Shown here: positions 1-64,000 of the stretch, piece by piece | Position numbering within the stretch: the stretch's first letter is position 1 | Layout of the letters: every line of letters begins with the position of its first letter | Source of the DNA: Peptococcaceae bacterium | GTDB lineage: Bacteria > Bacillota > DSM-12270 > Thermacetogeniales > Thermacetogeniaceae | Length of the DNA stretch: 64,000 bases | NCBI GenBank assembly: GCA_023249405.1 | Contig: JAHFCR010000003.1 | Coordinates: forward strand, 1-64,000 | Direction of reading: 5' to 3' | Made by a program: the position numbers and the translations under genes | Notes under the pieces: generated by a model | What the model was told of the DNA's origin: nothing | Database searches by the model: none | What the model saw: the letters and a program-made list of their open reading frames with translations, nothing else

Positions 1-29
1 TTCCTTGCGGTACCTGTTCTATGATCTGC

Positions 30-1031
<1,002 letters not shown>

Positions 1032-1112
1032 TCAACCGCCATGCCCACCCGCCGGACATGCACTCGATACTTGAGAAAGCTTCAGAAGCTACCACAGCTA
1101 TTTTATTGTTCC

Positions 1113-2057
1113 CTACTTGGGTTCGCCTATGCCGCGGATGCGTTTCCAGCGCAGTTCGACCAGAGTGTCCGGGTCGATCTGCTGCAGCGCCTGCAAGATC
1201 TGCCTGAGTTCCTGCCGCAGGTTGACAGCGGCCCCCTGTGGATCCCGATGGGCTCCGCCCAGAGGTTCGGGTACGACTCCGTCGATCAACCCCAGTCTCA
1301 GGAGCTCCGAAGCGGTCATCTTCAAGGCCTCTGCCGCTTGAGAGGCCCGGCTGGCATCCTTCCAGAGAATTGCCGCGCACCCTTCGGGGGAGATCACGGA
1401 GAAAACTGCATTTTCCATCATCAGCAGGGCATCGCCGACCCCCAGGGCCAGGGCTCCTCCACTGCCGCCCTCGCCGGTGATCACGGCAATCAGAGGGGTT
1501 TTGAGCCTGGCAAAAGCATAGAGATTGTTGGCGATGGCCCAGGCTTGGCCGCGCTCCTCGGCATCGATGCCCGAATAGGCGCCGGGCGTGTCTATGAAGG
1601 AGAGCACCGGGCGGTGAAATTTGGCCGCCTGCTGTGCCAGGCGCCAGCATTTGCGAAAACCTTCCGGATGGGTCATCCCAAAGTTCCGGGCCAGGTTCTC
1701 CTTGGTATTATGGCCCTTCACCTGCCCGATCACCGTCACCGGCCGGCCCTCAAACTTGCCAATGCCGCCTACGATAGCCGGATCGTCCCCGAACAGCCGG
1801 TCGCCGGAAAGAGGCAGCCAGTCAGTAAACAGCATCTTTATATAGTCCAGGGTGTTGGGACGCTCTACATGGCGGGCCAACTGGGTACGCTGCCAGGGCG
1901 TAAGGTTCTGATAGATCTCCTTCTTGAGATCCAGAGATCGCTTTTCCAGACTCTCGATCTCGACGCCGAGATCGATCCCCTTTTCACCCGTATAGTTCTT
2001 CAGCTCCGAAATTCTGTTTTCTAGTTCTACCAGTGGTTTTTCAAAATCCAGCAGCAT
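1113..2057 (-). CDS. accA: acetyl-CoA carboxylase carboxyltransferase alpha subunit
   Basis: With AccD it forms the carboxyltransferase that moves CO2 from carboxybiotin to acetyl-CoA, giving malonyl-CoA for fatty-acid synthesis. The 314 residues match the family length. Visible marks are the N-terminal helical segment (DFEKPLVELENRISELK), the crotonase-like core with FRKCWRLAQQAAKF and FIDTPGAYSG, and the oxyanion-hole region GEGGSGGALALG. It sits 43 nt after accD and about 115 nt before pfkA on the same strand, so the three are probably co-transcribed. Split alpha and beta subunits encoded side by side are the usual bacterial arrangement. Nothing is broken or odd in it. Confidence 0.97.
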   Translation of the reverse strand: MLLDFEKPLVELENRISELKNYTGEKGIDLGVEIESLEKRSLDLKKEIYQNLTPWQRTQLARHVERPNTLDYIKMLFTDWLPLSGDRLFGDDPAIVGGIGKFEGRPVTVIGQVKGHNTKENLARNFGMTHPEGFRKCWRLAQQAAKFHRPVLSFIDTPGAYSGIDAEERGQAWAIANNLYAFARLKTPLIAVITGEGGSGGALALGVGDALLMMENAVFSVISPEGCAAILWKDASRASQAAEALKMTASELLRLGLIDGVVPEPLGGAHRDPQGAAVNLRQELRQILQALQQIDPDTLVELRWKRIRGIGEPK

Positions 2058-2100
2058 CGTTAACAGCCAGACCCCTTTCCAAAATAAACAGTTATCCCGA

Positions 2101-2979
2101 TCAGGAGTTCACGCTGATATCCGGCTGCGATCCGGAATGAAGCAAGAGAATGTGGGCCAGCACCGCCTGCATCTGCTGCCGCGGCACCACCAGGTCGATC
2201 AGACCGTGCTTGAGGCAGAACTCGGCAGTTTGAAAGTCAGGGGGCAGCTTCTCGTTCAGGGTCTGCTCCGTTACCCTGCGTCCGGCAAATCCGATCAGGG
2301 CACCGGGTTCAGCGATGATGACATCTCCGAGGGCGGCAAAACTGGATGTGACTCCTCCGGTGGTGGGATCGGTCAGTACAGAAACGTATAGGATTCCAGC
2401 CTCATTAAGCTTGGCAATCGCGGCGCTGGTTTTAGCCATCTGCATCAGTGAGAAGACACCTTCCTGCATCCGGGCGCCGCCGGAGGCGGAAAAGAGCAAC
2501 AGTGGAAGTTTTTTCTGGATAGCGCCCATGACCAGCCTGGTGATCTTTTCGCCCACCACACTACCCATGCTGCCCATGATGAAATGCGGTTCAAGCACGC
2601 CCACCATCACCGGCCATCCTAAAATCCTGCCCTCACCGGTAAGGATGGCGTCATGCAGGCCTGTGGCCTCCTGGGCAGTGGACAGCTTACCCTGATACTC
2701 CGGAAATGATAGGGGATCAATCGCTTCCAGGTCCGCGTCCCACTCTTGGAAGCTATCCTCATCAAGAGTGATGGACAGGCGTTCCGGAGCGCTCAACCGG
2801 AAGTGATGATTGCACTTGCGGCATACCTCAAGATTTTTTTCCAGTTCACGCACATAGAGTATCTCTCCGCATTCCGGGCACTTGATCCACAGGGTTCCCT
2901 TATCCTGGGCCATGGTGTCGGCGCGCACCGTGATATATTTCTGTGGCTTGCGGAATAGGTCCTTAAACAGTTCAGTCAC
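2101..2979 (-). CDS. accD: acetyl-CoA carboxylase carboxyltransferase beta subunit
   Basis: Partner of AccA in malonyl-CoA formation. The 292-residue protein has the AccD-specific N-terminal zinc ribbon, CPECGEILY followed by CRKCNHHF, so four Cys as two CxxC pairs around residues 35-57. The crotonase-fold core contains FSASGGARMQEG and TDPTTGGVTSS, the acyl-CoA binding and oxyanion segments. The start is a GTG at 2979 with GAGG six bases upstream; no ATG lies near the conserved N-terminus. In other bacteria the zinc ribbon is reported to bind RNA and DNA and to allow autoregulation; that is family knowledge and not visible here. Confidence 0.97.
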   Translation of the reverse strand: MTELFKDLFRKPQKYITVRADTMAQDKGTLWIKCPECGEILYVRELEKNLEVCRKCNHHFRLSAPERLSITLDEDSFQEWDADLEAIDPLSFPEYQGKLSTAQEATGLHDAILTGEGRILGWPVMVGVLEPHFIMGSMGSVVGEKITRLVMGAIQKKLPLLLFSASGGARMQEGVFSLMQMAKTSAAIAKLNEAGILYVSVLTDPTTGGVTSSFAALGDVIIAEPGALIGFAGRRVTEQTLNEKLPPDFQTAEFCLKHGLIDLVVPRQQMQAVLAHILLLHSGSQPDISVNS

Positions 2980-3056
2980 TCCTTACCTCGCCCTGGGGCC
3001 TATTCCTGACAGTATCGGATCAACGAATAGATCTACAGCCCATGGGGAGTTGCTGA

Positions 3057-3254
3057 TCAAATGTCGACTTCGTCCAAAATCTCGTGCGCTGACTCCGCTT
3101 CCGATTCCGGAACCAGCACTTCGACAGCACCACTATCACCGAATTGAGGGATACCAGCTGCCCGCAACATGACCAGCAAACCCTCCGTGCTCAATATCTC
3201 CTTGATTATTTCAGCATTGGTACGGTTTGGCGCAATGTATACGACTGTCCACAC
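3057..3254 (-). CDS. small DUF2007-like protein
   Basis: A 65-residue protein with a ferredoxin-like pattern: a VVYIAPNRTNAEIIKEIL strand-helix, then a GIPQFGDSGAVEVLVPE strand pair, and an acidic helix at the end. This matches the small DUF2007 type (putative signal-transducing proteins), which often sits next to accD and dnaE in Clostridia. No catalytic residues are evident and the function is unknown. It starts with GTG at 3254, preceded by an excellent GGGAGGGA site six bases away, which is good evidence that it is translated. It lies between mtrB and accD on the same strand, probably in the same transcript. Confidence 0.75.
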   Translation of the reverse strand: MWTVVYIAPNRTNAEIIKEILSTEGLLVMLRAAGIPQFGDSGAVEVLVPESEAESAHEILDEVDI

Positions 3255-3334
3255 TCGATGTCCCTCCCGTGTCCGATCTGGCGGCAGATAGAGTTTCGAC
3301 CTGGTGGAGAAGGATTCCTCTTAGTAAATGTAAA

Positions 3335-3565
3335 CTATTCGATAGAAGTATCGATGCATCCGAATTGCGTATAAATGATCGCCTTGCCTCTGATCTTCAT
3401 GGCTGATACGCTTTCGGTAAACTGGGCCAGCATGATCTCTCCCCTGTCCAGTTTCTCCGTATGGCTGAGCTTGGTATCCCGGCCGCGGGTGAGGCCAATC
3501 AGGGTCACTCCGTTCTCCAGCGCCTTGATGGCTATGTATTCGGACCGCACATCATTGCCTTCCAT
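3335..3565 (-). CDS. mtrB: trp RNA-binding attenuation protein (TRAP)
   Basis: TRAP is a ring of eleven subunits that, when loaded with tryptophan, wraps leader RNA carrying GAG/UAG triplets and shuts down trp genes. The 76-residue protein aligns along its whole length with Bacillus Mtr[19 protein letters not shown]-type start, [14 protein letters not shown] and [14 protein letters not shown] cover the tryptophan-binding loops and the RNA-binding KxR pair (K56/R58 in Bacillus numbering, here in AMKIRG). The ATG at 3565 has AAGGAGGG seven bases upstream. In B. subtilis mtrB is next to folE; here it lies between dnaE and accD, and no trp genes or anti-TRAP gene are in the window. Confidence 0.93.
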
Positions 3566-3665
3566 CGATAAACCCTCCTTGGATTCTTTATAATACCATG
3601 TCTTACTGATATTGTAAAATTATCCGATAAACCGTCCCTAATGCCCCGCGGATCGGTTTTATTAA

Positions 3666-3696
3666 GCATCAGGTGCGGTTAAATCCCATTTGATGC
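3666..3696. repeat. dispersed palindromic element, copy A
   Basis: Imperfect inverted repeat GCATCAGGTGCGG / CCCATTTGATGC with a short AT loop, in the gap between the dnaE stop and mtrB. Its core (ATCAGGTGGGGTT-like arm followed by its complement) recurs near 8181 and, as a perfect palindrome, near 41723. Three mismatches or G-T pairs make this the most degenerate copy. On the minus strand it is followed by a T-rich run, so it may also serve as a weak terminator for dnaE. Confidence 0.6.
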
Positions 3697-3715
3697 AAGT
3701 TTCGCCCTATGCATC

Positions 3716-6700
3716 TCAGACTGCCGTGGCCACAGCCGGCGTAGGCAGCAGCTCGGACTCCCTTTCATGAATGAAACAGGAGCCCGGCCCACATAGCGCT
3801 TCTATCTGGTAACACAGCTCCGGATTAGCATCAACCCAGAAAGAGGCATCGGTCCTGATCAGCTTCTTCTGGTATACAAAGTAGAGCAATACCGGCGTTA
3901 ATCCGCGATGCGGCATCAGGAGCACCCGCAACCTCTCGATCACCTCCGCGCTACCCGCCAGGGGGTTGATCCGGATATAGAGGACCTGGTCGGCTCTGGC
4001 CGCCGGCTTTACATCCAGAGGAGAGATCTCATCCGCGAAGATCCGGTAGCTCTCTTCCTGCTGGCTTACCCTGCCCGTGACCAGCACGACGGCGTCATCC
4101 TCGGGCGGGTGAAAATTTTTACCATTATTCTTTTGGATATAAACTATTTCCACGCTACCGCCAAGGTCTTCCAGGGAGAAGCTGATCTTGCCGTCACCCC
4201 GCCTGGTAGTGCCCCGCTTCAGACCAGAGACGATACCGCCCAGGGTCACGCGGTCACCATCCTTGCACTGGGAGATCTCGTCGATAGAAAAGGTAGTGCG
4301 CCCCGCCAGAATATCCTCCGAACCTTCCAGGGGATGGCCGCTCACGTAGAAGCCGAGCACCTCTTTTTCATGAGCCAATAATTCCCGGGGTGGATACTCC
4401 TTGATCTCCGGCAGCAAACGCTGGGCTGCACCGACGTTAGGCTCATCCAGAATATCAAACAGGGAGACCTGGCCGTTGGCCTGGGCCCCCAGGTCCCGGC
4501 GGTTGGCCTGGGCAGTCTCCATACAATCATCGAGCACGGCTACCAGTTGTGCGCGAAATGCCTGCAGCGAATCGAAGGCTCCGCACAGGATCAGGCTCTC
4601 CACCACCCGCTTGTTGACCTGGCGCAGGTCGACCCGCTGGCAAAAATCATCCAGGGAATGGAAGGGGTCGCCGGTCCGGCGAGCCTCGATGATCGCTGCC
4701 ACCGCCCCCTCGCCCACATTCTTGACCGCTCCCAGACCGAACCGGATCCGATTCTCACCGACCACAGTGAAGTTAGTCAGGCTCTCGTTGACATCCGGAG
4801 GCAGGATTTCGATATTCAATCGCCGGCACTCCTGAATGTAGTAGGAGACTTTATCGGAGTTGGTACGGATGCTGGTGAGCATGGCAGCCAGCAGGGCCAC
4901 CGGATGATTGGCCTTGAGATAGGCAGTCTGGTAGGCAACCAGGGCATAGGCCGCGGAGTGGCTCTTGTTGAAACCGTAACCGGCAAAATTTTCCATCAAG
5001 TCGAAGATCGATCCCGCCGTTTTGGAATTTACCTGGCGTTCGACTGCACCCTGGACGAAGCTCTCCCGCATCTTGGCAAGGACTTCGGGTTTCTTTTTCC
5101 CCATCGCCTTTCGCAGAGTGTCCGCCTTGGCCATGCTGAACCCGGCCAGGTCGCTGGAGATCTGCATCACTTGCTCCTGGTAAAGGATCACTCCATAGGT
5201 CTCACTGAGGATCGATTCGCATACCGGGTGCGGGTATTCCACCCTGGTCTGGCCGTTCATGCGGCTGATGAAGTCGTCTACCATGCCGCTCTTTAAGGGA
5301 CCTGGACGGTACAGGGCGACCAGGGGGACCAAGTCCTCGAAGCGCTTCGGCTTCATGTTCCTGAGGATGTGGCGCATACCTGAGCTTTCCAGTTGGAACA
5401 CGCCTACCGTCTCGCCGGCGCTCAACATATCGTAGGTGGCCGCATCATCCAGTGGCAACTGCTCCAAGTCCAGTTTGATCTGCTCCCGATCTTCGATAAT
5501 CTTCAAGGCGTCGCTGATCACCGTCAGAGTGCGCAGGCCAAGGAAGTCCATCTTCAACAGGCCGATCCCCTCCACCGTCTCCATGGGAAACTGGGTGGTG
5601 ATGGCGTCGCCGGTACGCTGCAGCGGCAGGTAGTGCGTCAGGGGTTCCCTGGTGATCACCACGCCGGCGGCGTGGGTGGATGCATGGCGGGGCATCCCCT
5701 CGATCGCCCGCGCCAGATCTACGAGTTGTCGCACCTGCGTATCCTCGTCGTATAGTTGCTTCAGTTCCGGCGAAGTTTCCAGCGCCCGGTCCAGGGTAAT
5801 TCCCAGCTCCTCCGGCACCAGTTTGGCGATCCGGTCGACTTCCACTAAGGGGACACCGAGCACCCGGCCGACGTCCCGGATGGCGCCCCTGGCCATCATG
5901 GTGCCGAAAGTGATGATCTGGGAGACGTGGTCGGCCCCATACTTGCCCACCACGTAATCGATCACCTCGCTCCGGCGCTCGTAGCAGATGTCTATATCGA
6001 TGTCCGGCATGGAGATCCGTTCCGGATTGAGAAAGCGCTCGAAGATGAGGCCGTACTGCAGAGGGTTGAGGTTGGTGATGCCGAGCGCGTAGGAGACCAG
6101 TGAACCGGCGGCCGAGCCGCGGCCGGGGCCGACTGGGATCCCATGTTGGCGCGACCAGCTGATGAAATCCTGCACGATCAGGAAATAGCCGGAAAAACCC
6201 ATCTGCCGGAGCACCGACAGTTCATAATCCAGACGCTCACGGGCTACCGCCGGGGCACCTGAAGGAAAGCGCCGGCTCATACCCTCTTCACAGAGCTTGA
6301 CCAGATACGAGTCCAGGCTCTCGCCTTCGGGAACCTGGTACTCGGGCAGGATCAGGCGGCCAAGCTCAAAGTCCACCTGGCAGCGCTCGGCGATCTCCAC
6401 AGTCCGGCGCAGGGCCTCCGGATCATCAGGAAAGGCTGCCGCCATCTCCTCTGCCGATTTCAGGTAGAATTCCTGGGATTCGAAGCGCATCCGGTTCTCT
6501 TCCCTGATGGTTTTGCCGGTTTGAATACAGAGCAGCACGTCCTGGACCGAGGCGTCCTCCTTGCGGACGTAGTGCAAGTCGTTGGTGACCACCAGAGGGA
6601 TGTCCAGGTCCCGGGACAGCTCCCGAAGGCCGGCATTGACCGGACCTTGCTCCGGCAGCCCGTGGTTCATCATTTCCAAAAAGAAGTTGCCCCGTCCGAA

Positions 6701-7198
6701 GATCTCCTGGTAGGCGCCCGCCGCCTCCCGGGCCTTTTTAGCATCCCCCGCCATCAGATCGGTCTGGACCTCCCCGGCCAGGCAGGCGCTCATGGCGATC
6801 AGGCCCTGGCTGTGCTCCGCCAGCAATGCCCGGTCCACCCTGGGCTTGTAGTAGAAGCCCTCCAGGTACGCCGCTGAGACCAGCTTAAGGAGATTTTTGT
6901 AGCCGGTCTCATTCTCGGCCAACAGCAGCAGGTGATACTGTGATGAATCCACATGAGGTGTTCTGTCAAAGCGGCCGCGCATGGCTACATAGGCCTCGCA
7001 GCCGATGATCGGGTGTACCCCGTATTCTTTGCACAAACGGTAAAATTCCACCACCCCGTACATGACCCCATGGTCGGTCAGAGCCAGGGAGGACATGCCC
7101 AGAGCGGCGGCGGTCTTGACCAGGTCCTTGAGCCGGGCCGCCCCGTCCAGCAGGCTGTATTCGCTATGATTATGGAGGTGCACAAAATCCTGGTTCAC
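3716..7198 (-). CDS. dnaE: DNA polymerase III alpha subunit
   Basis: Replicative C-family DNA polymerase, 1160 residues, the usual DnaE1 length. In order: N-terminal PHP domain (FVHLHNHSEYSLLDG, ALTDHGVM), the palm with catalytic acidic residues in PDIDIDICYERR, the finger and thumb regions (GVFQLESSGM, YRPGPL, YQEQVMQI), a helix-hairpin-helix region around FAGYGFNKSHSAAYA, and a C-terminal OB fold. The PHP metal ligands look intact, which in some lineages gives proofreading. The GTG at 7198 is chosen because GGAGG lies seven bases before it; the open frame extends nine codons further upstream without a site. The neighbourhood dnaE-mtrB-accD-accA-pfkA is a classic Firmicutes order. Confidence 0.97.
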   Translation of the reverse strand: MNQDFVHLHNHSEYSLLDGAARLKDLVKTAAALGMSSLALTDHGVMYGVVEFYRLCKEYGVHPIIGCEAYVAMRGRFDRTPHVDSSQYHLLLLAENETGYKNLLKLVSAAYLEGFYYKPRVDRALLAEHSQGLIAMSACLAGEVQTDLMAGDAKKAREAAGAYQEIFGRGNFFLEMMNHGLPEQGPVNAGLRELSRDLDIPLVVTNDLHYVRKEDASVQDVLLCIQTGKTIREENRMRFESQEFYLKSAEEMAAAFPDDPEALRRTVEIAERCQVDFELGRLILPEYQVPEGESLDSYLVKLCEEGMSRRFPSGAPAVARERLDYELSVLRQMGFSGYFLIVQDFISWSRQHGIPVGPGRGSAAGSLVSYALGITNLNPLQYGLIFERFLNPERISMPDIDIDICYERRSEVIDYVVGKYGADHVSQIITFGTMMARGAIRDVGRVLGVPLVEVDRIAKLVPEELGITLDRALETSPELKQLYDEDTQVRQLVDLARAIEGMPRHASTHAAGVVITREPLTHYLPLQRTGDAITTQFPMETVEGIGLLKMDFLGLRTLTVISDALKIIEDREQIKLDLEQLPLDDAATYDMLSAGETVGVFQLESSGMRHILRNMKPKRFEDLVPLVALYRPGPLKSGMVDDFISRMNGQTRVEYPHPVCESILSETYGVILYQEQVMQISSDLAGFSMAKADTLRKAMGKKKPEVLAKMRESFVQGAVERQVNSKTAGSIFDLMENFAGYGFNKSHSAAYALVAYQTAYLKANHPVALLAAMLTSIRTNSDKVSYYIQECRRLNIEILPPDVNESLTNFTVVGENRIRFGLGAVKNVGEGAVAAIIEARRTGDPFHSLDDFCQRVDLRQVNKRVVESLILCGAFDSLQAFRAQLVAVLDDCMETAQANRRDLGAQANGQVSLFDILDEPNVGAAQRLLPEIKEYPPRELLAHEKEVLGFYVSGHPLEGSEDILAGRTTFSIDEISQCKDGDRVTLGGIVSGLKRGTTRRGDGKISFSLEDLGGSVEIVYIQKNNGKNFHPPEDDAVVLVTGRVSQQEESYRIFADEISPLDVKPAARADQVLYIRINPLAGSAEVIERLRVLLMPHRGLTPVLLYFVYQKKLIRTDASFWVDANPELCYQIEALCGPGSCFIHERESELLPTPAVATAV

Positions 7199-7283
7199 TC
7201 TTTTGCCTCCGATTCCTCTAAGCAATCAAGGTTATATTTTTGCTTGAATAGGTGATTGAACTAGCCGGAAAGGGGCATCCGGC

Positions 7284-8021
7284 CTAAATCTCGTTCACTG
7301 CCAGGTCGGCAGGTGGGCACAGACCTTCCAGATAAACTGCCAGGTCGGCGAAGGTGCCATGGTAGTCCGTCTGAACAGGCAAGCCTTTAGTATTGAGGAG
7401 CCAGTCCTCCACCAGAAACGTCTTTATGCCCAGGTTCCCGGCGATCAGGTCTTCCTCGACGTCGTTGCCGATCATCAGGCACTCCCCGGCAGCAAGCCCT
7501 AACAGTTCGAGCACCTCGCTATAATACTGGATGTTTGGTTTGCAGAAATGCGTGTTTTCGTAGGTAGTAACCAGGGCATACGGCAGGTCGTCGATCTCCA
7601 GCCAGCGCAGCCTTTCCCTGATGGCCTGCTCCGGAAAAACCGGATTGGTGGCGATCGCCACCTGGAACCCCTTGTTAAACAGGCCTTCCATCATCGGGCG
7701 GGCCAATGGATTTGGATAAGTGGCCTGTCGGAGGGCGGTGAATTCCCGTTCATAGAACTCTGTGAACATCGGTTCCATGACCTGCGCGGGGATATCGACC
7801 TCGGTCATGAAGTAAGACCAGAAGACTTCCATGTTGGTGCGGCTCCGATCACAGTCCCTGACCATCATTGCAGTTCCTTGAAGAATATCCCTGACCAGTT
7901 TATCGGGCTGTAGCAGGTGGGCGAACTTGTGGGTAACAGCATGGAAATAGGCCTTGACGAAGACATTTAGATCCATCGGCAGCAATGTGCCGTCCAGATC
8001 AAAGAGAAGGGCCTTGTACAC
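7284..8021 (-). CDS. HAD-superfamily hydrolase (phosphatase)
   Basis: A 245-residue HAD phosphatase of the class I cap type. Motif I is FDLDGTLL at the very N-terminus, a helical cap follows, motif II is the Thr in IATNP, and motif IV is MIGNDVEEDLIAG. The substrate cannot be told from sequence; related clostridial proteins are simply called HAD hydrolases. The start is GTG at 8021 with GGGAGGGA five bases upstream; the open frame continues 24 codons further but those residues precede the fold and have no ribosome site. It is about 85 nt upstream of dnaE on the same strand and downstream of the glycan locus, from which a palindromic element separates it. Confidence 0.85.
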   Translation of the reverse strand: MYKALLFDLDGTLLPMDLNVFVKAYFHAVTHKFAHLLQPDKLVRDILQGTAMMVRDCDRSRTNMEVFWSYFMTEVDIPAQVMEPMFTEFYEREFTALRQATYPNPLARPMMEGLFNKGFQVAIATNPVFPEQAIRERLRWLEIDDLPYALVTTYENTHFCKPNIQYYSEVLELLGLAAGECLMIGNDVEEDLIAGNLGIKTFLVEDWLLNTKGLPVQTDYHGTFADLAVYLEGLCPPADLAVNEI

Positions 8022-8180
8022 GGCCGTCCCTCCCGATAGCTCCCGCAACGATTCTTTGGCTTTAAGTTTAGCATAACCTGCCAGGCAAGACAAGCAACCA
8101 AAACTCGCCTACCGCCGGTCTTGACAGGCAAATTGCGGCTTGCAAGATACTGTTTAAGGCTAACATAAAGCGAAGCTTGC

Positions 8181-8208
8181 ATCAGGTGGGGTTTTGACCC
8201 CATCTGAT
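8181..8208. repeat. dispersed palindromic element, copy B
   Basis: Inverted repeat ATCAGGTGGGGT-TTTG-ACCCCATCTGAT with one G-T pair, located between the end of rfbG and the HAD gene. The arms match copies A (3666) and C (41723). No U-rich tail follows on the minus strand, so it does not look like an ordinary rho-independent terminator. Confidence 0.7.
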
Positions 8209-8252
8209 ACTTAGTAGCCGATCCAGGAGCTTAGCGCAGAAGACTAATCCGA

Positions 8253-9368
8253 TCACTCATTACAACCATCCATTCCGCGCCGGGCGCTTTCATACTCCTC
8301 GATCTCCTTGACGGTGCAGTCATACAGGCGGCTGACGCTGTAATCGCCATAGAACCTGCGATACCATTCCAGCGTGCGGCTCAATGCCGCATCCAGGGGG
8401 TAAACCGGCTTCCAGCCGAGCAGGGCGGTCGACTTGCTGCAATCCAGCTTCAGTAGTCGTGCTTCATGCGGCGCCCCGGGCGGCGCCTCTATTCTATAGC
8501 TGCCGCGACCCCAGCAGGTGATCAGCTTTTGCACCATCGCCTCCACGCTGATCATCCTATCGTCGGGCGGTCCGAAGTTCCATGCGCCGCCGCATGATGC
8601 GCCCTCATGCCGCAATCTGGCGCCGAGCAGGAGATAGCCGCCAAGCGGTTCCAGGATATACTGCCAGGGGCGGACTGCCGCCGGGTTGCGGATGGCGATC
8701 TCTTCCCCTGCGGCCAAGGCCTTGACGCAATCCGGCACCAGCCTGCTCTCCGCCCAATCGCCGCCCCCGATGACATTACCCGCTCTTGCCGTGGCCAGGC
8801 ACGCATTGCCTTCAATCCCACCGGCGGTAAAAAAAGAGCGGCGGTAGGCCTCCGCCACCAGCTCGGCGCAGCCCTTGCTCGAACTATACGGATCATGTCC
8901 GCCCAGCGGATCGGTCTCCCGGTACCCGTAGACCCACTCCCTATTTTCGTAGCACTTGTCGCTGGTGGCAATAACTATCACTGTGCCGCTCCCCGTTATT
9001 CTGACGGCCTCCAGGACGTTGACCGTGCCCATGACATTGGTTTCGTACGTCAGGCGCGGTTCCTGGTAGGAACGCTTGACAATCGCCTGGGCGGCCAGGT
9101 GAAACACGAACTGCGGCCGGTACCGGTCAAACACCTCCAGCAGATGTTCAAGAACCCTCACATCGCCGGTGATATGAGTAATCTGCCGCTCCAGGCCGGC
9201 TGCTTCAAACAGGCTGGGCTTGGTGGGCGGTGCGAGGGAATAGCCGATCACCTGCGCCCCCAGCTTGGTCAGCCAGACAGCGAGCCAGCCTCCCTTAAAT
9301 CCGGTATGCCCTGTAATCAGCACCGGTTTGCCGCAATAAACCCGCAAACTCTCCAGCATTTCGCTCAT
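8253..9368 (-). CDS. rfbG: CDP-glucose 4,6-dehydratase
   Basis: Converts CDP-glucose to CDP-4-keto-6-deoxyglucose using tightly bound NAD, the second step of CDP-3,6-dideoxyhexose synthesis. The 371-residue protein is an extended SDR: Rossmann loop TGHTGFKGGWL, a TSDKCYEN segment at the catalytic Thr/Ser site, and YSSSKGCAE holding the YxxxK pair. The GHTGFKG glycine loop and overall length are typical of RfbG rather than dTDP-glucose dehydratase. It lies 45 nt after rfbF and ends the glycan run; rfbH-rfbF-rfbG is the direction of transcription. The ATG at 9368 has GGGAG ten bases upstream. Confidence 0.95.
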   Translation of the reverse strand: MSEMLESLRVYCGKPVLITGHTGFKGGWLAVWLTKLGAQVIGYSLAPPTKPSLFEAAGLERQITHITGDVRVLEHLLEVFDRYRPQFVFHLAAQAIVKRSYQEPRLTYETNVMGTVNVLEAVRITGSGTVIVIATSDKCYENREWVYGYRETDPLGGHDPYSSSKGCAELVAEAYRRSFFTAGGIEGNACLATARAGNVIGGGDWAESRLVPDCVKALAAGEEIAIRNPAAVRPWQYILEPLGGYLLLGARLRHEGASCGGAWNFGPPDDRMISVEAMVQKLITCWGRGSYRIEAPPGAPHEARLLKLDCSKSTALLGWKPVYPLDAALSRTLEWYRRFYGDYSVSRLYDCTVKEIEEYESARRGMDGCNE

Positions 9369-9413
9369 ATTCGGACAACTCCCTCAGTGCCCCCACCCTG
9401 AATAATTTTACCG

Positions 9414-10220
9414 CTACTTCCGGTCCGGCTCTTCCCAGATCGTCCAGGGGGCGTTTCCTGCGCTCCACAGCCTGTTCAGCAACTCCACCTCGCGCTGTGT
9501 ATCCATACACTGCCAGAAACCTTCGTGGTGGTAGACTGCCAGCTTGCGCTCGCCGGCCAACCGGGACAGGGGCCCCTGCTCCAATATGGTGGCAGGCCCA
9601 TCCAGATAGCTGGCTATTTTCTTGTTGACGACAAAAAATCCCCCGTTGATCCAACCCGTGTCCAGGGGCTGCTTCTCCCTGAATTCGGTGACCATGTTCC
9701 CCTCGCACGACATCTTGCCAAACCTGCTTACAGGCCTGACCGCAGTCATCGTCACTGTAGCGCCGGTCTCTTGATGCGCCTCGATCACCCGGGGAATATT
9801 GACGTTACCGACACCATCCCCGTATGTAAGCAGAAAGTTATCGCTGGCGATATACTTCAGCACTTCAGCAACTCTACCGCCAGTCATGGTGTGAAGACCG
9901 GTTTCGGCCAGCACCACTTTCCAGTGGACATTATCGTCCCCGTCATCGAGCGGCACAATCTGGCTTTTGCCCAGATCCACCATGATATCCTGGGCATGCA
10001 GATTATAGTGGTGAAAGTACTCGCGGATCGCGTCGCCTCTATAGCCCAGGCAGATAATAAAATTTTCGAATCCGAAATGGGCATAGATACGCATGATATG
10101 CCACAGCACCGGCTGATGCCCGATCTTGACCATGGGCTTTGGCTTGAACTCCGTTTCTTCCTTGAGGCGGGTGCCCAGCCCACCGGCCAGGATCACGCAC
10201 GGCCAATCCAGTTTCACCAT
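9414..10220 (-). CDS. rfbF: glucose-1-phosphate cytidylyltransferase
   Basis: Makes CDP-glucose from CTP and glucose 1-phosphate, the entry step to CDP-dideoxysugars. The 268-residue protein carries the nucleotidyltransferase signature AGGLGTRLKEETEFKPKPM, where the Glu-Glu-Thr and PKPM segments are typical for RfbF, then the metal-binding TYGDGVGN and a conserved C-terminal WQCMDTQREVELLN. The ATG at 10220 is preferred (GGGGAG 11 bases upstream); a GTG four codons earlier overlaps that site. It lies between rfbH and rfbG and makes the substrate for the latter. Confidence 0.95.
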   Translation of the reverse strand: MVKLDWPCVILAGGLGTRLKEETEFKPKPMVKIGHQPVLWHIMRIYAHFGFENFIICLGYRGDAIREYFHHYNLHAQDIMVDLGKSQIVPLDDGDDNVHWKVVLAETGLHTMTGGRVAEVLKYIASDNFLLTYGDGVGNVNIPRVIEAHQETGATVTMTAVRPVSRFGKMSCEGNMVTEFREKQPLDTGWINGGFFVVNKKIASYLDGPATILEQGPLSRLAGERKLAVYHHEGFWQCMDTQREVELLNRLWSAGNAPWTIWEEPDRK

Positions 10221-10247
10221 CGAAGCAGTCACTCCCCAGTTGCCTGC

Positions 10248-11606
10248 TCAAGCTTGCAAAATCTTGCCTCTCCGGGCTGCATCGAGAAATTCGATCAAGA
10301 CTCCGGCGACATAGCCTCTCTGCGCCGCGTCTATTCCCGGGTAGACCCCGATCCAAAAACCATTTGCCATCACAGCGTCAGTGTGCGCCAGATCCCCGAC
10401 CGTACGATGGTTCACGTCCAGGAACGCCGGCTGCCGCAGCAGGTTTCCTCCAAACAGCAGCCGCGTCTGCACTTTCCTTGCCTCCAGGTAACCCGTAACC
10501 TGGTTGCGGCTAAAAGGAGCGCTGTCCCTGACTAGGATCATGAACCCGAACCAGCTCGGTTTGCAGCCGGGGGCTGGCTCCGGCAGCACCAGGAAATCTG
10601 CATAGGCATCCAGCGTCTGACGAAAAAAAGCCCAGTTGGCGCGGCGCGCCTGGATGAAAAGATCTAGTTTGTTCAACTGGGAACAGCCAATCGCTGCCTG
10701 CAGGTCAGTTGCCTTCAGGTTGTATCCGATGTGGCTGTAGACATACTTATGGTCGTATCCAAAGGGCAACCGGCCATGCTGGCCCTGGAAACGCCTGCCG
10801 CAGAAGTCATCCTCGCCCGGAGGACACCGGCAATCGCGCCCCCAGTCCCGGAGGCTCCTGATGATCGAGGCCATCTTCGGCAGGCCGGTAATGATCGCTC
10901 CGCCCTCGCCCGTGGTCATATGGTGCGATGGATAAAAACTGAAGGTGGCGGAATCTCCATAGGTGCCCGTAAGTCTGTCTCTGTAGATTGAGCCGGCGGC
11001 ATCGCAGTTGTCTTCGATCAGCCATAGACCGTGCCGGTTCGCTATCTCCGACGCTACGTCAAGGTCGAACGGGTTGCCGAGGGTGTGGGCCAGCATGATT
11101 GCCTTCGTTCTGGGAGAAACCGCCCTTTCCAGGTCCTCCGGCACTGGCGCATAGGTTGCCGGCTGGAGATCGATAAAGACCGGGATCGCTCCATATTGGA
11201 TGATTGGAGCCACGGTGGTGGGGAATCCCGCTGCCGCCGTAATCACCTCGTCACCGGGCAGGATTCGCCGTTCGCCCCATTCAGGGCTGGTGAGCGCCAT
11301 AAATGCCAGCAGGTTGGCGCTGGAGCCGGAGTTGACGAACAGGCAGTCCTTAGCCCCGAACTTCTTGGCAAAATCACTCTCAAATTGCCGGGAAAAACGC
11401 CCCGCCGTCAACCAAAAATCCAGTGCCGCCTCGACCAGGGTCTGCAGGTCCTGCTCGTCATAGATCCGCCCACCGTAATGGACTGGCGTCACGCCGGGAA
11501 CAAATTGATGGAGGGCCTGACGGCAGCGATACAGTTCCCCGACCTTCTGCCTGATTTCGGCCCGCAGCAGGTCTTCCGCGCTGTTTGAGGATCTTTTATC
11601 GATCAG
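10248..11606 (-). CDS. rfbH: CDP-4-keto-6-deoxyglucose 3-dehydrase (E1)
   Basis: PMP- and [2Fe-2S]-dependent enzyme that removes the C3 hydroxyl of CDP-4-keto-6-deoxyglucose. Two hallmarks are visible. The usual PLP lysine is replaced by His in SFYPSHHMTTGEGG. The iron-sulfur ligands follow the E1 spacing C-x57-C-x-C-x7-C, from the Cys in EDNCDAAG to those in DCRCPPGEDDFC. The start is a problem. The first ordinary start codon is GTG at 11492, but about 25 conserved residues (LRAEIRQKVGELYRC, then FVPG) lie upstream in frame. An in-frame TGA at 11613-11615 leaves only CTG codons (for example 11606 or 11567). The stated start is therefore tentative. The E3 reductase partner is not in the window. 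Confidence 0.9.
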   Translation of the reverse strand: MIDKRSSNSAEDLLRAEIRQKVGELYRCRQALHQFVPGVTPVHYGGRIYDEQDLQTLVEAALDFWLTAGRFSRQFESDFAKKFGAKDCLFVNSGSSANLLAFMALTSPEWGERRILPGDEVITAAAGFPTTVAPIIQYGAIPVFIDLQPATYAPVPEDLERAVSPRTKAIMLAHTLGNPFDLDVASEIANRHGLWLIEDNCDAAGSIYRDRLTGTYGDSATFSFYPSHHMTTGEGGAIITGLPKMASIIRSLRDWGRDCRCPPGEDDFCGRRFQGQHGRLPFGYDHKYVYSHIGYNLKATDLQAAIGCSQLNKLDLFIQARRANWAFFRQTLDAYADFLVLPEPAPGCKPSWFGFMILVRDSAPFSRNQVTGYLEARKVQTRLLFGGNLLRQPAFLDVNHRTVGDLAHTDAVMANGFWIGVYPGIDAAQRGYVAGVLIEFLDAARRGKILQA

Positions 11607-11817
11607 GATTGATCACCGCCTCGCCGCATGCCGGCAATCTCGCCGGCAGCAAGAACTCATGCTCTGGAGCTTGCCAGTTGCAGGATATTATATTCGATAA
11701 AAGCCCGGAAGGATTGGCTCCACCGCGGTCCTGCAAAAGCTCACGGCAGCGCTCCCGTCCAGCCTCCCGCTCCCAGAGCGCGGGGAAAGGTGAACAAAAA
11801 GGCCAGGCATCATCCGA

Positions 11818-12516
11818 TCAGATCAATTTATATTTTTTAGCAAACTTGTAGGCGTTATCTGCCTCGTACTTGCTGTCAAAATGCTTCCTGGTCACCATTG
11901 CGTAGTGGTAGAGAACCACCCGGTGATAGATTACCGACTTGCAGCCGTTCTGCGCCATCCGCATTTCATAATCCCTGTCTTCCCAGCCGGCTTGCTCAAA
12001 CTGCTCGTCGAGCCAACCGACTCTGTTCAAACAATCCCGTGTCATCACAAATACGGCTGCCATAAACCCAGGCTCAGCCAATTCATGGGTCAATATCTTT
12101 CGCTTCTCCGCCCGTTCAGAAAACGTCTCCGGGTCTCCGCTCAACCAGTCGGGAGAAACAGACGACACGTCCGGATTCTCCTCGAGGTAGGCGATGATAT
12201 CGTCCAGCCAGTGCCCGACAAAAACGATATCGTTACTGATGAGCGCCAGATAATCTCCCGCTGCTTCCCGCAGCATCATGTTTCCTGCCTTGGTCGTCCC
12301 CTGGTTCACCGTATTGAAAAAAGGCCTGTAGCTTCTGATGAAAGGAGTATCCGGCTCCAGTTCCCTGATATACTGTCCGGTAACGCCGTCAGTGGAACCA
12401 TTGTCGAGCATGAGCAGCTCAAAAGGATAATTCGTATACCGGAACAGGGATTCCAGACACTGCCGCGTGTAAGGCGCCATGTTCCAAGCCGAGCAAAGAA
12501 TGCTGCAGAGTTTCAT
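11818..12516 (-). CDS. family 2 glycosyltransferase
   Basis: A 232-residue GT-A-fold transferase: CSILCSAWNMAPYTRQCLESL at the N-terminus, nucleotide-binding LMLDNGSTDG, and a metal-site region around ALISNDIVFVG. The acceptor-side segment includes AGWEDRDYEMRM, where an ED pair often supplies the catalytic base. Donor and acceptor are unknown; it probably adds one sugar to the surface glycan made by this locus. There is no membrane segment. The start ATG at 12516 has AAGGTGG seven bases upstream. About 210 nt separate its stop from the rfbH frame, with nothing recognisable between. Confidence 0.85.
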   Translation of the reverse strand: MKLCSILCSAWNMAPYTRQCLESLFRYTNYPFELLMLDNGSTDGVTGQYIRELEPDTPFIRSYRPFFNTVNQGTTKAGNMMLREAAGDYLALISNDIVFVGHWLDDIIAYLEENPDVSSVSPDWLSGDPETFSERAEKRKILTHELAEPGFMAAVFVMTRDCLNRVGWLDEQFEQAGWEDRDYEMRMAQNGCKSVIYHRVVLYHYAMVTRKHFDSKYEADNAYKFAKKYKLI

Positions 12517-12602
12517 GCTATCGCCACCTTATATCCTTATTTTCGCTGCCAAACCGTACCGGTCCGATTTAAAAGAGACAGGCATTGTGCCAAATCCGGG
12601 AA

Positions 12603-13793
12603 TTAGTACAATAGGATCAGCTCGTTTTCACACTTTAATCGGTCCCTGATCTGGCTCACGATTTCGTTCTGATAAACCCTAGAAGAAATAAGCACCCTAT
12701 ATGGATAGTCTTGGAGTCTGCAAGGTTGCAGAACAGGTATTCCCTGATATTCCGCGGTAGCATACATAGGGTTCGAATCAATGAACGCCATAATATTGGC
12801 CTCTCCAAGCCGGCAAGCTTTTAACAAGCGAAAAGTATGCGTTCCCACGCCCCACACAATTATCGGTTCCTGCCCGTCAACGAGCGGGTCAATCTCACGA
12901 TGGATACCCTTGTCAATCAACTTGGATCGTTGAATGTACAGAGTCAGGCCTGCTTCGGTTTCAGCATCATAATTAAAGCAGTCATCACCGCCATAGCACG
13001 ATTTTCTGTAAACAGCGCCCACAGTGGGCATGAACTGCATCCCGGTTTGGGGTTTCATTTTCTGTTCGCGGTATTGCAGTTCGAAACCGTGCCTGCGCAT
13101 TAGATTGGACAGAGCATGCACTGAAAAATAATTGATGTGTTCGGTGCTGAACTGCTGGAAGGGGGCATCGGGACAGCAGGAAAAACCCGCTGCATCCGGC
13201 ACCTCAATGTATACGGAACCGCCATCCGAGGTTAATTTATATAGCTTTGCAAGGGCCTGATCGAGATCCGCGATATGCTCCAGAACGCCGATCAGGATTA
13301 TAAAATCAAAGGTCGCCGCAGTCGTCATTGTTGAGATTGTGCCCACCATAACCTCAACGCCGAACAGGCGTCTGGCCGCCTCGGCACAATAGGCAGAGGG
13401 ATCGAGCCCCTGAACGTGCCTGAACCCGTTCCTCTTCAGCACTCCGAGCAGCGTGCCTGTGGCGCAGCCGATCTCCAGGATGCGAGTGTTTTTTTCAGTG
13501 AAGTGGGCGATCAGATCCGCGACGTCTATAAACCTTCTGGAGTCGATTGGGGATTCGCTGCCATCGGCATCACGATGCTCGTATTTTGATAGCTTCTGAT
13601 AATACAAGTCGAATTCACTCTGTTCCGGTATCAAGTCCGCGTAGCCAAAACCGCAACCGCCACAGATTACAACGTCGTATCCCTCAAGAAAACCGATGTT
13701 GGAGAAGTACGCAAATGATTGTCGATAGAGTTTTTTTCTTTCGGCGCTATTACAAATCGGGCAACACCGCTGCCTGAACTTCTCTGTGAACAT
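12603..13793 (-). CDS. SAM-dependent sugar C-methyltransferase-like protein
   Basis: A 396-residue protein with the three-part build of NDP-hexose C-methyltransferases. It has an N-terminal zinc site (CCPICNS then CGGCGFGY), a class I methyltransferase core (motif I ILEIGCATGTLLGVL, LIGVLEHIADLDQAL), and a C-terminal domain beginning IVWGVGTHTFRLLKA. Known relatives methylate C3 of keto-deoxysugars. With the CDP-4-keto-3,6-dideoxyglucose genes next door it could add a methyl branch, but this is inference, and close homologues act on other substrates. It is about 50 nt downstream of the epimerase gene. The ATG at 13793 has AAGGAGAG some distance upstream. Confidence 0.75.
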   Translation of the reverse strand: MFTEKFRQRCCPICNSAERKKLYRQSFAYFSNIGFLEGYDVVICGGCGFGYADLIPEQSEFDLYYQKLSKYEHRDADGSESPIDSRRFIDVADLIAHFTEKNTRILEIGCATGTLLGVLKRNGFRHVQGLDPSAYCAEAARRLFGVEVMVGTISTMTTAATFDFIILIGVLEHIADLDQALAKLYKLTSDGGSVYIEVPDAAGFSCCPDAPFQQFSTEHINYFSVHALSNLMRRHGFELQYREQKMKPQTGMQFMPTVGAVYRKSCYGGDDCFNYDAETEAGLTLYIQRSKLIDKGIHREIDPLVDGQEPIIVWGVGTHTFRLLKACRLGEANIMAFIDSNPMYATAEYQGIPVLQPCRLQDYPYRVLISSRVYQNEIVSQIRDRLKCENELILLY

Positions 13794-13841
13794 GCTCCAC
13801 CCGCACTCTCCTTCAAGAATGAGCCGTCAGCGACAATCTGC

Positions 13842-14762
13842 TCATGTTGACCGCGACGATCTGCAGCTTTCCAGGTAAGCATCTGACTGAACGGCTTTAA
13901 CGTCCAACGCATCCAGTACTGTTTGGTAATACCTGAAAAGCGCCGCAATCGCTTCCCGGTATCCGGTAAATTTAAAATCACCTAATTCAGACAAGAGCCT
14001 GGAGCTATCCCCCGTATATTCCGTGTTCATTCCGTCACTTAACACCCGGATCTCGCTTTTAAAATCGCTGACCTGGTTGATTATCCCGGCAACTGTCAAT
14101 ATATCGATCGACTCAGCCGGCGTAACGTTGTAATGCTTTCTGGCGGGCATCTCATGTATTACCTGCTCAATAATTCTGACCAAGTCGTCAATATATAGAT
14201 AGTCGAAGAGGACGTTTTGGTAAATAACGATGGGCATCCGCACCAGATTTTTAACTATTGCATTGGAAATGAACTTATATCTGTAGTCTTCGTATTTGCC
14301 AAACAGACCAAATATCCTCAAACAGGTTATATTGACTGTATTATCAAGGTACTTTGAGATAACATATTTGGAATATCCGTAGCTGTCGCCCGGAACATGC
14401 TGATCGAAATAATCCTCGGGCATTTTAGGCCGCCAGTGCAGCCTGTCATACTCAGCGCCACTCCCGAGCTGAATCATCCGCATATCCGGGGTTAAACAGC
14501 GTTGTAAATTGAAAAACATACGCAGGTTTTTCTCCACGATATCTATACGGTTGAGATCGTAGTTGCTTTTTCTGGACCCACCGACGGCAGCGCAGTGGAT
14601 GATTACTTCTATCCGGTTTTTTTCTATATATTCTTTCACTGCTGATTCATCCAGAAGATCAAGGTCACCGTATCCGGCTGCAAAAACATGGGATCTGTCC
14701 GCCAGATATTCACTTAGATTACGTCCGATAAAGCCCCCTGCTCCCGTAATTAAAATATTCAT
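13842..14762 (-). CDS. NAD-dependent epimerase/dehydratase family protein
   Basis: An extended SDR of 306 residues: MNILITGAGGFIGRNLSEYL glycine-rich loop, an acidic residue in GDLDLLD after beta-2, and the YxxxK pair in DSYGYSKYVISKY. It is most likely a sugar-nucleotide 4-ketoreductase or epimerase, because it sits between sugar genes and no other reductase for the RfbH product is evident nearby. It overlaps the 3' end of the upstream isomerase gene by 44 nt (65 nt if an ATG seven codons earlier is used). The downstream ATG is chosen because the fold starts there; neither start has a strong ribosome site. Confidence 0.8.
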   Translation of the reverse strand: MNILITGAGGFIGRNLSEYLADRSHVFAAGYGDLDLLDESAVKEYIEKNRIEVIIHCAAVGGSRKSNYDLNRIDIVEKNLRMFFNLQRCLTPDMRMIQLGSGAEYDRLHWRPKMPEDYFDQHVPGDSYGYSKYVISKYLDNTVNITCLRIFGLFGKYEDYRYKFISNAIVKNLVRMPIVIYQNVLFDYLYIDDLVRIIEQVIHEMPARKHYNVTPAESIDILTVAGIINQVSDFKSEIRVLSDGMNTEYTGDSSRLLSELGDFKFTGYREAIAALFRYYQTVLDALDVKAVQSDAYLESCRSSRST

Positions 14763-15357
14763 GAGCTTTCTTTCCGGCCTCATTCTGGAATAGTCTCTTT
14801 TCTACCAGGTCACAGATGATATGGCCAATCATCATATGCGCCTCTTGAATCCGTGGCGTATCCATTCCGGGCACAACTAACGCCAGATCGCAATGGGATA
14901 GAATCTTGCCGCCATTATTTCCGAGCAGCCCCACGGCGAATGCCCTTTTTCCCCTGGCTGCCGCCAGGCCACGCAGTACATTTTCCGAGTTGCCGCTAGC
15001 GCTGATCCCGGCTACAACATCACCGGGGCCGGCCAACGCCTCAACCTGACGTTCAAAAATACTTCTAAAATCATAATCGTTCCCGATGGCTGTCACTATT
15101 GAACTATTGGTTGCCAAAGCCAGGGCAGGCAATGGCTTTCGGTGAAATCGGAACCGGCCCACCATTTCTGCCGCAATATGCTGCGCATCAGAAGCGCTGC
15201 CACCGTTGCCAAAGAGCAAAAGTTTCTTTCCATTTGCAAATGCCCGGGACAGCATTTCCGCTGCGACTGCTATCTGTCTGATCAGGGCCCGGTTATTCAA
15301 AATCTCTTTTTTATATGCGATACTCTGTTCAATTTGCTGCTCTATATCAGTAATCAT
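14719..15357 (-). CDS. SIS-domain phosphoheptose isomerase-like protein
   Basis: A 212-residue SIS-fold protein of the GmhA type: LLLFGNGGSASDAQHIAAE is the GmhA signature covering the sugar-phosphate site, followed by GISASGNSENVLRG. GmhA converts sedoheptulose 7-phosphate to D-glycero-heptose 7-phosphate, and Gram-positives use such heptoses in S-layer glycans. No HldE/HddA kinase or heptose nucleotidyltransferase is present in the window, so the product is uncertain. It overlaps the ThDP enzyme gene by 11 nt upstream and the epimerase downstream, which points to tight co-expression. Confidence 0.8.
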   Translation of the reverse strand: MITDIEQQIEQSIAYKKEILNNRALIRQIAVAAEMLSRAFANGKKLLLFGNGGSASDAQHIAAEMVGRFRFHRKPLPALALATNSSIVTAIGNDYDFRSIFERQVEALAGPGDVVAGISASGNSENVLRGLAAARGKRAFAVGLLGNNGGKILSHCDLALVVPGMDTPRIQEAHMMIGHIICDLVEKRLFQNEAGKKAHEYFNYGSRGLYRT

Positions 15358-17185
15358 CTGATTTATCCCGCCGGATAGAGATAGATGCAGGGGTGATCAT
15401 ATTGGCTTGAAACTCCGACCGATCCAGGAACGGCCATAGGTCTTCCAGGAGAGTCGATTCCATCGAGCCGTCTTGATTGACCCTGGAAACCACCTTGGGC
15501 ATGACCTGCTGGTCAGGATCGATAAGGACATCGCACAGAAAAGGGCCCTCACAGTTTAACGCTTCTGCTATTTTATTCCGCATCCCCGCATGCTGTGTAA
15601 TTCTGCCGGCCTTGAGACCGTAAGCGCGCGCTACCCCGACCAGGTCCGTCTCCGGCAAACCGCTTGCTGCATCGCAGGCAACCAGGCGGCTATTAAAGTT
15701 TTTGTGCTGCATGTTCCTGATAGAAGCATAACCGCCATTATTGAGGATGAAGTATTTGATAGGCAATTTAAGATTGGCGACCGAAGCCAGCTCCTGGATA
15801 TTTAACTGAAACCCGCCATCGCCGTTAATGACAATCACTCTCCGGCCACCGTCCGCCAGACATCCTCCGATGCTGGCGGGAAGCCCGAACCCCATCGCGC
15901 CCAGGCCGCCGGCACTGAATAGGCGCTGGTTCTGCTTCACTTTGAACGCCAGCCAGAAAATATCCAGCGCGGATCCGGAACTTCCAGGCACAATAATTTC
16001 GCCCTCATCCAATGCATCTGCCAGAACCTCTACAAAGTGGTACGCATTCACGAATTCAGCCTCTTGCCTGTATTCCGGAAGCACGACAGGGTAGTTGAGT
16101 TTCCACTCCCGGCATCTTTGAAACCACTCTTTTCGGCCGGTCCTGGTTAACCGTTCCTTTACTTTCAACAGAGCCTTCATAAAACAACCGGCATCGACCT
16201 CTGCCCGAACGTCGATCCTAGTTTTTAATTTATCTATTTCATGGCGGTCAACATCGACGATGATTTTTTTAGCTGCCTTGGCAAAATTGGAGTCGTTAAA
16301 CCCCGTTAACGACGCATCCAATCTGGCGCCGATCACCAACAGGCAATCAGCGTTCTGCAATGTCAGGTTGGCGCCCCTGGGGGCGATCATCCCCGGCTTG
16401 CCAAAATTGAGGCAGTGATCGCCGGGAATCAGGTCTGCTGCCGGCCACGTGGTCAGAACAGGTACTCCCAGCGCCTTTATAAAGGCAAGAAATAGATGAC
16501 CGGCGCCGGAGCGTTTGATACCCTGGCCTGCCAGCAAAACGGGCCGTTGCGATCGATTCAGCAAGCTGATAGTTTCTTCAACATGGCTCAAAGCCCGCCC
16601 TGGATCATAAATACCTGCCGGCAGCAGAGAGGCATCGAATCCGACCAGATCCCCAGGTTCAATGAAGGCCGCCTGGACATCGAGCGGTATTTCCAGCCAG
16701 ACCGGCCCCGGCCTTCCGTGCCTGGCCAGGCTGACTGCTTTTTCCAGATGATAGCGGATTGAAGCCGGCTCATCTATCGTCACGGCATATTTTGTGATCG
16801 GGCGAACCATAGAAATAATGTCCAGTTCCTGCGGTCCCAATTGACGCACGCCGCTGTCCCTTTTCATGTCGGCCCTTTTCACCTGTCCGGATATAACCAG
16901 GCAGGGCGTTGATTCTAGCCAGGCCCCCGCAACCCCGGTAATGGCATTGGTTCCTCCCGGGCCTGTAGTAACCAGGACCGCACCGAGGTTGTTTGTTACT
17001 CTGGCATACGCCTCGGCAGCTATCGCACAGGACTGTTCATGCAAGAGGGGCACCGGGATCAGCGCTCCAGAATTGCCCAGCGAGTCCACCAAGTGCATGG
17101 AACCCCCACCAGGCAGCATGAACATATGTCTCACGCCCTGTGCGGCAATAAAATTCATCACGTAATCCGATAGCTTGATCCTCAT
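15347..17185 (-). CDS. thiamin-diphosphate enzyme of the acetolactate synthase family
   Basis: A 612-residue protein with the three domains of acetohydroxyacid synthases. The N-terminal pyrimidine-binding domain has the catalytic Glu in HEQSCAIAAEAYAR and GPGGTNAITG. The middle Rossmann domain has LLAGQGIKRSGAG and LVIGARLD. The C-terminal diphosphate-binding domain has the metal motif from GDGGFQLNIQEL to NNGG. True biosynthetic AHAS is unlikely here, since no small subunit or ilv genes adjoin it. In CDP-3,6-dideoxysugar loci, the family member YerE condenses pyruvate with the 4-keto sugar to make the two-carbon branch of yersiniose. That role fits this context but is inference. The ATG at 17185 has only a weak site. 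Confidence 0.8.
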   Translation of the reverse strand: MRIKLSDYVMNFIAAQGVRHMFMLPGGGSMHLVDSLGNSGALIPVPLLHEQSCAIAAEAYARVTNNLGAVLVTTGPGGTNAITGVAGAWLESTPCLVISGQVKRADMKRDSGVRQLGPQELDIISMVRPITKYAVTIDEPASIRYHLEKAVSLARHGRPGPVWLEIPLDVQAAFIEPGDLVGFDASLLPAGIYDPGRALSHVEETISLLNRSQRPVLLAGQGIKRSGAGHLFLAFIKALGVPVLTTWPAADLIPGDHCLNFGKPGMIAPRGANLTLQNADCLLVIGARLDASLTGFNDSNFAKAAKKIIVDVDRHEIDKLKTRIDVRAEVDAGCFMKALLKVKERLTRTGRKEWFQRCREWKLNYPVVLPEYRQEAEFVNAYHFVEVLADALDEGEIIVPGSSGSALDIFWLAFKVKQNQRLFSAGGLGAMGFGLPASIGGCLADGGRRVIVINGDGGFQLNIQELASVANLKLPIKYFILNNGGYASIRNMQHKNFNSRLVACDAASGLPETDLVGVARAYGLKAGRITQHAGMRNKIAEALNCEGPFLCDVLIDPDQQVMPKVVSRVNQDGSMESTLLEDLWPFLDRSEFQANMITPASISIRRDKSDDY

Positions 17186-17215
17186 GACCAGATCACCCGT
17201 GTCCAGAATAGATTT

Positions 17216-17722
17216 CTAGCAGCCGGCTTCTGAGGCGGTCTCCGCTGTCTGCCTGGCTATCATGCCGACTATTTCCGCCAAGACCCCATTACCGCCTCTG
17301 CAGGCGGTCACATAATCAGCAGCCGCTTTCGCCGACGCCGATGCGTCAGCCGGCGCAACACCCGTACCGGCCCACAGAATCGCTGCCGCGTCCCGATCGC
17401 TATCGCCCACATAACAGACATGCTCCGGCAGTAAACCGCGGTCCAATAACGGCATCAGCGCCGCCAACTTGTCTTTGGCGCCCCGAATGACTGATGATAT
17501 GCCGAAACGCTGTGCAATGACATCGACCAGAACACTGTCCTCGCCGGTAACAAGCATGAATTCCAGTCCCAGCCGTTCTCCAATGCCGATCGCATCCAGG
17601 TCGCGGCAGAAAATCCGCTTTTGTTCGTTTCCCCTGACGTCGAGAGTGATATGCCCGTCGGTCAGCACTCCATCGATGTCGAGCGCTATGATCCTGATCT
17701 TGCGCACCTTTTCTACCAGCAT
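17216..17722 (-). CDS. KdsC-like HAD phosphatase
   Basis: A 168-residue capless HAD phosphatase of the KdsC type: ALDIDGVLTDGHI (motif I with both Asp), the Thr of LVTGEDS, the Lys of AKDKL, and VGDSDRDAAA. KdsC-type enzymes dephosphorylate KDO 8-phosphate or the 9-phosphates of nonulosonic acids and act as tetramers. A NeuB-like synthase lies about 2.7 kb upstream in the same run, which supports a sugar-acid phosphate substrate. The gene overlaps the SDR gene by 10 nt. Its ATG at 17722 has GGAGG six bases upstream. Confidence 0.85.
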   Translation of the reverse strand: MLVEKVRKIRIIALDIDGVLTDGHITLDVRGNEQKRIFCRDLDAIGIGERLGLEFMLVTGEDSVLVDVIAQRFGISSVIRGAKDKLAALMPLLDRGLLPEHVCYVGDSDRDAAAILWAGTGVAPADASASAKAAADYVTACRGGNGVLAEIVGMIARQTAETASEAGC

Positions 17723-18552
17723 GTTCGGCCTCCGTCAATCACCAACATCGCCCCGGTCATATAAGCAGCTGCCGTGGAGCAGAGAAAAACCACGGCTGCC
17801 TTGTATTCATCGACAGCAGCCATGCGCCCCAACGGAATCAGATTGGTCAATTTCACGACAAACTCGGGGTCCTGGTCTGTGTACACTCCCCCGGGAACGA
17901 GCGCATTGACTCTCACGCCCCGATCTGCCCAGTAAGTCGCCAGATACCTGGTTAAACCGATCAGACCAGATTTGACCACTGAATAGGTAACCGGTTTGGT
18001 CGGCTGTTGTTCAAGACGCAGGCCGGATTTCCTGTATATTCGCTGATCGGGTCCTATTACTCCTAAATCGGAAGCAATATTCAATATTACCCCCTCTCCC
18101 TGATTGGCCAAATAGGTTCCGACAATCTGGCAGCACAGAAACGATCCTGTAAGCCCTACCGCAACGTCATCGTTCCAAGCGGATAAAGGATAAGATTCAA
18201 ACCGTCCTGTCAGTTTCTGATCAGCAGATACTTTTTCATAGTGGGGATTGTTGGCCGCGTTATTGACTAGAATATCTATCCGGCCATATCGCCGCAAGGT
18301 TTCCTGCAACAGCATGGATACGGATTCCGCCCTGGTAACATCGGTTTCTATGGCAGCAACCTCGGCATCCTGCCCGGCCACAAGACGATCTGCCACTGCA
18401 CGTGCACGTGTGCCATCAATGTCGGCGAGCACGCAGAATGCCCCCGCCTCAACAAGGGCCTCCGCGTGTTCGGCTCCCAGCAGACCGGCGCCCCCTGTGA
18501 CAATGGCTACTTTCCCCGTTAAATCGAATATGCCGGCCAGTTGCCCTTTTAT
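17713..18552 (-). CDS. short-chain dehydrogenase/reductase (PtmA-like)
   Basis: Classical SDR: TGGAGLLGAEHAEALV cofactor loop, ADID after beta-2 (NAD preference), NNAANN, a YxxxK at TYSVVKSGL and a C-terminal GAMLVIDGG. It most resembles SDRs of flagellin or nonulosonate modification clusters (PtmA type), but the substrate is unknown. The start is unusual. No ATG, GTG or TTG stands near the conserved N-terminus in this frame. The best ribosome site, GGGGGAG, lies five bases before an ATA codon at 18552 (reads IKGQLAGIFDL), so ATA is taken as start. An out-of-frame ATG ends up in frame if one base is lost from the neighbouring G run, so a sequence error is also possible. Confidence 0.85.
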   Translation of the reverse strand: MKGQLAGIFDLTGKVAIVTGGAGLLGAEHAEALVEAGAFCVLADIDGTRARAVADRLVAGQDAEVAAIETDVTRAESVSMLLQETLRRYGRIDILVNNAANNPHYEKVSADQKLTGRFESYPLSAWNDDVAVGLTGSFLCCQIVGTYLANQGEGVILNIASDLGVIGPDQRIYRKSGLRLEQQPTKPVTYSVVKSGLIGLTRYLATYWADRGVRVNALVPGGVYTDQDPEFVVKLTNLIPLGRMAAVDEYKAAVVFLCSTAAAYMTGAMLVIDGGRTCW

Positions 18553-18587
18553 GGCTGCTCCCCCCGTCTCTTCGCATGGATAACCCG

Positions 18588-19625
18588 TTAGTCCAGCAAG
18601 ACACAATCGCCGCTCTCCAGGGATCTCTTGGCGGCCAGGGCTATTTTCAAGCCCATGGCCCCATCCTGAACAGAGATAAACGGCTGTTTGCGGCTCTTCA
18701 CGCAAGATAGAAAATCTGCCAATTCCTCCATGAACAGGTCGTTCCTTGTAAATTCCTTAAATACCTGGCTGCCGGCCAGCTCTCCAGACGCCGAATACCA
18801 GTTGACAGTGGCCTCCTGCAACTCAACCAGGATTTTCCCCTGATCGCCGATCACCTTGCATCCCCGGGATGGCGGCCGTTGAAGATAGTCGGCATGGATA
18901 TGCACGGGCAGAATCTGACTGCCCTGCCGGAACTCCAGCATTATGCCGGCGACGTCTTCCACATCGATGTCAAGGCTGCTCAATCTTCCTCCCATTGCAA
19001 AAACACGCCTGGGCATGCCAAACAGCCAGTACGCATAATCGATCTCGTGAATCTGGCTAAGAATAACGCCTCCCCCTAATTCCCGCCTGGAAGCATACAT
19101 TTGACGGTAATCTTCGTAGGTATGCCAACCTGGAAGGTATTCGCCCACTTCAATATTTACAGCCAGGACTTGCCCGATGGTTTTTTCCACCAGCAAACGG
19201 CGGAGGAGCTTCAGGCAAGGATGAAAGCGGTTCTGGCACCCGACATAAGCCACTATTCTCCTGCTGTTTACCGTTTCGATCAACTCTTGCACCCGGTCGT
19301 AGTTATGTGAAACCGGTTTTTCGATAAACAGATCGCACCCGGCCCTTGCTGCGGCCAAAGCCACGCCCACGTGAGCGCTTGTCGGGTTGGTCACGAAAAC
19401 AATGTCTGGCTTATCCCGCAATGCCTCATCCAGATCGGTAAAAACCTTAATCGCATATTCCTCTTCCAGGTCAACACCATCCAGCAGTGTCAGGCGATCG
19501 GTTAATGTTTGATTTAATCGCCTCACCCGGCAGGCGGAAAAAGAGGCTTCCGGACCCAGCATATGCTTCAGGTTGCGCATATGACGCTGTCCAATACCGC
19601 CAAGGCCCACCATTAGCACTTTCAT
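18588..19625 (-). CDS. Gfo/Idh/MocA-family oxidoreductase
   Basis: A 345-residue NAD(P)-dependent sugar dehydrogenase. The N-terminal Rossmann domain has MVGLGGIGQRHMRNLKHM, the EKPVSHNYDRV segment carries the conserved Lys of the EKP motif, and the C-terminal half is the usual alpha/beta substrate domain with GGVILSQIHEIDY. Family members oxidise or reduce sugars, inositols and sugar nucleotides. Its start overlaps the stop of the upstream isomerase gene as ATGA, so the two are translationally coupled and may act in consecutive steps. The exact substrate is not readable from sequence. Confidence 0.87.
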   Translation of the reverse strand: MKVLMVGLGGIGQRHMRNLKHMLGPEASFSACRVRRLNQTLTDRLTLLDGVDLEEEYAIKVFTDLDEALRDKPDIVFVTNPTSAHVGVALAAARAGCDLFIEKPVSHNYDRVQELIETVNSRRIVAYVGCQNRFHPCLKLLRRLLVEKTIGQVLAVNIEVGEYLPGWHTYEDYRQMYASRRELGGGVILSQIHEIDYAYWLFGMPRRVFAMGGRLSSLDIDVEDVAGIMLEFRQGSQILPVHIHADYLQRPPSRGCKVIGDQGKILVELQEATVNWYSASGELAGSQVFKEFTRNDLFMEELADFLSCVKSRKQPFISVQDGAMGLKIALAAKRSLESGDCVLLD

Positions 19626-20458
19626 CCGGTCTCAGTCCCCCGTTTCATTAAACTTTGTATGAACTTCAGGCTCATCCTGGCAGCGCCGTAAGGGTCCTCA
19701 TTAAAGAAATTTTGTAGAACAAACAGGCTATGATATTCTTGTCTGCAAAGGTAAGGTATTCCCCCAGCGAAATTGGCATCACCGCTGCCAAGCGGCACAC
19801 TGGGCCCTCCCTTGCGGCGATCCTTGACGTGAACGCCGAACAGCACGCCTCCAAGGACCCCCACATCGGTCCTCATATCGTAGCCACAGGCTGCAGCATT
19901 GCCTGTATCGTAATAGGCGCCGACAAGCGGGCTGTTAAATGAACGGACCAGATCCAGGTACTCCGCAGCCGGCAGTTCCGTCTCCAGGCCCAGCTTTACA
20001 TCGGCAGCCCGGGCGGCATCCAAGCATTGCGACAGGGCTTCTTGCAATTGTGCTGTATCCGCCTGGCTGCGAATCTCTGCGTCTTCGAGCACGGGGATCA
20101 GGATAGTCTGCACCCCCGCCCGGGCCGACCGGACGATGAGCGCCTGCAGAATATTGATGCTTTGATCCCGCTCCCGCTCGGATACACGAAAAAATGGATG
20201 CGTCATAAAATAGTCGGCGCAAAGCGTGCGTACCGATACTCCGGTCTCCTCTACGCATCTCAGGATGTTACGGATTCCGCCGTCGCTCCAAATCGGGTTG
20301 CTCTGGTAGCTATCGGCCTCGAACAACCACTCGATCGCATCTAAATGGCACTGCTTAGCCAACGCAAATTCCGACTCCCAGGAGTTCCACGGGAAGGCCT
20401 GCAGGCGATGGCGCGGACGCGGCGAAAGCCGGCCTTGCATGATTCCAACGAGGCTCAT
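19622..20458 (-). CDS. sugar phosphate isomerase/epimerase-like TIM barrel
   Basis: A 278-residue protein of the xylose-isomerase-like/AP endonuclease 2 superfamily: GIMQGRLSPRP at the start, IEWLFEAD, GLETELPAAEYL, GAYYDTGNAA and GVHVKDRRKGG, the last three containing the Glu/Asp/His metal ligands expected for this barrel. Relatives include IolE, IolI and hydroxypyruvate isomerase. It sits between the NeuB-like synthase (3 nt gap) and the Gfo/Idh gene (ATGA overlap), so it is probably part of a sugar or inositol-like branch. It may make the sugar substrate for the synthase; that is inference. Confidence 0.82.
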   Translation of the reverse strand: MSLVGIMQGRLSPRPRHRLQAFPWNSWESEFALAKQCHLDAIEWLFEADSYQSNPIWSDGGIRNILRCVEETGVSVRTLCADYFMTHPFFRVSERERDQSINILQALIVRSARAGVQTILIPVLEDAEIRSQADTAQLQEALSQCLDAARAADVKLGLETELPAAEYLDLVRSFNSPLVGAYYDTGNAAACGYDMRTDVGVLGGVLFGVHVKDRRKGGPSVPLGSGDANFAGGIPYLCRQEYHSLFVLQNFFNEDPYGAARMSLKFIQSLMKRGTETG

Positions 20459-20461
20459 CTG

Positions 20462-21331
20462 CTATCCAACCACCCTGCGTAATTTCTTCTTATTTGCCTC
20501 CTCGGCATCCAGGCACCGCTTTTCCGGTGAACCCATAGCCTGTTCCACAAGGCGCACATCGCGCACTAGCCGCATAATTCCATTGGGCTCAAGCGATGCC
20601 GCCTGGTCCGATCCCCACATGGCACGGTCCAGCGTGATGTGCCTCTCAATCACGCAAGCACCGAGAACGACTGCAGCCACCGAAGTAGCCAGGCCGGTTT
20701 CATGCCCTGAGTAACCCACCGGCAATCCATAGCGTCTTTTTAACGTGTGAATCACCCTGAGATTTAGAACATCATACGGCGCTGGATATACGCTCACCGC
20801 ATGCATCAGGATCAGTTCATCCCTTCCCAGGACAGTTATTGCATGATCGACATCCTCGATCGTACTCATTCCGGTAGATAGAATGAGCGGCTTACCTTTA
20901 GCTCGCGTATGGCGGAGCAGAGAGTCATCAGTAAGGGATGCCGAAGCGATTTTGTAACAGGGGACATCGAATTGATCAATAAAATCCACCGACACTTCGT
21001 CCCAGCAGGAAGAAAACCAGGCCACCCCGACTGCCTTGCAGTACCGGTCGATTTCCTGATATTCATCCCGGCCGAACTCGAGGCCCCGCTTCAAATCGCC
21101 ATTGGTGGCGCCGAACGGGCTCTCCCTCGGTTTCATGAGTTCTTCCGGCGAATACACGATGTCAATTGTCCGTTTTTGGAATTTAACCGCATCGCATCCT
21201 GCTGCAGCCGCTATATCGATCAGTTGTTTGGCGATCTCGAGGTCTCCATTGTGATTGATGCCGATCTCGGCGACAAAGAAGCACGGATAACCGTCACCGA
21301 TTTTTTTCCCCTCAATTTTTACAAAGGCCAT
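20462..21331 (-). CDS. NeuB-family sugar-acid synthase lacking the SAF domain
   Basis: A 289-residue PEP-dependent synthase of the NeuB type. Signature parts: FFVAEIGINHNGDLEIAKQL, AVKFQKRTIDIVYSPEEL, FSSCWDEVSVDF, YKIASASLTD, LILSTGMSTIEDV, and VGYSGHETGL. It should condense PEP with an aldose or its phosphate to give a 2-keto-3-deoxy acid. The protein stops right after the TIM barrel; the C-terminal antifreeze-like (SAF) domain of most NeuB proteins is missing. In this family the SAF domain reaches into the partner active site, so the loss is notable. The ATG at 21331 has GAGGAG eight bases upstream. No CMP-transferase (NeuA) gene is in the window. Confidence 0.85.
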   Translation of the reverse strand: MAFVKIEGKKIGDGYPCFFVAEIGINHNGDLEIAKQLIDIAAAAGCDAVKFQKRTIDIVYSPEELMKPRESPFGATNGDLKRGLEFGRDEYQEIDRYCKAVGVAWFSSCWDEVSVDFIDQFDVPCYKIASASLTDDSLLRHTRAKGKPLILSTGMSTIEDVDHAITVLGRDELILMHAVSVYPAPYDVLNLRVIHTLKRRYGLPVGYSGHETGLATSVAAVVLGACVIERHITLDRAMWGSDQAASLEPNGIMRLVRDVRLVEQAMGSPEKRCLDAEEANKKKLRRVVG

Positions 21332-21356
21332 GTCGATCACTCCTCAAAAAAGGTTT

Positions 21357-22601
21357 TTACATTTGACGATTCCATTCGGTAGCCATACCGGCTTCATCAA
21401 TTGCTCCGTCTCTATGCGTCTTGGTCAGCCTCTCACTGGGAACGGCGTAGCAGACCAGATCCCAACCCTCGTCAAGATGAGGTCTCAAAAAGAAGTGATA
21501 TCCGTCGTAGAGCCTCTTTATTTGCAGCGGAATGCTCCAGAGATCGTGCGGTTTGTGGTAAACGCAGATGGCTAATACAGGATGATTTTCACCGATCACC
21601 TGTTTGGCGCCAACCAGCGCCTCGATTTCCGAGCCTTCGATGTCCATCTTGATAAACGTGGGTCGCACATGCGCCAGGCTCTCATCAAGAGGAAAACTGT
21701 CGACCTGCCATATTCCGTCTTCCTTGACGCGCGCATCCACGCCGCCCGTCGATTCAAACCAGACTTTCTCCCTGGCTTCTCCGACTGCATAAGGATAGCA
21801 CTCGACTCTTTTTTGCAGGTTTTCGTCAAGGGAAGCAATGCAGTTCTCAAGTGCTGTGAAATTCTGAGGATCCGGTTCGAAAGCGATATATTTTTTAAAC
21901 GAGGCTTCCCTTCGTTTTAAAAAGGCTTTCAGGGTGTCACCGTCGAATGCTCCGCAGTCAATAAACGTCTCCTGCCCTGCTGGAGCGTAAATGTCTTCTG
22001 CAAAATACTGCTCGGCGGCGATCGGATCGGACAGCTTGCTCCAGTCGGAATAGAGCCGCCATTCCAGTTGAGCCAGGTACTCGCTTCGGGATAGATCGTC
22101 GCTCAAAAGGTTGTAGGCGCCGCTAATATTCTCTTTTTCCTTCAGAATATTGGATGGCAGATCGAGGCAGAAATCAGGCAGGAAATGTTTCGGGTATTTC
22201 CAGTACAATAGCGTGAAGGGAATGACGGTTTTACAGCCCAGACTTTCCAGCTGAGCGATAACATGCGTCATCCTGTGCCCCTTCCCGGCCTTCCAGATAG
22301 TGATCACAAATACTGCCGATGCCCCAAAACGTTGCGCCGCATCCTGGGGAGACAGAACTGGCACGCCCTCAAGAGAACGCCCCCAGAGGCCGGGGTTGTT
22401 GTCCGCGCAGGCGATCGGTTCGATCCCCTCCTGGCGCAGACCGATCAGGGTTTTATGCCCCAAACCGCCTGCGCCAAACAATACCAATGAATCACAGGCC
22501 GCAGCCATTTGATCAAAGGCTGTTGCCTCACGTTGTCTAGTATCCGGCAGAGACTCTGAAAGCAGGGAAGCGATGCTGCCATTGTTAACTGTATCGTTCA
22601 T
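21357..22601 (-). CDS. FkbM-family methyltransferase with N-terminal Rossmann-like domain
   Basis: A 414-residue two-domain protein. Residues about 30-140 read LVLFGAGGLGHKTLIGLRQ and ACADNNPGLWG, a nucleotide-binding Rossmann-like region seen in front of some FkbM and sugar O-methyltransferase domains. The C-terminal half is the FkbM core: FIDCGAFDGDTLKAFL (SAM loop), KYIAFEPDPQNFTALE, and FIKMDIEGSEIEAL. FkbM domains transfer methyl to hydroxyls of sugars or polyketides, so capping or decorating a glycan residue is likely. It precedes the NeuB-like gene by 25 nt in the direction of transcription. The ribosome site is weak. Confidence 0.83.
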   Translation of the reverse strand: MNDTVNNGSIASLLSESLPDTRQREATAFDQMAAACDSLVLFGAGGLGHKTLIGLRQEGIEPIACADNNPGLWGRSLEGVPVLSPQDAAQRFGASAVFVITIWKAGKGHRMTHVIAQLESLGCKTVIPFTLLYWKYPKHFLPDFCLDLPSNILKEKENISGAYNLLSDDLSRSEYLAQLEWRLYSDWSKLSDPIAAEQYFAEDIYAPAGQETFIDCGAFDGDTLKAFLKRREASFKKYIAFEPDPQNFTALENCIASLDENLQKRVECYPYAVGEAREKVWFESTGGVDARVKEDGIWQVDSFPLDESLAHVRPTFIKMDIEGSEIEALVGAKQVIGENHPVLAICVYHKPHDLWSIPLQIKRLYDGYHFFLRPHLDEGWDLVCYAVPSERLTKTHRDGAIDEAGMATEWNRQM

Positions 22602-22734
22602 TTTTTATTACCAGCCTTTTTCGAGATATTCCAGACAGCGATATCGCCCATGATGGCGATCGTCTTGGCCGGGGCCAGGCGCATGACTATAACTGAATCA
22701 ATCGCAATAATGCCGTTATATGGCAAACGATAGT

Positions 22735-23250
22735 TCACAGATCGCCCAGTTTGCGAAATACCATCCAGGCAACCCAAAGAACCGAAGGCAGTGTGTCCGG
22801 AGTGTCATGAACACCGCAGGCCACCCTGAGCCACCGTGCACCAGAGGGAGCGGCCACCAAACCGCTGTAGCGCTCCAACCTAGTCGTGGAAGTAAATTTG
22901 AGCTGCCTCTCGCTATGGTACTGCCGGTTCTCATCCATAAAGATGGCGATCAATCTCACAGGAGCACCCTCATTGGCCGTTCGCATCCAGGCAGACAGTT
23001 CCCAGATCACGCCAGGCTGCGCTTCAATCAGGTATTGTTGGTCCTGTTCGATCCCGGTCACGCTTGCCGTATATGTTGTGTTGCCGATCTTGACAGTGCG
23101 GCGGTTGATGATATCAAAATAGCCATCAGTCCAGGCCACAGTAGTGCCCTCATCCCCGTTAAGCCTTACCCACCCCAGGGGGAATTCCGCATCCGTGCGC
23201 TTAATATCAAAATAACCGTTAAAAATGAGGTTTTTCTCAGGTCCAGCCAT
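22735..23250 (-). CDS. small CBM-like beta-sandwich protein, paralogue 1
   Basis: A 171-residue protein with no signal peptide or membrane segment. The start (KNLIFNGYFDI), the FPLGW turn, WELSAWMRT and VACGVHD are spaced as in carbohydrate-binding jelly-roll modules, but I do not recognise a named family. It is clearly paralogous to the protein at 27184-27693; by eye about half of the residues are identical over the whole length, including NLxFNGxFDI and LKFxSTTxxxRYxGLV. The two copies bracket the glycosyltransferase genes between them. It could be a glycan-binding helper or an acceptor protein; neither role is proven. Confidence 0.7.
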   Translation of the reverse strand: MAGPEKNLIFNGYFDIKRTDAEFPLGWVRLNGDEGTTVAWTDGYFDIINRRTVKIGNTTYTASVTGIEQDQQYLIEAQPGVIWELSAWMRTANEGAPVRLIAIFMDENRQYHSERQLKFTSTTRLERYSGLVAAPSGARWLRVACGVHDTPDTLPSVLWVAWMVFRKLGDL

Positions 23251-23294
23251 GAGCGTCAGTTCACCTTCCGTTCATAGTGAAGAACTATTGAAAA

Positions 23295-26200
23295 TTAATA
23301 GGATACCGGCTCATATTGGTCTTCATCCGGCTCCTCGGGGGGTTTTTTATAGAGCTTATGGCCCCGCGCAGCCAGAAGGGCCGCTTTCTGCTCGATGTAG
23401 CTGCGGATCGTCTGCGGATGCTCCCTGCGGAAGGGCCAGAGCGGGCGGCACTTGAGAAGATCATCCGGGTCCATCTGATCATAGCTGCTGATCGAACGTC
23501 CGAGGAGATGGTCGTAGAGTTTGAACTTATCCAATATTTGTGCCGGTGGCTTGGTGTAGCCGTAATGCACGTAGTGAATTCCGGAGTCCTTGATCTTCGG
23601 CCCGATGACCGGCTTTTCATGCACTACTCCCTCATAATGCAGGCCCGGCACATTGCGAATGAGAAACAGCCTTTTGAAAACCGGATCGTTGTCACTGCGA
23701 TTCTGCATGTAGTAATAGCTTCTCATCAAATGATAGAACCAGCAGGTGTAGGCATCCACCGTCCTGTCCCTGACCAATTCGGGGAGCCGCTCTTTCAGAT
23801 CGTCGTAAAAGACCTCGTCGGCATCCACGATCAATACCCAATCGCTGGCGATCTTGGAGAGAGCAAAGTTGCGCAGGCTGCTGAAGTCGGTCTCGTCAGA
23901 TGAGTAGAGCTTGACCTTGCTTAATCCGCTGATGCCCGTGACGGTACGGTCAGTCGATCCGTTATCGACGACGACGATCTCCTGGACGGCATCATAAACG
24001 GATTTGATGGAAAATGGCAGATATTCCTCCTCGTTTTTCACCACGTAGAGGGCACTCACCGTAGGTACATTTGCATCTTTTCCCACCCCGTTCTCAGGGT
24101 GGGGCGCCTCGCCGATGTCAAGCTTCCGGGGTCCACCATCCTTCTCATCGCATGGGACTTGACGCCGGGCGCCGGCCGGTTCCGAGCCTTGCAGCAGATC
24201 CAGGTATAGCTGGTGGTGCTTCTCGGCGCACTTCTCCCAGGTATGTTCCAGGGCATACTGCTCGATACGGCCTATCCGGTCTTCCTGGGACTGCGGGTGT
24301 CCCAGCATTTGGCACAGGGCATCACAAATCGCTTCCGGAGTAACGGCGGATATTTTCATCACCTGTGCATCGAGATCGGCAAAAAAAGAGGCATCCGAGG
24401 TGATGATCGGCCGGCGGGCGGCAATTAGCATGCGAACGGCGGCAGAGGTGCTGTTGTATCCGCATTCGGTGTAGGGCAGGACATTGATGTCCATGGCGCT
24501 CAGATGATCGATCAGTTCCTGTTCCGGAATGAAATCCAGGCTCAATTCAATGGCGTCTTGCAACCCCAGGGTCTCGATCTGCTGTAAAAAGTAGCTGCAA
24601 AACTCACCAGAGCTTCTGTTTTCAGAAATACTGGAAAAAAGATAGCACTTGGCATTGGGGTAGCATGTGCTGCGTAGCCGCTTGACGGCCTGCGCCAGCG
24701 GCAAGATTCCCTTGTGCCAGTGCATGAATCCGAAGAAGCCGATCGCCGGTCGCGACCCCGGGCCGATCTCCTGACCGGCCCGATCCTGCCTGTGCGGGTA
24801 GACATCCGGTATCCCCATAGGGATGACTCGCAACTCCTGGGGCCAGCCTTTTTTTTGCAACAGCTCCCTGGTATGCTCTGCATGAACTATTACCCTGGTG
24901 AAGAGCCGCCGCAGGAGCTGGTTATGCAGAACGGCCTCTTCTTTATAGGAATGCAGGGTGAGCAAGGCCAGTTTCCCCTGGGTGGCCAATAGACGGCACA
25001 GGGATTCCAACTGGCTATTGTCGTAGAGGCTGTACTCATACTGGAAATGGACGATCGGCATCTCCAGCAGGTCAGCAGGGTTCAAGCCCGTCAGCGGACC
25101 CCCCAGGATCTTGACCCTCCAACCCAGCCTTTTCAGCGCCCGGCAGAGGGTTTTGGTGTACTCGGCAATGCCGCATTGTTTTCCCAGGCTGGGGATGATC
25201 ATGGCCACCCCACGGCTGGCAGCTTCACATTCTCCGGGGCTCACGTGTCCGCATCCGGATGGCACCGGGCAGTGGCGCACCGGCAGCAACTCCTGCAGTC
25301 GCCGGTACATGCGCCCGGCGCTGGCATCCCAGCTCAGTTCGGTCTCGATTGCCGCTCGAGCCCCGGCTGCCCGTTCCCGCGCCTCGCTGCGGTGTTCGTA
25401 GACCCAGCGCATCAGATAGCGCAGGTGCTCGATACTGGGTCGCGCCCAATGGTGGCCACGGTAGACATCATCGTTGTTAGTTCCGAGACTGGGAACGGCA
25501 TCCAGGGACTCGACCTCGATCAAAAAGGCATTGTCGTTGTTGAGCCAATCCAGGTGAGCAGACCAGGCGGTGGTGATCACCGGCAATCCGCAAGCCAGCG
25601 CTTCCAGGGCTGGCAGGTTCCAGCCCTCGCCACGGGTAGGCAGGACAAAACAGTCTGCCATCCGGTAAAGCTCCGGCATCTGGACCATGGGCATCACTTC
25701 CGGCAAGAGGGCGATTTCCGGAGCCCGCCGCCCCGGTTTACGGTGTTGGGCGGCGATTTCATGGATTGTTTTGGCGATTGCTGTTCCATCGGGGTCATAA
25801 TCACTATTGGAATGGCTTTTCAACACCAGGCAGACATCATCTCCGGCCGTGAACTCCTGAAGATAGGCTGTCAGTAAAAGATCGTAACCCTTGCGGGGAA
25901 CCCATTCGAAAACAGAAAGAAAAATGAATATTTCTGCATCTAGCTTGGTAAAAGCCAGGTTGCGCCCAACCGGTGTGAACAATCCGGTATCGACCCCTAG
26001 TGGCATCACCCTGATCTTGTCGGCAATCACCCCGCTGCGGCAAAAAGTCTCCGCATTGAAGCTCGAAGGCACCCATACCTCATCCATACGGTTGCAGCAG
26101 TCAACCCAGGAAGCCGGCAGGCCATCTACCTCCAGCATGGTCAACCCTACCGCCGGCAGTGTGGATACCCTGCAGAACAAGGGTGGTATGCTGATGTTGA

Positions 26201-26405
26201 GCAGGCCGTCGAAGCAGCCCCGACTGGCTATTATGCTATCGAGCAGATTTCTGGTCGGACCGGGCAGTTCCGCTCTGGTCACTCCCCAGGGCACCGGCTG
26301 TAGCTTTACATCCGCTCCCAAACGGAACAGGGCCAGCGCTAACTCTCGCGTTGCCGCGGCGTAGCCTGTGACATCCTCCACCGGCCCCCTGATAGTGATT
26401 TTCAT
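23295..26405 (-). CDS. GT4-GT4-GT2 fusion glycosyltransferase
   Basis: A 1036-residue cytoplasmic protein with three transferase domains in a row. Residues 1 to about 375 are a GT4 (GVDTGLFTP, FEWVPRKGYDLLL, EGWNLPALEALACG with the ExxxxxxxE pair). About 395-745 is a second GT4 (IIPSLGKQCGIAEYTKTL, GFFGFMHWHKG), with a YNSTSAAVRMLIAARRP segment in place of the first Glu of the usual E-x7-E. About 780-1036 is a GT2 (VVKNEEEYLPFS, VVDNGSTDRT, VDADEVFYDD). The GT2 part is a paralogue of the neighbouring free GT2 at 26402-27166. Fusions like this usually build a defined oligosaccharide in order. Start and upstream stop overlap as ATGA. Confidence 0.88.
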   Translation of the reverse strand: MKITIRGPVEDVTGYAAATRELALALFRLGADVKLQPVPWGVTRAELPGPTRNLLDSIIASRGCFDGLLNISIPPLFCRVSTLPAVGLTMLEVDGLPASWVDCCNRMDEVWVPSSFNAETFCRSGVIADKIRVMPLGVDTGLFTPVGRNLAFTKLDAEIFIFLSVFEWVPRKGYDLLLTAYLQEFTAGDDVCLVLKSHSNSDYDPDGTAIAKTIHEIAAQHRKPGRRAPEIALLPEVMPMVQMPELYRMADCFVLPTRGEGWNLPALEALACGLPVITTAWSAHLDWLNNDNAFLIEVESLDAVPSLGTNNDDVYRGHHWARPSIEHLRYLMRWVYEHRSEARERAAGARAAIETELSWDASAGRMYRRLQELLPVRHCPVPSGCGHVSPGECEAASRGVAMIIPSLGKQCGIAEYTKTLCRALKRLGWRVKILGGPLTGLNPADLLEMPIVHFQYEYSLYDNSQLESLCRLLATQGKLALLTLHSYKEEAVLHNQLLRRLFTRVIVHAEHTRELLQKKGWPQELRVIPMGIPDVYPHRQDRAGQEIGPGSRPAIGFFGFMHWHKGILPLAQAVKRLRSTCYPNAKCYLFSSISENRSSGEFCSYFLQQIETLGLQDAIELSLDFIPEQELIDHLSAMDINVLPYTECGYNSTSAAVRMLIAARRPIITSDASFFADLDAQVMKISAVTPEAICDALCQMLGHPQSQEDRIGRIEQYALEHTWEKCAEKHHQLYLDLLQGSEPAGARRQVPCDEKDGGPRKLDIGEAPHPENGVGKDANVPTVSALYVVKNEEEYLPFSIKSVYDAVQEIVVVDNGSTDRTVTGISGLSKVKLYSSDETDFSSLRNFALSKIASDWVLIVDADEVFYDDLKERLPELVRDRTVDAYTCWFYHLMRSYYYMQNRSDNDPVFKRLFLIRNVPGLHYEGVVHEKPVIGPKIKDSGIHYVHYGYTKPPAQILDKFKLYDHLLGRSISSYDQMDPDDLLKCRPLWPFRREHPQTIRSYIEQKAALLAARGHKLYKKPPEEPDEDQYEPVSY

Positions 26406-27166
26406 GGCGTTTCCACCTCGGGGTCAATGATCTGGGGCGGCTTTTTAAAGAGCTTATAGCCCTGCAGTGCCATCTCCTGCGCCCTGGTTTCCACATAGGC
26501 CCTGATCGCCTCCGGATGTTCCCCGGTGAAAGGGTAGAGTGGGCGGTCATCAAGCAGGTGTTCCGGATCCAGGCAATCGAACAGGCCCGGTGTTCCTTCC
26601 AGCCTGGCATAGAGTTTCCACCGTTCATGGATGGCATGAGTATCTTTCACATAACCGTAATGAACGTAGTGCAGACCGCTGTCCACGATCTGTGGCCCGA
26701 TGCCGGTGAGGTGCTGGTGCACCGGTCTGACGTAGTGGGCCTCAGGCGTTTTACGGAAGAGGAAGATGCGCTGGTACTCGGGATCCTGGTCCAATCGGTT
26801 CTGCATGTAATAGTAGCTGCGCATCAGGTGATAATACCAGCACAGATAGGCATCTACGCCCTGATTCCGTACCAGGTCGGGCAGCACGCTGTTAATATCT
26901 TGATAGAAGACCTCATCCGCGCACATGACCAGTATCCAGTCTCCGGTTGCGTAGTCCAGGGTCAAGTTGCGGAGGGTGGAGAAGTCGCCGGCATCAGAGC
27001 TGTATAGCCTGACCTTGTCAAATTGCCGGGCAATTTTCACCGTGTCATCTGTGGAACCGTTATCCACTACAATTATTTCATCCACAGCATCATAGATAGA
27101 TCTTATAGAAAAGGGCAGATACTCTCCCTCGTTTTTAACCATATAGCTAGCGGAAACAGTGGGCAT
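26402..27166 (-). CDS. family 2 glycosyltransferase
   Basis: A 254-residue GT2 that aligns along its length with the C-terminal domain of the downstream fusion: YMVKNEGEYLPFSIRSIYDAV, VVDNGSTDDTV, YHLMRSYYYMQNR, LHYVHYGY and HKLYKKPP/YKLFKKPP equivalents. The metal motif differs: the paralogue has VDADEVF, whereas this one has VMCADEVF, so the first Asp is Cys. That may change metal use or activity. The ATG at 27166 is chosen over one 18 codons earlier because GGAGGGGGG lies directly upstream, and the extra residues would overlap the preceding gene. It overlaps the fusion gene by 4 nt. Confidence 0.85.
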   Translation of the reverse strand: MPTVSASYMVKNEGEYLPFSIRSIYDAVDEIIVVDNGSTDDTVKIARQFDKVRLYSSDAGDFSTLRNLTLDYATGDWILVMCADEVFYQDINSVLPDLVRNQGVDAYLCWYYHLMRSYYYMQNRLDQDPEYQRIFLFRKTPEAHYVRPVHQHLTGIGPQIVDSGLHYVHYGYVKDTHAIHERWKLYARLEGTPGLFDCLDPEHLLDDRPLYPFTGEHPEAIRAYVETRAQEMALQGYKLFKKPPQIIDPEVETP

Positions 27167-27183
27167 GGAATCTTCCCCCCCTC

Positions 27184-27693
27184 CTAATTGATCTTGCGCA
27201 TCGTCACCCAGGAGATCCACGTCTCGGATGGGAGTGTCACCGGATCGTCATGAACGCCGCAGGCAATCTTGACCCATTTCGCTCCTACCGGCGCAAAGAC
27301 CAGGCCGCCGTAACGCCGGAATTCTGTAGTGGAAACAAATTTCAAGTGACTTTCGCCCAGATACCGCCATTGATCATCCATAAAAAAAGCCATCAACCGC
27401 AAGGGCACATCCGGTCTGGCCGTTTTCATCCAGGCCGCCAGTTCCCAGACAACATCATCCGAATGCACCTCGATACTGTAGCACTGATTCTGGACAATTC
27501 CCGTGAAGCTTGCAACATAGCTTGTATTGCTCACCTTTACGGAATGGTTGCCGATAACAGCATGATCAGCACTCCATTCCAGCCTCGTTCCCGCGTCGCC
27601 GTTGACCTGCACCCAGCCCATCGGGAACTCGTAATCTGCCGCCTCAATATCAAAAAATCCATTAAATACCAAATTCTTGCCTCTGCTCTGCAT
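27184..27693 (-). CDS. small CBM-like beta-sandwich protein, paralogue 2
   Basis: A 169-residue protein, first gene of the minus-strand glycan run. Same pattern as the protein at 22735-23250: NLVFNGFFDI, FPMGWVQVNGD, VWELAAWMKT, LKFVSTTEFRRYGGLV and IACGVHD. There is no signal peptide. It lies 17 nt before the free GT2, as the other copy lies 44 nt after the GT fusion. The fold guess (carbohydrate-binding jelly roll) rests on pattern only. The ATG at 27693 has a poor ribosome site (GGCAGGGCAAGAA). Confidence 0.7.
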   Translation of the reverse strand: MQSRGKNLVFNGFFDIEAADYEFPMGWVQVNGDAGTRLEWSADHAVIGNHSVKVSNTSYVASFTGIVQNQCYSIEVHSDDVVWELAAWMKTARPDVPLRLMAFFMDDQWRYLGESHLKFVSTTEFRRYGGLVFAPVGAKWVKIACGVHDDPVTLPSETWISWVTMRKIN

Positions 27694-27788
27694 TTCTTGC
27701 CCTGCCTCGCTACGCTCCTGTCATTCGGATGCTTATTCAGGTTCACTTTCCAAGAGCAAAGCCGCTCTATCGATTTGGGCGTTGTTCC

Positions 27789-27817
27789 TCAATAGATTGA
27801 CCGGATAATTTTTACAA
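27789..27817 (-). promoter_or_regulatory. putative sigma-A promoter of the glycan run
   Basis: On the minus strand, TTGTAA (27817-27812) is followed after exactly 17 bp by TATTGA (27794-27789), close to the housekeeping -35/-10 pattern. It lies about 100 bp upstream of the first gene of the long minus-strand glycan run. Only sequence similarity supports it. Confidence 0.4.
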
Positions 27818-27937
27818 TTACATAATATGCATGGAAAGAGGCAACTGTTCTGGAGCCAATATTCAGCTGTCGGCATTTCTCAAGGAGTTGAGATTGCCAA
27901 ACGATCTACCGCCTCTCTTTGGATTCTCCTATACCAG

Positions 27938-27966
27938 AACAAGAAACGAGGCCCCTCGGAGCCTCG
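27938..27966 (-). terminator. possible rho-independent terminator
   Basis: Minus strand reads CGAGGC-loop of 8-GCCTCG followed by TTTCTTGTT. The six-base-pair GC-rich stem and U-rich tail fit a terminator acting after the tRNA-Pro gene, about 120 nt downstream of it. The plus strand lacks a U tail. Confidence 0.45.
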
Positions 27967-28020
27967 CGTTGACAGTTAGCTATATAAAATACATCGTTGA
28001 CATAAAAGATTCGTGACAAA

Positions 28021-28041
28021 TTAAAAAGAGGAAAAGCCTCT
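28021..28041 (-). terminator. rho-independent terminator of tRNA-Pro
   Basis: Minus strand AGAGG-CTTTT-CCTCT followed by TTTTTAA, 27 nt after the CCA end of the tRNA gene. The short stem with a run of T residues is a standard tRNA-gene terminator. Confidence 0.6.
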
Positions 28042-28067
28042 ATGGGCTCTCCCTCTCGTTATCAACA

Positions 28068-28145
28068 TGGTCGGGATGACAGGATTTGAACCTGCGACCT
28101 CACGGTCCCGAACCGTGCGCTCTAGCCAAGCTGAGCTACATCCCG
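28068..28145 (-). tRNA. tRNA-Pro (anticodon CGG)
   Basis: The minus strand folds as a complete tRNA. Acceptor CGGGATG pairs with CATCCCG, D stem GCTC/GAGC, anticodon stem-loop ACGG-TTCGGGA-CCGT with anticodon CGG, and T arm with GGTTCGAATCC. The CGGGATG start is typical of tRNA-Pro. The discriminator is A (28071) and the CCA end is encoded (28070-28068). It reads CCG codons. Confidence 0.95.
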
Positions 28146-28378
28146 ACTGATTCGCAAGGCTTATTGTAATGTTTTTTTGACCAGCAGTCAAGGCAAACCT
28201 TCTTGATCCCGGTAAAGGGGCGACATTATCGCTGACTCTTGCCAGGCAAACCTTCTTGCCGGCTTCTTCTGCCCCAACCGCAGGGCGACGGCCGCCCCGT
28301 CTTTTCTTCCATATCCAAGACGCTTGCTTGGCCAGCACAGTGAGCAGTTTATAGGCTCTGATCCCTGCCAACAGTATT

Positions 28379-28540
28379 TTAAAGCCAGAACAGATCGCTG
28401 TGAGTTCCCGTCCGGGTCAGCACAAGGATGTCGTTTTCCAGCTTGTAGATGAGCAACCAGTCCGGTGTGATGCGTCATTCCCTATGCTTTGACCATATGC
28501 CGTAGCGGAAATTTCCGGGTTGCCTTCTCTTCGCCAACAT
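28379..28540 (-). pseudogene. fragment of a YafQ-family mRNA interferase
   Basis: The minus strand from 28474 to a TAA at 28379-28381 reads RITPDWLLIYKLENDILVL and then TRTGTHSDLFWL. That is the conserved C-terminal third of YafQ/RelE-type toxins (PDWLLIYK; TRTGxHSDLF). Immediately upstream a TGA (28477-28475) interrupts the frame where the family usually has Cys (REC-IxPDWLL). About 20 codons further on, the frame no longer resembles the family. No antitoxin gene is next to it. It is a decayed remnant, lying between tRNA-Pro and the broken SLH gene. The upstream boundary given is the nearest ATG in frame and is arbitrary. Confidence 0.65.
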
Positions 28541-28566
28541 CCAAACTGTAGCGTCTGGCTTGAAGG

Positions 28567-29868
28567 TCACTTACTCAAGACACTCAGCAGCTTGTAGATC
28601 ATCGCCGCCGCTTCCGCCCTGGTGGCGTTGGCCTGCGCGTCAAGCGTGCCGGGGGTCATGCCGGTGACGATACCCGTCTTGACAACCTGTTCCATTCCGG
28701 TAACAGCCCAGCCGCTAACCGTCGATCTGTCGTTGAAGTAATCCAGTTCAGTCCCGTTGACGGCAGGCGCCTTACTCCCCAGGGCCCTGGGGACCATCAC
28801 GGCCATCTGCTCCCTGGTGATCAAGGCATTCGGCGCAAACAGGCCATTGCCCGTGCCGGAAACCAGTCCTGGCGGCGTTGATGACACCATAGCACCAGTC
28901 ATTGGCAGTAACATCCGTGAAGGTACCGGCAGTTCCGACGGTGGAGAGACCGAGGGCCTTGACCAGCATGGCGGCAAACTCCGCCCTGGTGATGGATGCA
29001 TCTGGTTTGAATGTTCCGTCCGGGTAGCCGGAGATGATCCCCTTGCTGCTCAGATTGCTGATGGCGGCGTAGCCCCAGTAGGTGCTTGGGACGCCGGTTA
29101 CCGGGGTAGTGGTGCCGCCGCCGGAGGTGTAGGTGGCGGAAACCGGGCTGCCCCATAGCGCCACCTCCGTGTTGTACGCCTGGGCGTAGACGGTGGCTGC
29201 CTGGCTCAGGGTGAAACTATACGGGAGGGAGCTGAGGTAGACGGCGTCGCTCACCGACTGCGGATCACCGGCCAGGGAGTAGTAGACCGAGTCTCCAACC
29301 GAACGATCGGGATCGCTGATGGTTACCTGCAGTGGCACTGTACCGGATGAGGGAGCGATGCCGGGAGTGGAGACGGTGCCGCTGCCACCGCTGCCTTCCG
29401 CCACGAAGTTGGCTGTCAGGTTGATATCGCTTGCCGGCATGGTGAAATTGTGCACGCTGCCGGTGACCGTATTACCATCCGGTGTTGTCCAGTTACTGAA
29501 GGCGTAGCCGCTGGCGGGAGTGGCCGTCAACTGCATGGAAGACCCTGCTGCGTACGAGGGATACGTGCCGTTGCCGGTGACCGTGCCCGCTCCCGCCTGG
29601 TAGACATAGCCGCTGACGTCCTCCCAGCCGCCGAAGGTGTAGCCGTTATTGGTGAGGCCGTCCTCGTCCGCCACGGTCACGGTGGCGCCGGCGGCGTAGC
29701 TGGCGGTGGCCGGTGGCGCACCGCCGGCTCCGTTGGCCTCGTAGGTGACGCTGTAGGTCGGCGCCTGTACTATTGCCTGTGATATTCTCTTGATGGCGTT
29801 GTTGCCGGTGTCGGCGACGTAGACGTTGCCGCTGCTGTCCACCGCCACGCCATAAGGACTGTTCCCAG
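28567..29868 (-). pseudogene. truncated and frameshifted S-layer-homology protein
   Basis: Two overlapping frames make up one former cell-surface protein. The first frame begins with a single NHL-like repeat (YGVAVDSSGNVYVADTG). It continues with two InlB B-repeat/BACON-like segments (VTYEANGAGGAPPATASY, LTATPASGYAFSNWTTP) and a chitobiase-like SYTFTLSQAATVYAQAY-type segment, then SLH domain 1 and half of SLH 2. Near 28870, after GVINAA, the frame shifts, and GLVSGTGNGLFAPNALITR plus SLH 3 follow in another frame to 28567. About 8 nt seem to be missing compared with normal SLH spacing. The 5' end is also lost: an in-frame TAG lies about 20 nt before the NHL repeat, and no signal peptide exists. 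Confidence 0.75.
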
Positions 29869-29927
29869 AGCAGATTCTGCGCTATGTTAATTCCATTTAT
29901 CTTATTATCGATAATTAGCCTTGTTAT

Positions 29928-29955
29928 AGTAAAGAAGGCTTGGGCTGCGCCAAGC
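29928..29955 (-). terminator. probable terminator of the chemotaxis operon
   Basis: Minus strand GCTTGG-CGCAGC-CCAAGC followed by CTTCTTTACT, 12 nt after the stop of the last methyl-accepting protein gene. The stem is six pairs and the tail is moderately U-rich. Confidence 0.5.
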
Positions 29956-29966
29956 ACACTGCGGTT

Positions 29967-32324
29967 TTACCGCCGCCATCCTTTTTCGTTTGTTTGGTTA
30001 TCAAAACCGCTCTGCACGCCGGCTCCCGCCGCATCCTTCATCTGCGACTGCAGCATGCTTCTCAGCATCTGAATCATTTCGGGAGTGATGCCATCCGGCA
30101 GGCCTGAATCTGCCGCACTGAAGTCCTGCTTCTTTAATCTGAATTTAGTCAGCATCTGCTTGAGTTGCAGGGACTGGCCGGACAACTCCTCGCTGGCGGA
30201 GGCGGATTCTTCGGCGCTGGCCGTCACCTGCTGGGTCACCTGATCCACCTGGGACAAACCCTGGTTGACTTGGCCGATACCCTCGGCCTGCTCCCTGGAG
30301 GCGGAGGCGATCTCTCCGATCAGGTCGGTCACTTTGATAGACCCGGTCACGATCTCATCCAGAGCCTTGGAGGTGCCCTCGGCGATCTTGGCACCGGCCT
30401 CGGTCTTCTTGATGGATCCCTCGATCATCTCGGCGGTCTCTTTGGCGGCAGCAGCACTTCTCTGGGCCAGGTTCCTGACCTCTTCGGCCACCACGGTGAA
30501 GCCTTTGCCGTGCTTGCCGGCACGCGCCGCCTCCACGGCAGCGTTCAAGGCCAGGAGGTTGGTCTGGAAGGCGATCTCGTCGATCGCCTTGATGATCTTG
30601 GAGATGCTGGTCGCCGCTTCGTTGATTTCAGCCATGGCCCTGACCATGTTGCCCATCTCCCGGTTGCCCATCTCCGCGTTGATCCTGGCCTGGGTGGCCA
30701 GTTGATTGGCCTGGGTGGCGTTCTCGGCGTTCAGGTTGGTCTGGGAGGTCAGCTCGTGCATGGAGGCGGTGATCTCCTCCAGTGAGCTGGCCGATTCCGT
30801 GGCCGCCCGGGATAGGGACTGACTGGAATCGGAGACCTGGCGGGCGCCGGTGACCACCTGATCTACGGTCACCGCCACCTGGTTCAGGATATCGTTGAGC
30901 GACTTTAAGGTGGCGTTGAGATTCTCCTTGATTACGGCGTGATCTCCCTTGTAGTCACCGCGCATCTCGACGTCCAGATTGCCCCGGGCCATCTCCTGGA
31001 GGCACCCGGAGGCCTCGTTGACCGGTCTGATCACGGCCTCCAGGGTGGTGTTGACGCCCTCGACGATCTCATGGTAAGCACCCCGGAATTTGGCAGCATC
31101 GCCGCGCACCTGCAATTTTCCTTCCTGTGCTGCCTGCGTCAGCAGCTTCAGTTCAGTTTCCAAGCTTTTCAGTTCACCGATCATATTAGACAGGCTCTTG
31201 GCCAGGACGTCATTCTCGGACCTGATATTAACTTGAACTGAAAGGTCACCTTCGGCAATGCCTTGTGCCGCCTCGGCCATCTGATTGGTTGACTCAAAAA
31301 GCCTGATGAAGGCTGGTACCAGATTATCGTTCTCGCTCCTGCGGCCAATCTTTTTATATTCGTCGAGGTAACCAGTGTCGCCGTTGCTAACAGCATTTAC
31401 CACGTCGCAAACTCGTATCAGCCATTCGTTGACATTGTTGGCGGCCGTTTTTAAATCATCCCAGATCCCCGTGTAATCCCTTTCAATTTTAACGGTATGA
31501 TCATTTTCAGACATCTTGCCAAGGCATAGCATCAGATCGCCGATCGGATTGGCTATAGAATCGAACAGTTCGTTCATGCCCTGTACCATCTCTCTGTATA
31601 CTCCCTGAAACTCATCGGCGTTGCTGCGTTGCGTAAGATCTCCGAACGAGACGGCGTTAGTCATGGCGCCGATCTCTCCGATAACGCCGGTAATTGCCTC
31701 TATACAAGCGTTCAGGTTGTTCTTGATATCGTTGAAGTCGCCGTTATACTCCTCGGTGATCCGCTCCGGAATGTCCCCCCTGGAGATGCGCGCGATATAG
31801 GCGGCAGCAACATTGATGGGAAGCATCAGGGCATCCAGCATCTCATTGACGCTGCTCACCAGCAACTGGTAATCCCCCTCCGCCCCAACCTCGGCCCGCG
31901 CCGACAGTTCGCCGGCCTTGGCCCTGATCACCAGGTCCTGCACGGCCTGGAGAGCCAGCTTCTGGCCGGTGCGCTCCACAACGGTTTCCATGACCCCGGT
32001 GATCTCTCCCTTCGAATTATAGGTCAGAGCCGGCATGCACTCAAAAAAACATCTCTTGCCTTTAACCGTCGCCCAGGTTTCCACCGGAGATACCTCCCCG
32101 GTGGCCAGGGCCCTCTGCATAGCGCTGCTCTCAGATACGATCAGCGATAGAACAGGGGCGCCCTCAAGTTCATTCTTCTGCAGGCCTACCAGTTTCGCAA
32201 AGGCATCGTTGCCATAGACCACGTTTCCGTTAAGATCAGCCATAAAAACGGGCATGGGCAGCATGTCCACCGATAAACTGCCTTCGCCGCTTCCGCCAGC
32301 GTCCGCCTCTCTAGCCGCCGTCAT
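29967..32324 (-). CDS. soluble PAS/multi-HAMP methyl-accepting chemotaxis protein
   Basis: A 785-residue chemoreceptor without any membrane segment, so cytoplasmic. An N-terminal PAS domain ([20 protein letters not shown]) is followed by several HAMP-like units with the repeating pattern [42 protein letters not shown] and [17 protein letters not shown]. The classic MCP signalling hairpin follows, with tip [19 protein letters not shown]. Stacked HAMP units in soluble receptors relay signals from the PAS sensor. The ATG at 32324 has GGAAGGTGG eight bases upstream; a GTG four codons earlier is less likely. It is the last gene of the che run, and its ligand is unknown. Confidence 0.9.
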
Positions 32325-32424
32325 AGTTAGCGCCACCTTCCAGTAACAAAATAGCCTGTTGTGCTCGATAAGATCCCGGAACCCGTCAGGTTTGTATCCA
32401 AATGCCCAAGAGCACAGTTATCAA

Positions 32425-33081
32425 CTATCCCTGGGTTATTTCGCTGATCAGAAAACGAGCCATCTCTTTAGCAAATTCGATCGGCATGATCTGCAATATT
32501 TCACTGTCGATAAGCCCTGCTACCAAAATCTTAAAGGCTATTCGAAGAAATTGCCCGTCCCCATCTTCAAGTATCGGGGAGAGGCTTCTGGATGCCCCAT
32601 CGAACAGCGGGAACTCCGGCGTCGAGATGATCACTTTTCTATTAAACATGAAGGACAACGAAGAGGCGGCAGAGCCCATCATCTGGTTCATTACCTCTGA
32701 CATGGCGCTCAGATGAGTCTCGTTAAATCTCTGAGCGCTAGCGTCAACACCGCTTCCCCCCATCATTAAATCCTCGATTACGACGGCGTCTTTCTTGTTA
32801 ATCACCAACAGGTTCTCACCCACAAACCCATCGGTATACCGTATTTTCATCACTATAAATGGTAGAGGACAACTCACCCTCAACAGTTTCCGAGTGGTAA
32901 TATGTAGTTCGGGGCTGGAAATCTCCACTTTTTTCTCTATCATTTTAGAAAGAGCTGTTGTCGCCGCTCCGACAACAATATTAGCCACTTCGCAGATAAC
33001 GTTCTTTTCCAGATCAGAGATATTTTCTGCTGCGGCATGGCTGTCTCTTCTGCTTTCATCTGAAGATAGCTTTTTATTCAT
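32425..33081 (-). CDS. CheC-type CheY-phosphate phosphatase-like protein
   Basis: A 218-residue CheC/CheX/FliY-family protein. The dephosphorylation motif, E-x2-N followed about 20 residues later by P, occurs twice: CEVANIVVGAATTALS...SSPE near the N-terminus and SEVMNQMMGSAASSLS...STPE near residue 120. Two motifs are typical of CheC and FliY. The protein lacks the C-terminal CheN/FliN domain of FliY. It lies directly downstream of cheY (about 100 nt) and with CheD nearby probably forms the CheC-CheD adaptation system of Gram-positive chemotaxis. Confidence 0.82.
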   Translation of the reverse strand: MNKKLSSDESRRDSHAAAENISDLEKNVICEVANIVVGAATTALSKMIEKKVEISSPELHITTRKLLRVSCPLPFIVMKIRYTDGFVGENLLVINKKDAVVIEDLMMGGSGVDASAQRFNETHLSAMSEVMNQMMGSAASSLSFMFNRKVIISTPEFPLFDGASRSLSPILEDGDGQFLRIAFKILVAGLIDSEILQIMPIEFAKEMARFLISEITQG

Positions 33082-33180
33082 GAATTGTCTTTACTCCTGT
33101 TCCTGCTGCCTGCCATTTTCCAACATAGAGGCAGGACATTAACTGTTTGCCATGTTTGCTCTTGCGAAAACTACAAATTA

Positions 33181-33549
33181 TTATTCCGGCAGATTCCTGG
33201 CCACTTTTCGCACCGCTTCCAGAACCTTGTCCGGCTTAAAGGGCTTGACGATAAAATCTAGCGCTCCGGCGGCAATTGCCTCTTTCATCACAAATTCCTG
33301 GCCCATGGCGGAGACCATAATGACTCTCGCCTGCGGATCTAATTCCCTGATCTCTTTAACGGCCTGGACACCGTCCATCTCAGGCATAGTCATATCCATG
33401 GTAACCAGATCAGGGCTGTGCTTTTTATAGGCTTCCACTGCCTCGATGCCGTTGGCGGCATGCCCGACCACCTCGTAGCCGGCGCTGCTTAATATTCGCT
33501 CCAGAGTAATCCGCATGAATGACGCATCATCCACTATCAATATTCGCAT
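33181..33549 (-). CDS. cheY: chemotaxis response regulator CheY
   Basis: A 122-residue single receiver domain: RILIVDDASFMR (acidic pocket), LVTMDMTMPEMDG with the phospho-acceptor Asp, VSAMGQ with the switch residue and the conserved Lys in VKPF. CheA phosphorylates it, and it then binds the flagellar switch or another motility target. The ATG at 33549 has GGAGG eight bases upstream; the open frame runs 29 codons further upstream without a site. It lies between cheB and the CheC-like gene, its likely phosphatase. Confidence 0.93.
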   Translation of the reverse strand: MRILIVDDASFMRITLERILSSAGYEVVGHAANGIEAVEAYKKHSPDLVTMDMTMPEMDGVQAVKEIRELDPQARVIMVSAMGQEFVMKEAIAAGALDFIVKPFKPDKVLEAVRKVARNLPE

Positions 33550-33636
33550 TCTGCCAACCTCCAAACTTTTATCAAATTCATATTTGAATGATCGATTATA
33601 ACCGGATTCAAGAGCATGATCATCAGCATCAAGCAC

Positions 33637-35149
<1,513 letters not shown>

Positions 35150-35275
35150 CGAACTACCATTGCCAAACTAAGAATATCACCGGCACGCTAGTCATGTTTC
35201 CGGTCATTTGGCCGCCCTTATAATGTTTGTGTAAACCGCAAGCTCCTGACAAAGCGTCATCCTCGCACTGAAAAA

Positions 35276-37912
35276 TCATCGCAGAGCACGCTTGAACAGC
35301 GTCTCGATATCCAGGATGAGCGAAACCAGGCCATCGCCCAGAATGGTCGCTCCCGACAGAAAATCCATGCCGCGAAATTCAGAGCCGAGCGGTTTGACAA
35401 CAATCTCCTGCTTATCGAGCACGCTTCTCACAGGCAGGGCCTTCAGGATGTGCTCCAATTCCAACACTATGATCATGCCCTCCCGGTAATCGATGGCACT
35501 GCTGTTCATGCCTAGAATCCGATCGATTGGGATCACCTGGATGACCTCGTCGCGTATCTTGATCATATCCGGTTTTCCCTTGATATTGACCCATTGCGAC
35601 CCTTCCGGCTTCAATATCTGCTTGATATTGAGCGTCGGAAGGATGTAGCGTTCGCCAAACACATCTACGATGGTTCCGTTGATGGTGGCTAAATTAATCG
35701 GGATTTTAAGGATAAAAGCGCATCCGCGCCCTGGGTCATTGGATATTTCTATCTTACCCCCGATATTGACTATCTCCGTTTCCACCACGTTCATGCCAAC
35801 CCCGCGTCCCGAAATGCTGTCTATGCTATCCTGGGTGGAAAAGCCGGGCAGGTATATGAGTTTTAATATCTCCTCATCGCTGTAATTTCGATTGGGATCG
35901 ACCAGGTTCTTCTCCTTCGCCTTTCTCCATAGCAGATCGATCTCCAAACCCCCGCCGTCGTCGGCGACTTCAATATACACAAAACCCCTCTTGTTGTATG
36001 CATTGATGCACACCTGCCCCTGCGCCTGTTTGCCGCGCGCCAGCCTCTCGCCGGCAGGCTCAATACCATGTGCTATGGCATTGCGTACCAGATGCATCAA
36101 CGGGTCCTGAATTCTTTCCACCACGCACCGGTCTATTTCAGTATCCTCACCGGATAAGTTAATGGCTATATCCTTGTCGAGTTCCTTGGCCACGTCACGT
36201 CCCACCCGCAACAGCTTCTGGAATGATTGCCTGAGCGATACCATCCGCAGAGACATTGCTATGGTCTGAATATCCTTGGTTATTCTCTCCATCCTGATAA
36301 TATTGTTGGAGAGTTTGCCGCTCAGCCTCGCCTCTGCCAGCAAGTCGCTGATCTCCTGTTTGTGAAGCGATTGGGTGATCAGCAGCTCTCCAAGCATATC
36401 GACCAGGCTGTCGACCTTTTGCTCCGGAATGCGGATAAACAGCTGGCCCTTCAGGTCAGCCTTGGATCCGGTTTGCTCATTGAGCGCCTCCACGACATTC
36501 TTGAGGCTCGCCTTCCCCTCTTTCAATGCCACCTGACCGAACTTGAGCCCCGGATAACTCTGGTGCTGTTTAGCTATCAGATAATCGATGTTTTCCGGGT
36601 TCACCACGCCCTTGGCAGCAAGGATCTCCCCTAATTTCAAATTATTTTGCCGTAGGCTGGGACCATCAGGAAGGCTTTCTGCCATTGTGCCGCCCGAGCA
36701 TTTGAACAGCAGATCAAGATGCCTATCGACATTCCCCAGATATTCCAGGCTGGAAGATAATGCGGTATCATCGCACAGTTCCTTCACCAAGGCCAGGGAC
36801 CTGATGATGATATCCAGGTATCGCTCATCCAGATTGTCTTTTCGCTTGAGGAAATTATCGATCAGCGTTTCCGTACCGGCTGAGATATTGTAAACGGTCG
36901 AATGATTGATATGGGCAGACAGCGTTTTCATGGTATGAAACCGCTGCCAGATGTCGTTGATCAGTTTTTCGTTGCCGAGGTCGGACACTATGTCCAGGCA
37001 GGCCAGTTCCGATAGGCAAACCTGGTTTCTTATTTCCCCGATGACAGCATCGGGGTATTCCCGCCCCACCATGCCGTCGCTTGCGGTATCGCTTTCAATA
37101 ATGCTATTTACAACATCGGCGATCTCCTGCTCATGAGTATAATGGTCCACTGTTATCTGATCGATTTCCGTAAGCGATGAATGGAGATCTTCCCGGATCT
37201 CTTCACCGGTTCTTGCAGATACGACTAAGGCCTTGATATCTGTGCCCTCAAAAACGAAGGAACCATTGTCAAATTCCTCTTTAGTGGGTTTGGCGGGACA
37301 AGATTTAACTATCTCAGCAGTTCGTTCCAACTCTTCGTATACCATCCACGCCCTGATAGTCCGGAAGACACAATCAGACGCCAGCTTGATGGTCACCGCA
37401 TAGGCGATGTAGCCCGATGAGGCCTTTCTCGTTATATAATCCAATTCGGAGGGGCCTGCCGTCAGATCGTTCTGCCGTACCTTGCCCGTCTCCCCAGAAC
37501 CATTTGCATCGCCAGTTGAGAGATTCTGCACGGCATATTGATCAAGCTGCTCCATGATCCCTGAACAATCAATGCCATCTTCGCTTCCAGTTCTCCCTAA
37601 CTGCTCGACGGCCTTTTCAATAAAATCGTGGCAGGCAAACAGCAACTGCACAATATTGGAATCAACGCTGATCCGGCCATCCCTGATCGACTGTAAAAGA
37701 TCTTCCATTCTATGAATGATCTCTGCTGAGTCCAAAAAACCGACTGTGGCAGTGGAACCTTTCATGGTGTGAAACGCCCGGAATATCGTATTGATAATAT
37801 CTTGATTTCCCAGGTCATTATCCAGCAGCAGGAGAGACTCATTAAGCAATTGCAGGTGCTCTCTCATATCTTCAAGATACAGGTCGAACAGCTCGATATC
37901 ATTCGTATCCAT
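35276..37912 (-). CDS. cheA: chemotaxis sensor histidine kinase CheA
   Basis: An 878-residue CheA. The HPt domain has phospho-His48 in FRAFHTMKGS. A second, degenerate HPt-like segment near residue 330 reads RFHTMKTLSAHI. Residues about 420-480 (KLGEILAAKGVV, then an LKFGQVALKEGK repeat) look like an MshEN/GspE-N type module. The dimerisation helices follow, then the ATPase (HLVRNAIAHGIEP, DDGGGLEIDLL, GRGVGMNVV) and a C-terminal CheW-like domain. It phosphorylates CheY and CheB in response to receptors. The ATG at 37912 starts exactly at the HPt domain; the frame runs nine codons upstream. No classical P2 CheY-docking domain is obvious. Confidence 0.93.
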   Translation of the reverse strand: MDTNDIELFDLYLEDMREHLQLLNESLLLLDNDLGNQDIINTIFRAFHTMKGSTATVGFLDSAEIIHRMEDLLQSIRDGRISVDSNIVQLLFACHDFIEKAVEQLGRTGSEDGIDCSGIMEQLDQYAVQNLSTGDANGSGETGKVRQNDLTAGPSELDYITRKASSGYIAYAVTIKLASDCVFRTIRAWMVYEELERTAEIVKSCPAKPTKEEFDNGSFVFEGTDIKALVVSARTGEEIREDLHSSLTEIDQITVDHYTHEQEIADVVNSIIESDTASDGMVGREYPDAVIGEIRNQVCLSELACLDIVSDLGNEKLINDIWQRFHTMKTLSAHINHSTVYNISAGTETLIDNFLKRKDNLDERYLDIIIRSLALVKELCDDTALSSSLEYLGNVDRHLDLLFKCSGGTMAESLPDGPSLRQNNLKLGEILAAKGVVNPENIDYLIAKQHQSYPGLKFGQVALKEGKASLKNVVEALNEQTGSKADLKGQLFIRIPEQKVDSLVDMLGELLITQSLHKQEISDLLAEARLSGKLSNNIIRMERITKDIQTIAMSLRMVSLRQSFQKLLRVGRDVAKELDKDIAINLSGEDTEIDRCVVERIQDPLMHLVRNAIAHGIEPAGERLARGKQAQGQVCINAYNKRGFVYIEVADDGGGLEIDLLWRKAKEKNLVDPNRNYSDEEILKLIYLPGFSTQDSIDSISGRGVGMNVVETEIVNIGGKIEISNDPGRGCAFILKIPINLATINGTIVDVFGERYILPTLNIKQILKPEGSQWVNIKGKPDMIKIRDEVIQVIPIDRILGMNSSAIDYREGMIIVLELEHILKALPVRSVLDKQEIVVKPLGSEFRGMDFLSGATILGDGLVSLILDIETLFKRALR

Positions 37913-37967
37913 TGATTTTGGCCCCTTTAACTTGTACATTTCCAGGCATCTTCACGTCGCCATTTTC

Positions 37968-38783
37968 TTAGGCCTTCATATAAACTGAAGGCTCAAGAAA
38001 TGTAAACCGGTGCTCCTTAGAAACCAGCCCTTCTGAATGGCCGATAAAAAAGAGGCCTCCTGATGCTATAATGTCATACATCCTCTGCACTAGTTGTTCC
38101 TGGGCCTGACCTTCAAAATAGATCATCACATTGCGGCAAAAGATGATATCAAAATCCTTTTTAAACGGAAATGGATCCATGAGATTGAAAACCCGAAACT
38201 TGATCAGGCTCTTGAGATCATCTGTAACCTGATACAGTCCGTCTGCCTTGTAAAAATATTTCTGCAGATAGTACTGTTTGACCTCGTTTTCTATCTGCAG
38301 CGCATATACCCCTCTGGCGGCAGCAGACACGACCTTCCTGCTGATATCGGTGGCCAGCATTTTAATAGCGATCTCCTCCGGCAGGCTCTCTTTCAAAATC
38401 ATAGCCAGCGTGTAAGGCTCTTCTCCCGTCGAGCAGGCCGCACTCCAGACCCTGATCTCTCCATGCTCTCTGATTCTCTTGTTTTTACCCAATAGGTAGT
38501 TGATTTCATTAGTGATATAGTCGAAATGGCTACTCTCCCTAAAAAAATTAGTAGTGTGCGTCGTCACCTCATCCAAGAACCTGGTCAGATACAGGCTGCT
38601 GCTGTTTATGAGTTCATACAATTCATCATACGAGGCCACATTGCTGCCAGTCATCATCTTTTGCAGCTTTCGTTTGAGCATATCCGTCTTTTCCCTGGTA
38701 ATGCGAATTCCATATTTATCCTTGAGGAGTTGACTGAAAAGACGGATATGTTTTTCCGTGAAATGCCGCTGAGCCTGTGGCAT
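37968..38783 (-). CDS. cheR: chemotaxis protein methyltransferase CheR
   Basis: Methylates receptor glutamates with SAM. The 271-residue protein has the CheR N-terminal helical domain (DKYGIRITREKTDMLKRKL, then FLDEVTTHTTNFFR). The SAM domain follows, with VWSAACSTGEEPYTLAMIL, ATDISRKVV and FDIIFCRNVMIYF. The ATG at 38783 lies one base after the stop of the upstream receptor gene, so it depends on coupled translation; an in-frame start eight codons earlier lies inside that gene. It completes the adaptation set with CheB, CheD and the CheC-like protein. Confidence 0.93.
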   Translation of the reverse strand: MPQAQRHFTEKHIRLFSQLLKDKYGIRITREKTDMLKRKLQKMMTGSNVASYDELYELINSSSLYLTRFLDEVTTHTTNFFRESSHFDYITNEINYLLGKNKRIREHGEIRVWSAACSTGEEPYTLAMILKESLPEEIAIKMLATDISRKVVSAAARGVYALQIENEVKQYYLQKYFYKADGLYQVTDDLKSLIKFRVFNLMDPFPFKKDFDIIFCRNVMIYFEGQAQEQLVQRMYDIIASGGLFFIGHSEGLVSKEHRFTFLEPSVYMKA

Positions 38784-38784
38784 C

Positions 38785-40431
38785 CTAAAAATCGTCCAAC
38801 CCCTCATCCAGCGGGATTGCCTCGTTGGGATCGACGATACGGGTCTTCGCCCTACCGCTGCTTACGCCGCCATCCTTTAAGGCCAGCGAGGTGTTGCCTG
38901 ACTTGGCCCTCGACCCGACCTGTTTTGCCTGCAGCTGGTGATCACGGCTTCTCAATATGTTAGCGCTTGCCACGCTCGTACGCCCGCTGCCGCCCTCTAC
39001 TAAGTTCTTGAGTTGCCCTACGATCTCGTTCATGCTCTGCGCCTGGGCGCTCAGCTCCTCGGACGCTGAAGCGCTCTCCTCGGCAGTCGAGGCGCTTTCC
39101 TGAATGGCTTTTTCCATCTGCATAATGGCCTTGTTGATCTGGTTTATGCCCTGTGTCTGCTCCTGGCTGGCAGCCGATATCTCATCAATGAGTTCGGTCA
39201 CCTTCTTTACCCCCGATGCTATGTCTGCAAGCTCCTCGCCGACCTTCCGCGAAGCATCCACGCCTTTTTCGGAAAGATCTATGTTGCCTTCTATCATCGC
39301 CGCAGTATCTTTGGCGGCCTGGGCGCTCCGCTGAGCGAGGTTGCGCACTTCTTCCGCCACCACGGCAAATCCCATTCCCGCATCACCGGCCCTGGCAGCT
39401 TCGACAGCCGCATTCAAAGCCAAAATGTTCGTTTGGAAGGCAATATCATCGATAACCTTGATAATTTTAGCGATCTGGTCGCTGGATTTCTTGATCTCAT
39501 TCATCGAGGACATCATCTCGCCCATATCGCCGTTGCCCTTGTCGGCCGAGCCCCTGGCCTGCGATGCCAGTTGCGCAGCCTGCTTGGTATTATCAGTATT
39601 CTGCTGAATCATCGAAGAGGATTCCTCAAGGGTGGATGAGGTCTCTTCAATCGAGGAGGCCTGTTCAGCATTTGCTTCAGCAAGCTGCTGGCTGGCCGCA
39701 GAAAGCTGCTCGGAAGCCGAGGCCACTTGCTGTGCGCTTTCCGTCAGGCCGTTTACGGCCGCAAGCATCGGCCTGGTAATGGAGATGCTGAGAAATATAC
39801 CCAGAAAAAGCGCCAGGAGAGTCCCCAAAAACATGCCGATCATCGACACCACTGTTGATGTGCCGGCTTGTTTGTCTGCGTTGATCAAGGTTTGGCTGGC
39901 CTGGCTCTCGTTCATTTGGACGAGTTTGTCGAGCGGCTTCTTGGCATCTTCGTAATAGGTGGCATTGGCCAGCTGGATCATTTGATTGCGTAGATCCGGA
40001 GACTTGGCCACCTGGTACTGCTTCGACAATGACACCATAGAAGTGTTTGCCTGACGCCACTTATCCCAGGCCGGTGCAAACTCGCTGTTCAGGGTAGTTT
40101 TCTCATCATCGCTGATCGTCGTTTCTTCATACGCCTTGCGCTCATCGTCGGCCTCTTTGAAAGAAGCGGTGATGCTGTCATACTGCGTCTGGAGTTCATT
40201 GGCAGTGGCATCGGGTATCAGCATGGCGTTCTCTGCGCTGTCAATCTCAGCCTGAGCTACCGACATTGTCAGCAGCGACTTGATGGCCGTTTCGCTGTCA
40301 CCGACATCCCTCACATGCGATGCCACGGTTTTGACTCCATTCCAACCGACAATACCGACAATCAGCGTGATCGCTGCGACGATCAAAAATCCGCCAATGA
40401 TCTTGGTCTTTAGACTGAGCGTGTTCAGCAT
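38785..40431 (-). CDS. transmembrane methyl-accepting chemotaxis protein
   Basis: A 548-residue receptor. The first membrane helix is [20 protein letters not shown], and a four-helix-bundle sensor (about residues 35-185) lies outside the membrane. The second helix is around [20 protein letters not shown], followed by the signalling domain with tip [19 protein letters not shown]. The HAMP domain after the second helix is short or degenerate. Glutamine- and glutamate-rich methylation stretches flank the tip. The C-terminus ends in GLDDF without a CheR-tethering pentapeptide of the NWETF type. It sits between cheW and cheR. Confidence 0.92.
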
Positions 40432-40444
40432 CTCTGCATCCTCC

Positions 40445-40930
40445 TTATATTTCCTTCAATAAGAACAGGTCATTGCTTCCAAAAACCTTCTCGATATCCA
40501 GCAAGAGAATCACTTTATCCTTGACCTTGCCAATGCCCAGCAGATAGTTTTCCGCATCCTGGTCGCTATACTGCGGCGGCGACTCGATATCAGCAACCTG
40601 AATCATGACGACCTCGGATACGATATCCACTATGATCCCGATCTGTCTTTTACTCTCCGGTGTGTCAACCTCGATGACGATTATGCAGGTACGCTCATTG
40701 TACTCTTTCCCCTCTAGCTCCAACTTGAGGCGCAAATCCATCACCGGAATGATTTTGCCCCGCAAGTTGATCACCCCCTTGATAAACTTGGGCGCCTTGG
40801 GCATATGAGTGATCTCCATGATCCCGATTATTTCTTTTACCTTTTTAATGGGTATTCCATACTCCTCGTCTGCCGACCGGAAGGTAAGATATTTATCGCT
40901 TTGCTGCGACAGTTCCAAAAAGCTCACCAC
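40445..40930 (-). CDS. cheW: chemotaxis coupling protein CheW
   Basis: A 161-residue CheW domain: [45 protein letters not shown] and [12 protein letters not shown]. It links CheA to receptors in the array. It is the first gene of the che run and lies 13 nt upstream of the transmembrane receptor gene. Two adjacent GTG codons (40930 and 40927) follow AAAAGG, and the exact start is uncertain by one codon. About 1 kb of non-coding DNA lies upstream and should hold the operon promoter, although no clear -35/-10 pair was found. Confidence 0.93.
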
Positions 40931-41252
40931 CTTTTAATCATTGTTAAACACGGATTAATGCCTCCACATCCATCTATGCCATCAGCGATCACCTTGACGG
41001 CCATGTGGAGAAATCGCGTTTATTACGGGCGCTTTAAAATAAGCTCCCAAGATCATTGGGGAACGATCTCCCGATCCCATACGTTTGGCATAGTTGGTAA
41101 ATAACCACCTACCTATGTCCTATATGTCATGACAATTTCGACATTATATATATAATTCCTTCTTTCGGATAAACTATTTTTAACGACCTGAGGCTTTTTC
41201 GAACAAAAAACGATAGTCTGACGCAACTATGTACATGTCCGTAACGAAGGTA

Positions 41253-41308
41253 AGGCGCCTCCGCTGCATGCAGGCAGCCCGCAACTGCCCTGCAAGCGGA
41301 CGGCGCCT
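41253..41308. repeat. long imperfect hairpin
   Basis: Left arm AGGCGCC-TCCGCT-TGCAGG-CAG and the complementary right arm meet over a loop of about seven bases (CCCGCAA), with only small bulges (GCA in the left arm, single bases on the right). The arms are about 24 nt. It lies some 320 bp upstream of cheW on the leader side of that operon. It has no U tail on either strand. Confidence 0.65.
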
Positions 41309-41672
41309 CCGGCAAAATAGTATCCATAATGGAAAACAAATGCAGGAAGTGGTAAGCAGGATCTAGAACCCTCCATTACTCCCATGGTTATCCATTGTGC
41401 AGGTTGTATCCGCCCTAAGGCCACCTCCCGCCCTGTGCATCCAATCCCGCCATGGCAATGCCTTTGAGCAACGCGGATAATGATACCCGCCGCTGGATCA
41501 TCCATCACAGGAATCATCCGGCCTCTAACTGGAGATGCCTATCGAGAAAAGATCGCGTAACTAGCACGGAGCGCTCACGAGGCCATAGAAAATTACATCA
41601 ACGAATTTGTGGCTGTCCTCGTGCTATTCGAACGAGATCTGATTTTATCCGATAGATAAGCGGCGGGTACCC

Positions 41673-41696
41673 GGGTACCCGGCCCAGAGGGTGCCC
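41673..41696. repeat. GGGTACC dispersed element, copy 1
   Basis: Sequence GGGTACC-CGG-CCCAGAGGGTGCCC, directly preceded by another GGGTACCC. The same core, GGGTACC-AA-CCCAGTGGGTACCC, occurs at 54317-54339 in another intergenic region. The element is rich in overlapping palindromes. Confidence 0.55.
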
Positions 41697-41722
41697 CGGT
41701 GGGGTGGGATAACATCTTCTAG

Positions 41723-41754
41723 GATTCAGGTGGGGTTAAAACCCCACCTGAATC
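41723..41754. repeat. dispersed palindromic element, copy C
   Basis: Perfect inverted repeat with 15-bp arms, GATTCAGGTGGGGTT and its complement, separated by two A residues. It is the best-preserved copy of the family also found at 3666 and 8181. It lies about 180 bp upstream of the XRE gene. No U-rich tail follows on either strand. Confidence 0.8.
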
Positions 41755-41936
41755 AAGAATTTGTTTATAAACACATATGATTCAGAGCCAAGCATATTAG
41801 ATTAGTCGTGTGCCTATGGGTTTTGAGATTTCGGACAAAACCGATACCGGAAAAGCCAGTGGTTGTGGGATGTTGTTTTTGAAACGGCCCATTTTTCACT
41901 ATTCAAGGTCGAACCGGGGGGGGACAATCCATATCA

Positions 41937-42164
41937 ATGGAGATTAACAACATAAGATCAAAAAGACAGCTGCTTAATCTATCCCAAGAAAAAGTCGCCA
42001 ATTTATGCGGCATTTCACTAAGACATTACATAAGGATTGAAAATCGAAAATCGATTCCATCTGTCATACATGCCATATATATTTCCAAGACATTGCATGC
42101 CGATATTATAGAACTCTTTAATCCCATATACTATACAGCTACAAATCATAACGTCCAGCAATAG
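41937..42164 (+). CDS. small XRE-family HTH regulator
   Basis: A 75-residue protein that is almost entirely one Cro/C1-type helix-turn-helix: IRSKRQLLNLSQEKVANLCG then ISLRHYIRIENRKSIPS, where the SQEKVANLCGIS-RHYIRIE pattern matches the recognition region. It most likely binds DNA as a dimer; its target is unknown. It is the only plus-strand gene in its surroundings. A run of G residues lies about 17 bases upstream of the ATG, rather far for a ribosome site. Its low GC relative to neighbours suggests recent transfer, together with the palindromic region in front of it. Confidence 0.75.
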   Translation: MEINNIRSKRQLLNLSQEKVANLCGISLRHYIRIENRKSIPSVIHAIYISKTLHADIIELFNPIYYTATNHNVQQ

Positions 42165-42273
42165 GCGGCATCCGCCCGTTGTCCATAGCCTGACGGGATC
42201 TGGAGATAGCCGGGCAGGAAGCGGAGCCGGGACGTAGTCACAAGCATGCAGAATGACCGGACGATCCGTCCCA

Positions 42274-42960
42274 TCAGGAATTGAACCGGTATCCGGTGCC
42301 CCACAGGGTTTCGATCAGTTCCGGATTGGCCGGGTCCTGCTCGATCTTTTTCCTGATCTTCTGAATGTGCACTGCCACTGTAGCCACATCACCGTAGCAA
42401 TCATTATCCCAGATGGTATCGAAGAGGTGTTGTTTGGTGAAGACGATATTGGGGTTGGAGGCGAGAAAGACCAGCAGTTCATACTCCTTGGCGGTCATCT
42501 GCACATCCTGTCCCCTGGCCGTGACCTTGTGGGAGGCAGTGTTGATCTCCAGTCCCCGGCAACTGATGACCACGCTTGAGACATGGTCGCCCTTCAGACG
42601 CTCGTAGCGGTTGATGTGGGATTTGACCCTGGCCACCAGTTCAGAGGGACTGAAGGGCTTGGTCAGGTAGTCATCCGCCCCATAATCCAGCCCCCTGATC
42701 TTGTCGATATCATCATTCCTGGCCGAGACCACGATCACCGGAATTTCGGCCCGCTTGCGGATCTCCTTGATGATCTCGTATCCGCTCTTATTGGGCAGCA
42801 TCAGATCCACGATCACGACGTCATAGGCGCCTGAGACCGCCTGTTCCAGCCCTTCGGCCCCGTCTGAGGCGATGTCGGCCTGATACCCGTTCAATTTCAG
42901 GTAGTCGCGTTCCAACTCCGCAATATTGCTGTCATCCTCGATGATCAGGATACGTTTCAT
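42274..42960 (-). CDS. OmpR/PhoB-family response regulator
   Basis: A 228-residue two-domain regulator. The receiver has RILIIEDDSNIAELE, VIVDLMLPNKSGYEI with the phospho-Asp, the Thr/Ser of VVSARND and KPF. The C-terminal winged helix has MTAKEYELLVFLASNPNIVFTK, DVATVAVHIQKIRKKI and WGTGYRF. It pairs with the kinase encoded directly upstream; its ATG at 42960 overlaps the kinase stop (TGATG). The pair is divergent from the ferredoxin/ABC exporter genes, which it probably controls through the 11-bp repeats at 44224-44254. Confidence 0.92.
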   Translation of the reverse strand: MKRILIIEDDSNIAELERDYLKLNGYQADIASDGAEGLEQAVSGAYDVVIVDLMLPNKSGYEIIKEIRKRAEIPVIVVSARNDDIDKIRGLDYGADDYLTKPFSPSELVARVKSHINRYERLKGDHVSSVVISCRGLEINTASHKVTARGQDVQMTAKEYELLVFLASNPNIVFTKQHLFDTIWDNDCYGDVATVAVHIQKIRKKIEQDPANPELIETLWGTGYRFNS

Positions 42961-44159
42961 CACAGGCCGCCCCCTTCACCGGCTGAGGCAACCGGTAGCC
43001 TTATGGTAAAGCAGGCGCCCCGATGCCCCTCGCTGGATACCGTTATCTCTCCCCCGTGGGCATCAACCAGTTCCTTGGCGATGGCCAGGCCCAGCCCCGT
43101 GCTGGCCAGGTCTTTCTTGCGCTCGCTGTCAATCCGGTAGAACCGGTCAAAGATATGGGACGCTACATCGGGGGGAATGCCCGGTCCGTTGTCGCTGACG
43201 GCGATGGAGACCGAGTCGCCCTGCCTTGATAGGCTCGCCCTGATCAGACAACCCGTTTCATTGCCGTATTTGACGGCGTTTTCAATGATGTTACGCAAGA
43301 CCTGGTGCAGCCTCTTGCGATCGAGCCGGACCAGGCAATCACCTTGCAGGCTATCGGTATAGTCGAAACCGGTCTGGCGCTCCTGGAGCTCCAGCTGGAA
43401 CTCCTCCATGATATCCTGCACAAACGGCCGGATGGAGACCGTCTCGAACTGAAATTCCAGCTTCTGCATATCCAGCTTGGAAAACAGGAACAGGTCGTCG
43501 ATCAGCCTATTGAGGTAGGCGGTGTTGTTATAGATGATCTGCAGATACCGATCCAGCATCTCCCGGGGGATCTCATGCTGATCCCGGATCACCTCGATGT
43601 ATCCCTGCACCGACGTGATCGGTGTCTTCAGGTCGTGCGAGATGTTGGCGATCAGGGCCTTCCGGTTGGCCTCGTATTCCGCCTTGATCCTCTCACCATC
43701 CTGCAGCTTCTGCGCCATCTCGTTGAAGGAATCGATCAGGATGCCCATCTCATTGGCGACATAATTTTCGACTCTAACGCTATAATTCCCCCTGGCTATC
43801 TCCTCCACGCCATCTTTCAGCTCTTTCAGGGGCTTGAAAAACCTGTCGTTCACCCTGCTATGGTATAGGAAACTCGTGAACAGCATCAGGCTGATCAGAC
43901 AGCCGAAGGCGATGCCGGCCACCTTGATGCCCGCATACCGATATACCATATACCATACGGCCAGATTCACTAGCACGGGCACCCAGCGGTAGTATTGACC
44001 GAATTTGTAATACCGCTGGATCTCTTTCTGCTCCAGATGGAGGTCCCAGTGATGCCTCTGAGCCTCTCGGCCTCTCTGATACATCTCTCTGCGCCACTTC
44101 CGGAGGGCCTCGATCAATTCAACAGAGCTCACGAGCCAAGTTTTGCTCTTTCCAGCCAT
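42960..44159 (-). CDS. membrane sensor histidine kinase
   Basis: A 399-residue kinase. An N-terminal cytoplasmic segment rich in charge is followed by two closely spaced membrane helices (about residues 58-100) with almost no loop between them, so there is no extracellular sensor domain. Then come a HAMP linker, the H-box ANISHDLKTPITSVQGY, the N-box NIIENAVKYG and the ATP lid (DNGPGIPPD, GLGLAIAKELVDAHGG). Kinases of this compact intramembrane type often sense envelope stress or antibiotics together with an adjacent ABC exporter. The divergent ABC genes next to it fit that pattern. Confidence 0.9.
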   Translation of the reverse strand: MAGKSKTWLVSSVELIEALRKWRREMYQRGREAQRHHWDLHLEQKEIQRYYKFGQYYRWVPVLVNLAVWYMVYRYAGIKVAGIAFGCLISLMLFTSFLYHSRVNDRFFKPLKELKDGVEEIARGNYSVRVENYVANEMGILIDSFNEMAQKLQDGERIKAEYEANRKALIANISHDLKTPITSVQGYIEVIRDQHEIPREMLDRYLQIIYNNTAYLNRLIDDLFLFSKLDMQKLEFQFETVSIRPFVQDIMEEFQLELQERQTGFDYTDSLQGDCLVRLDRKRLHQVLRNIIENAVKYGNETGCLIRASLSRQGDSVSIAVSDNGPGIPPDVASHIFDRFYRIDSERKKDLASTGLGLAIAKELVDAHGGEITVSSEGHRGACFTIRLPVASAGEGGGL

Positions 44160-44223
44160 GCTATACTCATCACCCTGTGTCCTTATTCGACCCCTGCCTT
44201 ACCTCACTATCCTAGCACGGATT

Positions 44224-44254
44224 TTTAAAATCTATTTAAAAAATCTTTAAAATC
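44224..44254. promoter_or_regulatory. three 11-bp-spaced direct repeats, likely response-regulator operator
   Basis: TTTAAAATC at 44224, TTTAAAAAATC at 44235 and TTTAAAATC at 44246 start exactly 11 bp apart, so the same face of the helix is presented three times. PhoB/OmpR-type regulators bind such tandem 11-bp half-sites. The block lies between the divergent kinase and ferredoxin/ABC operons, about 65 bp from the kinase start and 160 bp from the ferredoxin start. Confidence 0.5.
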
Positions 44255-44410
44255 CCAAGAAAGTTCGGCCTTACAATGTGCCATTAAATCCAAGAGGCGT
44301 TCCCATCTGCGTTAATAATTTGGCTATTTATATTTATTTTATAAATACGATCAGGCATTTTTAAACATCCCGGCTAGAATGGTAGGGAGCAAAAAGAAGG
44401 AGGCCGTGTG

Positions 44411-44623
44411 ATGAAGAACATCACTGAAGTCATTATTGACAGCACCAGGTGCGTTGGCTGCGGGCGCTGCAAAAAATCATGCCTGGAGGGAGCCATCAAG
44501 GGGGATAAGAAAAAACTGCACGTGATAGACGCCAATAGGTGCACCAGATGCGGACTTTGCTACTACAGGTGCAGGCATAACGCGATCAGGCGTTCACAGG
44601 GCCTCTCCCAGGAAGCATTATAG
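44411..44623 (+). CDS. 2[4Fe-4S] ferredoxin-like protein
   Basis: A 70-residue protein with two cluster motifs, CVGCGRCKKSC and CTRCGLCYYRC, each CxxCxxCxxxC, with Arg instead of the usual Pro after the fourth Cys of the second motif (CRHNAI). It is strongly basic for a ferredoxin (many Lys and Arg). The ATG at 44411 has GGAGG seven bases upstream; a GTG one codon earlier is less likely. It lies 31 nt before the ABC ATPase gene and so is probably co-transcribed with an exporter. Its role there (redox sensing, electron supply, cluster storage) is unknown. Confidence 0.85.
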   Translation: MKNITEVIIDSTRCVGCGRCKKSCLEGAIKGDKKKLHVIDANRCTRCGLCYYRCRHNAIRRSQGLSQEAL

Positions 44624-44654
44624 GCCACAAATAAAAACGAGGGATGGTTGGCAA

Positions 44655-45569
44655 ATGAACAACATCATCGAAGTAAGCAACTTCACCAAGAGATTCGGCG
44701 ACTTCACGGCCGTCGACAACATCTCTTTCTCAGTGGAAGAGGGGTCGATCTTTGCCTTTCTCGGCCCCAACGGAGCGGGAAAAAGCACGACCATCAACAC
44801 TCTCTGCACCATTCTCGATAAAACAGAGGGCAGATTGAAGATCAACGGCACCGATGTCGCTGAAAACAAGAGCAAGGTCAGGAAAGACATCGGGATCGTG
44901 TTTCAGGAGTCGACGCTGGACGGCAAACTGACAGCGCGGGAAAATATCTACCTGCACTGCGACTTCTACAACGTACCCAAAAATGAGGTCGGGGAGCGGG
45001 CCGATTTTGTCCTGGAACTGGTAGACCTGCAGGAATGGGGCAATGCGCCCGTGGCCAGCCTGTCCGGAGGGATGAAAAGAAGAGTGGAGATTGCCAGGGG
45101 GCTGGCGCACTCCCCCAGGGTACTATTTCTGGATGAGCCGACCGCCGGGCTAGACCCGCAAACCCGGGCCAACATTTGGGACTACGTGCGCAAGCTGCAG
45201 CAGCAGCAAAACATCACCATCTTTCTGACCACGCACAATATGGAGGAGGCGGAGATCTGCCAGCAGATCGCCGTGATCGATCACGGCAGGCTGGTGGCGC
45301 TGGACACGCTCCATAATCTCAAGGCGCAGTACACCTCAACCACCATGCGCATCAGAACCAAACAGGAAGACCTCCTGTCAGGATATCTCAGGGAGCGCTC
45401 CCTGAGATACGAGATCAATGACGGCATGTTCACGGTCAGTTCCGCCCAACTCGCCACAATACTGGAGGTCGTCTCTACGTTCCATAATTGCATCACCGAT
45501 CTGGAGATCTCCAAGGGCACACTGAACGATGTGTTCCTGGCGATCACCGGCAGGGAGGTCAGAGCCTGA
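44655..45569 (+). CDS. ABC transporter ATP-binding protein (DrrA type)
   Basis: A 304-residue ATPase: Walker A GPNGAGKST, Q-loop in IVFQEST, signature LSGGMKRRVEIARG, Walker B LFLDEPTAGLD and His switch in TTHNME. The C-terminal extension of about 80 residues is typical of DrrA/CcmA exporters. It works with the permease that begins at the overlapping TGATG. Cargo could be an antibiotic, lipid or metabolite; the nearby kinase suggests an envelope-stress or drug-responsive role, as inference. Confidence 0.92.
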   Translation: MNNIIEVSNFTKRFGDFTAVDNISFSVEEGSIFAFLGPNGAGKSTTINTLCTILDKTEGRLKINGTDVAENKSKVRKDIGIVFQESTLDGKLTARENIYLHCDFYNVPKNEVGERADFVLELVDLQEWGNAPVASLSGGMKRRVEIARGLAHSPRVLFLDEPTAGLDPQTRANIWDYVRKLQQQQNITIFLTTHNMEEAEICQQIAVIDHGRLVALDTLHNLKAQYTSTTMRIRTKQEDLLSGYLRERSLRYEINDGMFTVSSAQLATILEVVSTFHNCITDLEISKGTLNDVFLAITGREVRA

Positions 45570-46393
45570 TGCGGGCAATAAAAGCGATTTTTATGCGGAA
45601 TCTGATAAATTTCTACCGTGACCGGACGCGGTTTTTCTTTACCATTTTCATGGCGGTCTTTTTTCTGTTCATCTTCTCGTTCGTGATGAAAGCCGCCGCT
45701 ATCGGAATGGCCAACCCCATGAACTACCTGATCTCCGGCATTATCATCATGTCGGTCTTTCAGACGGCGCTCAATAATTCGATGAACATCATCGAGGATG
45801 TCGCCAGCGGCTTCATGCGGGAGATCCTCGTCTCCCCCATCTCCAGGTGGCAGATCTCCATCGGCCAGGTGCTCTCTTCAACAGCGATCGCTCTGCTGCA
45901 GGGCCTGATCATCGTGATCATCGGGTTGTTCATGGGGCTGCAGGCCGACCCACTTCATTTCCTGGAGATGATCGGCGTGATGATCCTGGTGGGGATCGCC
46001 TTCAGCTCGATCGGCCTGTGGTTGGCCACCCTCGCCAAGAGTTCAACGACCTTCCAGGTGCTCGTCTCCGTCTTTGTAATGCCGCTGACGTTCCTGTCCG
46101 GGGCCTATATACCGACCACCGCCATGCCGGGGTTCTTGCTGCCGATAGTCTATCTCAATCCCCTGACCTACACCACATCGGTCTTCAGATACATCTCCCT
46201 GAAGATGGAAGGCCTGCCGGCGGCGCAGCTGATCAAAGCGGGGGTGGCCTTCAATATCCACGGTTTCACGATCATGCCGTATTTTGGTCTGATCATGATC
46301 GTGTTCATCGGCATGTTGTTTCTGTCTCTCTGCGTCAGCCAATTCAACAGGGCCGATTTCTCCACCGTCAAGGTTTTCAGGCACAGCCGTTGA
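45569..46393 (+). CDS. ABC-2 type transporter permease
   Basis: A 274-residue membrane protein with six predicted helices, among them FFFTIFMAVFFLFIFSFVM, ALLQGLIIVIIGLFMGL and YFGLIMIVFIGMLFLSLCV. The segment LSGAYIPTTAMPGFLLPIVYLNPLTY is the conserved ABC-2/DrrB region (written here only by its start LSGAYIP and end NPLTY). The ATG at 45569 overlaps the ATPase stop and has GGGAGG upstream; the open frame extends 27 codons further but inside the ATPase gene. With the ATPase it should form a homodimeric exporter. Confidence 0.92.
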   Translation: MRAIKAIFMRNLINFYRDRTRFFFTIFMAVFFLFIFSFVMKAAAIGMANPMNYLISGIIIMSVFQTALNNSMNIIEDVASGFMREILVSPISRWQISIGQVLSSTAIALLQGLIIVIIGLFMGLQADPLHFLEMIGVMILVGIAFSSIGLWLATLAKSSTTFQVLVSVFVMPLTFLSGAYIPTTAMPGFLLPIVYLNPLTYTTSVFRYISLKMEGLPAAQLIKAGVAFNIHGFTIMPYFGLIMIVFIGMLFLSLCVSQFNRADFSTVKVFRHSR

Positions 46394-46419
46394 TAAACCA
46401 GATCCCGGCATAAATCAAT

Positions 46420-46449
46420 CCCCCCTGTTCCGCATATCGAACAGGGGGG
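46420..46449. terminator. bidirectional rho-independent terminator
   Basis: CCCCCCTGTTC-CGCATATC-GAACAGGGGGG, an 11-bp perfect stem, followed by TTAATATA on the plus strand and ATTGATTTA on the minus strand. It lies exactly between the convergent permease and uppP genes and serves both. Confidence 0.85.
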
Positions 46450-46469
46450 TTAATATAAACAAATTAATA

Positions 46470-47276
46470 TTACCGGCGCAGGAAGATGACCGCCAGCACC
46501 AGCACTCCCAGCAGCAGGCGGTACCAGACGAAGGGAAGAAAGCTCTTACGCTGGAGGTAGCGCAGCAGGAAGCCGATGCTGGCCATGCCGGCCAGGGCCG
46601 AAACAATGACACTGATCCCAAAATTTAGATTGAGCATGCCGGGTGTCTTCAATAGATGCGGCACCTCGACCAGCCCGGCGCCCAGAATGATCGGGGCCGA
46701 CAGCAGGAAGGAGAAGCGGGCCGCCGCCTCCCGGGTCAGACCGGAGGCCAGCCCGGCGGTCATGGTAATCCCCGACCGCGATACGCCGGGAATGATCGCC
46801 AGGGCTTGGGACAGGCCGATCAGCAAGCTCGATCCCAGGCTGACCCGCTCGATCTTCAGGCGTTTGGCGCCCCGTTGATCGGCCCAGTAAAGCACCAGGC
46901 CCATGAGGATCAACATGACGGCGATCAGCAGCGGGTTGCGCAGGGCGGTATCCGCCTTCTTCTCCAGCAGCAGACCGAAGATGGCGCCCGGGATCACCGC
47001 CACCACCAGATACCAGAACAGGCGGCTTTCCACGGTCGACTTCTTCCCCAGCCTGCCGAACGCCGCAACGATCAGTTTCACCCAGTCCCGCCAGAAAAAG
47101 ATCACCACTGCCAACAGGGTGCCCATATGCAGGGCCACGTCGAATGACAGGTCAAAGTATTTCGGGTCCCACCCGAACAACCAGGGCACCAATACCAGAT
47201 GGGCAGTGCTGGAGATCGGCAGAAACTCTGCCAGTCCCTGCACCAGCCCCATGATTACCGCCTGAAAAACAGTCAC
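46470..47276 (-). CDS. uppP: undecaprenyl-diphosphatase
   Basis: Integral membrane BacA/UppP phosphatase, 268 residues, recycling the lipid carrier of cell-wall and glycan synthesis; gives bacitracin tolerance. Both catalytic segments are intact: EFLPISSTAHL near the N-terminus and PGVSRSGITM in the middle. About eight membrane helices can be drawn. The GTG at 47276 is chosen because GGGAGGGA lies five bases before it; the TTG used by a longer frame is part of that ribosome site. It is convergent with the ABC exporter genes and shares their terminator. Confidence 0.95.
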   Translation of the reverse strand: MTVFQAVIMGLVQGLAEFLPISSTAHLVLVPWLFGWDPKYFDLSFDVALHMGTLLAVVIFFWRDWVKLIVAAFGRLGKKSTVESRLFWYLVVAVIPGAIFGLLLEKKADTALRNPLLIAVMLILMGLVLYWADQRGAKRLKIERVSLGSSLLIGLSQALAIIPGVSRSGITMTAGLASGLTREAAARFSFLLSAPIILGAGLVEVPHLLKTPGMLNLNFGISVIVSALAGMASIGFLLRYLQRKSFLPFVWYRLLLGVLVLAVIFLRR

Positions 47277-47374
47277 GTCCGTCCCTCCCAAATCGTCTCG
47301 TCCTCAACCGTATCCACTATCAAATGTCGGACACTTAATAATTTTACCACAGAGATCGTCGCAGGAATGAGATT

Positions 47375-48049
47375 TTAACGGATGCGGCGCACGCTGCTCC
47401 GGCCCTGGGACATCTCCACCAGATAGGCGATGTCGGCGGAATCCGCCAGATGCTGGTTGTGGGAGACCATGATGATCTGCCGCCCGAGGCTCTGGCTGAA
47501 GCTCTTCAGGAACTGGGCCACCTGGGGCGCATACTCCTCCGAGACGTGCTTGGCCGGCTCATCCAGGATCACCGGGCCGCCAAGACCGACCTGCGGGGGG
47601 TACCCCTGCGGGCGAAAGGCGTGCAACAGCGCCAGGCGCAGGGCCAGAGAGATCACATCAACCACTCCACCGCCCCGGGCATCCTGCGGCGCCGTCTCCA
47701 CCCGCAGATCTCCGCCATAGCTGGAGCAGACGTAAAACTCCGCCTCGGGCCGGTCGCGCTTCTCCTCGATCACCACCTTGAAATCCAGGTCGCCGCCGAA
47801 GACGAACTGCAAGGCCTGGGTGACCATGAACTCCACCTGGCGCCGCCCCTGTTCCCGGGCGTGCCGGGCCGCCTCCTGCAGCAGCAGGCGCACCTTCTCC
47901 AGGCGCTCGGTCGCCGCTCTGACCTCGGCCAGCCGCTGCTCCTGGTCTGCCTTGTCCTGGAGCAGCTTCAGCTCCTCGCCGCGTTGTTGATGATAGACCG
48001 CCTTCGCCCGCGCCAGCGACTTCCGTAGATCGCTCAGTCCCTCATTCAC
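47375..48049 (-). CDS. split Rad50-like ATPase, C-terminal half
   Basis: A 224-residue protein matching only the C-terminal lobe of Rad50/SbcC. Residues 1 to about 75 are a coiled coil rich in Glu, Gln and Arg. The ATPase lobe follows, with an ABC-signature-like segment ARGGGVVDVISLALRLALL, Walker B with D-loop GPVILDEPAKHVS and the switch His in VSHNQHLADSAD. There is no Walker A, so it cannot hydrolyse ATP alone. It should pair with the Walker A half encoded at 48527-50116. Its GTG start shares one base with the stop of the coiled-coil gene before it, with GGAG nine bases upstream. Confidence 0.85.
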   Translation of the reverse strand: MNEGLSDLRKSLARAKAVYHQQRGEELKLLQDKADQEQRLAEVRAATERLEKVRLLLQEAARHAREQGRRQVEFMVTQALQFVFGGDLDFKVVIEEKRDRPEAEFYVCSSYGGDLRVETAPQDARGGGVVDVISLALRLALLHAFRPQGYPPQVGLGGPVILDEPAKHVSEEYAPQVAQFLKSFSQSLGRQIIMVSHNQHLADSADIAYLVEMSQGRSSVRRIR

Positions 48050-48324
48050 TAGGCCCGCTCCTTCTCCAGCAGGTCCCAGGGGATCAGCTTGTCCGCATCC
48101 GCCAGCAGCCGGTCCATCTCCTCTTTCAGGGCGGCGATCTTCTGTCCCAACTCCTCAGGCTTGACCCCGTATTCCGCCGCTTTCTGGTACAGCTTCTCCC
48201 GCTGCTGTTCCAGCATCTCCTTCTGGCTGAGCGCCCGCGAACGCAGATCCCGGGACCGGCGCAGCGCTTCCTTGAGGCGGCTGATCTGCTTATCGTACTG
48301 GTCTTGTTCCTTTGGCCCCTGCAC
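48049..48324 (-). CDS. small coiled-coil protein of the split Rad50 set
   Basis: A 91-residue, highly charged helical protein (KEQDQYDKQISRLKEALRRS, then AALKEEMDRLLADADKL) with heptad patterning and no cysteine. It lies between the two halves of the Rad50-like ATPase and touches the C-terminal half gene by one base, so both are translated together. It may supply part of the returning coiled-coil arm. The GTG start at 48324 has GGGGAGGA six bases upstream. I recognise no named family. Confidence 0.75.
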   Translation of the reverse strand: MQGPKEQDQYDKQISRLKEALRRSRDLRSRALSQKEMLEQQREKLYQKAAEYGVKPEELGQKIAALKEEMDRLLADADKLIPWDLLEKERA

Positions 48325-48526
48325 TATAATTCCTCCCCATGCGTATGAACTTGACTATTCCCTCATCAGGCTTGGATCGGGCTGAACCCTGGCCAGAGAA
48401 CCGGCAGGAGATCAGCCGGGACCGTCCCGTAATTTCCATATTATTAAAGTCGCTCTGGCTGAATAACCACTCGTGTTAAGAATTTGTTCCAGCAAAACGT
48501 TTAGAAGCGCCCCGCGTTCCCGCATT

Positions 48527-50116
48527 TCACTGGTACTCGGACAGGGCGCGTTCCACCGCCTCCGGTGTCAACTCGCCGAAGCAGACCGGGCACCGGCCCA
48601 GTTGCGCCAGCAATCGCCGGTAGTCTGACAACAGTTGCCCCGTCTCCTGCTCATAGCGTTCCGCCGCCAGGGTCGCCCCCTGATACTTGCGGTCTTCATC
48701 CTCCCAATCCCGCCCCAGTTCCCGTAGGGCAAGCAGGCCCTGCCCAGCAGCGCCGGCACTCGTCAGACAGGATTCAGCCTGCTCCAGGTGCTCGGTGCGG
48801 GCGGCAATATCGTTAACGCCCTGCAAAGAGCCTGTTACCGCCGACAGCTCCACGGCTACCCGCCTCAGCTCTGACCACTGCAGGCATAATTCTTCGGCCT
48901 GCTGCCTCAGTTCCTCGGCAACGGATACGGGGGCGGTCAGGTCTGAGATATGATCGACCAGCTGCAGGGATTGTGCTATCGCTGACAAATCGCCAGACAC
49001 CTGCGATAGCGCCGACCACTGCCTGTACATTTCTTCCGCCTGCTGCCACAGCTCCTCGGCAACAGGTACGGGAACGGTCAGGTCTGAGATGCGACCGGCC
49101 CGCTCCAACTGCACGGCAGTCTGGGCGATCTCCCCCTCCAGCTGGACCAATCTCAGGCAATCGCCGAGCAAGACCGGCAAGCGCTCCAGTCTCTGTTCGG
49201 CATCGCCCAACCGGGCCAAGGCAGCGATCCTGTCCCTCGCCGTCTCCAGTCGCTGGCCTACCTGTGACAGCTCGGAGGCGATGGCCGACAGGTTTCGGTG
49301 ATCGACGAACGCGGCTTCCAGGTCTCGCGCCCGGTCCTCGGCCTGATCCATGGAGGCGAGGGCCGCCAGCAGGCTGCCGGTATCCGATAAGGCGCCGGAT
49401 ACCTCGCGCCACTGGCGCTGCAGCTCATCCAGGGCCGTAATAGTAGTGGTGATCGCCTCGATCCGCCCCAGCTTCTGCTCCAGGCTGTTGATGTTGGCCT
49501 CCAGCGCCGGCAGGTGGGCATAGCCATCCAGAACCGCCTCCAGACTGGCCAGGCTGGCACTCAGTTGCCCGTCCTCTTCCCGCAGGCGGCGCAGGTCGGT
49601 GCCGGTCGATCTCTGGGCCCAATCCAGGATGTGGACGCCGCCGAGCTGGCCGATCACCTTGGCCCTGACAGCGCCGTTCTCTGACAGCAGGAAGGGCCCT
49701 TCCAGCTGGCCTCCGAAATTCAGTTCCACCTTGTTGCGCTCATCGACCTGCACTTTTCTGATCTCTGAGGCCTGCAGGATCTCCAGGGGGATCTCGTTGT
49801 TGAAGCCCTCGAAGACCATCTCCTGTTCGCCCGGGCGCTGTAAGACATACTGGTTGTTCTTGCCGGAGGCGTTCCGCAGGCGGGTGATCTTGGCGCCGTT
49901 CTCGAGTTCTACGGTGACGCGGCAGGAGTTGGCCCCCACCCGGATGAAATTCGCCCCGCGGGGTTCGTTGTAGAAGAGCCAGCGCAGCGCCCGGACCAGG
50001 GCTGATTTGCCAAAATCGGAGGGCCCGACGATCACGTTCAGACCGGGTCCGAAGCTGACCTCCGTGTGTTCGTGCGACTGGAAGTTGTCCACGATCAGCT
50101 TGCTCAAACCGCTCAT
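48527..50116 (-). CDS. split Rad50-like ATPase, N-terminal half with zinc hook
   Basis: A 529-residue protein equal to the first half of Rad50/SbcC. It has LIVDNFQSHEHTEVSFGPGLNV-type start (N-terminal lobe), Walker A GPSDFGKSALVRAL near residue 32, a Q-loop region in LQASEIRKVQVDE, and a long coiled coil from about 180 to 500. It ends CPVCFGELTPEAVERALSEY. The CPVC at about 509-512 is a Rad50-type zinc hook, and the frame stops 17 residues later, where a normal Rad50 would turn back. Walker B and the signature are absent. The coil contains an internal repeat (ISDLTVPVPVAEELWQQAEE and ISDLTAPVSVAEELRQQAEE). Its start overlaps the Mre11 stop as ATGA. Confidence 0.88.
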   Translation of the reverse strand: MSGLSKLIVDNFQSHEHTEVSFGPGLNVIVGPSDFGKSALVRALRWLFYNEPRGANFIRVGANSCRVTVELENGAKITRLRNASGKNNQYVLQRPGEQEMVFEGFNNEIPLEILQASEIRKVQVDERNKVELNFGGQLEGPFLLSENGAVRAKVIGQLGGVHILDWAQRSTGTDLRRLREEDGQLSASLASLEAVLDGYAHLPALEANINSLEQKLGRIEAITTTITALDELQRQWREVSGALSDTGSLLAALASMDQAEDRARDLEAAFVDHRNLSAIASELSQVGQRLETARDRIAALARLGDAEQRLERLPVLLGDCLRLVQLEGEIAQTAVQLERAGRISDLTVPVPVAEELWQQAEEMYRQWSALSQVSGDLSAIAQSLQLVDHISDLTAPVSVAEELRQQAEELCLQWSELRRVAVELSAVTGSLQGVNDIAARTEHLEQAESCLTSAGAAGQGLLALRELGRDWEDEDRKYQGATLAAERYEQETGQLLSDYRRLLAQLGRCPVCFGELTPEAVERALSEYQ

Positions 50117-51105
50117 GCCTCTTCCTCCCCCCGGGCCATGGCCTCTTCGGCGAGGCCGACGCGCCGCAGCGCCTCTTCCCTGATCCCCTGCTCCAGCTGC
50201 TCATTGCGGGCGATCTCCTCCACCAGCAGCCGCACGTCAGCCCGCTGGTAGGACCCGGCCGCCTTGACCTCTGCCAGGTAGCCGGCCAGGCGCTCCTCCC
50301 TGAAAGAGGCCTCCTCCTGCCGGCTGCGGTCGAGCACGTCCACCCCCGGAGGGGCGCTCTGCAGCCTGATCTTTTCGTAGACGGGGCGGCCGCCGCCAAG
50401 CTCGATGTAGATTACCTGCACCGGCCGGATCAACTCCTGCGGGTGGTTGGAGAGGCGCGCCAGGGCACCGGGATTGAGGAAGTGCTTGCCGTCATGTTCG
50501 GCATCCGGGAACCCCAGGTGGTTGTGGCCGGCCAGGGTGAAGTCTGCTTCGGTCTCCCAGATCTGTTCGATCAGGGTATAGCTGGCGCCGGGGTAAACCG
50601 CCCGGTCGAGCAGCATGCCGTGCACCATGTGGATGGCGTAGTCGCAGTCTTTTTTGGCTACGATATAGTCATGGCGTGGGTCGCGCTGGCGGTGATCCAT
50701 CTCGAAGTGGTATCCCCGTCCGGTAAGCTGTAGCCGGAGGCCGTTCTTTTCCAGGTACACCGGCTCCTGGCCGATCATCCTGACGATCCCCAGCCGGGCG
50801 GCCAGACCCAGCATGGTGCGGGGCAGCGTCTCGGCGTTGTTGCCGAACAGGTCGTGGTTGCCCGCAATGATGTAAACCGGGGCCGGGAACTGCTGGTAGA
50901 TCTCCAGAAAGTCGGCGCAGACGCTGATGGCCGGCGCCGGCACATCGTAGAAATCTCCCCCGTGCAGGATGTAGTCCACCTCCCGCTCGCGGGCGATGGC
51001 CGCCACCTCCCGCAGCTTGATGGCCAGGGTGGCGGGAAAGTTGTCCTTGCGGTTGGCGGGCGTGGTGCCGCGCTTGTGGTCATCGGTCAGAAACAGCAGG
51101 CGCAT
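50113..51105 (-). CDS. Mre11/SbcD-type nuclease
   Basis: A 330-residue calcineurin-like phosphoesterase with all Mre11 metal motifs: LTDDHKRG (DxH), HGGDFYDV, AGNHDLFG, the His of MVHGML and LAGHNHLGF. The C-terminal part is charged and helical, as needed for binding the base of the Rad50 coiled coil. It should act as a Mn-dependent exo/endonuclease gated by the Rad50 halves encoded downstream. The ATG at 51105 (one base after the HerA stop, GAGG seven bases upstream) is chosen over a frame running 38 codons into herA. Confidence 0.92.
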   Translation of the reverse strand: MRLLFLTDDHKRGTTPANRKDNFPATLAIKLREVAAIAREREVDYILHGGDFYDVPAPAISVCADFLEIYQQFPAPVYIIAGNHDLFGNNAETLPRTMLGLAARLGIVRMIGQEPVYLEKNGLRLQLTGRGYHFEMDHRQRDPRHDYIVAKKDCDYAIHMVHGMLLDRAVYPGASYTLIEQIWETEADFTLAGHNHLGFPDAEHDGKHFLNPGALARLSNHPQELIRPVQVIYIELGGGRPVYEKIRLQSAPPGVDVLDRSRQEEASFREERLAGYLAEVKAAGSYQRADVRLLVEEIARNEQLEQGIREEALRRVGLAEEAMARGEEEA

Positions 51106-51106
51106 G

Positions 51107-52978
51107 CTAATCCTCTTCTCTGAAGGCAGAACTGATGGCATAGCTGGGGCCGAAGGGCCCTGCGGTTTTCTTGAGCCTGCCGGCGGCAGCGAACTCCTCC
51201 AGCCACTCCCGCACCTCATCGAAGGTCACCGGGCGGTTGAGGCCGCGTTCGAAATCAGCCAGGTACAGGGTGATCTGGGCGGCATCCAGGGGCAGGCAGC
51301 CTGCCAGGAGCCGCCAGACCTCGGGCTGCAACATTCCGAACCCTTCCTCCAGCTCGGTGAAGGGGTTGACGGTGTGCGGGGCGCTGGTGCGGGCACAGCG
51401 AATGCGGACGGCCACGGTGCGGCCGACCACCGCCGAGGAGATGAAGGCGGTGCCGGAACTGAGGTAGGGAAGACGCTCCGCCTCCTCGGAGGTGATATCC
51501 GTCTCCTCCTTGATCACCCGGATATCGGACTCCCGGACGGTCCTGAAGATGATCTTGGTGTTCAGCTGGGCGTTGATCGTCTCATCCAGGGAGGCCGGCC
51601 GTTGGGTGGCCAGGATCAGGAAGACGCCGTACTTGCGGCCCTCCTGGGCCACCTCCCGGAATACCCCCCGCGCCGGGGCGATGATCTCGAAGCCCTTGGG
51701 GGCGAAGTTGTGGGCCTCGTCGGTGGCGATCACGAATGGTGGAAACTTCTCACCGGGCGCCTCCCCGCGCTGCAGGGCGTCGGTGTAGCTGCGCCGCAGA
51801 TGGTATAGCTTGCTGATCAGATAGGAACTCAAAACTTTCAGCAGCCAGATCGGGCCGCGGATCACCGTCAGGCGCCTCCGTTTGAGGGAATCGATGATCG
51901 GAGCGATCTCCTTGCGGAAGATTCCCTCGCGCTCCAGCCGGAGCAGCCGCCACTGAACGCCCCGCAGGCTGCTGGGGAAAACAGCCGTACGGGCCATGGC
52001 CGCAATCATCTTTTCATAACGGGAATTGGGGCCATGCTTCTTCCGGATCTGCTCGCGGGCCTCATCTTCCTTTTCCAGCCAGGCGATCAGGTCCTCCAGC
52101 CGGCCGGTAAAACTCACCAGGGAATCCTTGTTCCGGTACACGGTCTTCAGAGCGTTGTCCATCCCCTCGGTGAAGTTGCCGCCGGCGGCCATGAGTAAGT
52201 TGGCCAGTTCATTGCTGCTCAGTTCCTCAAAGTTGATGCCGATATCGCGCCCGATGTTCAGGATCGCCGTCCGGCCGCCGTAGCGAGCGCCGTAATCACC
52301 GGCCATCCCTTCGAAGGTGGTGGCGAAGCTCATCTCGTAGTGGGGATCGAAGACCAGGGTCGGCACCCGCTTCTCCAGCAGTTCCTCCAGGATCACTCTG
52401 AGGCCGAAGGACTTGCCGGAGCCGGAACCCCCGAAGATCCCCAGGTGCGGGTACTCCTGCATCGCCTGGTAGTCGAAGATGAAGGGCGTCCCGCTCTGTG
52501 GCAGCACCCCCGCTCCCTTGACAAACAGCGGGGCGATCTCCCGCAGTGCCGGCGGCAGACCCTGCTGCAACTCCTCGGTGCCCAGGAACACGCCCAGCAC
52601 CAGGCCGCGGTCCGGCGGGCAGGGAATCAGCAGGTCCCTGACCTCTTCGAATGACGGCACCCGCACGGCGGCCCCGACCGCTACCGGGGAGGGCAGGTTG
52701 CCCAGCATGCGCACCTTCGCCAGGTGGATCGTCTCATCGCCCACGTTGAAACCGATCTGCTCCAGCCCCTCCCACACCCGGGAGTCGATCAGAGGGCTGC
52801 GCTCCAGAGTCAGCGGGAGGAACCGGTTGAAGGACTTGGTCTCCACCACCTCGCCCCGGGGCTGGCGCAACTCCGCATCATCAACCACCAGGACCTCGTT
52901 GATGCGGAACTTCCGCTCCCTGGAGGCGACGTAGATATACTGTTGTGTGGTGACGCCAACCACCTGCACCCGCATCAT
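51107..52978 (-). CDS. HerA-type DNA helicase/translocase
   Basis: A 623-residue hexameric RecA/FtsK-like ATPase. An N-terminal HAS-barrel region (YIYVASRERKFRINEVLVV) is followed by Walker A GGSGSGKSFGL near residue 185 and Walker B IATDEAHNF. The HerA-typical segment TQRPASLDETINAQLNTKI precedes a C-terminal extension with a helical four-helix insertion before it. HerA drives DNA through the NurA nuclease during end resection, alongside Mre11-Rad50, in archaea and some bacteria. Two ATG codons stand next to GGGGAG, and a GTG three codons later has better spacing, so the start is uncertain by a few residues. Confidence 0.9.
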   Translation of the reverse strand: MMRVQVVGVTTQQYIYVASRERKFRINEVLVVDDAELRQPRGEVVETKSFNRFLPLTLERSPLIDSRVWEGLEQIGFNVGDETIHLAKVRMLGNLPSPVAVGAAVRVPSFEEVRDLLIPCPPDRGLVLGVFLGTEELQQGLPPALREIAPLFVKGAGVLPQSGTPFIFDYQAMQEYPHLGIFGGSGSGKSFGLRVILEELLEKRVPTLVFDPHYEMSFATTFEGMAGDYGARYGGRTAILNIGRDIGINFEELSSNELANLLMAAGGNFTEGMDNALKTVYRNKDSLVSFTGRLEDLIAWLEKEDEAREQIRKKHGPNSRYEKMIAAMARTAVFPSSLRGVQWRLLRLEREGIFRKEIAPIIDSLKRRRLTVIRGPIWLLKVLSSYLISKLYHLRRSYTDALQRGEAPGEKFPPFVIATDEAHNFAPKGFEIIAPARGVFREVAQEGRKYGVFLILATQRPASLDETINAQLNTKIIFRTVRESDIRVIKEETDITSEEAERLPYLSSGTAFISSAVVGRTVAVRIRCARTSAPHTVNPFTELEEGFGMLQPEVWRLLAGCLPLDAAQITLYLADFERGLNRPVTFDEVREWLEEFAAAGRLKKTAGPFGPSYAISSAFREED

Positions 52979-53118
52979 CTCCCCAGTCCTAGACCATCGA
53001 TTTTACAAGTGAATTTGCCGACTTTATGAATATATGATATATGCTAACAGAAGAGTTGTTCTGGCGTTCGGAATCAAATTGGCAGGCGTTCCTGATTTCT
53101 TAATAAACCAACCCTTTA

Positions 53119-53143
53119 CTCATACTGGCTATGGGAGTATGAG
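53119..53143. repeat. inverted repeat between nurA and herA
   Basis: CTCATACT-GGCTATGGG-AGTATGAG, an eight-base-pair perfect stem, about 30 nt after the nurA stop in the direction of transcription. The minus-strand sequence after it (TAAAGGGTTGGTTTATT) is only partly U-rich, so it may be a weak terminator or an mRNA-processing hairpin within the operon. Confidence 0.45.
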
Positions 53144-53173
53144 AACCAGTCCCGCGCTTCGTCTCCGCCCTTG

Positions 53174-54193
53174 CTATAGGTCGCGGCGGGCTCGCAATGG
53201 GCTCAGGAACAGCTCCCGCAGGTCCGGGTCCAGGTAGGCGGCCAGCAGCACCTCCACCTGTTCGGCAGTGATGCGCACCTCGGCATCGACCACGTCCAGC
53301 CAGAGGGGAAAACCCCTGCCGTGGGCTGGCGTGACCGTATATAGAAAGTTCATGGCATCATCCAGGTCCCCGGCCTGCTCAGCCAGATAATCCACGGCGA
53401 TCGCCTGCGGGTGCCCGGACAGCCGGGCATAGACCCGGTTCCACCGACACGGGGAGTTAGTTTGTTTATGAACCCGGAGGATCTCGCCCGGCTGCAGCAG
53501 ACCGTAGAGGAACTCCCGGTCGGCCCAGCCGGTAAAAGCCCCTTTAAGCGCATCTTCTATCTCCGATACCTGCTCAACGAGGACCTGGGTGGCGATCTCC
53601 TCGGTCACTCCGAGCATGATCGCCCCCTTCTGCAAAGCACCATTTTTAATCCGCCCCCAGATTGCCGGAGCGTGTTTTTCCAGGCGGGCAAAACCGCCGT
53701 CCCACAGCAGGATCCTGGGATGTTCCCGCTCCAGGGCCGCCTCGCCCATCTGCGTCTCCATAGCGGCCAGGGTCTCCCAGCGAATATGCGCCAGGGCATC
53801 ATCCGGGTTAATGCCCTGATCGAGCAACCACTGCACCCGGGCCTGGTCCTTCGACAATAGCGGAGAGAAAACCTTGTAGGCCCAGAACCTGTTTCCCGCT
53901 GCCCCCCGCCTGGTGGACCTGGCCAATGCCCGAAAGAAGGTCGCCGTGTAGGGAAAACTGGCGCCGCAGGAACCGAATGAGCCGTCCACCCCCACCAGAG
54001 GCGAATCTCCAAACAGAGCCCGGATCTCCTCCGGGCCAAGATAGCGCAGCGGGGCGATCTTTCCGATCTGTTGGGCCAGGTTGCGCCGCATGGCTGTGCC
54101 GCCTGCCGCCTGCTGCCGCCGGGCCAGCGCTCCGTTCAACTCTTTTAGCTCAGCCGCCAGTCCGTCTGTTTCCTGCCAATCGTCAATATCCAT
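53174..54193 (-). CDS. NurA-domain 5'-3' nuclease
   Basis: A 339-residue NurA protein: LVGVDGSFGSCGA holds the first catalytic Asp, ILLWDGGFARLEK the second strand motif, and AIMLGVTEE, then HKQTNSPCRWNRVYARL and AIAVDYLAEQAGD complete the RNase H-like core. NurA resects 5' strands with HerA. It is the first gene of the operon nurA-herA-mre11-rad50N-coil-rad50C. The ATG at 54193 is preferred; a TTG two codons earlier is possible. A gap of about 195 nt with a hairpin separates it from herA. NurA-HerA pairs are best known from archaea and thermophiles. Confidence 0.9.
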   Translation of the reverse strand: MDIDDWQETDGLAAELKELNGALARRQQAAGGTAMRRNLAQQIGKIAPLRYLGPEEIRALFGDSPLVGVDGSFGSCGASFPYTATFFRALARSTRRGAAGNRFWAYKVFSPLLSKDQARVQWLLDQGINPDDALAHIRWETLAAMETQMGEAALEREHPRILLWDGGFARLEKHAPAIWGRIKNGALQKGAIMLGVTEEIATQVLVEQVSEIEDALKGAFTGWADREFLYGLLQPGEILRVHKQTNSPCRWNRVYARLSGHPQAIAVDYLAEQAGDLDDAMNFLYTVTPAHGRGFPLWLDVVDAEVRITAEQVEVLLAAYLDPDLRELFLSPLRARRDL

Positions 54194-54721
54194 GATCAAA
54201 ATACCCGCTGTCCTTTACCAATGCTGCGGTTAGCGCGCCCCTATTCACCGCTTGCGCTTGTTTTTTACCAACATTAATGTGAAACTGGTATCAGTGCGAC
54301 CAGGTCTTCTGCCGCCGGGTACCAACCCAGTGGGTACCCTCTGGTAAGCTTAGCACAAGCCAAGCCTTCTACGGAAGCGACAGCATTAGTGCCGGTTAGC
54401 CGCCGGATACGTCTCTTGAACGCGCTTCCCGCCCAGTCTTCGCCTCAGGTCCGCTAACATTATAGAAGCGCCCCCGTGTTATACTTTTCCAGTCGCCAGT
54501 TTAAGAGTTCGGCATTGCCATCCTGCTTTCCTCCATGCCTGGCGCCAGCACGGAAAAAACAACAGTTCTGCCCTGCTAGTCAAAAAAAGGTTTTAAAACC
54601 AGTGTTTTTAAATTATTATTGGATATGCAGAGCATTTACTGCTTACGTGGAAACCGATTTCTAGATATTTCCATCCAGGAGAAAATATCGTAGACTGTAT
54701 CCTGAAGGAGTTGATAGAGCG
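54194..54721. other. divergent intergenic region between nurA and manC
   Basis: About 530 bp with no recognisable gene. It holds the GGGTACC element (54317-54339), a 12-bp palindrome GGTTTTAAAACC (54589-54600) and an AT-rich stretch (54590-54700) that probably contains the manC promoter. The nurA promoter should lie at its left end. No RNA gene or riboswitch could be recognised. Confidence 0.5.
54317..54339. repeat. GGGTACC dispersed element, copy 2
   Basis: Sequence GGGTACC-AA-CCCAGTGGGTACCC, in the nurA-manC intergenic region. It shares the arrangement GGGTACC, two or three bases, CCCAG(A/T)GGGT(A/G)CCC with 41673-41696. The inner GGGTACC copies allow alternative hairpins. Confidence 0.55.
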
Positions 54722-55795
54722 TTGCCCTACGCAGTGATCATGGCCGGTGGCCGCGGCGAGAGATTCTGGCCGAAGAGCCGCCAGGAACTCCCCAAACAAT
54801 TCTTATGCCTGGTTGGCGATCGCACCATGCTACAGAAGACAGTCGACCGGCTGCAAAAAACGATCCCCATAGAACAGATTTACATCATCACCGGAAAGGC
54901 ATACTATGATCTAGTTTGTGGACAGGTTCCTGAAATTCCTGAAGGAAACATCATCCTGGAACCGATCGGCCGGGATACGGCGGCAGCGGTGGGGCTATCA
55001 GCGGTAGCCATCTCCCGGAGAGACCCCGCCGGGGTGATGATCATCCTGCCTGCAGACCATTACATTGCTGATGAAGAGCAGTTCTGCGCAGTCTTGCAGA
55101 GCGCAGTGACACTGGCTGAATCCGGCGAACACCTGGTCACCCTGGGCATCACTCCGAACCGCCCGGAGACCGGTTTCGGGTACATTGCCCATGGCCGGAT
55201 TTACAAAAATGTTGACGGCAATCCCGCCTATGCCGTCGACCAGTTCATGGAAAAACCAGACCTGCAGCGCGCTCTGGAGTACCTGGCAAGCGGCCATCAT
55301 TACTGGAACAGCGGCATCTTTATCTGGCGGGTCGACCTGATCCAGAGCCTGATCGCCAGTCACCTGCCCGAGCTGAACGCTGGTCTGATGAAGATCAGGA
55401 CAGCCTACGGCACAGGGCGCTACCAGGAGGTGCTGGAAACGGTCTTTGCCGGTCTGCCCAAGATCTCCATCGATTACGGAGTGATGGAAAAAGCCAGCAA
55501 CGTACTGGTCCTGCCCGGTAATTTCGGCTGGGACGACGTTGGCTCCTGGACAGCGCTGGATGCTTACAAAGACAAGGATGAACAGGGCAATTGCCTGGAG
55601 GGCAGGGGGGTCCTGGTGGAAACCAGCAACACCCTGGTGCTGTCCTCCGGCAAAGTGGTGGCCACCCTGGGCGTGGAGGACCTGATCGTGGTCGAGGGTC
55701 GCGACAGCATCCTGGTCTGCCACAAAGGGCGCGCCCAGGAGATCAAGAAGGTTATCAGCGCCCTGCAGGAACAGGGATACAAGGAGGTGCTGTGA
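54722..55795 (+). CDS. manC: mannose-1-phosphate guanylyltransferase
   Basis: Makes GDP-mannose from GTP and mannose 1-phosphate. The 357-residue protein has the nucleotidyl loop MAGGRGERFWPKSRQELPKQF, then GRDTAAAVGLSA, LPADHYI, MEKPDLQRA and WNSGIFIW, in the order of the GDP-mannose pyrophosphorylase class. It is the short form, without the fused phosphomannose isomerase domain of long ManC proteins. The start is TTG at 54722 with GAAGGAG upstream; no ATG precedes the glycine loop closely enough. Its stop overlaps the ATG of manB (TGATG), so GDP-mannose supply is made as one unit. Confidence 0.92.
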   Translation: MPYAVIMAGGRGERFWPKSRQELPKQFLCLVGDRTMLQKTVDRLQKTIPIEQIYIITGKAYYDLVCGQVPEIPEGNIILEPIGRDTAAAVGLSAVAISRRDPAGVMIILPADHYIADEEQFCAVLQSAVTLAESGEHLVTLGITPNRPETGFGYIAHGRIYKNVDGNPAYAVDQFMEKPDLQRALEYLASGHHYWNSGIFIWRVDLIQSLIASHLPELNAGLMKIRTAYGTGRYQEVLETVFAGLPKISIDYGVMEKASNVLVLPGNFGWDDVGSWTALDAYKDKDEQGNCLEGRGVLVETSNTLVLSSGKVVATLGVEDLIVVEGRDSILVCHKGRAQEIKKVISALQEQGYKEVL

Positions 55796-57168
55796 TGAAT
55801 CCATTAATTTTCAGGCAGTATGACATTCGCGGCCATGCTGAGCAGGACCTGACCGACGAGACCGTCAGGCTGATCGGACAGGCATTCGGAAGCTACGTTC
55901 AGGAGCACGGCTCCAATCAGGTGCTGGTCGGACGGGACAACCGCCTCAGTTCGGAAAGGCTGCGGGACGCCCTGGTTGGCGGCCTGATCGCCACCGGGTG
56001 CCAGGTCATCGATATCGGGCTGGTGATCACGCCGATGCTCTATTATGCCCGAGTCTTCTTCAACATCGACGGAGGGGTGATGATCACCGGCAGCCACAAT
56101 CCTCCCGATGAAAACGGCTTCAAGCTGGCCCGCGGTGAGGGCACCATTTACGGGGATGAGATCATGCGACTGCGGGAGATGATCCTGGCCGGGCAGTTCC
56201 GATCCGGCACGGGAAGCCGCCAGGAGCGCAGTATAGTCGAACCCTATCTGGCCATGCTGAAGGAAAAGATCACCCTCGGGCCGCGCCGGTTGAAGGTAGC
56301 GGTGGATAGCGGCAACGGCACCGCCTCTCTGTTTGCGGAACAGATCCTGCGGGCATGGGGCTGCGAGGTGACGCCGCTTTACTGCGAATCCGACGGCTGT
56401 TTCCCGCACCACCACCCAGACCCGGTCAAGACCGCCAACCTGGCAGACCTGATCAGAACGGTGCAACAGCAGTCCGGCGACCTGGGCATCGCCTACGACG
56501 GGGACGCCGACCGGATCGGCGTCGTCGACGAATCCGGGCAGGTGATCTGGGGAGACAAGCTGATGTGCCTGTATTGGCGCGAGGTTCTGGAGCATCACCC
56601 CCACTCCCTGGCCATCATTGAAGTGAAGTGCTCCCAGGCCCTGGTCGACGAAGTGACGCGCCTGGGGGGACGCCCGCTGTTTTACAAAACCGGCCACTCC
56701 CTGATCAAGGCCAAGATGAAGGAGACCGGAGCGGTTTTCACCGGGGAGATGTCCGGACACATGTTTTTCGCCGACGAATATTATGGTTACGATGATGCCC
56801 TCTATGCTTCGGGCCGCCTGCTCCGGATCCTCTCCCGCACAAACCAGAGCCTCTCGGAGCTATTGGCGCACATCCCCAAGTACTATGCCACGGCAGAAAC
56901 ACGGGTACCCTGCGCCGACCGGATCAAATTTGACATTGTCAACCAGTTGGTGGATCACTTCCGCCGCGATTATCAGGTAATAGATGTTGATGGAGTCAGG
57001 GTGCTCTTCCCCGATGGCTGGGGACTGGTCCGGGCATCCAACACCCAGCCGGTGCTGGTAGCCCGGTGTGAGGCCAAAACGCCCGAGGGACTGCAGCAGA
57101 TCTGCAGCGTCATGAAACAGACCATCCTTCAATACCCGGAGATGGAGGATTTTACGTGGGAATACTAG
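55795..57168 (+). CDS. manB: phosphomannomutase/phosphoglucomutase
   Basis: A 457-residue alpha-D-phosphohexomutase converting mannose 6-phosphate (and probably glucose 6-phosphate) to the 1-phosphate. Four domain marks: TGSHNPPDENGFKL with the phosphoserine, AYDGDADRIGVVDE metal loop, GEMSGHMFFADEYYG sugar-specificity loop, and a C-terminal RASNTQPVLVARCEA phosphate-binding loop. RQYDIRG at the start is typical of the AlgC/ManB class. The ATG at 55795 overlaps the manC stop and has AAGGAGG upstream; the longer open frame lies inside manC. It feeds manC and the mannoside genes that follow. Confidence 0.93.
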   Translation: MNPLIFRQYDIRGHAEQDLTDETVRLIGQAFGSYVQEHGSNQVLVGRDNRLSSERLRDALVGGLIATGCQVIDIGLVITPMLYYARVFFNIDGGVMITGSHNPPDENGFKLARGEGTIYGDEIMRLREMILAGQFRSGTGSRQERSIVEPYLAMLKEKITLGPRRLKVAVDSGNGTASLFAEQILRAWGCEVTPLYCESDGCFPHHHPDPVKTANLADLIRTVQQQSGDLGIAYDGDADRIGVVDESGQVIWGDKLMCLYWREVLEHHPHSLAIIEVKCSQALVDEVTRLGGRPLFYKTGHSLIKAKMKETGAVFTGEMSGHMFFADEYYGYDDALYASGRLLRILSRTNQSLSELLAHIPKYYATAETRVPCADRIKFDIVNQLVDHFRRDYQVIDVDGVRVLFPDGWGLVRASNTQPVLVARCEAKTPEGLQQICSVMKQTILQYPEMEDFTWEY

Positions 57169-60100
57169 ACGTCGATGCCCTCTTCGATCAGAGCATTGCC
57201 GAACCCCTGGACCAAGCCAGGAAACTGGCCGATATCAACCTGGTGGTCGGTGTCCCTTTCTACAACGAGAAATTTACTCTGCCCAAGGTGCTGCAGGTAA
57301 TTGAGCAGGGGCTGGCAGAGGCCAAGCAATTGGACCGGACGCTGATCGTCTGCGCCGGAGACCACCGCGGCTCGGAAACCCTGGAGATCATTGCCGAATT
57401 GCCCTTCAAGGCTGCCCACCTGGAGTTCCTGATGCTGCCCGGGGCCAATGGCCGGGGCTCCAGCATCCGGGCGATCTTAGAGATCGCCAATCTGATGGAG
57501 GCTGACGTCCTGCTCTTCACATCGGACCTGATCGCCGGAGAAAACAACGGGTTGCAGCCGGCATGGGTGCAGCGGATCCTGGAGCCGATCAGGATGGAGT
57601 ACGACTTTGTGATCACCCTCTTGAAGAAGAACTACTTCGAAGACTACCTGAACAGCCTGTTAATAGCCCCCCTGCTGGAGGCCTTCTACGGCTACCGGAT
57701 CGACAGCGCCCTCAGCGGCATCTACGCTATCGCCAACGATGTGGTGGAGGATCTCTGCACCGAGATCAAGTTCTGGGGAGAACTGACCAGAGACTATGGA
57801 ATCGACCCCTGGCTGATCACCAGGGCCATCCGCTGGAACAAGAAGATCTGCGAGGTGGAACTGGGGACAAAACTGGAAGGTATCTACCTGGAAAAGTTAA
57901 ACTACATGTTCAAGGTCCTGGCCAAGACCATGTTCGAATGCATCAAGCGGGATGAGGACTTCTGGCTGTCGGGCCGCTACATCCGCAAGTCCCCGGACAT
58001 CTATTGGAACAAATACCAGAATGCCGCCCCTGAGCCATCCTACTCCACCTACGGCATTACCAACCTGTTCAAGCGCGGCCTCAACCAGTACAAGAGCCTG
58101 TACAAGAAGATCCTGCCGGATCTTCTGTATGCGGACGTCGAGCGCATCGCAACAGCCACAGCCCGGGAGCCCCGGTTCAACAGCAAGATCTGGGCGCATA
58201 TCGTCTACTGGTTCCTGTTCCACTACTGCTTCGCCGTAGACGTCAACAGCGACGACGTGCTGGGCGCCATGGCCTGCGCCTTCTTCGGCCGGCTGACCAC
58301 GATCCTGGAACAGGCCCAAAACCTGAAGGATGATCTCAAAGACGTTCCCCAAGTCAATTCGCAAAATCTGATCGCCGGCGAGATCGCTTCTGCCAAAGAA
58401 GACCAGCAGGACTCCTTCCTGAAGCTCAGGGAGGATTTCTTCCGGGTCTGGGAGCAAAAAGCGCTGGAACTGAAGCCGTCGATCATTCCCGAGCACTACC
58501 TGGAGTTCATCCCGGGCATTCCCATCGCCCTGCCCAAGGAACTGGAGGGCCGGGGCGGCCGGGTCATCTGGAGCGAGGGGATGTTCAACCGCCTGCAGTC
58601 GAAATACCAGGAGGCCTTTCACAACTTCACCTATAACAGCCTGGGAGTGTCTGAAAATGCCGATTCCCGTGCCCTGGCCGGGAGCCTGCGAGAGTTCATG
58701 GAGCAGTTGAACCAGGCGATGGACCGGCTGCTGCCCGGAGACCCGTTCACGGTGGAGGGCGCCCAGCAGGTGGTCGACGCCCTGTTCCACCTGCTGCCAT
58801 CCCGGATGATGTTCTACATCAGGGACGAACTCCTCCAAGAGGCTCTCCTGCACTATCCTCCGCTCAACCTGATGATCCCCACCGGCTGCAATACCTCCCG
58901 GGTGCTCCTGGAGATGATGGACGTCCGGGAGGCGATCACCCTGGCCAACCTGGTCGAGAACCGGAAGTGGGCCGACGGCATCCTGCTCTGGATCCTGGAC
59001 AACGTGAAACCGGGGTCTTTTGGCGAGGTGGAGATCAAACCGATCGTCCTCGGACCGCAAGTCCTGGGCGGCAGCATCCAACTGGGGGCTATCTCCGATC
59101 TGAACAAACTCACCGCCCGGATCGTGGTCAGGCCGCTGGGCAAGAACATGGGCGGCGACTACCCAAAGCTGCGTTTCGCCCTATTCATTGCCAGGCACAT
59201 CATGATCGCCCGCAACTATTCCGCCCTGCTGAGGACCTATGCCCGGGAGCGCAAGAACCTGGGCCTCAAGGTCCGCAACTCCCTGATCGGACGCTATGAG
59301 ACCACCGCCTTCTCGGTGCACAACATCTTCGAGGACTTCCACCACAAGGCCCTGGTGAGCCAGTTCCGGAATACTGCCGGGCACCTGGCAGAAACAGGCC
59401 AGGCCGAAGACGCCAGACTGTTGGAGATGATGTGCGAGAGCTACGGCCTCAGCCAGGTCCTGGCAGACGGCACCTTCATCCCCTGCTCCGCCTGGAGTTG
59501 GGCCAGCTTCAGCTACAAGGGAGGCCGCGGTATCCCCACTCCCCTGTCCAGCCACGTCGAAGAAAAATGGTTCAACCACGACTTCCTGGAGGAGATCTAT
59601 ACCGAACTGGGGTACGACCCCGGCGAGATCATGCGCACGGTGACACAGCTGATCGGAGAGGGCCGGGCCAGCGAAAACCTGCTGGACGTCCTGCTGGGGA
59701 TCAGGCGCAAGGACGTCACCGTGGTCGTCCAGGAATCCCGGGACTACCCGCCGGCGAAGCCGCTGGAGCGCTATGCGGGCAACCCGATCCTGCGCCCCAT
59801 CAAGGAGCATGTCTGGGAAAGCAAGTACGTCCTGAATGCGGCTGCAGTCCGGATCGGCGATCTGGTCTACCTGCTCTACCGGGCCTTCGGAGATGACGAG
59901 ACATCGCGCATCGGTCTGGCGATCACTGACGGTTACCAAGTGCTGGAGAGGATACCGGAGCCGATCTTCGGGCCCCATGACGAGAAGGATAAAAAGGGCG
60001 TGGAGGACCCCCGGGCGGTGATCGTCGAGGACCAGATCTACATGCTCTACACCGCCTACGACGGGGCTATCGCCCAGATCTCCGCGGCATCGATCACCGT

Positions 60101-60719
60101 TGAGGATTTCTTGAAACGCAATTGGGACCAGTGGAAGCGAAAGGGTTTCGCCTTTCAGGACGTGTGGGACAAAGACGCCGTCCTGTTCCCGGAGCGGATC
60201 GACGGCAGATATGTCATCTATCACCGGATCGAGCCCAGCATCTGGGTATCGCACCTGGATCGGCTGGATTTCCCGGCACCCAAAGAGAAACATTCGATCA
60301 TCATGGGGCCGCGCTCCGGCAGGATGTGGGACTCCGTGAAGATCGGAGCGGGCACTCAGCCGATTAAAACCCGGTTTGGCTGGCTGCTGATCTATCACGG
60401 CGTGGACCGGGACCGGGTCTACCGGCTCGGGGTGATCCTCACTGACCTGAAAAACCCGGAACGCTTGTTGTACCGCTCCCCCAACCCGGTGCTCTCGCCA
60501 GAGACAGAATACGAGATCGGCAATGCGGACAGTTGGGTGCCCAGGGTGGTCTTTACCTGCGGGGCCGTACCGGTGAAAAACAAGGCAGTGCTGGATGCAG
60601 AGGATGAGATCCTGGTCTACTATGGCGCTGCCGACACCTACGTCTGCCTGGCCACGGCCAGGGTCGGCGACCTGATCCCGGAGGCGATCAGGCAGGACCT
60701 GCCGGAGCGTTCCTCCTGA
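57156..60719 (+). CDS. glycosyltransferase-GH130 mannoside phosphorylase fusion
   Basis: An 1187-residue protein in three parts. Residues about 25-330 form a GT-A glycosyltransferase (LVVGVPFYNEKFTLPKVLQV, AGDHRGSETLE, FTSDL, IDSALSGIYAIANDVVEDL), nearest in look to GT2/GT81 glycerate- or mannosyl-transferring enzymes. About 400-860 is a large region I do not recognise. About 868-1187 is a GH130 five-blade propeller: RYAGNPILRP, YRAFGDDETSRIGLAITDG, KGVEDPRAVI with the catalytic Asp, YHRIEPSIWVSHL and GAGTQPIKTRFGWLLIYHG with phosphate-binding residues. GH130 enzymes phosphorolyse beta-mannosides or, in reverse, build them from mannose 1-phosphate. The gene overlaps manB by 13 nt. There is no signal peptide. 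Confidence 0.85.
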   Translation: MGILDVDALFDQSIAEPLDQARKLADINLVVGVPFYNEKFTLPKVLQVIEQGLAEAKQLDRTLIVCAGDHRGSETLEIIAELPFKAAHLEFLMLPGANGRGSSIRAILEIANLMEADVLLFTSDLIAGENNGLQPAWVQRILEPIRMEYDFVITLLKKNYFEDYLNSLLIAPLLEAFYGYRIDSALSGIYAIANDVVEDLCTEIKFWGELTRDYGIDPWLITRAIRWNKKICEVELGTKLEGIYLEKLNYMFKVLAKTMFECIKRDEDFWLSGRYIRKSPDIYWNKYQNAAPEPSYSTYGITNLFKRGLNQYKSLYKKILPDLLYADVERIATATAREPRFNSKIWAHIVYWFLFHYCFAVDVNSDDVLGAMACAFFGRLTTILEQAQNLKDDLKDVPQVNSQNLIAGEIASAKEDQQDSFLKLREDFFRVWEQKALELKPSIIPEHYLEFIPGIPIALPKELEGRGGRVIWSEGMFNRLQSKYQEAFHNFTYNSLGVSENADSRALAGSLREFMEQLNQAMDRLLPGDPFTVEGAQQVVDALFHLLPSRMMFYIRDELLQEALLHYPPLNLMIPTGCNTSRVLLEMMDVREAITLANLVENRKWADGILLWILDNVKPGSFGEVEIKPIVLGPQVLGGSIQLGAISDLNKLTARIVVRPLGKNMGGDYPKLRFALFIARHIMIARNYSALLRTYARERKNLGLKVRNSLIGRYETTAFSVHNIFEDFHHKALVSQFRNTAGHLAETGQAEDARLLEMMCESYGLSQVLADGTFIPCSAWSWASFSYKGGRGIPTPLSSHVEEKWFNHDFLEEIYTELGYDPGEIMRTVTQLIGEGRASENLLDVLLGIRRKDVTVVVQESRDYPPAKPLERYAGNPILRPIKEHVWESKYVLNAAAVRIGDLVYLLYRAFGDDETSRIGLAITDGYQVLERIPEPIFGPHDEKDKKGVEDPRAVIVEDQIYMLYTAYDGAIAQISAASITVEDFLKRNWDQWKRKGFAFQDVWDKDAVLFPERIDGRYVIYHRIEPSIWVSHLDRLDFPAPKEKHSIIMGPRSGRMWDSVKIGAGTQPIKTRFGWLLIYHGVDRDRVYRLGVILTDLKNPERLLYRSPNPVLSPETEYEIGNADSWVPRVVFTCGAVPVKNKAVLDAEDEILVYYGAADTYVCLATARVGDLIPEAIRQDLPERSS

Positions 60720-60758
60720 CGGTATCAGATATTTAGATGGGCCAGAATAGTATAAACA

Positions 60759-60779
60759 AAGCCGCATAAACAGCGGCTT
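60759..60779. terminator. bidirectional terminator between convergent genes
   Basis: AAGCCGC-ATAAACA-GCGGCTT, a seven-base-pair stem, between the fusion gene (plus) and the GT4 gene (minus). The minus strand continues TTGTTTATACTATT, a fair U-rich tail; the plus strand continues AAATCTGTTATCC. Confidence 0.65.
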
Positions 60780-60810
60780 AAATCTGTTATCCGGCAATCT
60801 GCAACCGGGA

Positions 60811-61875
60811 TCAGTTGTGGGCAGGCTCCGGGGCCTCAGCCAGATGAACATCCGGAGCACACACATGGTGCTGCAGAATCTGCTGATAAACCGCCAGGTA
60901 GTCCTGCGCCATCCGTTTCCGGCTGAAGCGTTGTTCCGCCCAGCGTCGGCAGTCCTGCCGGTCGAGAGCGGGGATCTGCCCCAGGGCCGCCGTGGCCTCG
61001 GCCACGTTATCGACTAGGAATCCGGTCGTTCCATGCCTGATGATCTCCGGCATGGAGCCCCGGCTAAAAGCCACTACGGGGGTGCCGCAGGCCATCGCCT
61101 CCACCACGCTCAGGCCAAACGGCTCTGCGAAGCTGATCGGATGCAGCAGGGCAAAAGCGCCGCCCAGCAGACCGCCTCTACGGTCCGGTCCCACCGACCC
61201 GATGAACTCCACCCTTCCTTTCTCTAGCCGCGGTGCTACCAGCTCATCAAAATACCGCTGGTCCTGGACAATCCCGGCCATCACCAGAGGCATGCCGAAA
61301 GCGCCGGCGATCTCGATCGCCTCAGCCGTCCCCTTGTCGGGGTGAATGCGGCCGAAGTAGAGCAGATAGCCGCCAGCGGTCGACACAAAGGGGAAGGACT
61401 CCAGATCGATCCCGTGATAGACGGTGGCGAGATAGTCCAGGGACGGATGGCGGTCGGCGTTGCTGATGGAGATATAATGGCTACTCTTGTTATATTCCTG
61501 GAATACCGGCAGAATCCGGGGCGAGGAAAACCCGTGGATAGTGGTGACTACGGGCGTGTTCACCAGCCGGCTGTAGGTGAGCGGCAGAAAATCATAGTTG
61601 TTGTGGATCAGGTCAAACTCCCCCGCCCGCTCGAAGAGGTGGGCAATATGCAGGCACTCCCAGACCTTGGGATCGATCTCCGGGTCCTCCTCGTAGGGCC
61701 GGGGACAGATAAAGTCGAGCTGCGCCCCGGTGAAGGAATCACCGGTGGCAAAAAGGGTGACCTCCACTCCCAGTTCCAGCAATCCCTCGCAGAGCAGGGA
61801 AACCACCCGCTCCCAAGGTCCATAATGTTTGGGGGGAGTCCTCCAGGCAATCGGCGATAACAGGGCAACTTTCAA
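60811..61875 (-). CDS. family 4 glycosyltransferase
   Basis: A 354-residue GT-B transferase: VALLSPIAWRTPPKHYGPWE at the N-terminus (WRTPPxxYGxxE is typical of a GT4 subgroup), YHGIDLESFPF, LYFGRIHPDKGTAEAIEIA, and EPFGLSVVEAMACGTPVVAF with the ExxxxxxxE nucleotide-sugar motif. It may use GDP-mannose made by the neighbouring manC-manB. The TTG start at 61875 has GGAGG seven bases upstream. It lies 84 nt after the GH5-like gene on the same strand, with a heptanucleotide repeat tract between. Confidence 0.88.
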   Translation of the reverse strand: MKVALLSPIAWRTPPKHYGPWERVVSLLCEGLLELGVEVTLFATGDSFTGAQLDFICPRPYEEDPEIDPKVWECLHIAHLFERAGEFDLIHNNYDFLPLTYSRLVNTPVVTTIHGFSSPRILPVFQEYNKSSHYISISNADRHPSLDYLATVYHGIDLESFPFVSTAGGYLLYFGRIHPDKGTAEAIEIAGAFGMPLVMAGIVQDQRYFDELVAPRLEKGRVEFIGSVGPDRRGGLLGGAFALLHPISFAEPFGLSVVEAMACGTPVVAFSRGSMPEIIRHGTTGFLVDNVAEATAALGQIPALDRQDCRRWAEQRFSRKRMAQDYLAVYQQILQHHVCAPDVHLAEAPEPAHN

Positions 61876-61897
61876 AATTCAACCTCCATATTGAGAA

Positions 61898-61979
61898 GTG
61901 TGAGGTGTGAGGTGTGAGGTGTGAGGTGTGAGGCAAGACCACTTCCCACTCCCCATCTCTCACTTCTCACTTCTCACTT
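61898..61979. repeat. inverted heptanucleotide microsatellite
   Basis: Five perfect tandem copies of GTGTGAG (61898-61932) face three copies of CTCACTT (61959-61979), whose complement is AAGTGAG. The two tracts are near-complementary and could fold into one long imperfect hairpin. The right tract also encodes the last codons and the stop of the GH5-like gene. Confidence 0.8.
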
Positions 61980-63192
61980 CACAGTATTTGCGGTAGAGCC
62001 TCGGCAGTTCGGTCCGCTGGCTCCGGTAATAGCGCTCCGGGTCCTCCCCCCGCAGCCAGCCGGCCGGTGACTGATCCACCGCCGGACCCCGGCCTGCGGC
62101 CAGCCGGCCGGCAAACTTGCCGATGGTCTGTACTGCGGGCTTGGGAGAACCATCGTGTCGAAATAGCCCAAAATGCCTCTCATGAGGATTCTCCTTGAGA
62201 GGCGGACGATCCCACAGGCTGGGGTGGTAGTCGCCGTAGCACCAGGCCATGGCGCCGGTCATTCCGGCCTGGCAGAGCAACTCCAGGGCCTGCCGGTAAT
62301 AGGTGGCCACTTCGGTCTCATCCCACAACCGGCATTGATACGACTCGCGTTTATCGGGGTATGGGGGCAGTATCGGTCGGCTGGGAGCCCCGAACTCCTC
62401 GAACAACACCGGCTTGCCTCCGAGCCAACGGGTCAACAAACCCAGAAAGGGCAATACTCGTACGTCGCCGGGGTCGTCAATCCAGGACAGATAGAAGGGG
62501 TAGCCATGCATACAGAGCCAATCGCACCAGAGTGCCGCATCCTGCGGCCACAGGCAGCGGTCATTCTCCAGGTCCTCGGCGTGCATGCCCAGGGTCACCG
62601 GGCAGTCGCCGCCTTGCCGCCTGATCTCTCCCGCCATGATCTCCAGCCATGACCGGGCAGCGTTCCGGTCCGGGGGCAGCACACAGTTCGAAGATTCGTT
62701 GCCCAGGTCGTAGGCCCAGATCGCCGGATGGCCTGCCAATGCCCGAGCCACCTCCCGGCATTGCAATTGTTGCGCCCGGATGATCTCCCGATCGGTATAC
62801 CAATTGCGGATACCGGCTGTCAACAGGCGCCCGCCCGACCAGACTGGAAAACGCCCACCTTCTCTACCGGGACCGAGCGCCCAGCCGGGCAGCCAGTTGA
62901 TTCCGCTCATATGGCCGCAGAACAGGGTGGGCATAATAAAAACGCCGCCTTCAGCGGCGATATCCGCCAACTGTACCAGACGGCGCAGGGCTGCAGGCAA
63001 AACAGTATCCGGGGCCGGTTGGAACTCCTCCCAGAGCAGAAAGACCCGCACATGGCTGATCCCGCCAGCCGCCATCCTGCCAAGATCGGCTGATACTTCC
63101 GCGGCGTCAAAATCCTGCCACCAATACATGGCCTTGTTCAAAGGCCAGTAATTTGTGCCCAGCACAAAGCGCTGCTGTTCATCCCTAACCAC
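61960..63192 (-). CDS. cytoplasmic GH5-like glycoside hydrolase
   Basis: A 410-residue (beta/alpha)8 barrel of the cellulase/mannanase type (clan GH-A). FVLGTNYWPLNKAMYWW is at the start, the acid/base Glu lies in YDLGNESSN after beta-4 and the nucleophile Glu in VLFEEFGAP after beta-7. HGYPFYLSW and MAWCYGDYHP are substrate-side segments. There is no signal peptide, so it acts inside the cell, perhaps on mannosyl products of the neighbouring genes. It starts with GTG at 63192, GGGGAG nine bases upstream. The last residues (CEVRSEK) come from the heptanucleotide repeat and look like a recent C-terminal extension. Confidence 0.82.
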   Translation of the reverse strand: MVRDEQQRFVLGTNYWPLNKAMYWWQDFDAAEVSADLGRMAAGGISHVRVFLLWEEFQPAPDTVLPAALRRLVQLADIAAEGGVFIMPTLFCGHMSGINWLPGWALGPGREGGRFPVWSGGRLLTAGIRNWYTDREIIRAQQLQCREVARALAGHPAIWAYDLGNESSNCVLPPDRNAARSWLEIMAGEIRRQGGDCPVTLGMHAEDLENDRCLWPQDAALWCDWLCMHGYPFYLSWIDDPGDVRVLPFLGLLTRWLGGKPVLFEEFGAPSRPILPPYPDKRESYQCRLWDETEVATYYRQALELLCQAGMTGAMAWCYGDYHPSLWDRPPLKENPHERHFGLFRHDGSPKPAVQTIGKFAGRLAAGRGPAVDQSPAGWLRGEDPERYYRSQRTELPRLYRKYCEVRSEK

Positions 63193-63210
63193 GTTGGCAT
63201 GCTCCCCTTA

Positions 63211-64000
63211 TCAGGCCTTCTCGAGGATCTCCAGTTGCTCACTCGCCTCCGGGCCTGGCGCCGCTAACATCAGATCGTCCACCGCCTGCTGCGACAGCAG
63301 CGAAGACAGTACGGCCTCGGCCCCCTGGTTGAGGTTGACTCCCTCGGGAACCAGGGCGTCGTAACAGCCACCGCTGGCAGTATCGTACAGGCTCACCCGG
63401 TTGATGTTGTTGCCGCGGTACCAGCTGTGGGCTAGTTCCGCCAGGGACCGGTACTGGTCGTCCCCGGTGGCCTGGAAGGCCTGGGCACAGGCCAGGGCCA
63501 TGGAACAGGCGTCGACCGGCTGCTGGTCGTAGCAGGGTATGGCTTTCCCCTGATGCCACCAGCCCCGGTTGCCAACGATGTTCAGGTAGCCCCTGGCAAA
63601 CAGGGCCTCGCTCAGCCACCCCATGGTTTCCCGGGCCACCCTCAGGGCCTTCCGGTCCTGGGTCATAGAGTAATAGGCAAACAGGGCATGCGGCAGGATG
63701 CCATTGCAATAGGTCAGGAGTTGTTCGAACCAGAGCCATCCGGGGGATTTATTGGAGTCATACAACTGGATCAGATAGTCGGCAAAATCTCGGGCGGCAC
63801 TGGCCAGAAGCTCTCTTTTGCGATTGCTCAAGCCAGGGTTCTTGCAGATCCCGAGCAGAGCGTAAGCTACGGATCGGGGCTCTTTTACCCTGGTGAGCGC
63901 CGGTAACGCCCGCAGGGCCATTCTGCGCCCCGACTCCCTGACGTCATCAAGATCGCACAGGGAAGCCGCGCAGCAGGCCAGAAAAATCCGCCCCTGACTG
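63211..64000 (-). CDS. alpha/alpha-barrel-like protein, 5' end beyond the window
   Basis: The frame is open from the stop at 63211 to the right edge, so only the C-terminal 263 residues or so are seen. The segment is almost all helix, with repeated aromatic turns: WLWFEQLLTYCNGILPHAL, GNRGWWHQGKAIPCYDQQP, CSMALACAQAF and YDTASGGCYDALVP. This spacing resembles (alpha/alpha)6-barrel glycosidases, epimerases or phosphorylases, and the DQQPVD/GGCYD pattern is often found behind glycosyltransferase domains. The full protein could be a fusion. It lies 18 nt upstream of the GH5-like gene and is probably co-transcribed with it. Confidence 0.65.
   Translation of the reverse strand, partial: SQGRIFLACCAASLCDLDDVRESGRRMALRALPALTRVKEPRSVAYALLGICKNPGLSNRKRELLASAARDFADYLIQLYDSNKSPGWLWFEQLLTYCNGILPHALFAYYSMTQDRKALRVARETMGWLSEALFARGYLNIVGNRGWWHQGKAIPCYDQQPVDACSMALACAQAFQATGDDQYRSLAELAHSWYRGNNINRVSLYDTASGGCYDALVPEGVNLNQGAEAVLSSLLSQQAVDDLMLAAPGPEASEQLEILEKA

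What the first reader, a model, noticed from the sequence alone, without database searches (positions are those of the whole stretch)
47375..50116. Rad50 split at the zinc hook into separate genes
Seen: the 529-residue protein has Walker A and a coiled coil and ends 17 residues after a CPVC hook. A separate 224-residue protein has only the ABC-signature-like segment, Walker B, D-loop and switch His. Both reading frames are intact with good starts, and 200 nt plus another gene separate them, so this is not one frameshift. Family knowledge: Rad50/SbcC is one chain, N-lobe, coil, CxxC, coil, C-lobe. Inference: the two halves assemble with Mre11 in trans, which would permit a hook and arms of unequal length. 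I know of no description of this arrangement.
Basis: partly seen in the sequence, partly recalled or inferred. Interest (0 to 1): 0.85.

Follow-up and report, generated by a model that had tools for sequence, protein, structure and literature searches.

The report
Rad50 repair ATPase in three polypeptides
This bacterium, like many other Firmicutes and their phages, makes its Rad50-type DNA-break-repair ATPase as three separate proteins instead of one, and the arm that carries the zinc hook changes length across species only in exact 47-amino-acid steps, which opens how such arms work to direct test.

Summary
Three genes follow NurA-HerA-Mre11: N (529 aa: Rad50 N-lobe, arm, CPVC hook 17 residues from its end), M (91 aa helical hairpin) and C (224 aa: helix plus Rad50 C-lobe). 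All are open and under purifying selection. The split is ancient. 19 of 20 species of the class have a free-standing C. All 80 named Firmicutes loci recovered have C separate: 66 beside N and M, 14 without N in the fetched flanks. In the 12 of those 14 genomes searched, Mre11-N-M lies elsewhere, so frameshift joining is excluded. No N-C fusion occurs in 59 viral contigs. One family instead encodes a single coil-less Mre11-N-C protein, a Rosetta stone for the pairing. Contexts are NurA-HerA-Mre11-N-M-C or recA-(recX)-Mre11-N-M-C-rny, pointing to DNA-break repair. The window genome has no canonical SbcC. New here: the N arm is built of 47-residue units, and its head-to-hook length is quantised (249/296/343/390) while M and C do not co-vary, so N's arm has no equal-length return strand. 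Assembly in trans and arm geometry are inferred, not shown. I found no description in the open literature; PHROGs hold the three proteins as separate phage families.

The parts
48527..50116 (-). N: Rad50 N-lobe (Walker A), segmented helical arm, C-terminal zinc hook; 529 aa
   Evidence: PF13476 AAA_23 55.4 bits, over the cut-off; phrog_16465 1.9e-71; profile matches the Rad50 N-lobe 3qkr_A 9.6e-10 and Rad50 zinc hooks 6zff_A 1.9e-4 and 1l8d_A 4.7e-4
50003..50026 (-). Walker A GPSDFGKS in N
   Evidence: sequence
48593..49438 (-). arm of N, six consecutive 47-residue units counted back from the hook (units 6 to 1)
   Evidence: autocorrelation peaks at 47, 94 and 141; register; unit coordinates
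48581..48592 (-). zinc-hook CPVC codons, 17 residues before the end of N
   Evidence: CPxC in 64 of 64 chromosomal homologues
48049..48324 (-). M: 91-aa two-helix protein with a GVxPExL break, third component
   Evidence: phrog_18563 1.4e-5; conserved between N and C in 66 named loci; alignment
47375..48049 (-). C: long N-terminal helix plus Rad50 C-lobe; 224 aa
   Evidence: phrog_15167 6.8e-59; profile matches the Rad50 C-lobe 3qkr_B 2e-12; AF2 pLDDT 90.4; Foldseek hits to SMC and Rad50 C-lobes
47648..47680 (-). ABC-signature-like ARGGGVVDVIS in C
   Evidence: R-G-G-G invariant in 49 homologues
47555..47572 (-). Walker B VILDEP in C
50113..51105 (-). Mre11/SbcD-like nuclease (start taken at MRLLFLTDDH)
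   Evidence: PF12850 and PF00149 over their cut-offs; directly upstream of N in the relatives
51107..52978 (-). HerA-type helicase/translocase
   Evidence: PF01935 73.2 bits
53174..54199 (-). NurA nuclease
   Evidence: PF09376 35.4 bits

Best explanation
The locus encodes a Mre11-Rad50 complex whose Rad50 is made as three polypeptides. N brings Walker A, the Q-loop and an arm ending in a CPxC zinc hook. C brings the signature, Walker B, D-loop, switch His and a long helix that should pack against the root of N's arm. N and C together form one ABC ATPase head; two such heads bind a Mre11 dimer and close on ATP around a DNA end. Two N hooks then share a zinc ion, within one complex or between two. 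M, a small helical hairpin, is a constant third subunit that probably braces the arm or its root. The arm is a chain of heptad-like helices of about 40 residues, broken once per 47 residues, and it lengthens only in whole units. In this operon the complex is predicted to work with HerA-NurA to resect broken ends for RecA. Shown: gene structure, homology, conservation, unlinked C, the Mre11-N-C fusion, quantised arm. Inferred: physical assembly, zinc binding, M's contact, role in resection.
For: N and C match the two halves of the Rad50 ATPase, and N's tail matches the zinc hook. A free-standing C occurs in 19 of 20 class genomes and in about 62 of 399 phylum genomes (hand count). N, M and C lie together as separate genes in 66 of 80 named loci, and C stands without N in 14. 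Mre11-N-M lies elsewhere in the 12 of those 14 genomes that were searched. N is never fused to C in the 56 viral contigs where N is seen. A natural Mre11-N-C fusion exists in three genomes. Gene neighbours are NurA-HerA (24 loci) or recA (33 loci, often with recX, usually with rny). All genes are under purifying selection. The window genome has no canonical SbcC. Arm quantisation.
Against: No complex was modelled or measured. The signature is RGGG rather than the usual SGG(E/Q), so ATP-driven engagement may differ. C falls below the Pfam SbcC_Walker_B cut-off, and N passes the Rad50_zn_hook model at E 0.01 in only 12 of 54 homologues. The N model is of moderate confidence (pLDDT 78, pTM 0.34). 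HerA-NurA is not directly upstream in the two same-genus relatives (L034, L036).
Confidence: 0.88

Rival explanations
1. A single Rad50 gene recently broken by a frameshift, stop codon or assembly error.
For: The halves are adjacent and in the Rad50 order.
Against: The same split is found in 19 of 20 class genomes, all 80 named Firmicutes loci and dozens of viral contigs, with its own starts, overlapping genes and purifying selection.
Confidence: 0.01
2. The three frames are joined into one chain after all, by programmed frameshifting, ribosome hopping or trans-splicing.
For: M and C overlap by 1-4 nt in many genomes, which would suit a -1 shift.
Against: In 14 loci C stands without N in the fetched flanks. 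In the 12 of those genomes that were searched, Mre11-N-M lies elsewhere, about 1 Mb from C in Pseudobacteroides cellulosolvens. Phages carry other genes between N, M and C.
Confidence: 0.02
3. N and C are not partners: each joins another ATPase (RecN, SMC or another half), and their adjacency reflects shared regulation only.
For: C persists at a separate locus in one clade.
Against: The Mre11-N-C fusion, constant co-occurrence (12 of 12 unlinked genomes searched also have N), and each half lacking what the other has.
Confidence: 0.05
4. The system is mainly anti-phage defence or phage-derived rather than repair.
For: Many phage copies exist. The best matches of C and HerA in the defence library are mad3 and mad8 of MADS.
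Against: Chromosomal copies largely group by host and context on the tree, are near universal in the class, and sit beside recA or NurA-HerA.
Confidence: 0.1

Closest known systems
Mre11-Rad50 / SbcCD
   Same: Mre11-type nuclease, Rad50 N-lobe and C-lobe ATPase halves, helical arm, CxxC hook
   Different: Rad50 is three polypeptides; RGGG signature; arm quantised in 47-residue units with no return strand of equal length; extra M subunit
Archaeal NurA-HerA-Mre11-Rad50 operon
   Same: Same four functions in one operon
   Different: Rad50 is one chain in archaea (own knowledge); here it is split, with M
P. furiosus Rad50 catalytic domain, solved as separate N and C chains (1f2t/1f2u, 1ii8, 3qkr)
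   Same: N-lobe and C-lobe as two chains, the best profile matches of N and C
   Different: Built in the laboratory with the coil and hook removed (own knowledge); the present split is natural and keeps arm and hook on N
Mre11/Rad50 fusion of Bacillus phage 0305phi8-36 (PMC3175470)
   Same: That paper notes that one NTPase segment of SbcC was not observed in it; contig L209 here, whose length suggests the same phage, has a Mre11-N fusion with separate M and C genes
   Different: The paper did not identify the missing half or M
PHROG families 16465, 18563 and 15167
   Same: Phage homologues of N, M and C
   Different: Listed as separate families ('exonuclease', unknown, 'ATPase') and not joined into one system
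Periodic SMC arm lengths (PMC5344682)
   Same: Arm length restricted to steps
   Different: SMC steps are about 100 aa and statistical; here the steps are 47 aa with little scatter, and the unit is visible in the sequence

Membership tests
Rad50/SbcC | N-lobe with Walker A (AAA_23) | tested here: met
   PF13476 55.4 bits against a cut-off of 27; 54 of 54 homologues match
Rad50/SbcC | C-lobe with Walker B, D-loop and switch His | tested here: met
   Profile to 3qkr_B 2e-12; Foldseek to Rad50 and SMC C-lobes
Rad50/SbcC | Canonical signature LSGG(E/Q) | tested here: not met
   ARGGG; R125-G128 invariant in 49 homologues
Rad50/SbcC | CxxC zinc hook | tested here: met
   CPxC in 64 of 64 chromosomal N; profile match to 6zff_A and 1l8d_A; Pfam zn_hook in 12 of 54
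Rad50/SbcC | Antiparallel coil with N and C strands of matching length in one chain | tested here: not met
   Separate genes; N arm does not co-vary with M or with the C helix
Rad50/SbcC | Mre11 partner | tested here: met
   Mre11 gene directly upstream of N, with PF00149 and PF12850 over their cut-offs
Rad50/SbcC | Passes curated equivalog models | tested here: not met
   NCBIfam Rad50 models far below cut-off
Rad50/SbcC | ATP-driven head engagement and DNA-end binding | not testable with these tools
   needs purified proteins
NurA-HerA resection system | NurA and HerA in one operon with Mre11-Rad50 | tested here: met
   PF09376 and PF01935 over their cut-offs; conserved order in 13 of 15 class loci with enough upstream sequence

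The most novel reading that the evidence does not exclude
A three-subunit Rad50 (N, M, C) is an old and widespread alternative to SbcC in Firmicutes and their phages. In it the hook sits on an arm that has no matching return strand and that can only be lengthened in exact 47-residue modules, so the arm acts as a modular ruler whose partner is itself, another N arm or M, not the second half of Rad50.
Probability: 0.6. Interest if true: 0.85.

Novelty: new variant of a known kind. Interest (0 to 1): 0.76.

Why it matters
How ATP state at the heads is passed along Rad50/SMC arms to the hook is an open question, and PMC5344682 says that whether periodic elements matter in Rad50 arms is unclear. 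Here evolution has run the experiment: arm lengths of 249, 296, 343 and 390 residues with little between. Because heads, arm and hook are on different proteins, each can be changed on its own. It also corrects annotation: these genes stand as unrelated 'exonuclease', 'ATPase' and hypothetical proteins in phages, and genomes that seem to lack SbcC, such as this one, have a Rad50 in pieces beside NurA-HerA or recA.

Tried and rejected
(1) I first took the 1196-aa frame on contig C34 for canonical SbcC; it is SMC, beside ftsY. The own genome has no canonical SbcC. (2) I thought M was absent from the divergent short-N phage group; most of those loci have a 75-86-aa two-helix frame directly upstream of C, so M is a general component, undetected only in the genomes with coil-less fusions. 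(3) Strict exclusion of canonical SbcC was not upheld: about 24 of 62 split-C genomes also carry it (hand count). (4) M has no credible match in solved structures or Pfam beyond generic coiled coils. (5) The N model did not settle whether the 47-residue units fold back or run end to end. (6) The extra units are not a perfect DNA tandem repeat; the best 141-nt pair is 73% identical, so the duplication is not very recent. (7) Literature searches found no description of the split; only open-licence papers were searched.

Full report
THE OBSERVATION. On the - strand the window carries NurA (54199-53174), HerA (52978-51107), an Mre11/SbcD-like nuclease (51105-50113), N (50116-48527), M (48324-48049) and C (48049-47375). 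Pfam supports NurA, HerA, Mre11 and the AAA_23 N-lobe of N over their cut-offs. N ends 17 residues after CPVC (residues 509-512); C holds the signature-like ARGGG, VILDEP and VSHN. M starts after a good ribosome-binding site and C overlaps M's stop codon.

WHAT THE HALVES ARE. A profile of C matches the C-lobe of P. furiosus Rad50 best (3qkr_B, 2e-12). A profile of N matches the N-lobe (3qkr_A, 9.6e-10) and, at its C-terminal end, Rad50 zinc hooks (6zff_A 1.9e-4; 1l8d_A 4.7e-4). AlphaFold2 gives C a helix of 83 residues followed by a C-lobe (pLDDT 90.4), with Foldseek matches to SMC and Rad50 C-lobes. N is predicted as an N-lobe, a row of helices and a hook (pLDDT 78, pTM 0.34). The signature differs from LSGGQ/E: R-G-G-G is invariant in 49 homologues.

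THE SPLIT IS OLD. A free-standing C is found in 19 of 20 species of the class, and N, M and C are separate in the fetched loci (N is cut by contig ends in two). NurA-HerA-Mre11-N-M-C is kept in 13 of the 15 relatives with enough upstream sequence; the two same-genus relatives lack NurA-HerA directly upstream. Among 80 named Firmicutes loci 66 have N, M and C as adjacent separate genes and 14 have C without N in the fetched flanks. In those 14, C sits beside folD and rny/ymdB where these could be seen. In the 12 of those 14 genomes that were searched, intact Mre11-N-M lies elsewhere; the other two were not searched for N. The C of this clade (14 rows) is one branch, nested in the recA-linked group, so Mre11-N-M most simply left the recA-rny site once. 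In phages, 59 viral contigs show the same parts; N is separate from C in all 56 where N is seen. In L207-L209 Mre11 is fused to N. L209 (218,948 bp) is probably Bacillus phage 0305phi8-36, named from contig length and gene content, not checked by accession; PMC3175470 reports for that phage a Mre11/Rad50 fusion in which one NTPase segment was not observed. In L209 that segment is a separate C gene, with M between.

ROSETTA STONE. In one family of the phylum (L165-L167) a single 684-700-aa protein runs Mre11, N-lobe, C-lobe, without arm, hook or M, beside frames that look like addB/addA (read from the sequence, not searched).

CONTEXT AND ROLE. Of the 80 loci, 24 have NurA/HerA upstream and 33 have recA (often recX) upstream, usually with rny downstream. 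The window genome (98.8% complete) has no SbcC: TIGR00618 best 23.7 bits, PF13558 none. A repair role is inferred from this context; a defence role is not excluded. dN/dS in close pairs is about 0.28-0.37 for N in most comparisons (0.17 in one) and mostly lower for M, C and Mre11.

THE ARM. The arm of N repeats every 47 residues: autocorrelation in the window peaks at 47, 94 and 141, and the mean over 64 homologues is highest at 47 and 94. In 123 dereplicated sequences lag 47 ranks first of 81 lags in 78 and first or second in 110. SMC arms of the same genome show heptad multiples instead, and a heptad-block shuffle of a 434-aa homologue never reached its lag-47 value in 2000 trials. The distance from the end of the head to the hook falls on 249, 296, 343 or 390 residues, nearly all within 1-2 residues, in 105 anchored sequences; the window has 343. 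These sequences include near relatives, so they are not 105 independent events. M length and the C helix do not track it (Spearman -0.20, p 0.15; 0.15, p 0.29; 51 loci). So no strand in M or C matches N's arm, and N's arm must pair with itself, with another N, or stand largely alone. PMC5344682 reports periodic SMC arm lengths and says the question is open for Rad50.

M. M is usually about 75-110 aa, two helices with a break (GVxPExL in most). It lies with N in the folD clade and directly upstream of C in most of the divergent phages. Only the genomes with coil-less fusions lack it. I infer that it braces the arm or its root; this is the weakest part of the model.

NOVELTY. I found no description of a naturally split Rad50 in the open papers searched. 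The parts exist as unconnected phage families. It works like Rad50 by inference and is related to Rad50, but fails two defining features (single chain with matched coil strands, canonical signature), so I file it as a new variant and not as an ordinary member.

Noticed in passing
L053 (own genome contig C33) 5147-10619: A second, divergent split copy in the same genome: N, M, a ParB-like frame, C, then Mre11; groups with viral copies on the C tree, so probably a prophage or mobile element.
   Followed up: partly
L165:6764-8818, L166:7652-9754, L167:7583-9670: Coil-less single-chain Mre11-N-C proteins of 684-700 aa beside addB/addA-like frames; one bacterial family.
   Followed up: partly
L031 (NC_048735) 9929-10909: Unannotated Mre11 gene (record 22423-23403) in Bacillus phage vB_BboS-125, between gp36 and gp37.
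   Followed up: no
L207-L209: Mre11 fused to N with separate M and C; L209 is probably Bacillus phage 0305phi8-36, whose published fusion lacks one NTPase segment.
   Followed up: partly
window 51107-52978 and 47375-48049: Best defence-library matches of HerA and C are mad8 (5e-27) and mad3 (5e-11) of the MADS system, hinting at a related HerA plus split or coil-less ATPase pair there.
   Followed up: no
L034, L036: Same-genus relatives keep Mre11-N-M-C but have no NurA-HerA within about 6.5 kb upstream.
   Followed up: no
L054 5243-8143: A second split copy in G019 with C cut short at 184 aa and Mre11 truncated; looks decayed.
   Followed up: no

Follow-up and report, generated by a model that had tools for sequence, protein, structure and literature searches.

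A conserved three-part bacterial protein combining a mannosylglycerate synthase-like region, a helical domain and a predicted β-1,2-mannoside phosphorylase

The fusion gene, its neighbors and its distribution

We analyzed a window of 64,000 nucleotides (positions 1 to 64,000 of contig JAHFCR010000003.1, Peptococcaceae bacterium). On its forward strand, a single open frame of 1187 codons runs in the ORF listing from a GTG at 57156 to a stop at 60719, as an earlier sequence-only reading had described. The encoded protein consists of a GT-A part resembling mannosylglycerate synthase (MGS), a helical domain and a GH130 phosphorylase domain. The GTG is preceded, at a distance of 7 nt, by a strong ribosome-binding stretch rich in purines, GGAGATGGAGG. 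GC3 is alike across the three domains (0.81, 0.86 and 0.81). No membrane segment was found in the whole 1187 aa, and the protein is cytosolic.

The GTG start overlaps by 13 bp the 3' end of manB (55783–57168, forward strand; PF02878-PF00408, NF046027), which encodes phosphomannomutase. In turn, manB overlaps manC (54722–55795, forward strand; PF00483, PF22640, TIGR01479), the gene for mannose-1-phosphate guanylyltransferase. The three genes read as one apparent operon, which supports the connection to mannose 1-phosphate that had been proposed for manC and manB from the sequence. Downstream and facing this operon lie a GT4 glycosyltransferase gene (GT4a; 60811–61875, reverse strand; PF00534), a gene for a GH5_18-like protein of the β-mannosidase family (61960–63192, reverse strand; PDB 7lr7, ScGH5_18, E 3e–19) and the C-terminal part of a helical-barrel protein (63211–63999, reverse strand; weak GH127 match). 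The rest of the barrel protein and a second GT4 gene (GT4b) are located just beyond the window edge. The GH5_18-like protein matches no Pfam or NCBIfam model, and in some relatives (L017) GT4a is fused to a mannose-6-phosphate isomerase cupin.

Across relatives, the commonest companion of the fusion gene is a pair of GT4 and barrel proteins, either fused (about 770 aa; L021:7646–9949 and L017:16272–18575) or encoded by two adjacent genes. manC, manB and the first GT4 come next, along with a separate GH130 in Pelotomaculum-type loci. The barrel protein itself has only weak GH127 or C5-epimerase matches and no PDB relative. On its other side, the mannose operon adjoins a reverse-strand cluster (48527–54199) that by eye encodes an apparent SMC-like ATPase, a phosphoesterase, a HerA-like ATPase and a NurA-like protein; this cluster is partly kept beside the fusion gene in L016–L019.

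We searched 398 genomes drawn from the phylum with residues 400–860 as the query; 48 of them encode the three-part protein in one frame, with identity falling to about 30%. Nearly all matches to the query sit in frames of about 1170–1275 aa, the few shorter ones (718, 855, 1015 and 1102 aa) being close to the end of a contig or part of a fragmented genome. No free-standing middle domain was found with this query in the 398 genomes. Since the architecture is kept as one frame at this frequency, and full-length single-frame homologs (1100–1275 aa) occur in about 50 genomes, a frame-joining or assembly error, which the sequence-only reading had raised, is ruled out. Named relatives carrying the fusion include Peptococcaceae, Desulfotomaculum, Pelotomaculum and Syntrophomonas genomes; for Syntrophomonas and Pelotomaculum, published proteome and transcriptome studies do not mention a protein of this type in their main text. 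In a homolog search of its own genome, the fusion gene was the sole match and hence the only GH130 found there by that search. A contig labeled Deltaproteobacteria (L031:5532–9131) also carries the cluster of the fusion gene. Its protein is 61% identical to the window protein and nested among Peptococcaceae in the tree, which points to mis-binning or recent transfer.

The GH130 domain

Residues 869–1187 (59760–60716, forward strand) form a GH130 β-mannoside phosphorylase domain. Pfam PF04041 covers residues 888–1172 (E 2.6e–48, 165 bits versus a gathering score of 26), and the catalytic Asp predicted within GVEDPRA is D951. The closest solved structures, Teth514_1789 (7fip, E 1.1e–55) and Teth514_1788 (9fj8), are both β-1,2-mannoside phosphorylases, and the best matches overall are phosphorylases of β-1,2-mannobiose and β-1,2-oligomannan. 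In our alignment of 51 full-length rows, which includes the window protein and extends down to 34% overall identity, residues N894, E950, D951, K1006, R1024, K1062, H1081 and D1160 are invariant. Loss of catalytic residues, a check that the sequence-only reading had proposed, was seen in none of these rows. The mannose-site residues of Teth514_1788 are Asn28, Asp92 and Asp281 (Chiku et al., PMC4264767), and they align with N894, D951 and D1160. R1024, K1062 and H1081 are aligned with basic residues in both Teth enzymes and are candidates for the phosphate site, whose basic residues the hydrolases lack.

Several features bear on the linkage. E950 corresponds to the Glu characteristic of the GH130_NC group. 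Lys199 is the β-1,2 determinant of BT3780 and is kept in both Teth enzymes (Cuskin et al., PMC4599007); K1006 is the Lys within the KDA motif common to Teth514_1788 and Teth514_1789, and its equivalence to Lys199 runs via these two proteins. We also built a GH130 tree of 57 sequences, of which 43 are fused domains. All 43 form one clade (100/99), whose neighbors are Teth514_1788, Teth514_1789 and two relatives without the fusion. Some of the loci with a fusion gene also encode stand-alone GH130 proteins, which fall far from this clade. A single origin of the fusion, from a phosphorylase of the β-1,2 type, is therefore probable. The score with the NCBIfam β-1,2-mannobiose phosphorylase model NF052550 is below threshold (245 bits versus a curated cut-off of 450), so the exact substrate specificity is not assured. 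Taken together, the claim of an active-looking phosphorylase holds, and K1006, the E950/D951 pair and the tree position narrow its linkage: the domain looks like an intact β-1,2-mannoside phosphorylase, with β-1,2 favored over β-1,4.

The Teth enzymes make up the sister clade of the fused domains and have the mannose-site, Glu and Lys residues in common with them. Unlike the fusion, they stand alone, at about 300 aa, and have neither a transferase nor a middle domain. Their Thermoanaerobacter X-514 cluster for GDP-mannose contains manC, GT4, GH5 and two GH130 genes (Chiku et al., PMC4264767); it is much like the loci studied here, but the published gene list has no such fusion (PMC4264767).

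Salvage has been proposed for Teth514_1788 and Teth514_1789 (PMC4264767), and one could expect the same here: an enzyme that only converts β-mannosides to mannose 1-phosphate, with an N-terminal scaffold of 868 residues for regulation or oligomerization. The GH130 domain is indeed the most strongly conserved part of the protein (mean column identity 74%, versus 54% for residues 1–275 and 49% for residues 276–868), and a GH5_18-like mannosidase is encoded nearby. However, residues 440–866 are never found lost and are highly conserved around 763–809, which exceeds what a plain scaffold needs, and the two GT4 transferases of the cluster argue for synthesis too. We consider salvage as the only role rather unlikely.

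The transferase-like part and the middle domain

Residues 24–438 (57225–58469, forward strand) comprise a GT-A domain and a helical part, with a fold nearest MGS (GT78). By profile, residues 21–166 are tied to GT2 enzymes (sll0501, E 2.4e–6; a second profile search gave E 2.4e–5). Weak matches to Pfam Glycos_transf_2 were found in 31 of 43 members, the window protein scoring 13.7 bits, below the gathering score of 23.3. MGS was not among the profile-search matches of the N-terminal part, which gave GT2 enzymes instead, and the GpgS family model NF010496 did not match the fusion gene in its own genome. The full-length AlphaFold model is poor (mean pLDDT 54) due to a shallow alignment, which limits assignment to MGS. 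With this low-pLDDT model, six MGS entries rank first in VIA-align (Z 14.5–16.2, 305–321 residues, rmsd about 7.5 Å). The best of them, 2y4j, aligns over 315 residues with Z 16.2, and the next family reaches Z 10.8. The alignment spans residues 28–429 of the model and nearly all of MGS. Hence residues 276–430 would be the helical part of the transferase, and the first 150 residues of what had been read as an unassigned middle of about 450 residues belong there by fold. We suggest, as a fold-level call on a weak model, that residues from about 28 to 430 are most like MGS and that the N-terminal part may derive from an MGS-like transferase using GDP-mannose.

The likeness to Rhodothermus marinus MGS (GT78, 2bo4/2y4j) includes the helical part, with the same reservation as to the model, and the positions of R100, D124 and D217 match the motif order of GpgS (GT81). 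In contrast to MGS and GpgS, to which identity is 11%, the fusion has extra domains, an eroded DxD motif and metal His, and no match to an MGS sequence profile. GpgS has an ion triad, Asp134-Lys114-Glu232, and the metal ligands Asp136 and His258, which correspond to Asp102 and His217 of MGS (PMC2581804). We mapped these residues by motif order and spacing to positions 122, 100, 217 and 124 and to a loop around 239–243. Arg or Lys at position 100 is kept in 51/51 sequences, D124 (equivalent to GpgS Asp136) in 44/51, including the window protein, and Asp at position 217 in 42/51. An acid at position 122, the first of the DxD motif, is present in only 18/51. The window protein has T122, S123 and D124 and lacks the loop His, thus having neither the complete DxD motif nor the metal-ligand His of GT78/GT81. 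Deep-branching members keep EAD at the DxD position, two of them together with the loop His, which most homologs lack. In two genomes the fusion gene is present in two copies (L072 and L073; L074 and L075). The L073 copy has SSY at the DxD position versus AAD in its sister, a difference that suggests division of labor or decay.

These counts bear on a dual-function synthase, in which an active GDP-mannose transferase primes an acceptor (glycerate, lactate or mannose, for example), with the GH130 domain extending or shortening a β-1,2-mannoside chain. The fold closest to a GDP-mannose enzyme, the retention of positions 100, 124 and 217, the EAD of deep-branching members and the supply of GDP-mannose by manC and manB are all consistent with it. 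On the other hand, the whole ion triad together with D124 is kept in just 7/51 sequences, D124 is lost entirely in another seven, and in the window protein itself the first Asp is replaced by Thr and the metal-ligand loop lacks His. We regard such a synthase as a tentative possibility. Erosion thus affects the transferase site but spares the GH130 site, which makes transferase activity doubtful; priming by the N-terminal domain cannot, therefore, be assumed. Of the earlier claims, the GT-A fold stands but the motif set is incomplete, and the scheme of priming followed by extension gains a mannosyltransferase-like fold but is weakened in its priming step by the replacement of D124 and the scarcity of the first DxD acid.

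Residues 440–866 (58473–59753, forward strand) form a conserved helical domain seen only within the fusion. It is this portion of the formerly unassigned region that keeps its status: searched alone, the middle region has no remote homolog in Pfam, NCBIfam or PDB profiles, in viral contigs or in plasmids. Mean column identity is 55% (43 sequences), and E450, E601, E802, W780, W782 and W805 are invariant. Residues 763–809 are very conserved (YGLSQVL.DGTF.PCSAW.WAS...KGG.G.PTPLS.HVE..WF). Such invariant Glu and Trp would be compatible with a sugar site. A model of residues 276–868 is moderate (pLDDT 72, pTM 0.61); Foldseek returned nothing significant for it (best E 0.28), and neither did BFVD. 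In VIA-align, DUF885 and gluzincin peptidases come first, with Z up to 8.2 (rmsd 5.9) and rmsd values in the range 5–9 Å. We reject a peptidase reading because there is no HExxH, and because Z values under about 13 are usual for helical models; the candidate helix has FENxHH, with Glu replaced by Gln in some sequences. GH189 and other (α/α)6 glucanases are not among the matches listed for the middle domain, an absence that is not evidence.

Cyclic β-1,2-glucan synthase (GT84-CY-GH94, PMC10901819) has the identical order of a transferase, a large middle and a phosphorylase in one chain, and its glucan chains are shortened by phosphorolysis (PMC10901819). By analogy, the fusion could be a one-chain mannan synthase in which the transferase elongates, the middle transglycosylates or cyclizes, and the phosphorylase trims chain length. 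Besides the order, the invariant Glu and Trp of the middle, residues frequent in carbohydrate-active sites, agree with this. Yet the glucan synthase is a membrane protein acting on glucose, with unrelated middle and phosphorylase families, while the fusion is soluble and linked to mannose. Beyond the general GT-A fold no domain family is common to both, and therefore the likeness is one of layout only. The fusion has no membrane part and no GH94 or glucoamylase-type Pfam match, its middle model finds no significant structural relative, and its transferase site is eroded. Moreover, we know of no glycan of this type in these bacteria. A mannan synthase of this layout is thus highly improbable.

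A role in intracellular mannose metabolism

Overall, we suggest with moderate confidence that the fusion contains an intracellular β-1,2-mannoside phosphorylase within a larger protein that handles a mannose oligosaccharide made from GDP-mannose. Judging from its residues and tree position, the GH130 domain would reversibly split terminal β-1,2-mannosyl links with phosphate, yielding α-mannose 1-phosphate. ManC, from the same operon, would convert mannose 1-phosphate to GDP-mannose, and ManB would link it with mannose 6-phosphate. The N-terminal part may have kept a weakened priming activity or, with at least equal likelihood, serve as a platform that binds a nucleotide sugar or an acceptor. 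Between the two sites, the helical domain may hold or process the mannoside. The remaining glycan is probably assembled and trimmed by the neighboring GT4 enzymes and GH5_18-like mannosidase. The fusion protein thus probably makes or recycles a mannose-containing sugar inside the cell. Salvage alone leaves the permanent joining of a phosphorylase to two other domains unexplained, a point that counts against our main reading.

The Leishmania mannosyltransferase-phosphorylases (GT108, PMC8950772) resemble the fusion in their β-1,2-mannan chemistry and GH130-related propeller. They differ in carrying out both reactions in one propeller domain, whereas the fusion has two separate domains and its sequence matches GH130. 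A bolder idea is that the fusion is a soluble one-chain bacterial synthase of β-1,2-mannan or mannosyl-oligosaccharide, with a GDP-mannose transferase, a phosphorylase that controls length and, working between them, a middle domain of a new carbohydrate-active family, providing these anaerobes with a reserve glycan like Leishmania mannogen; we deem this distinctly unlikely.

A conserved fusion of a phosphorylase with a mannosyltransferase-like domain, apparently of one origin, ties phosphorolysis to nucleotide-sugar metabolism within a single chain, and defines a 430-residue domain without described relatives in Pfam, NCBIfam or PDB. Its GH130 and GT parts make it amenable to standard enzymology. 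If a β-1,2-mannoside is its product or substrate, these syntrophic and sulfate-reducing bacteria would contain an unrecognized intracellular mannose glycan.
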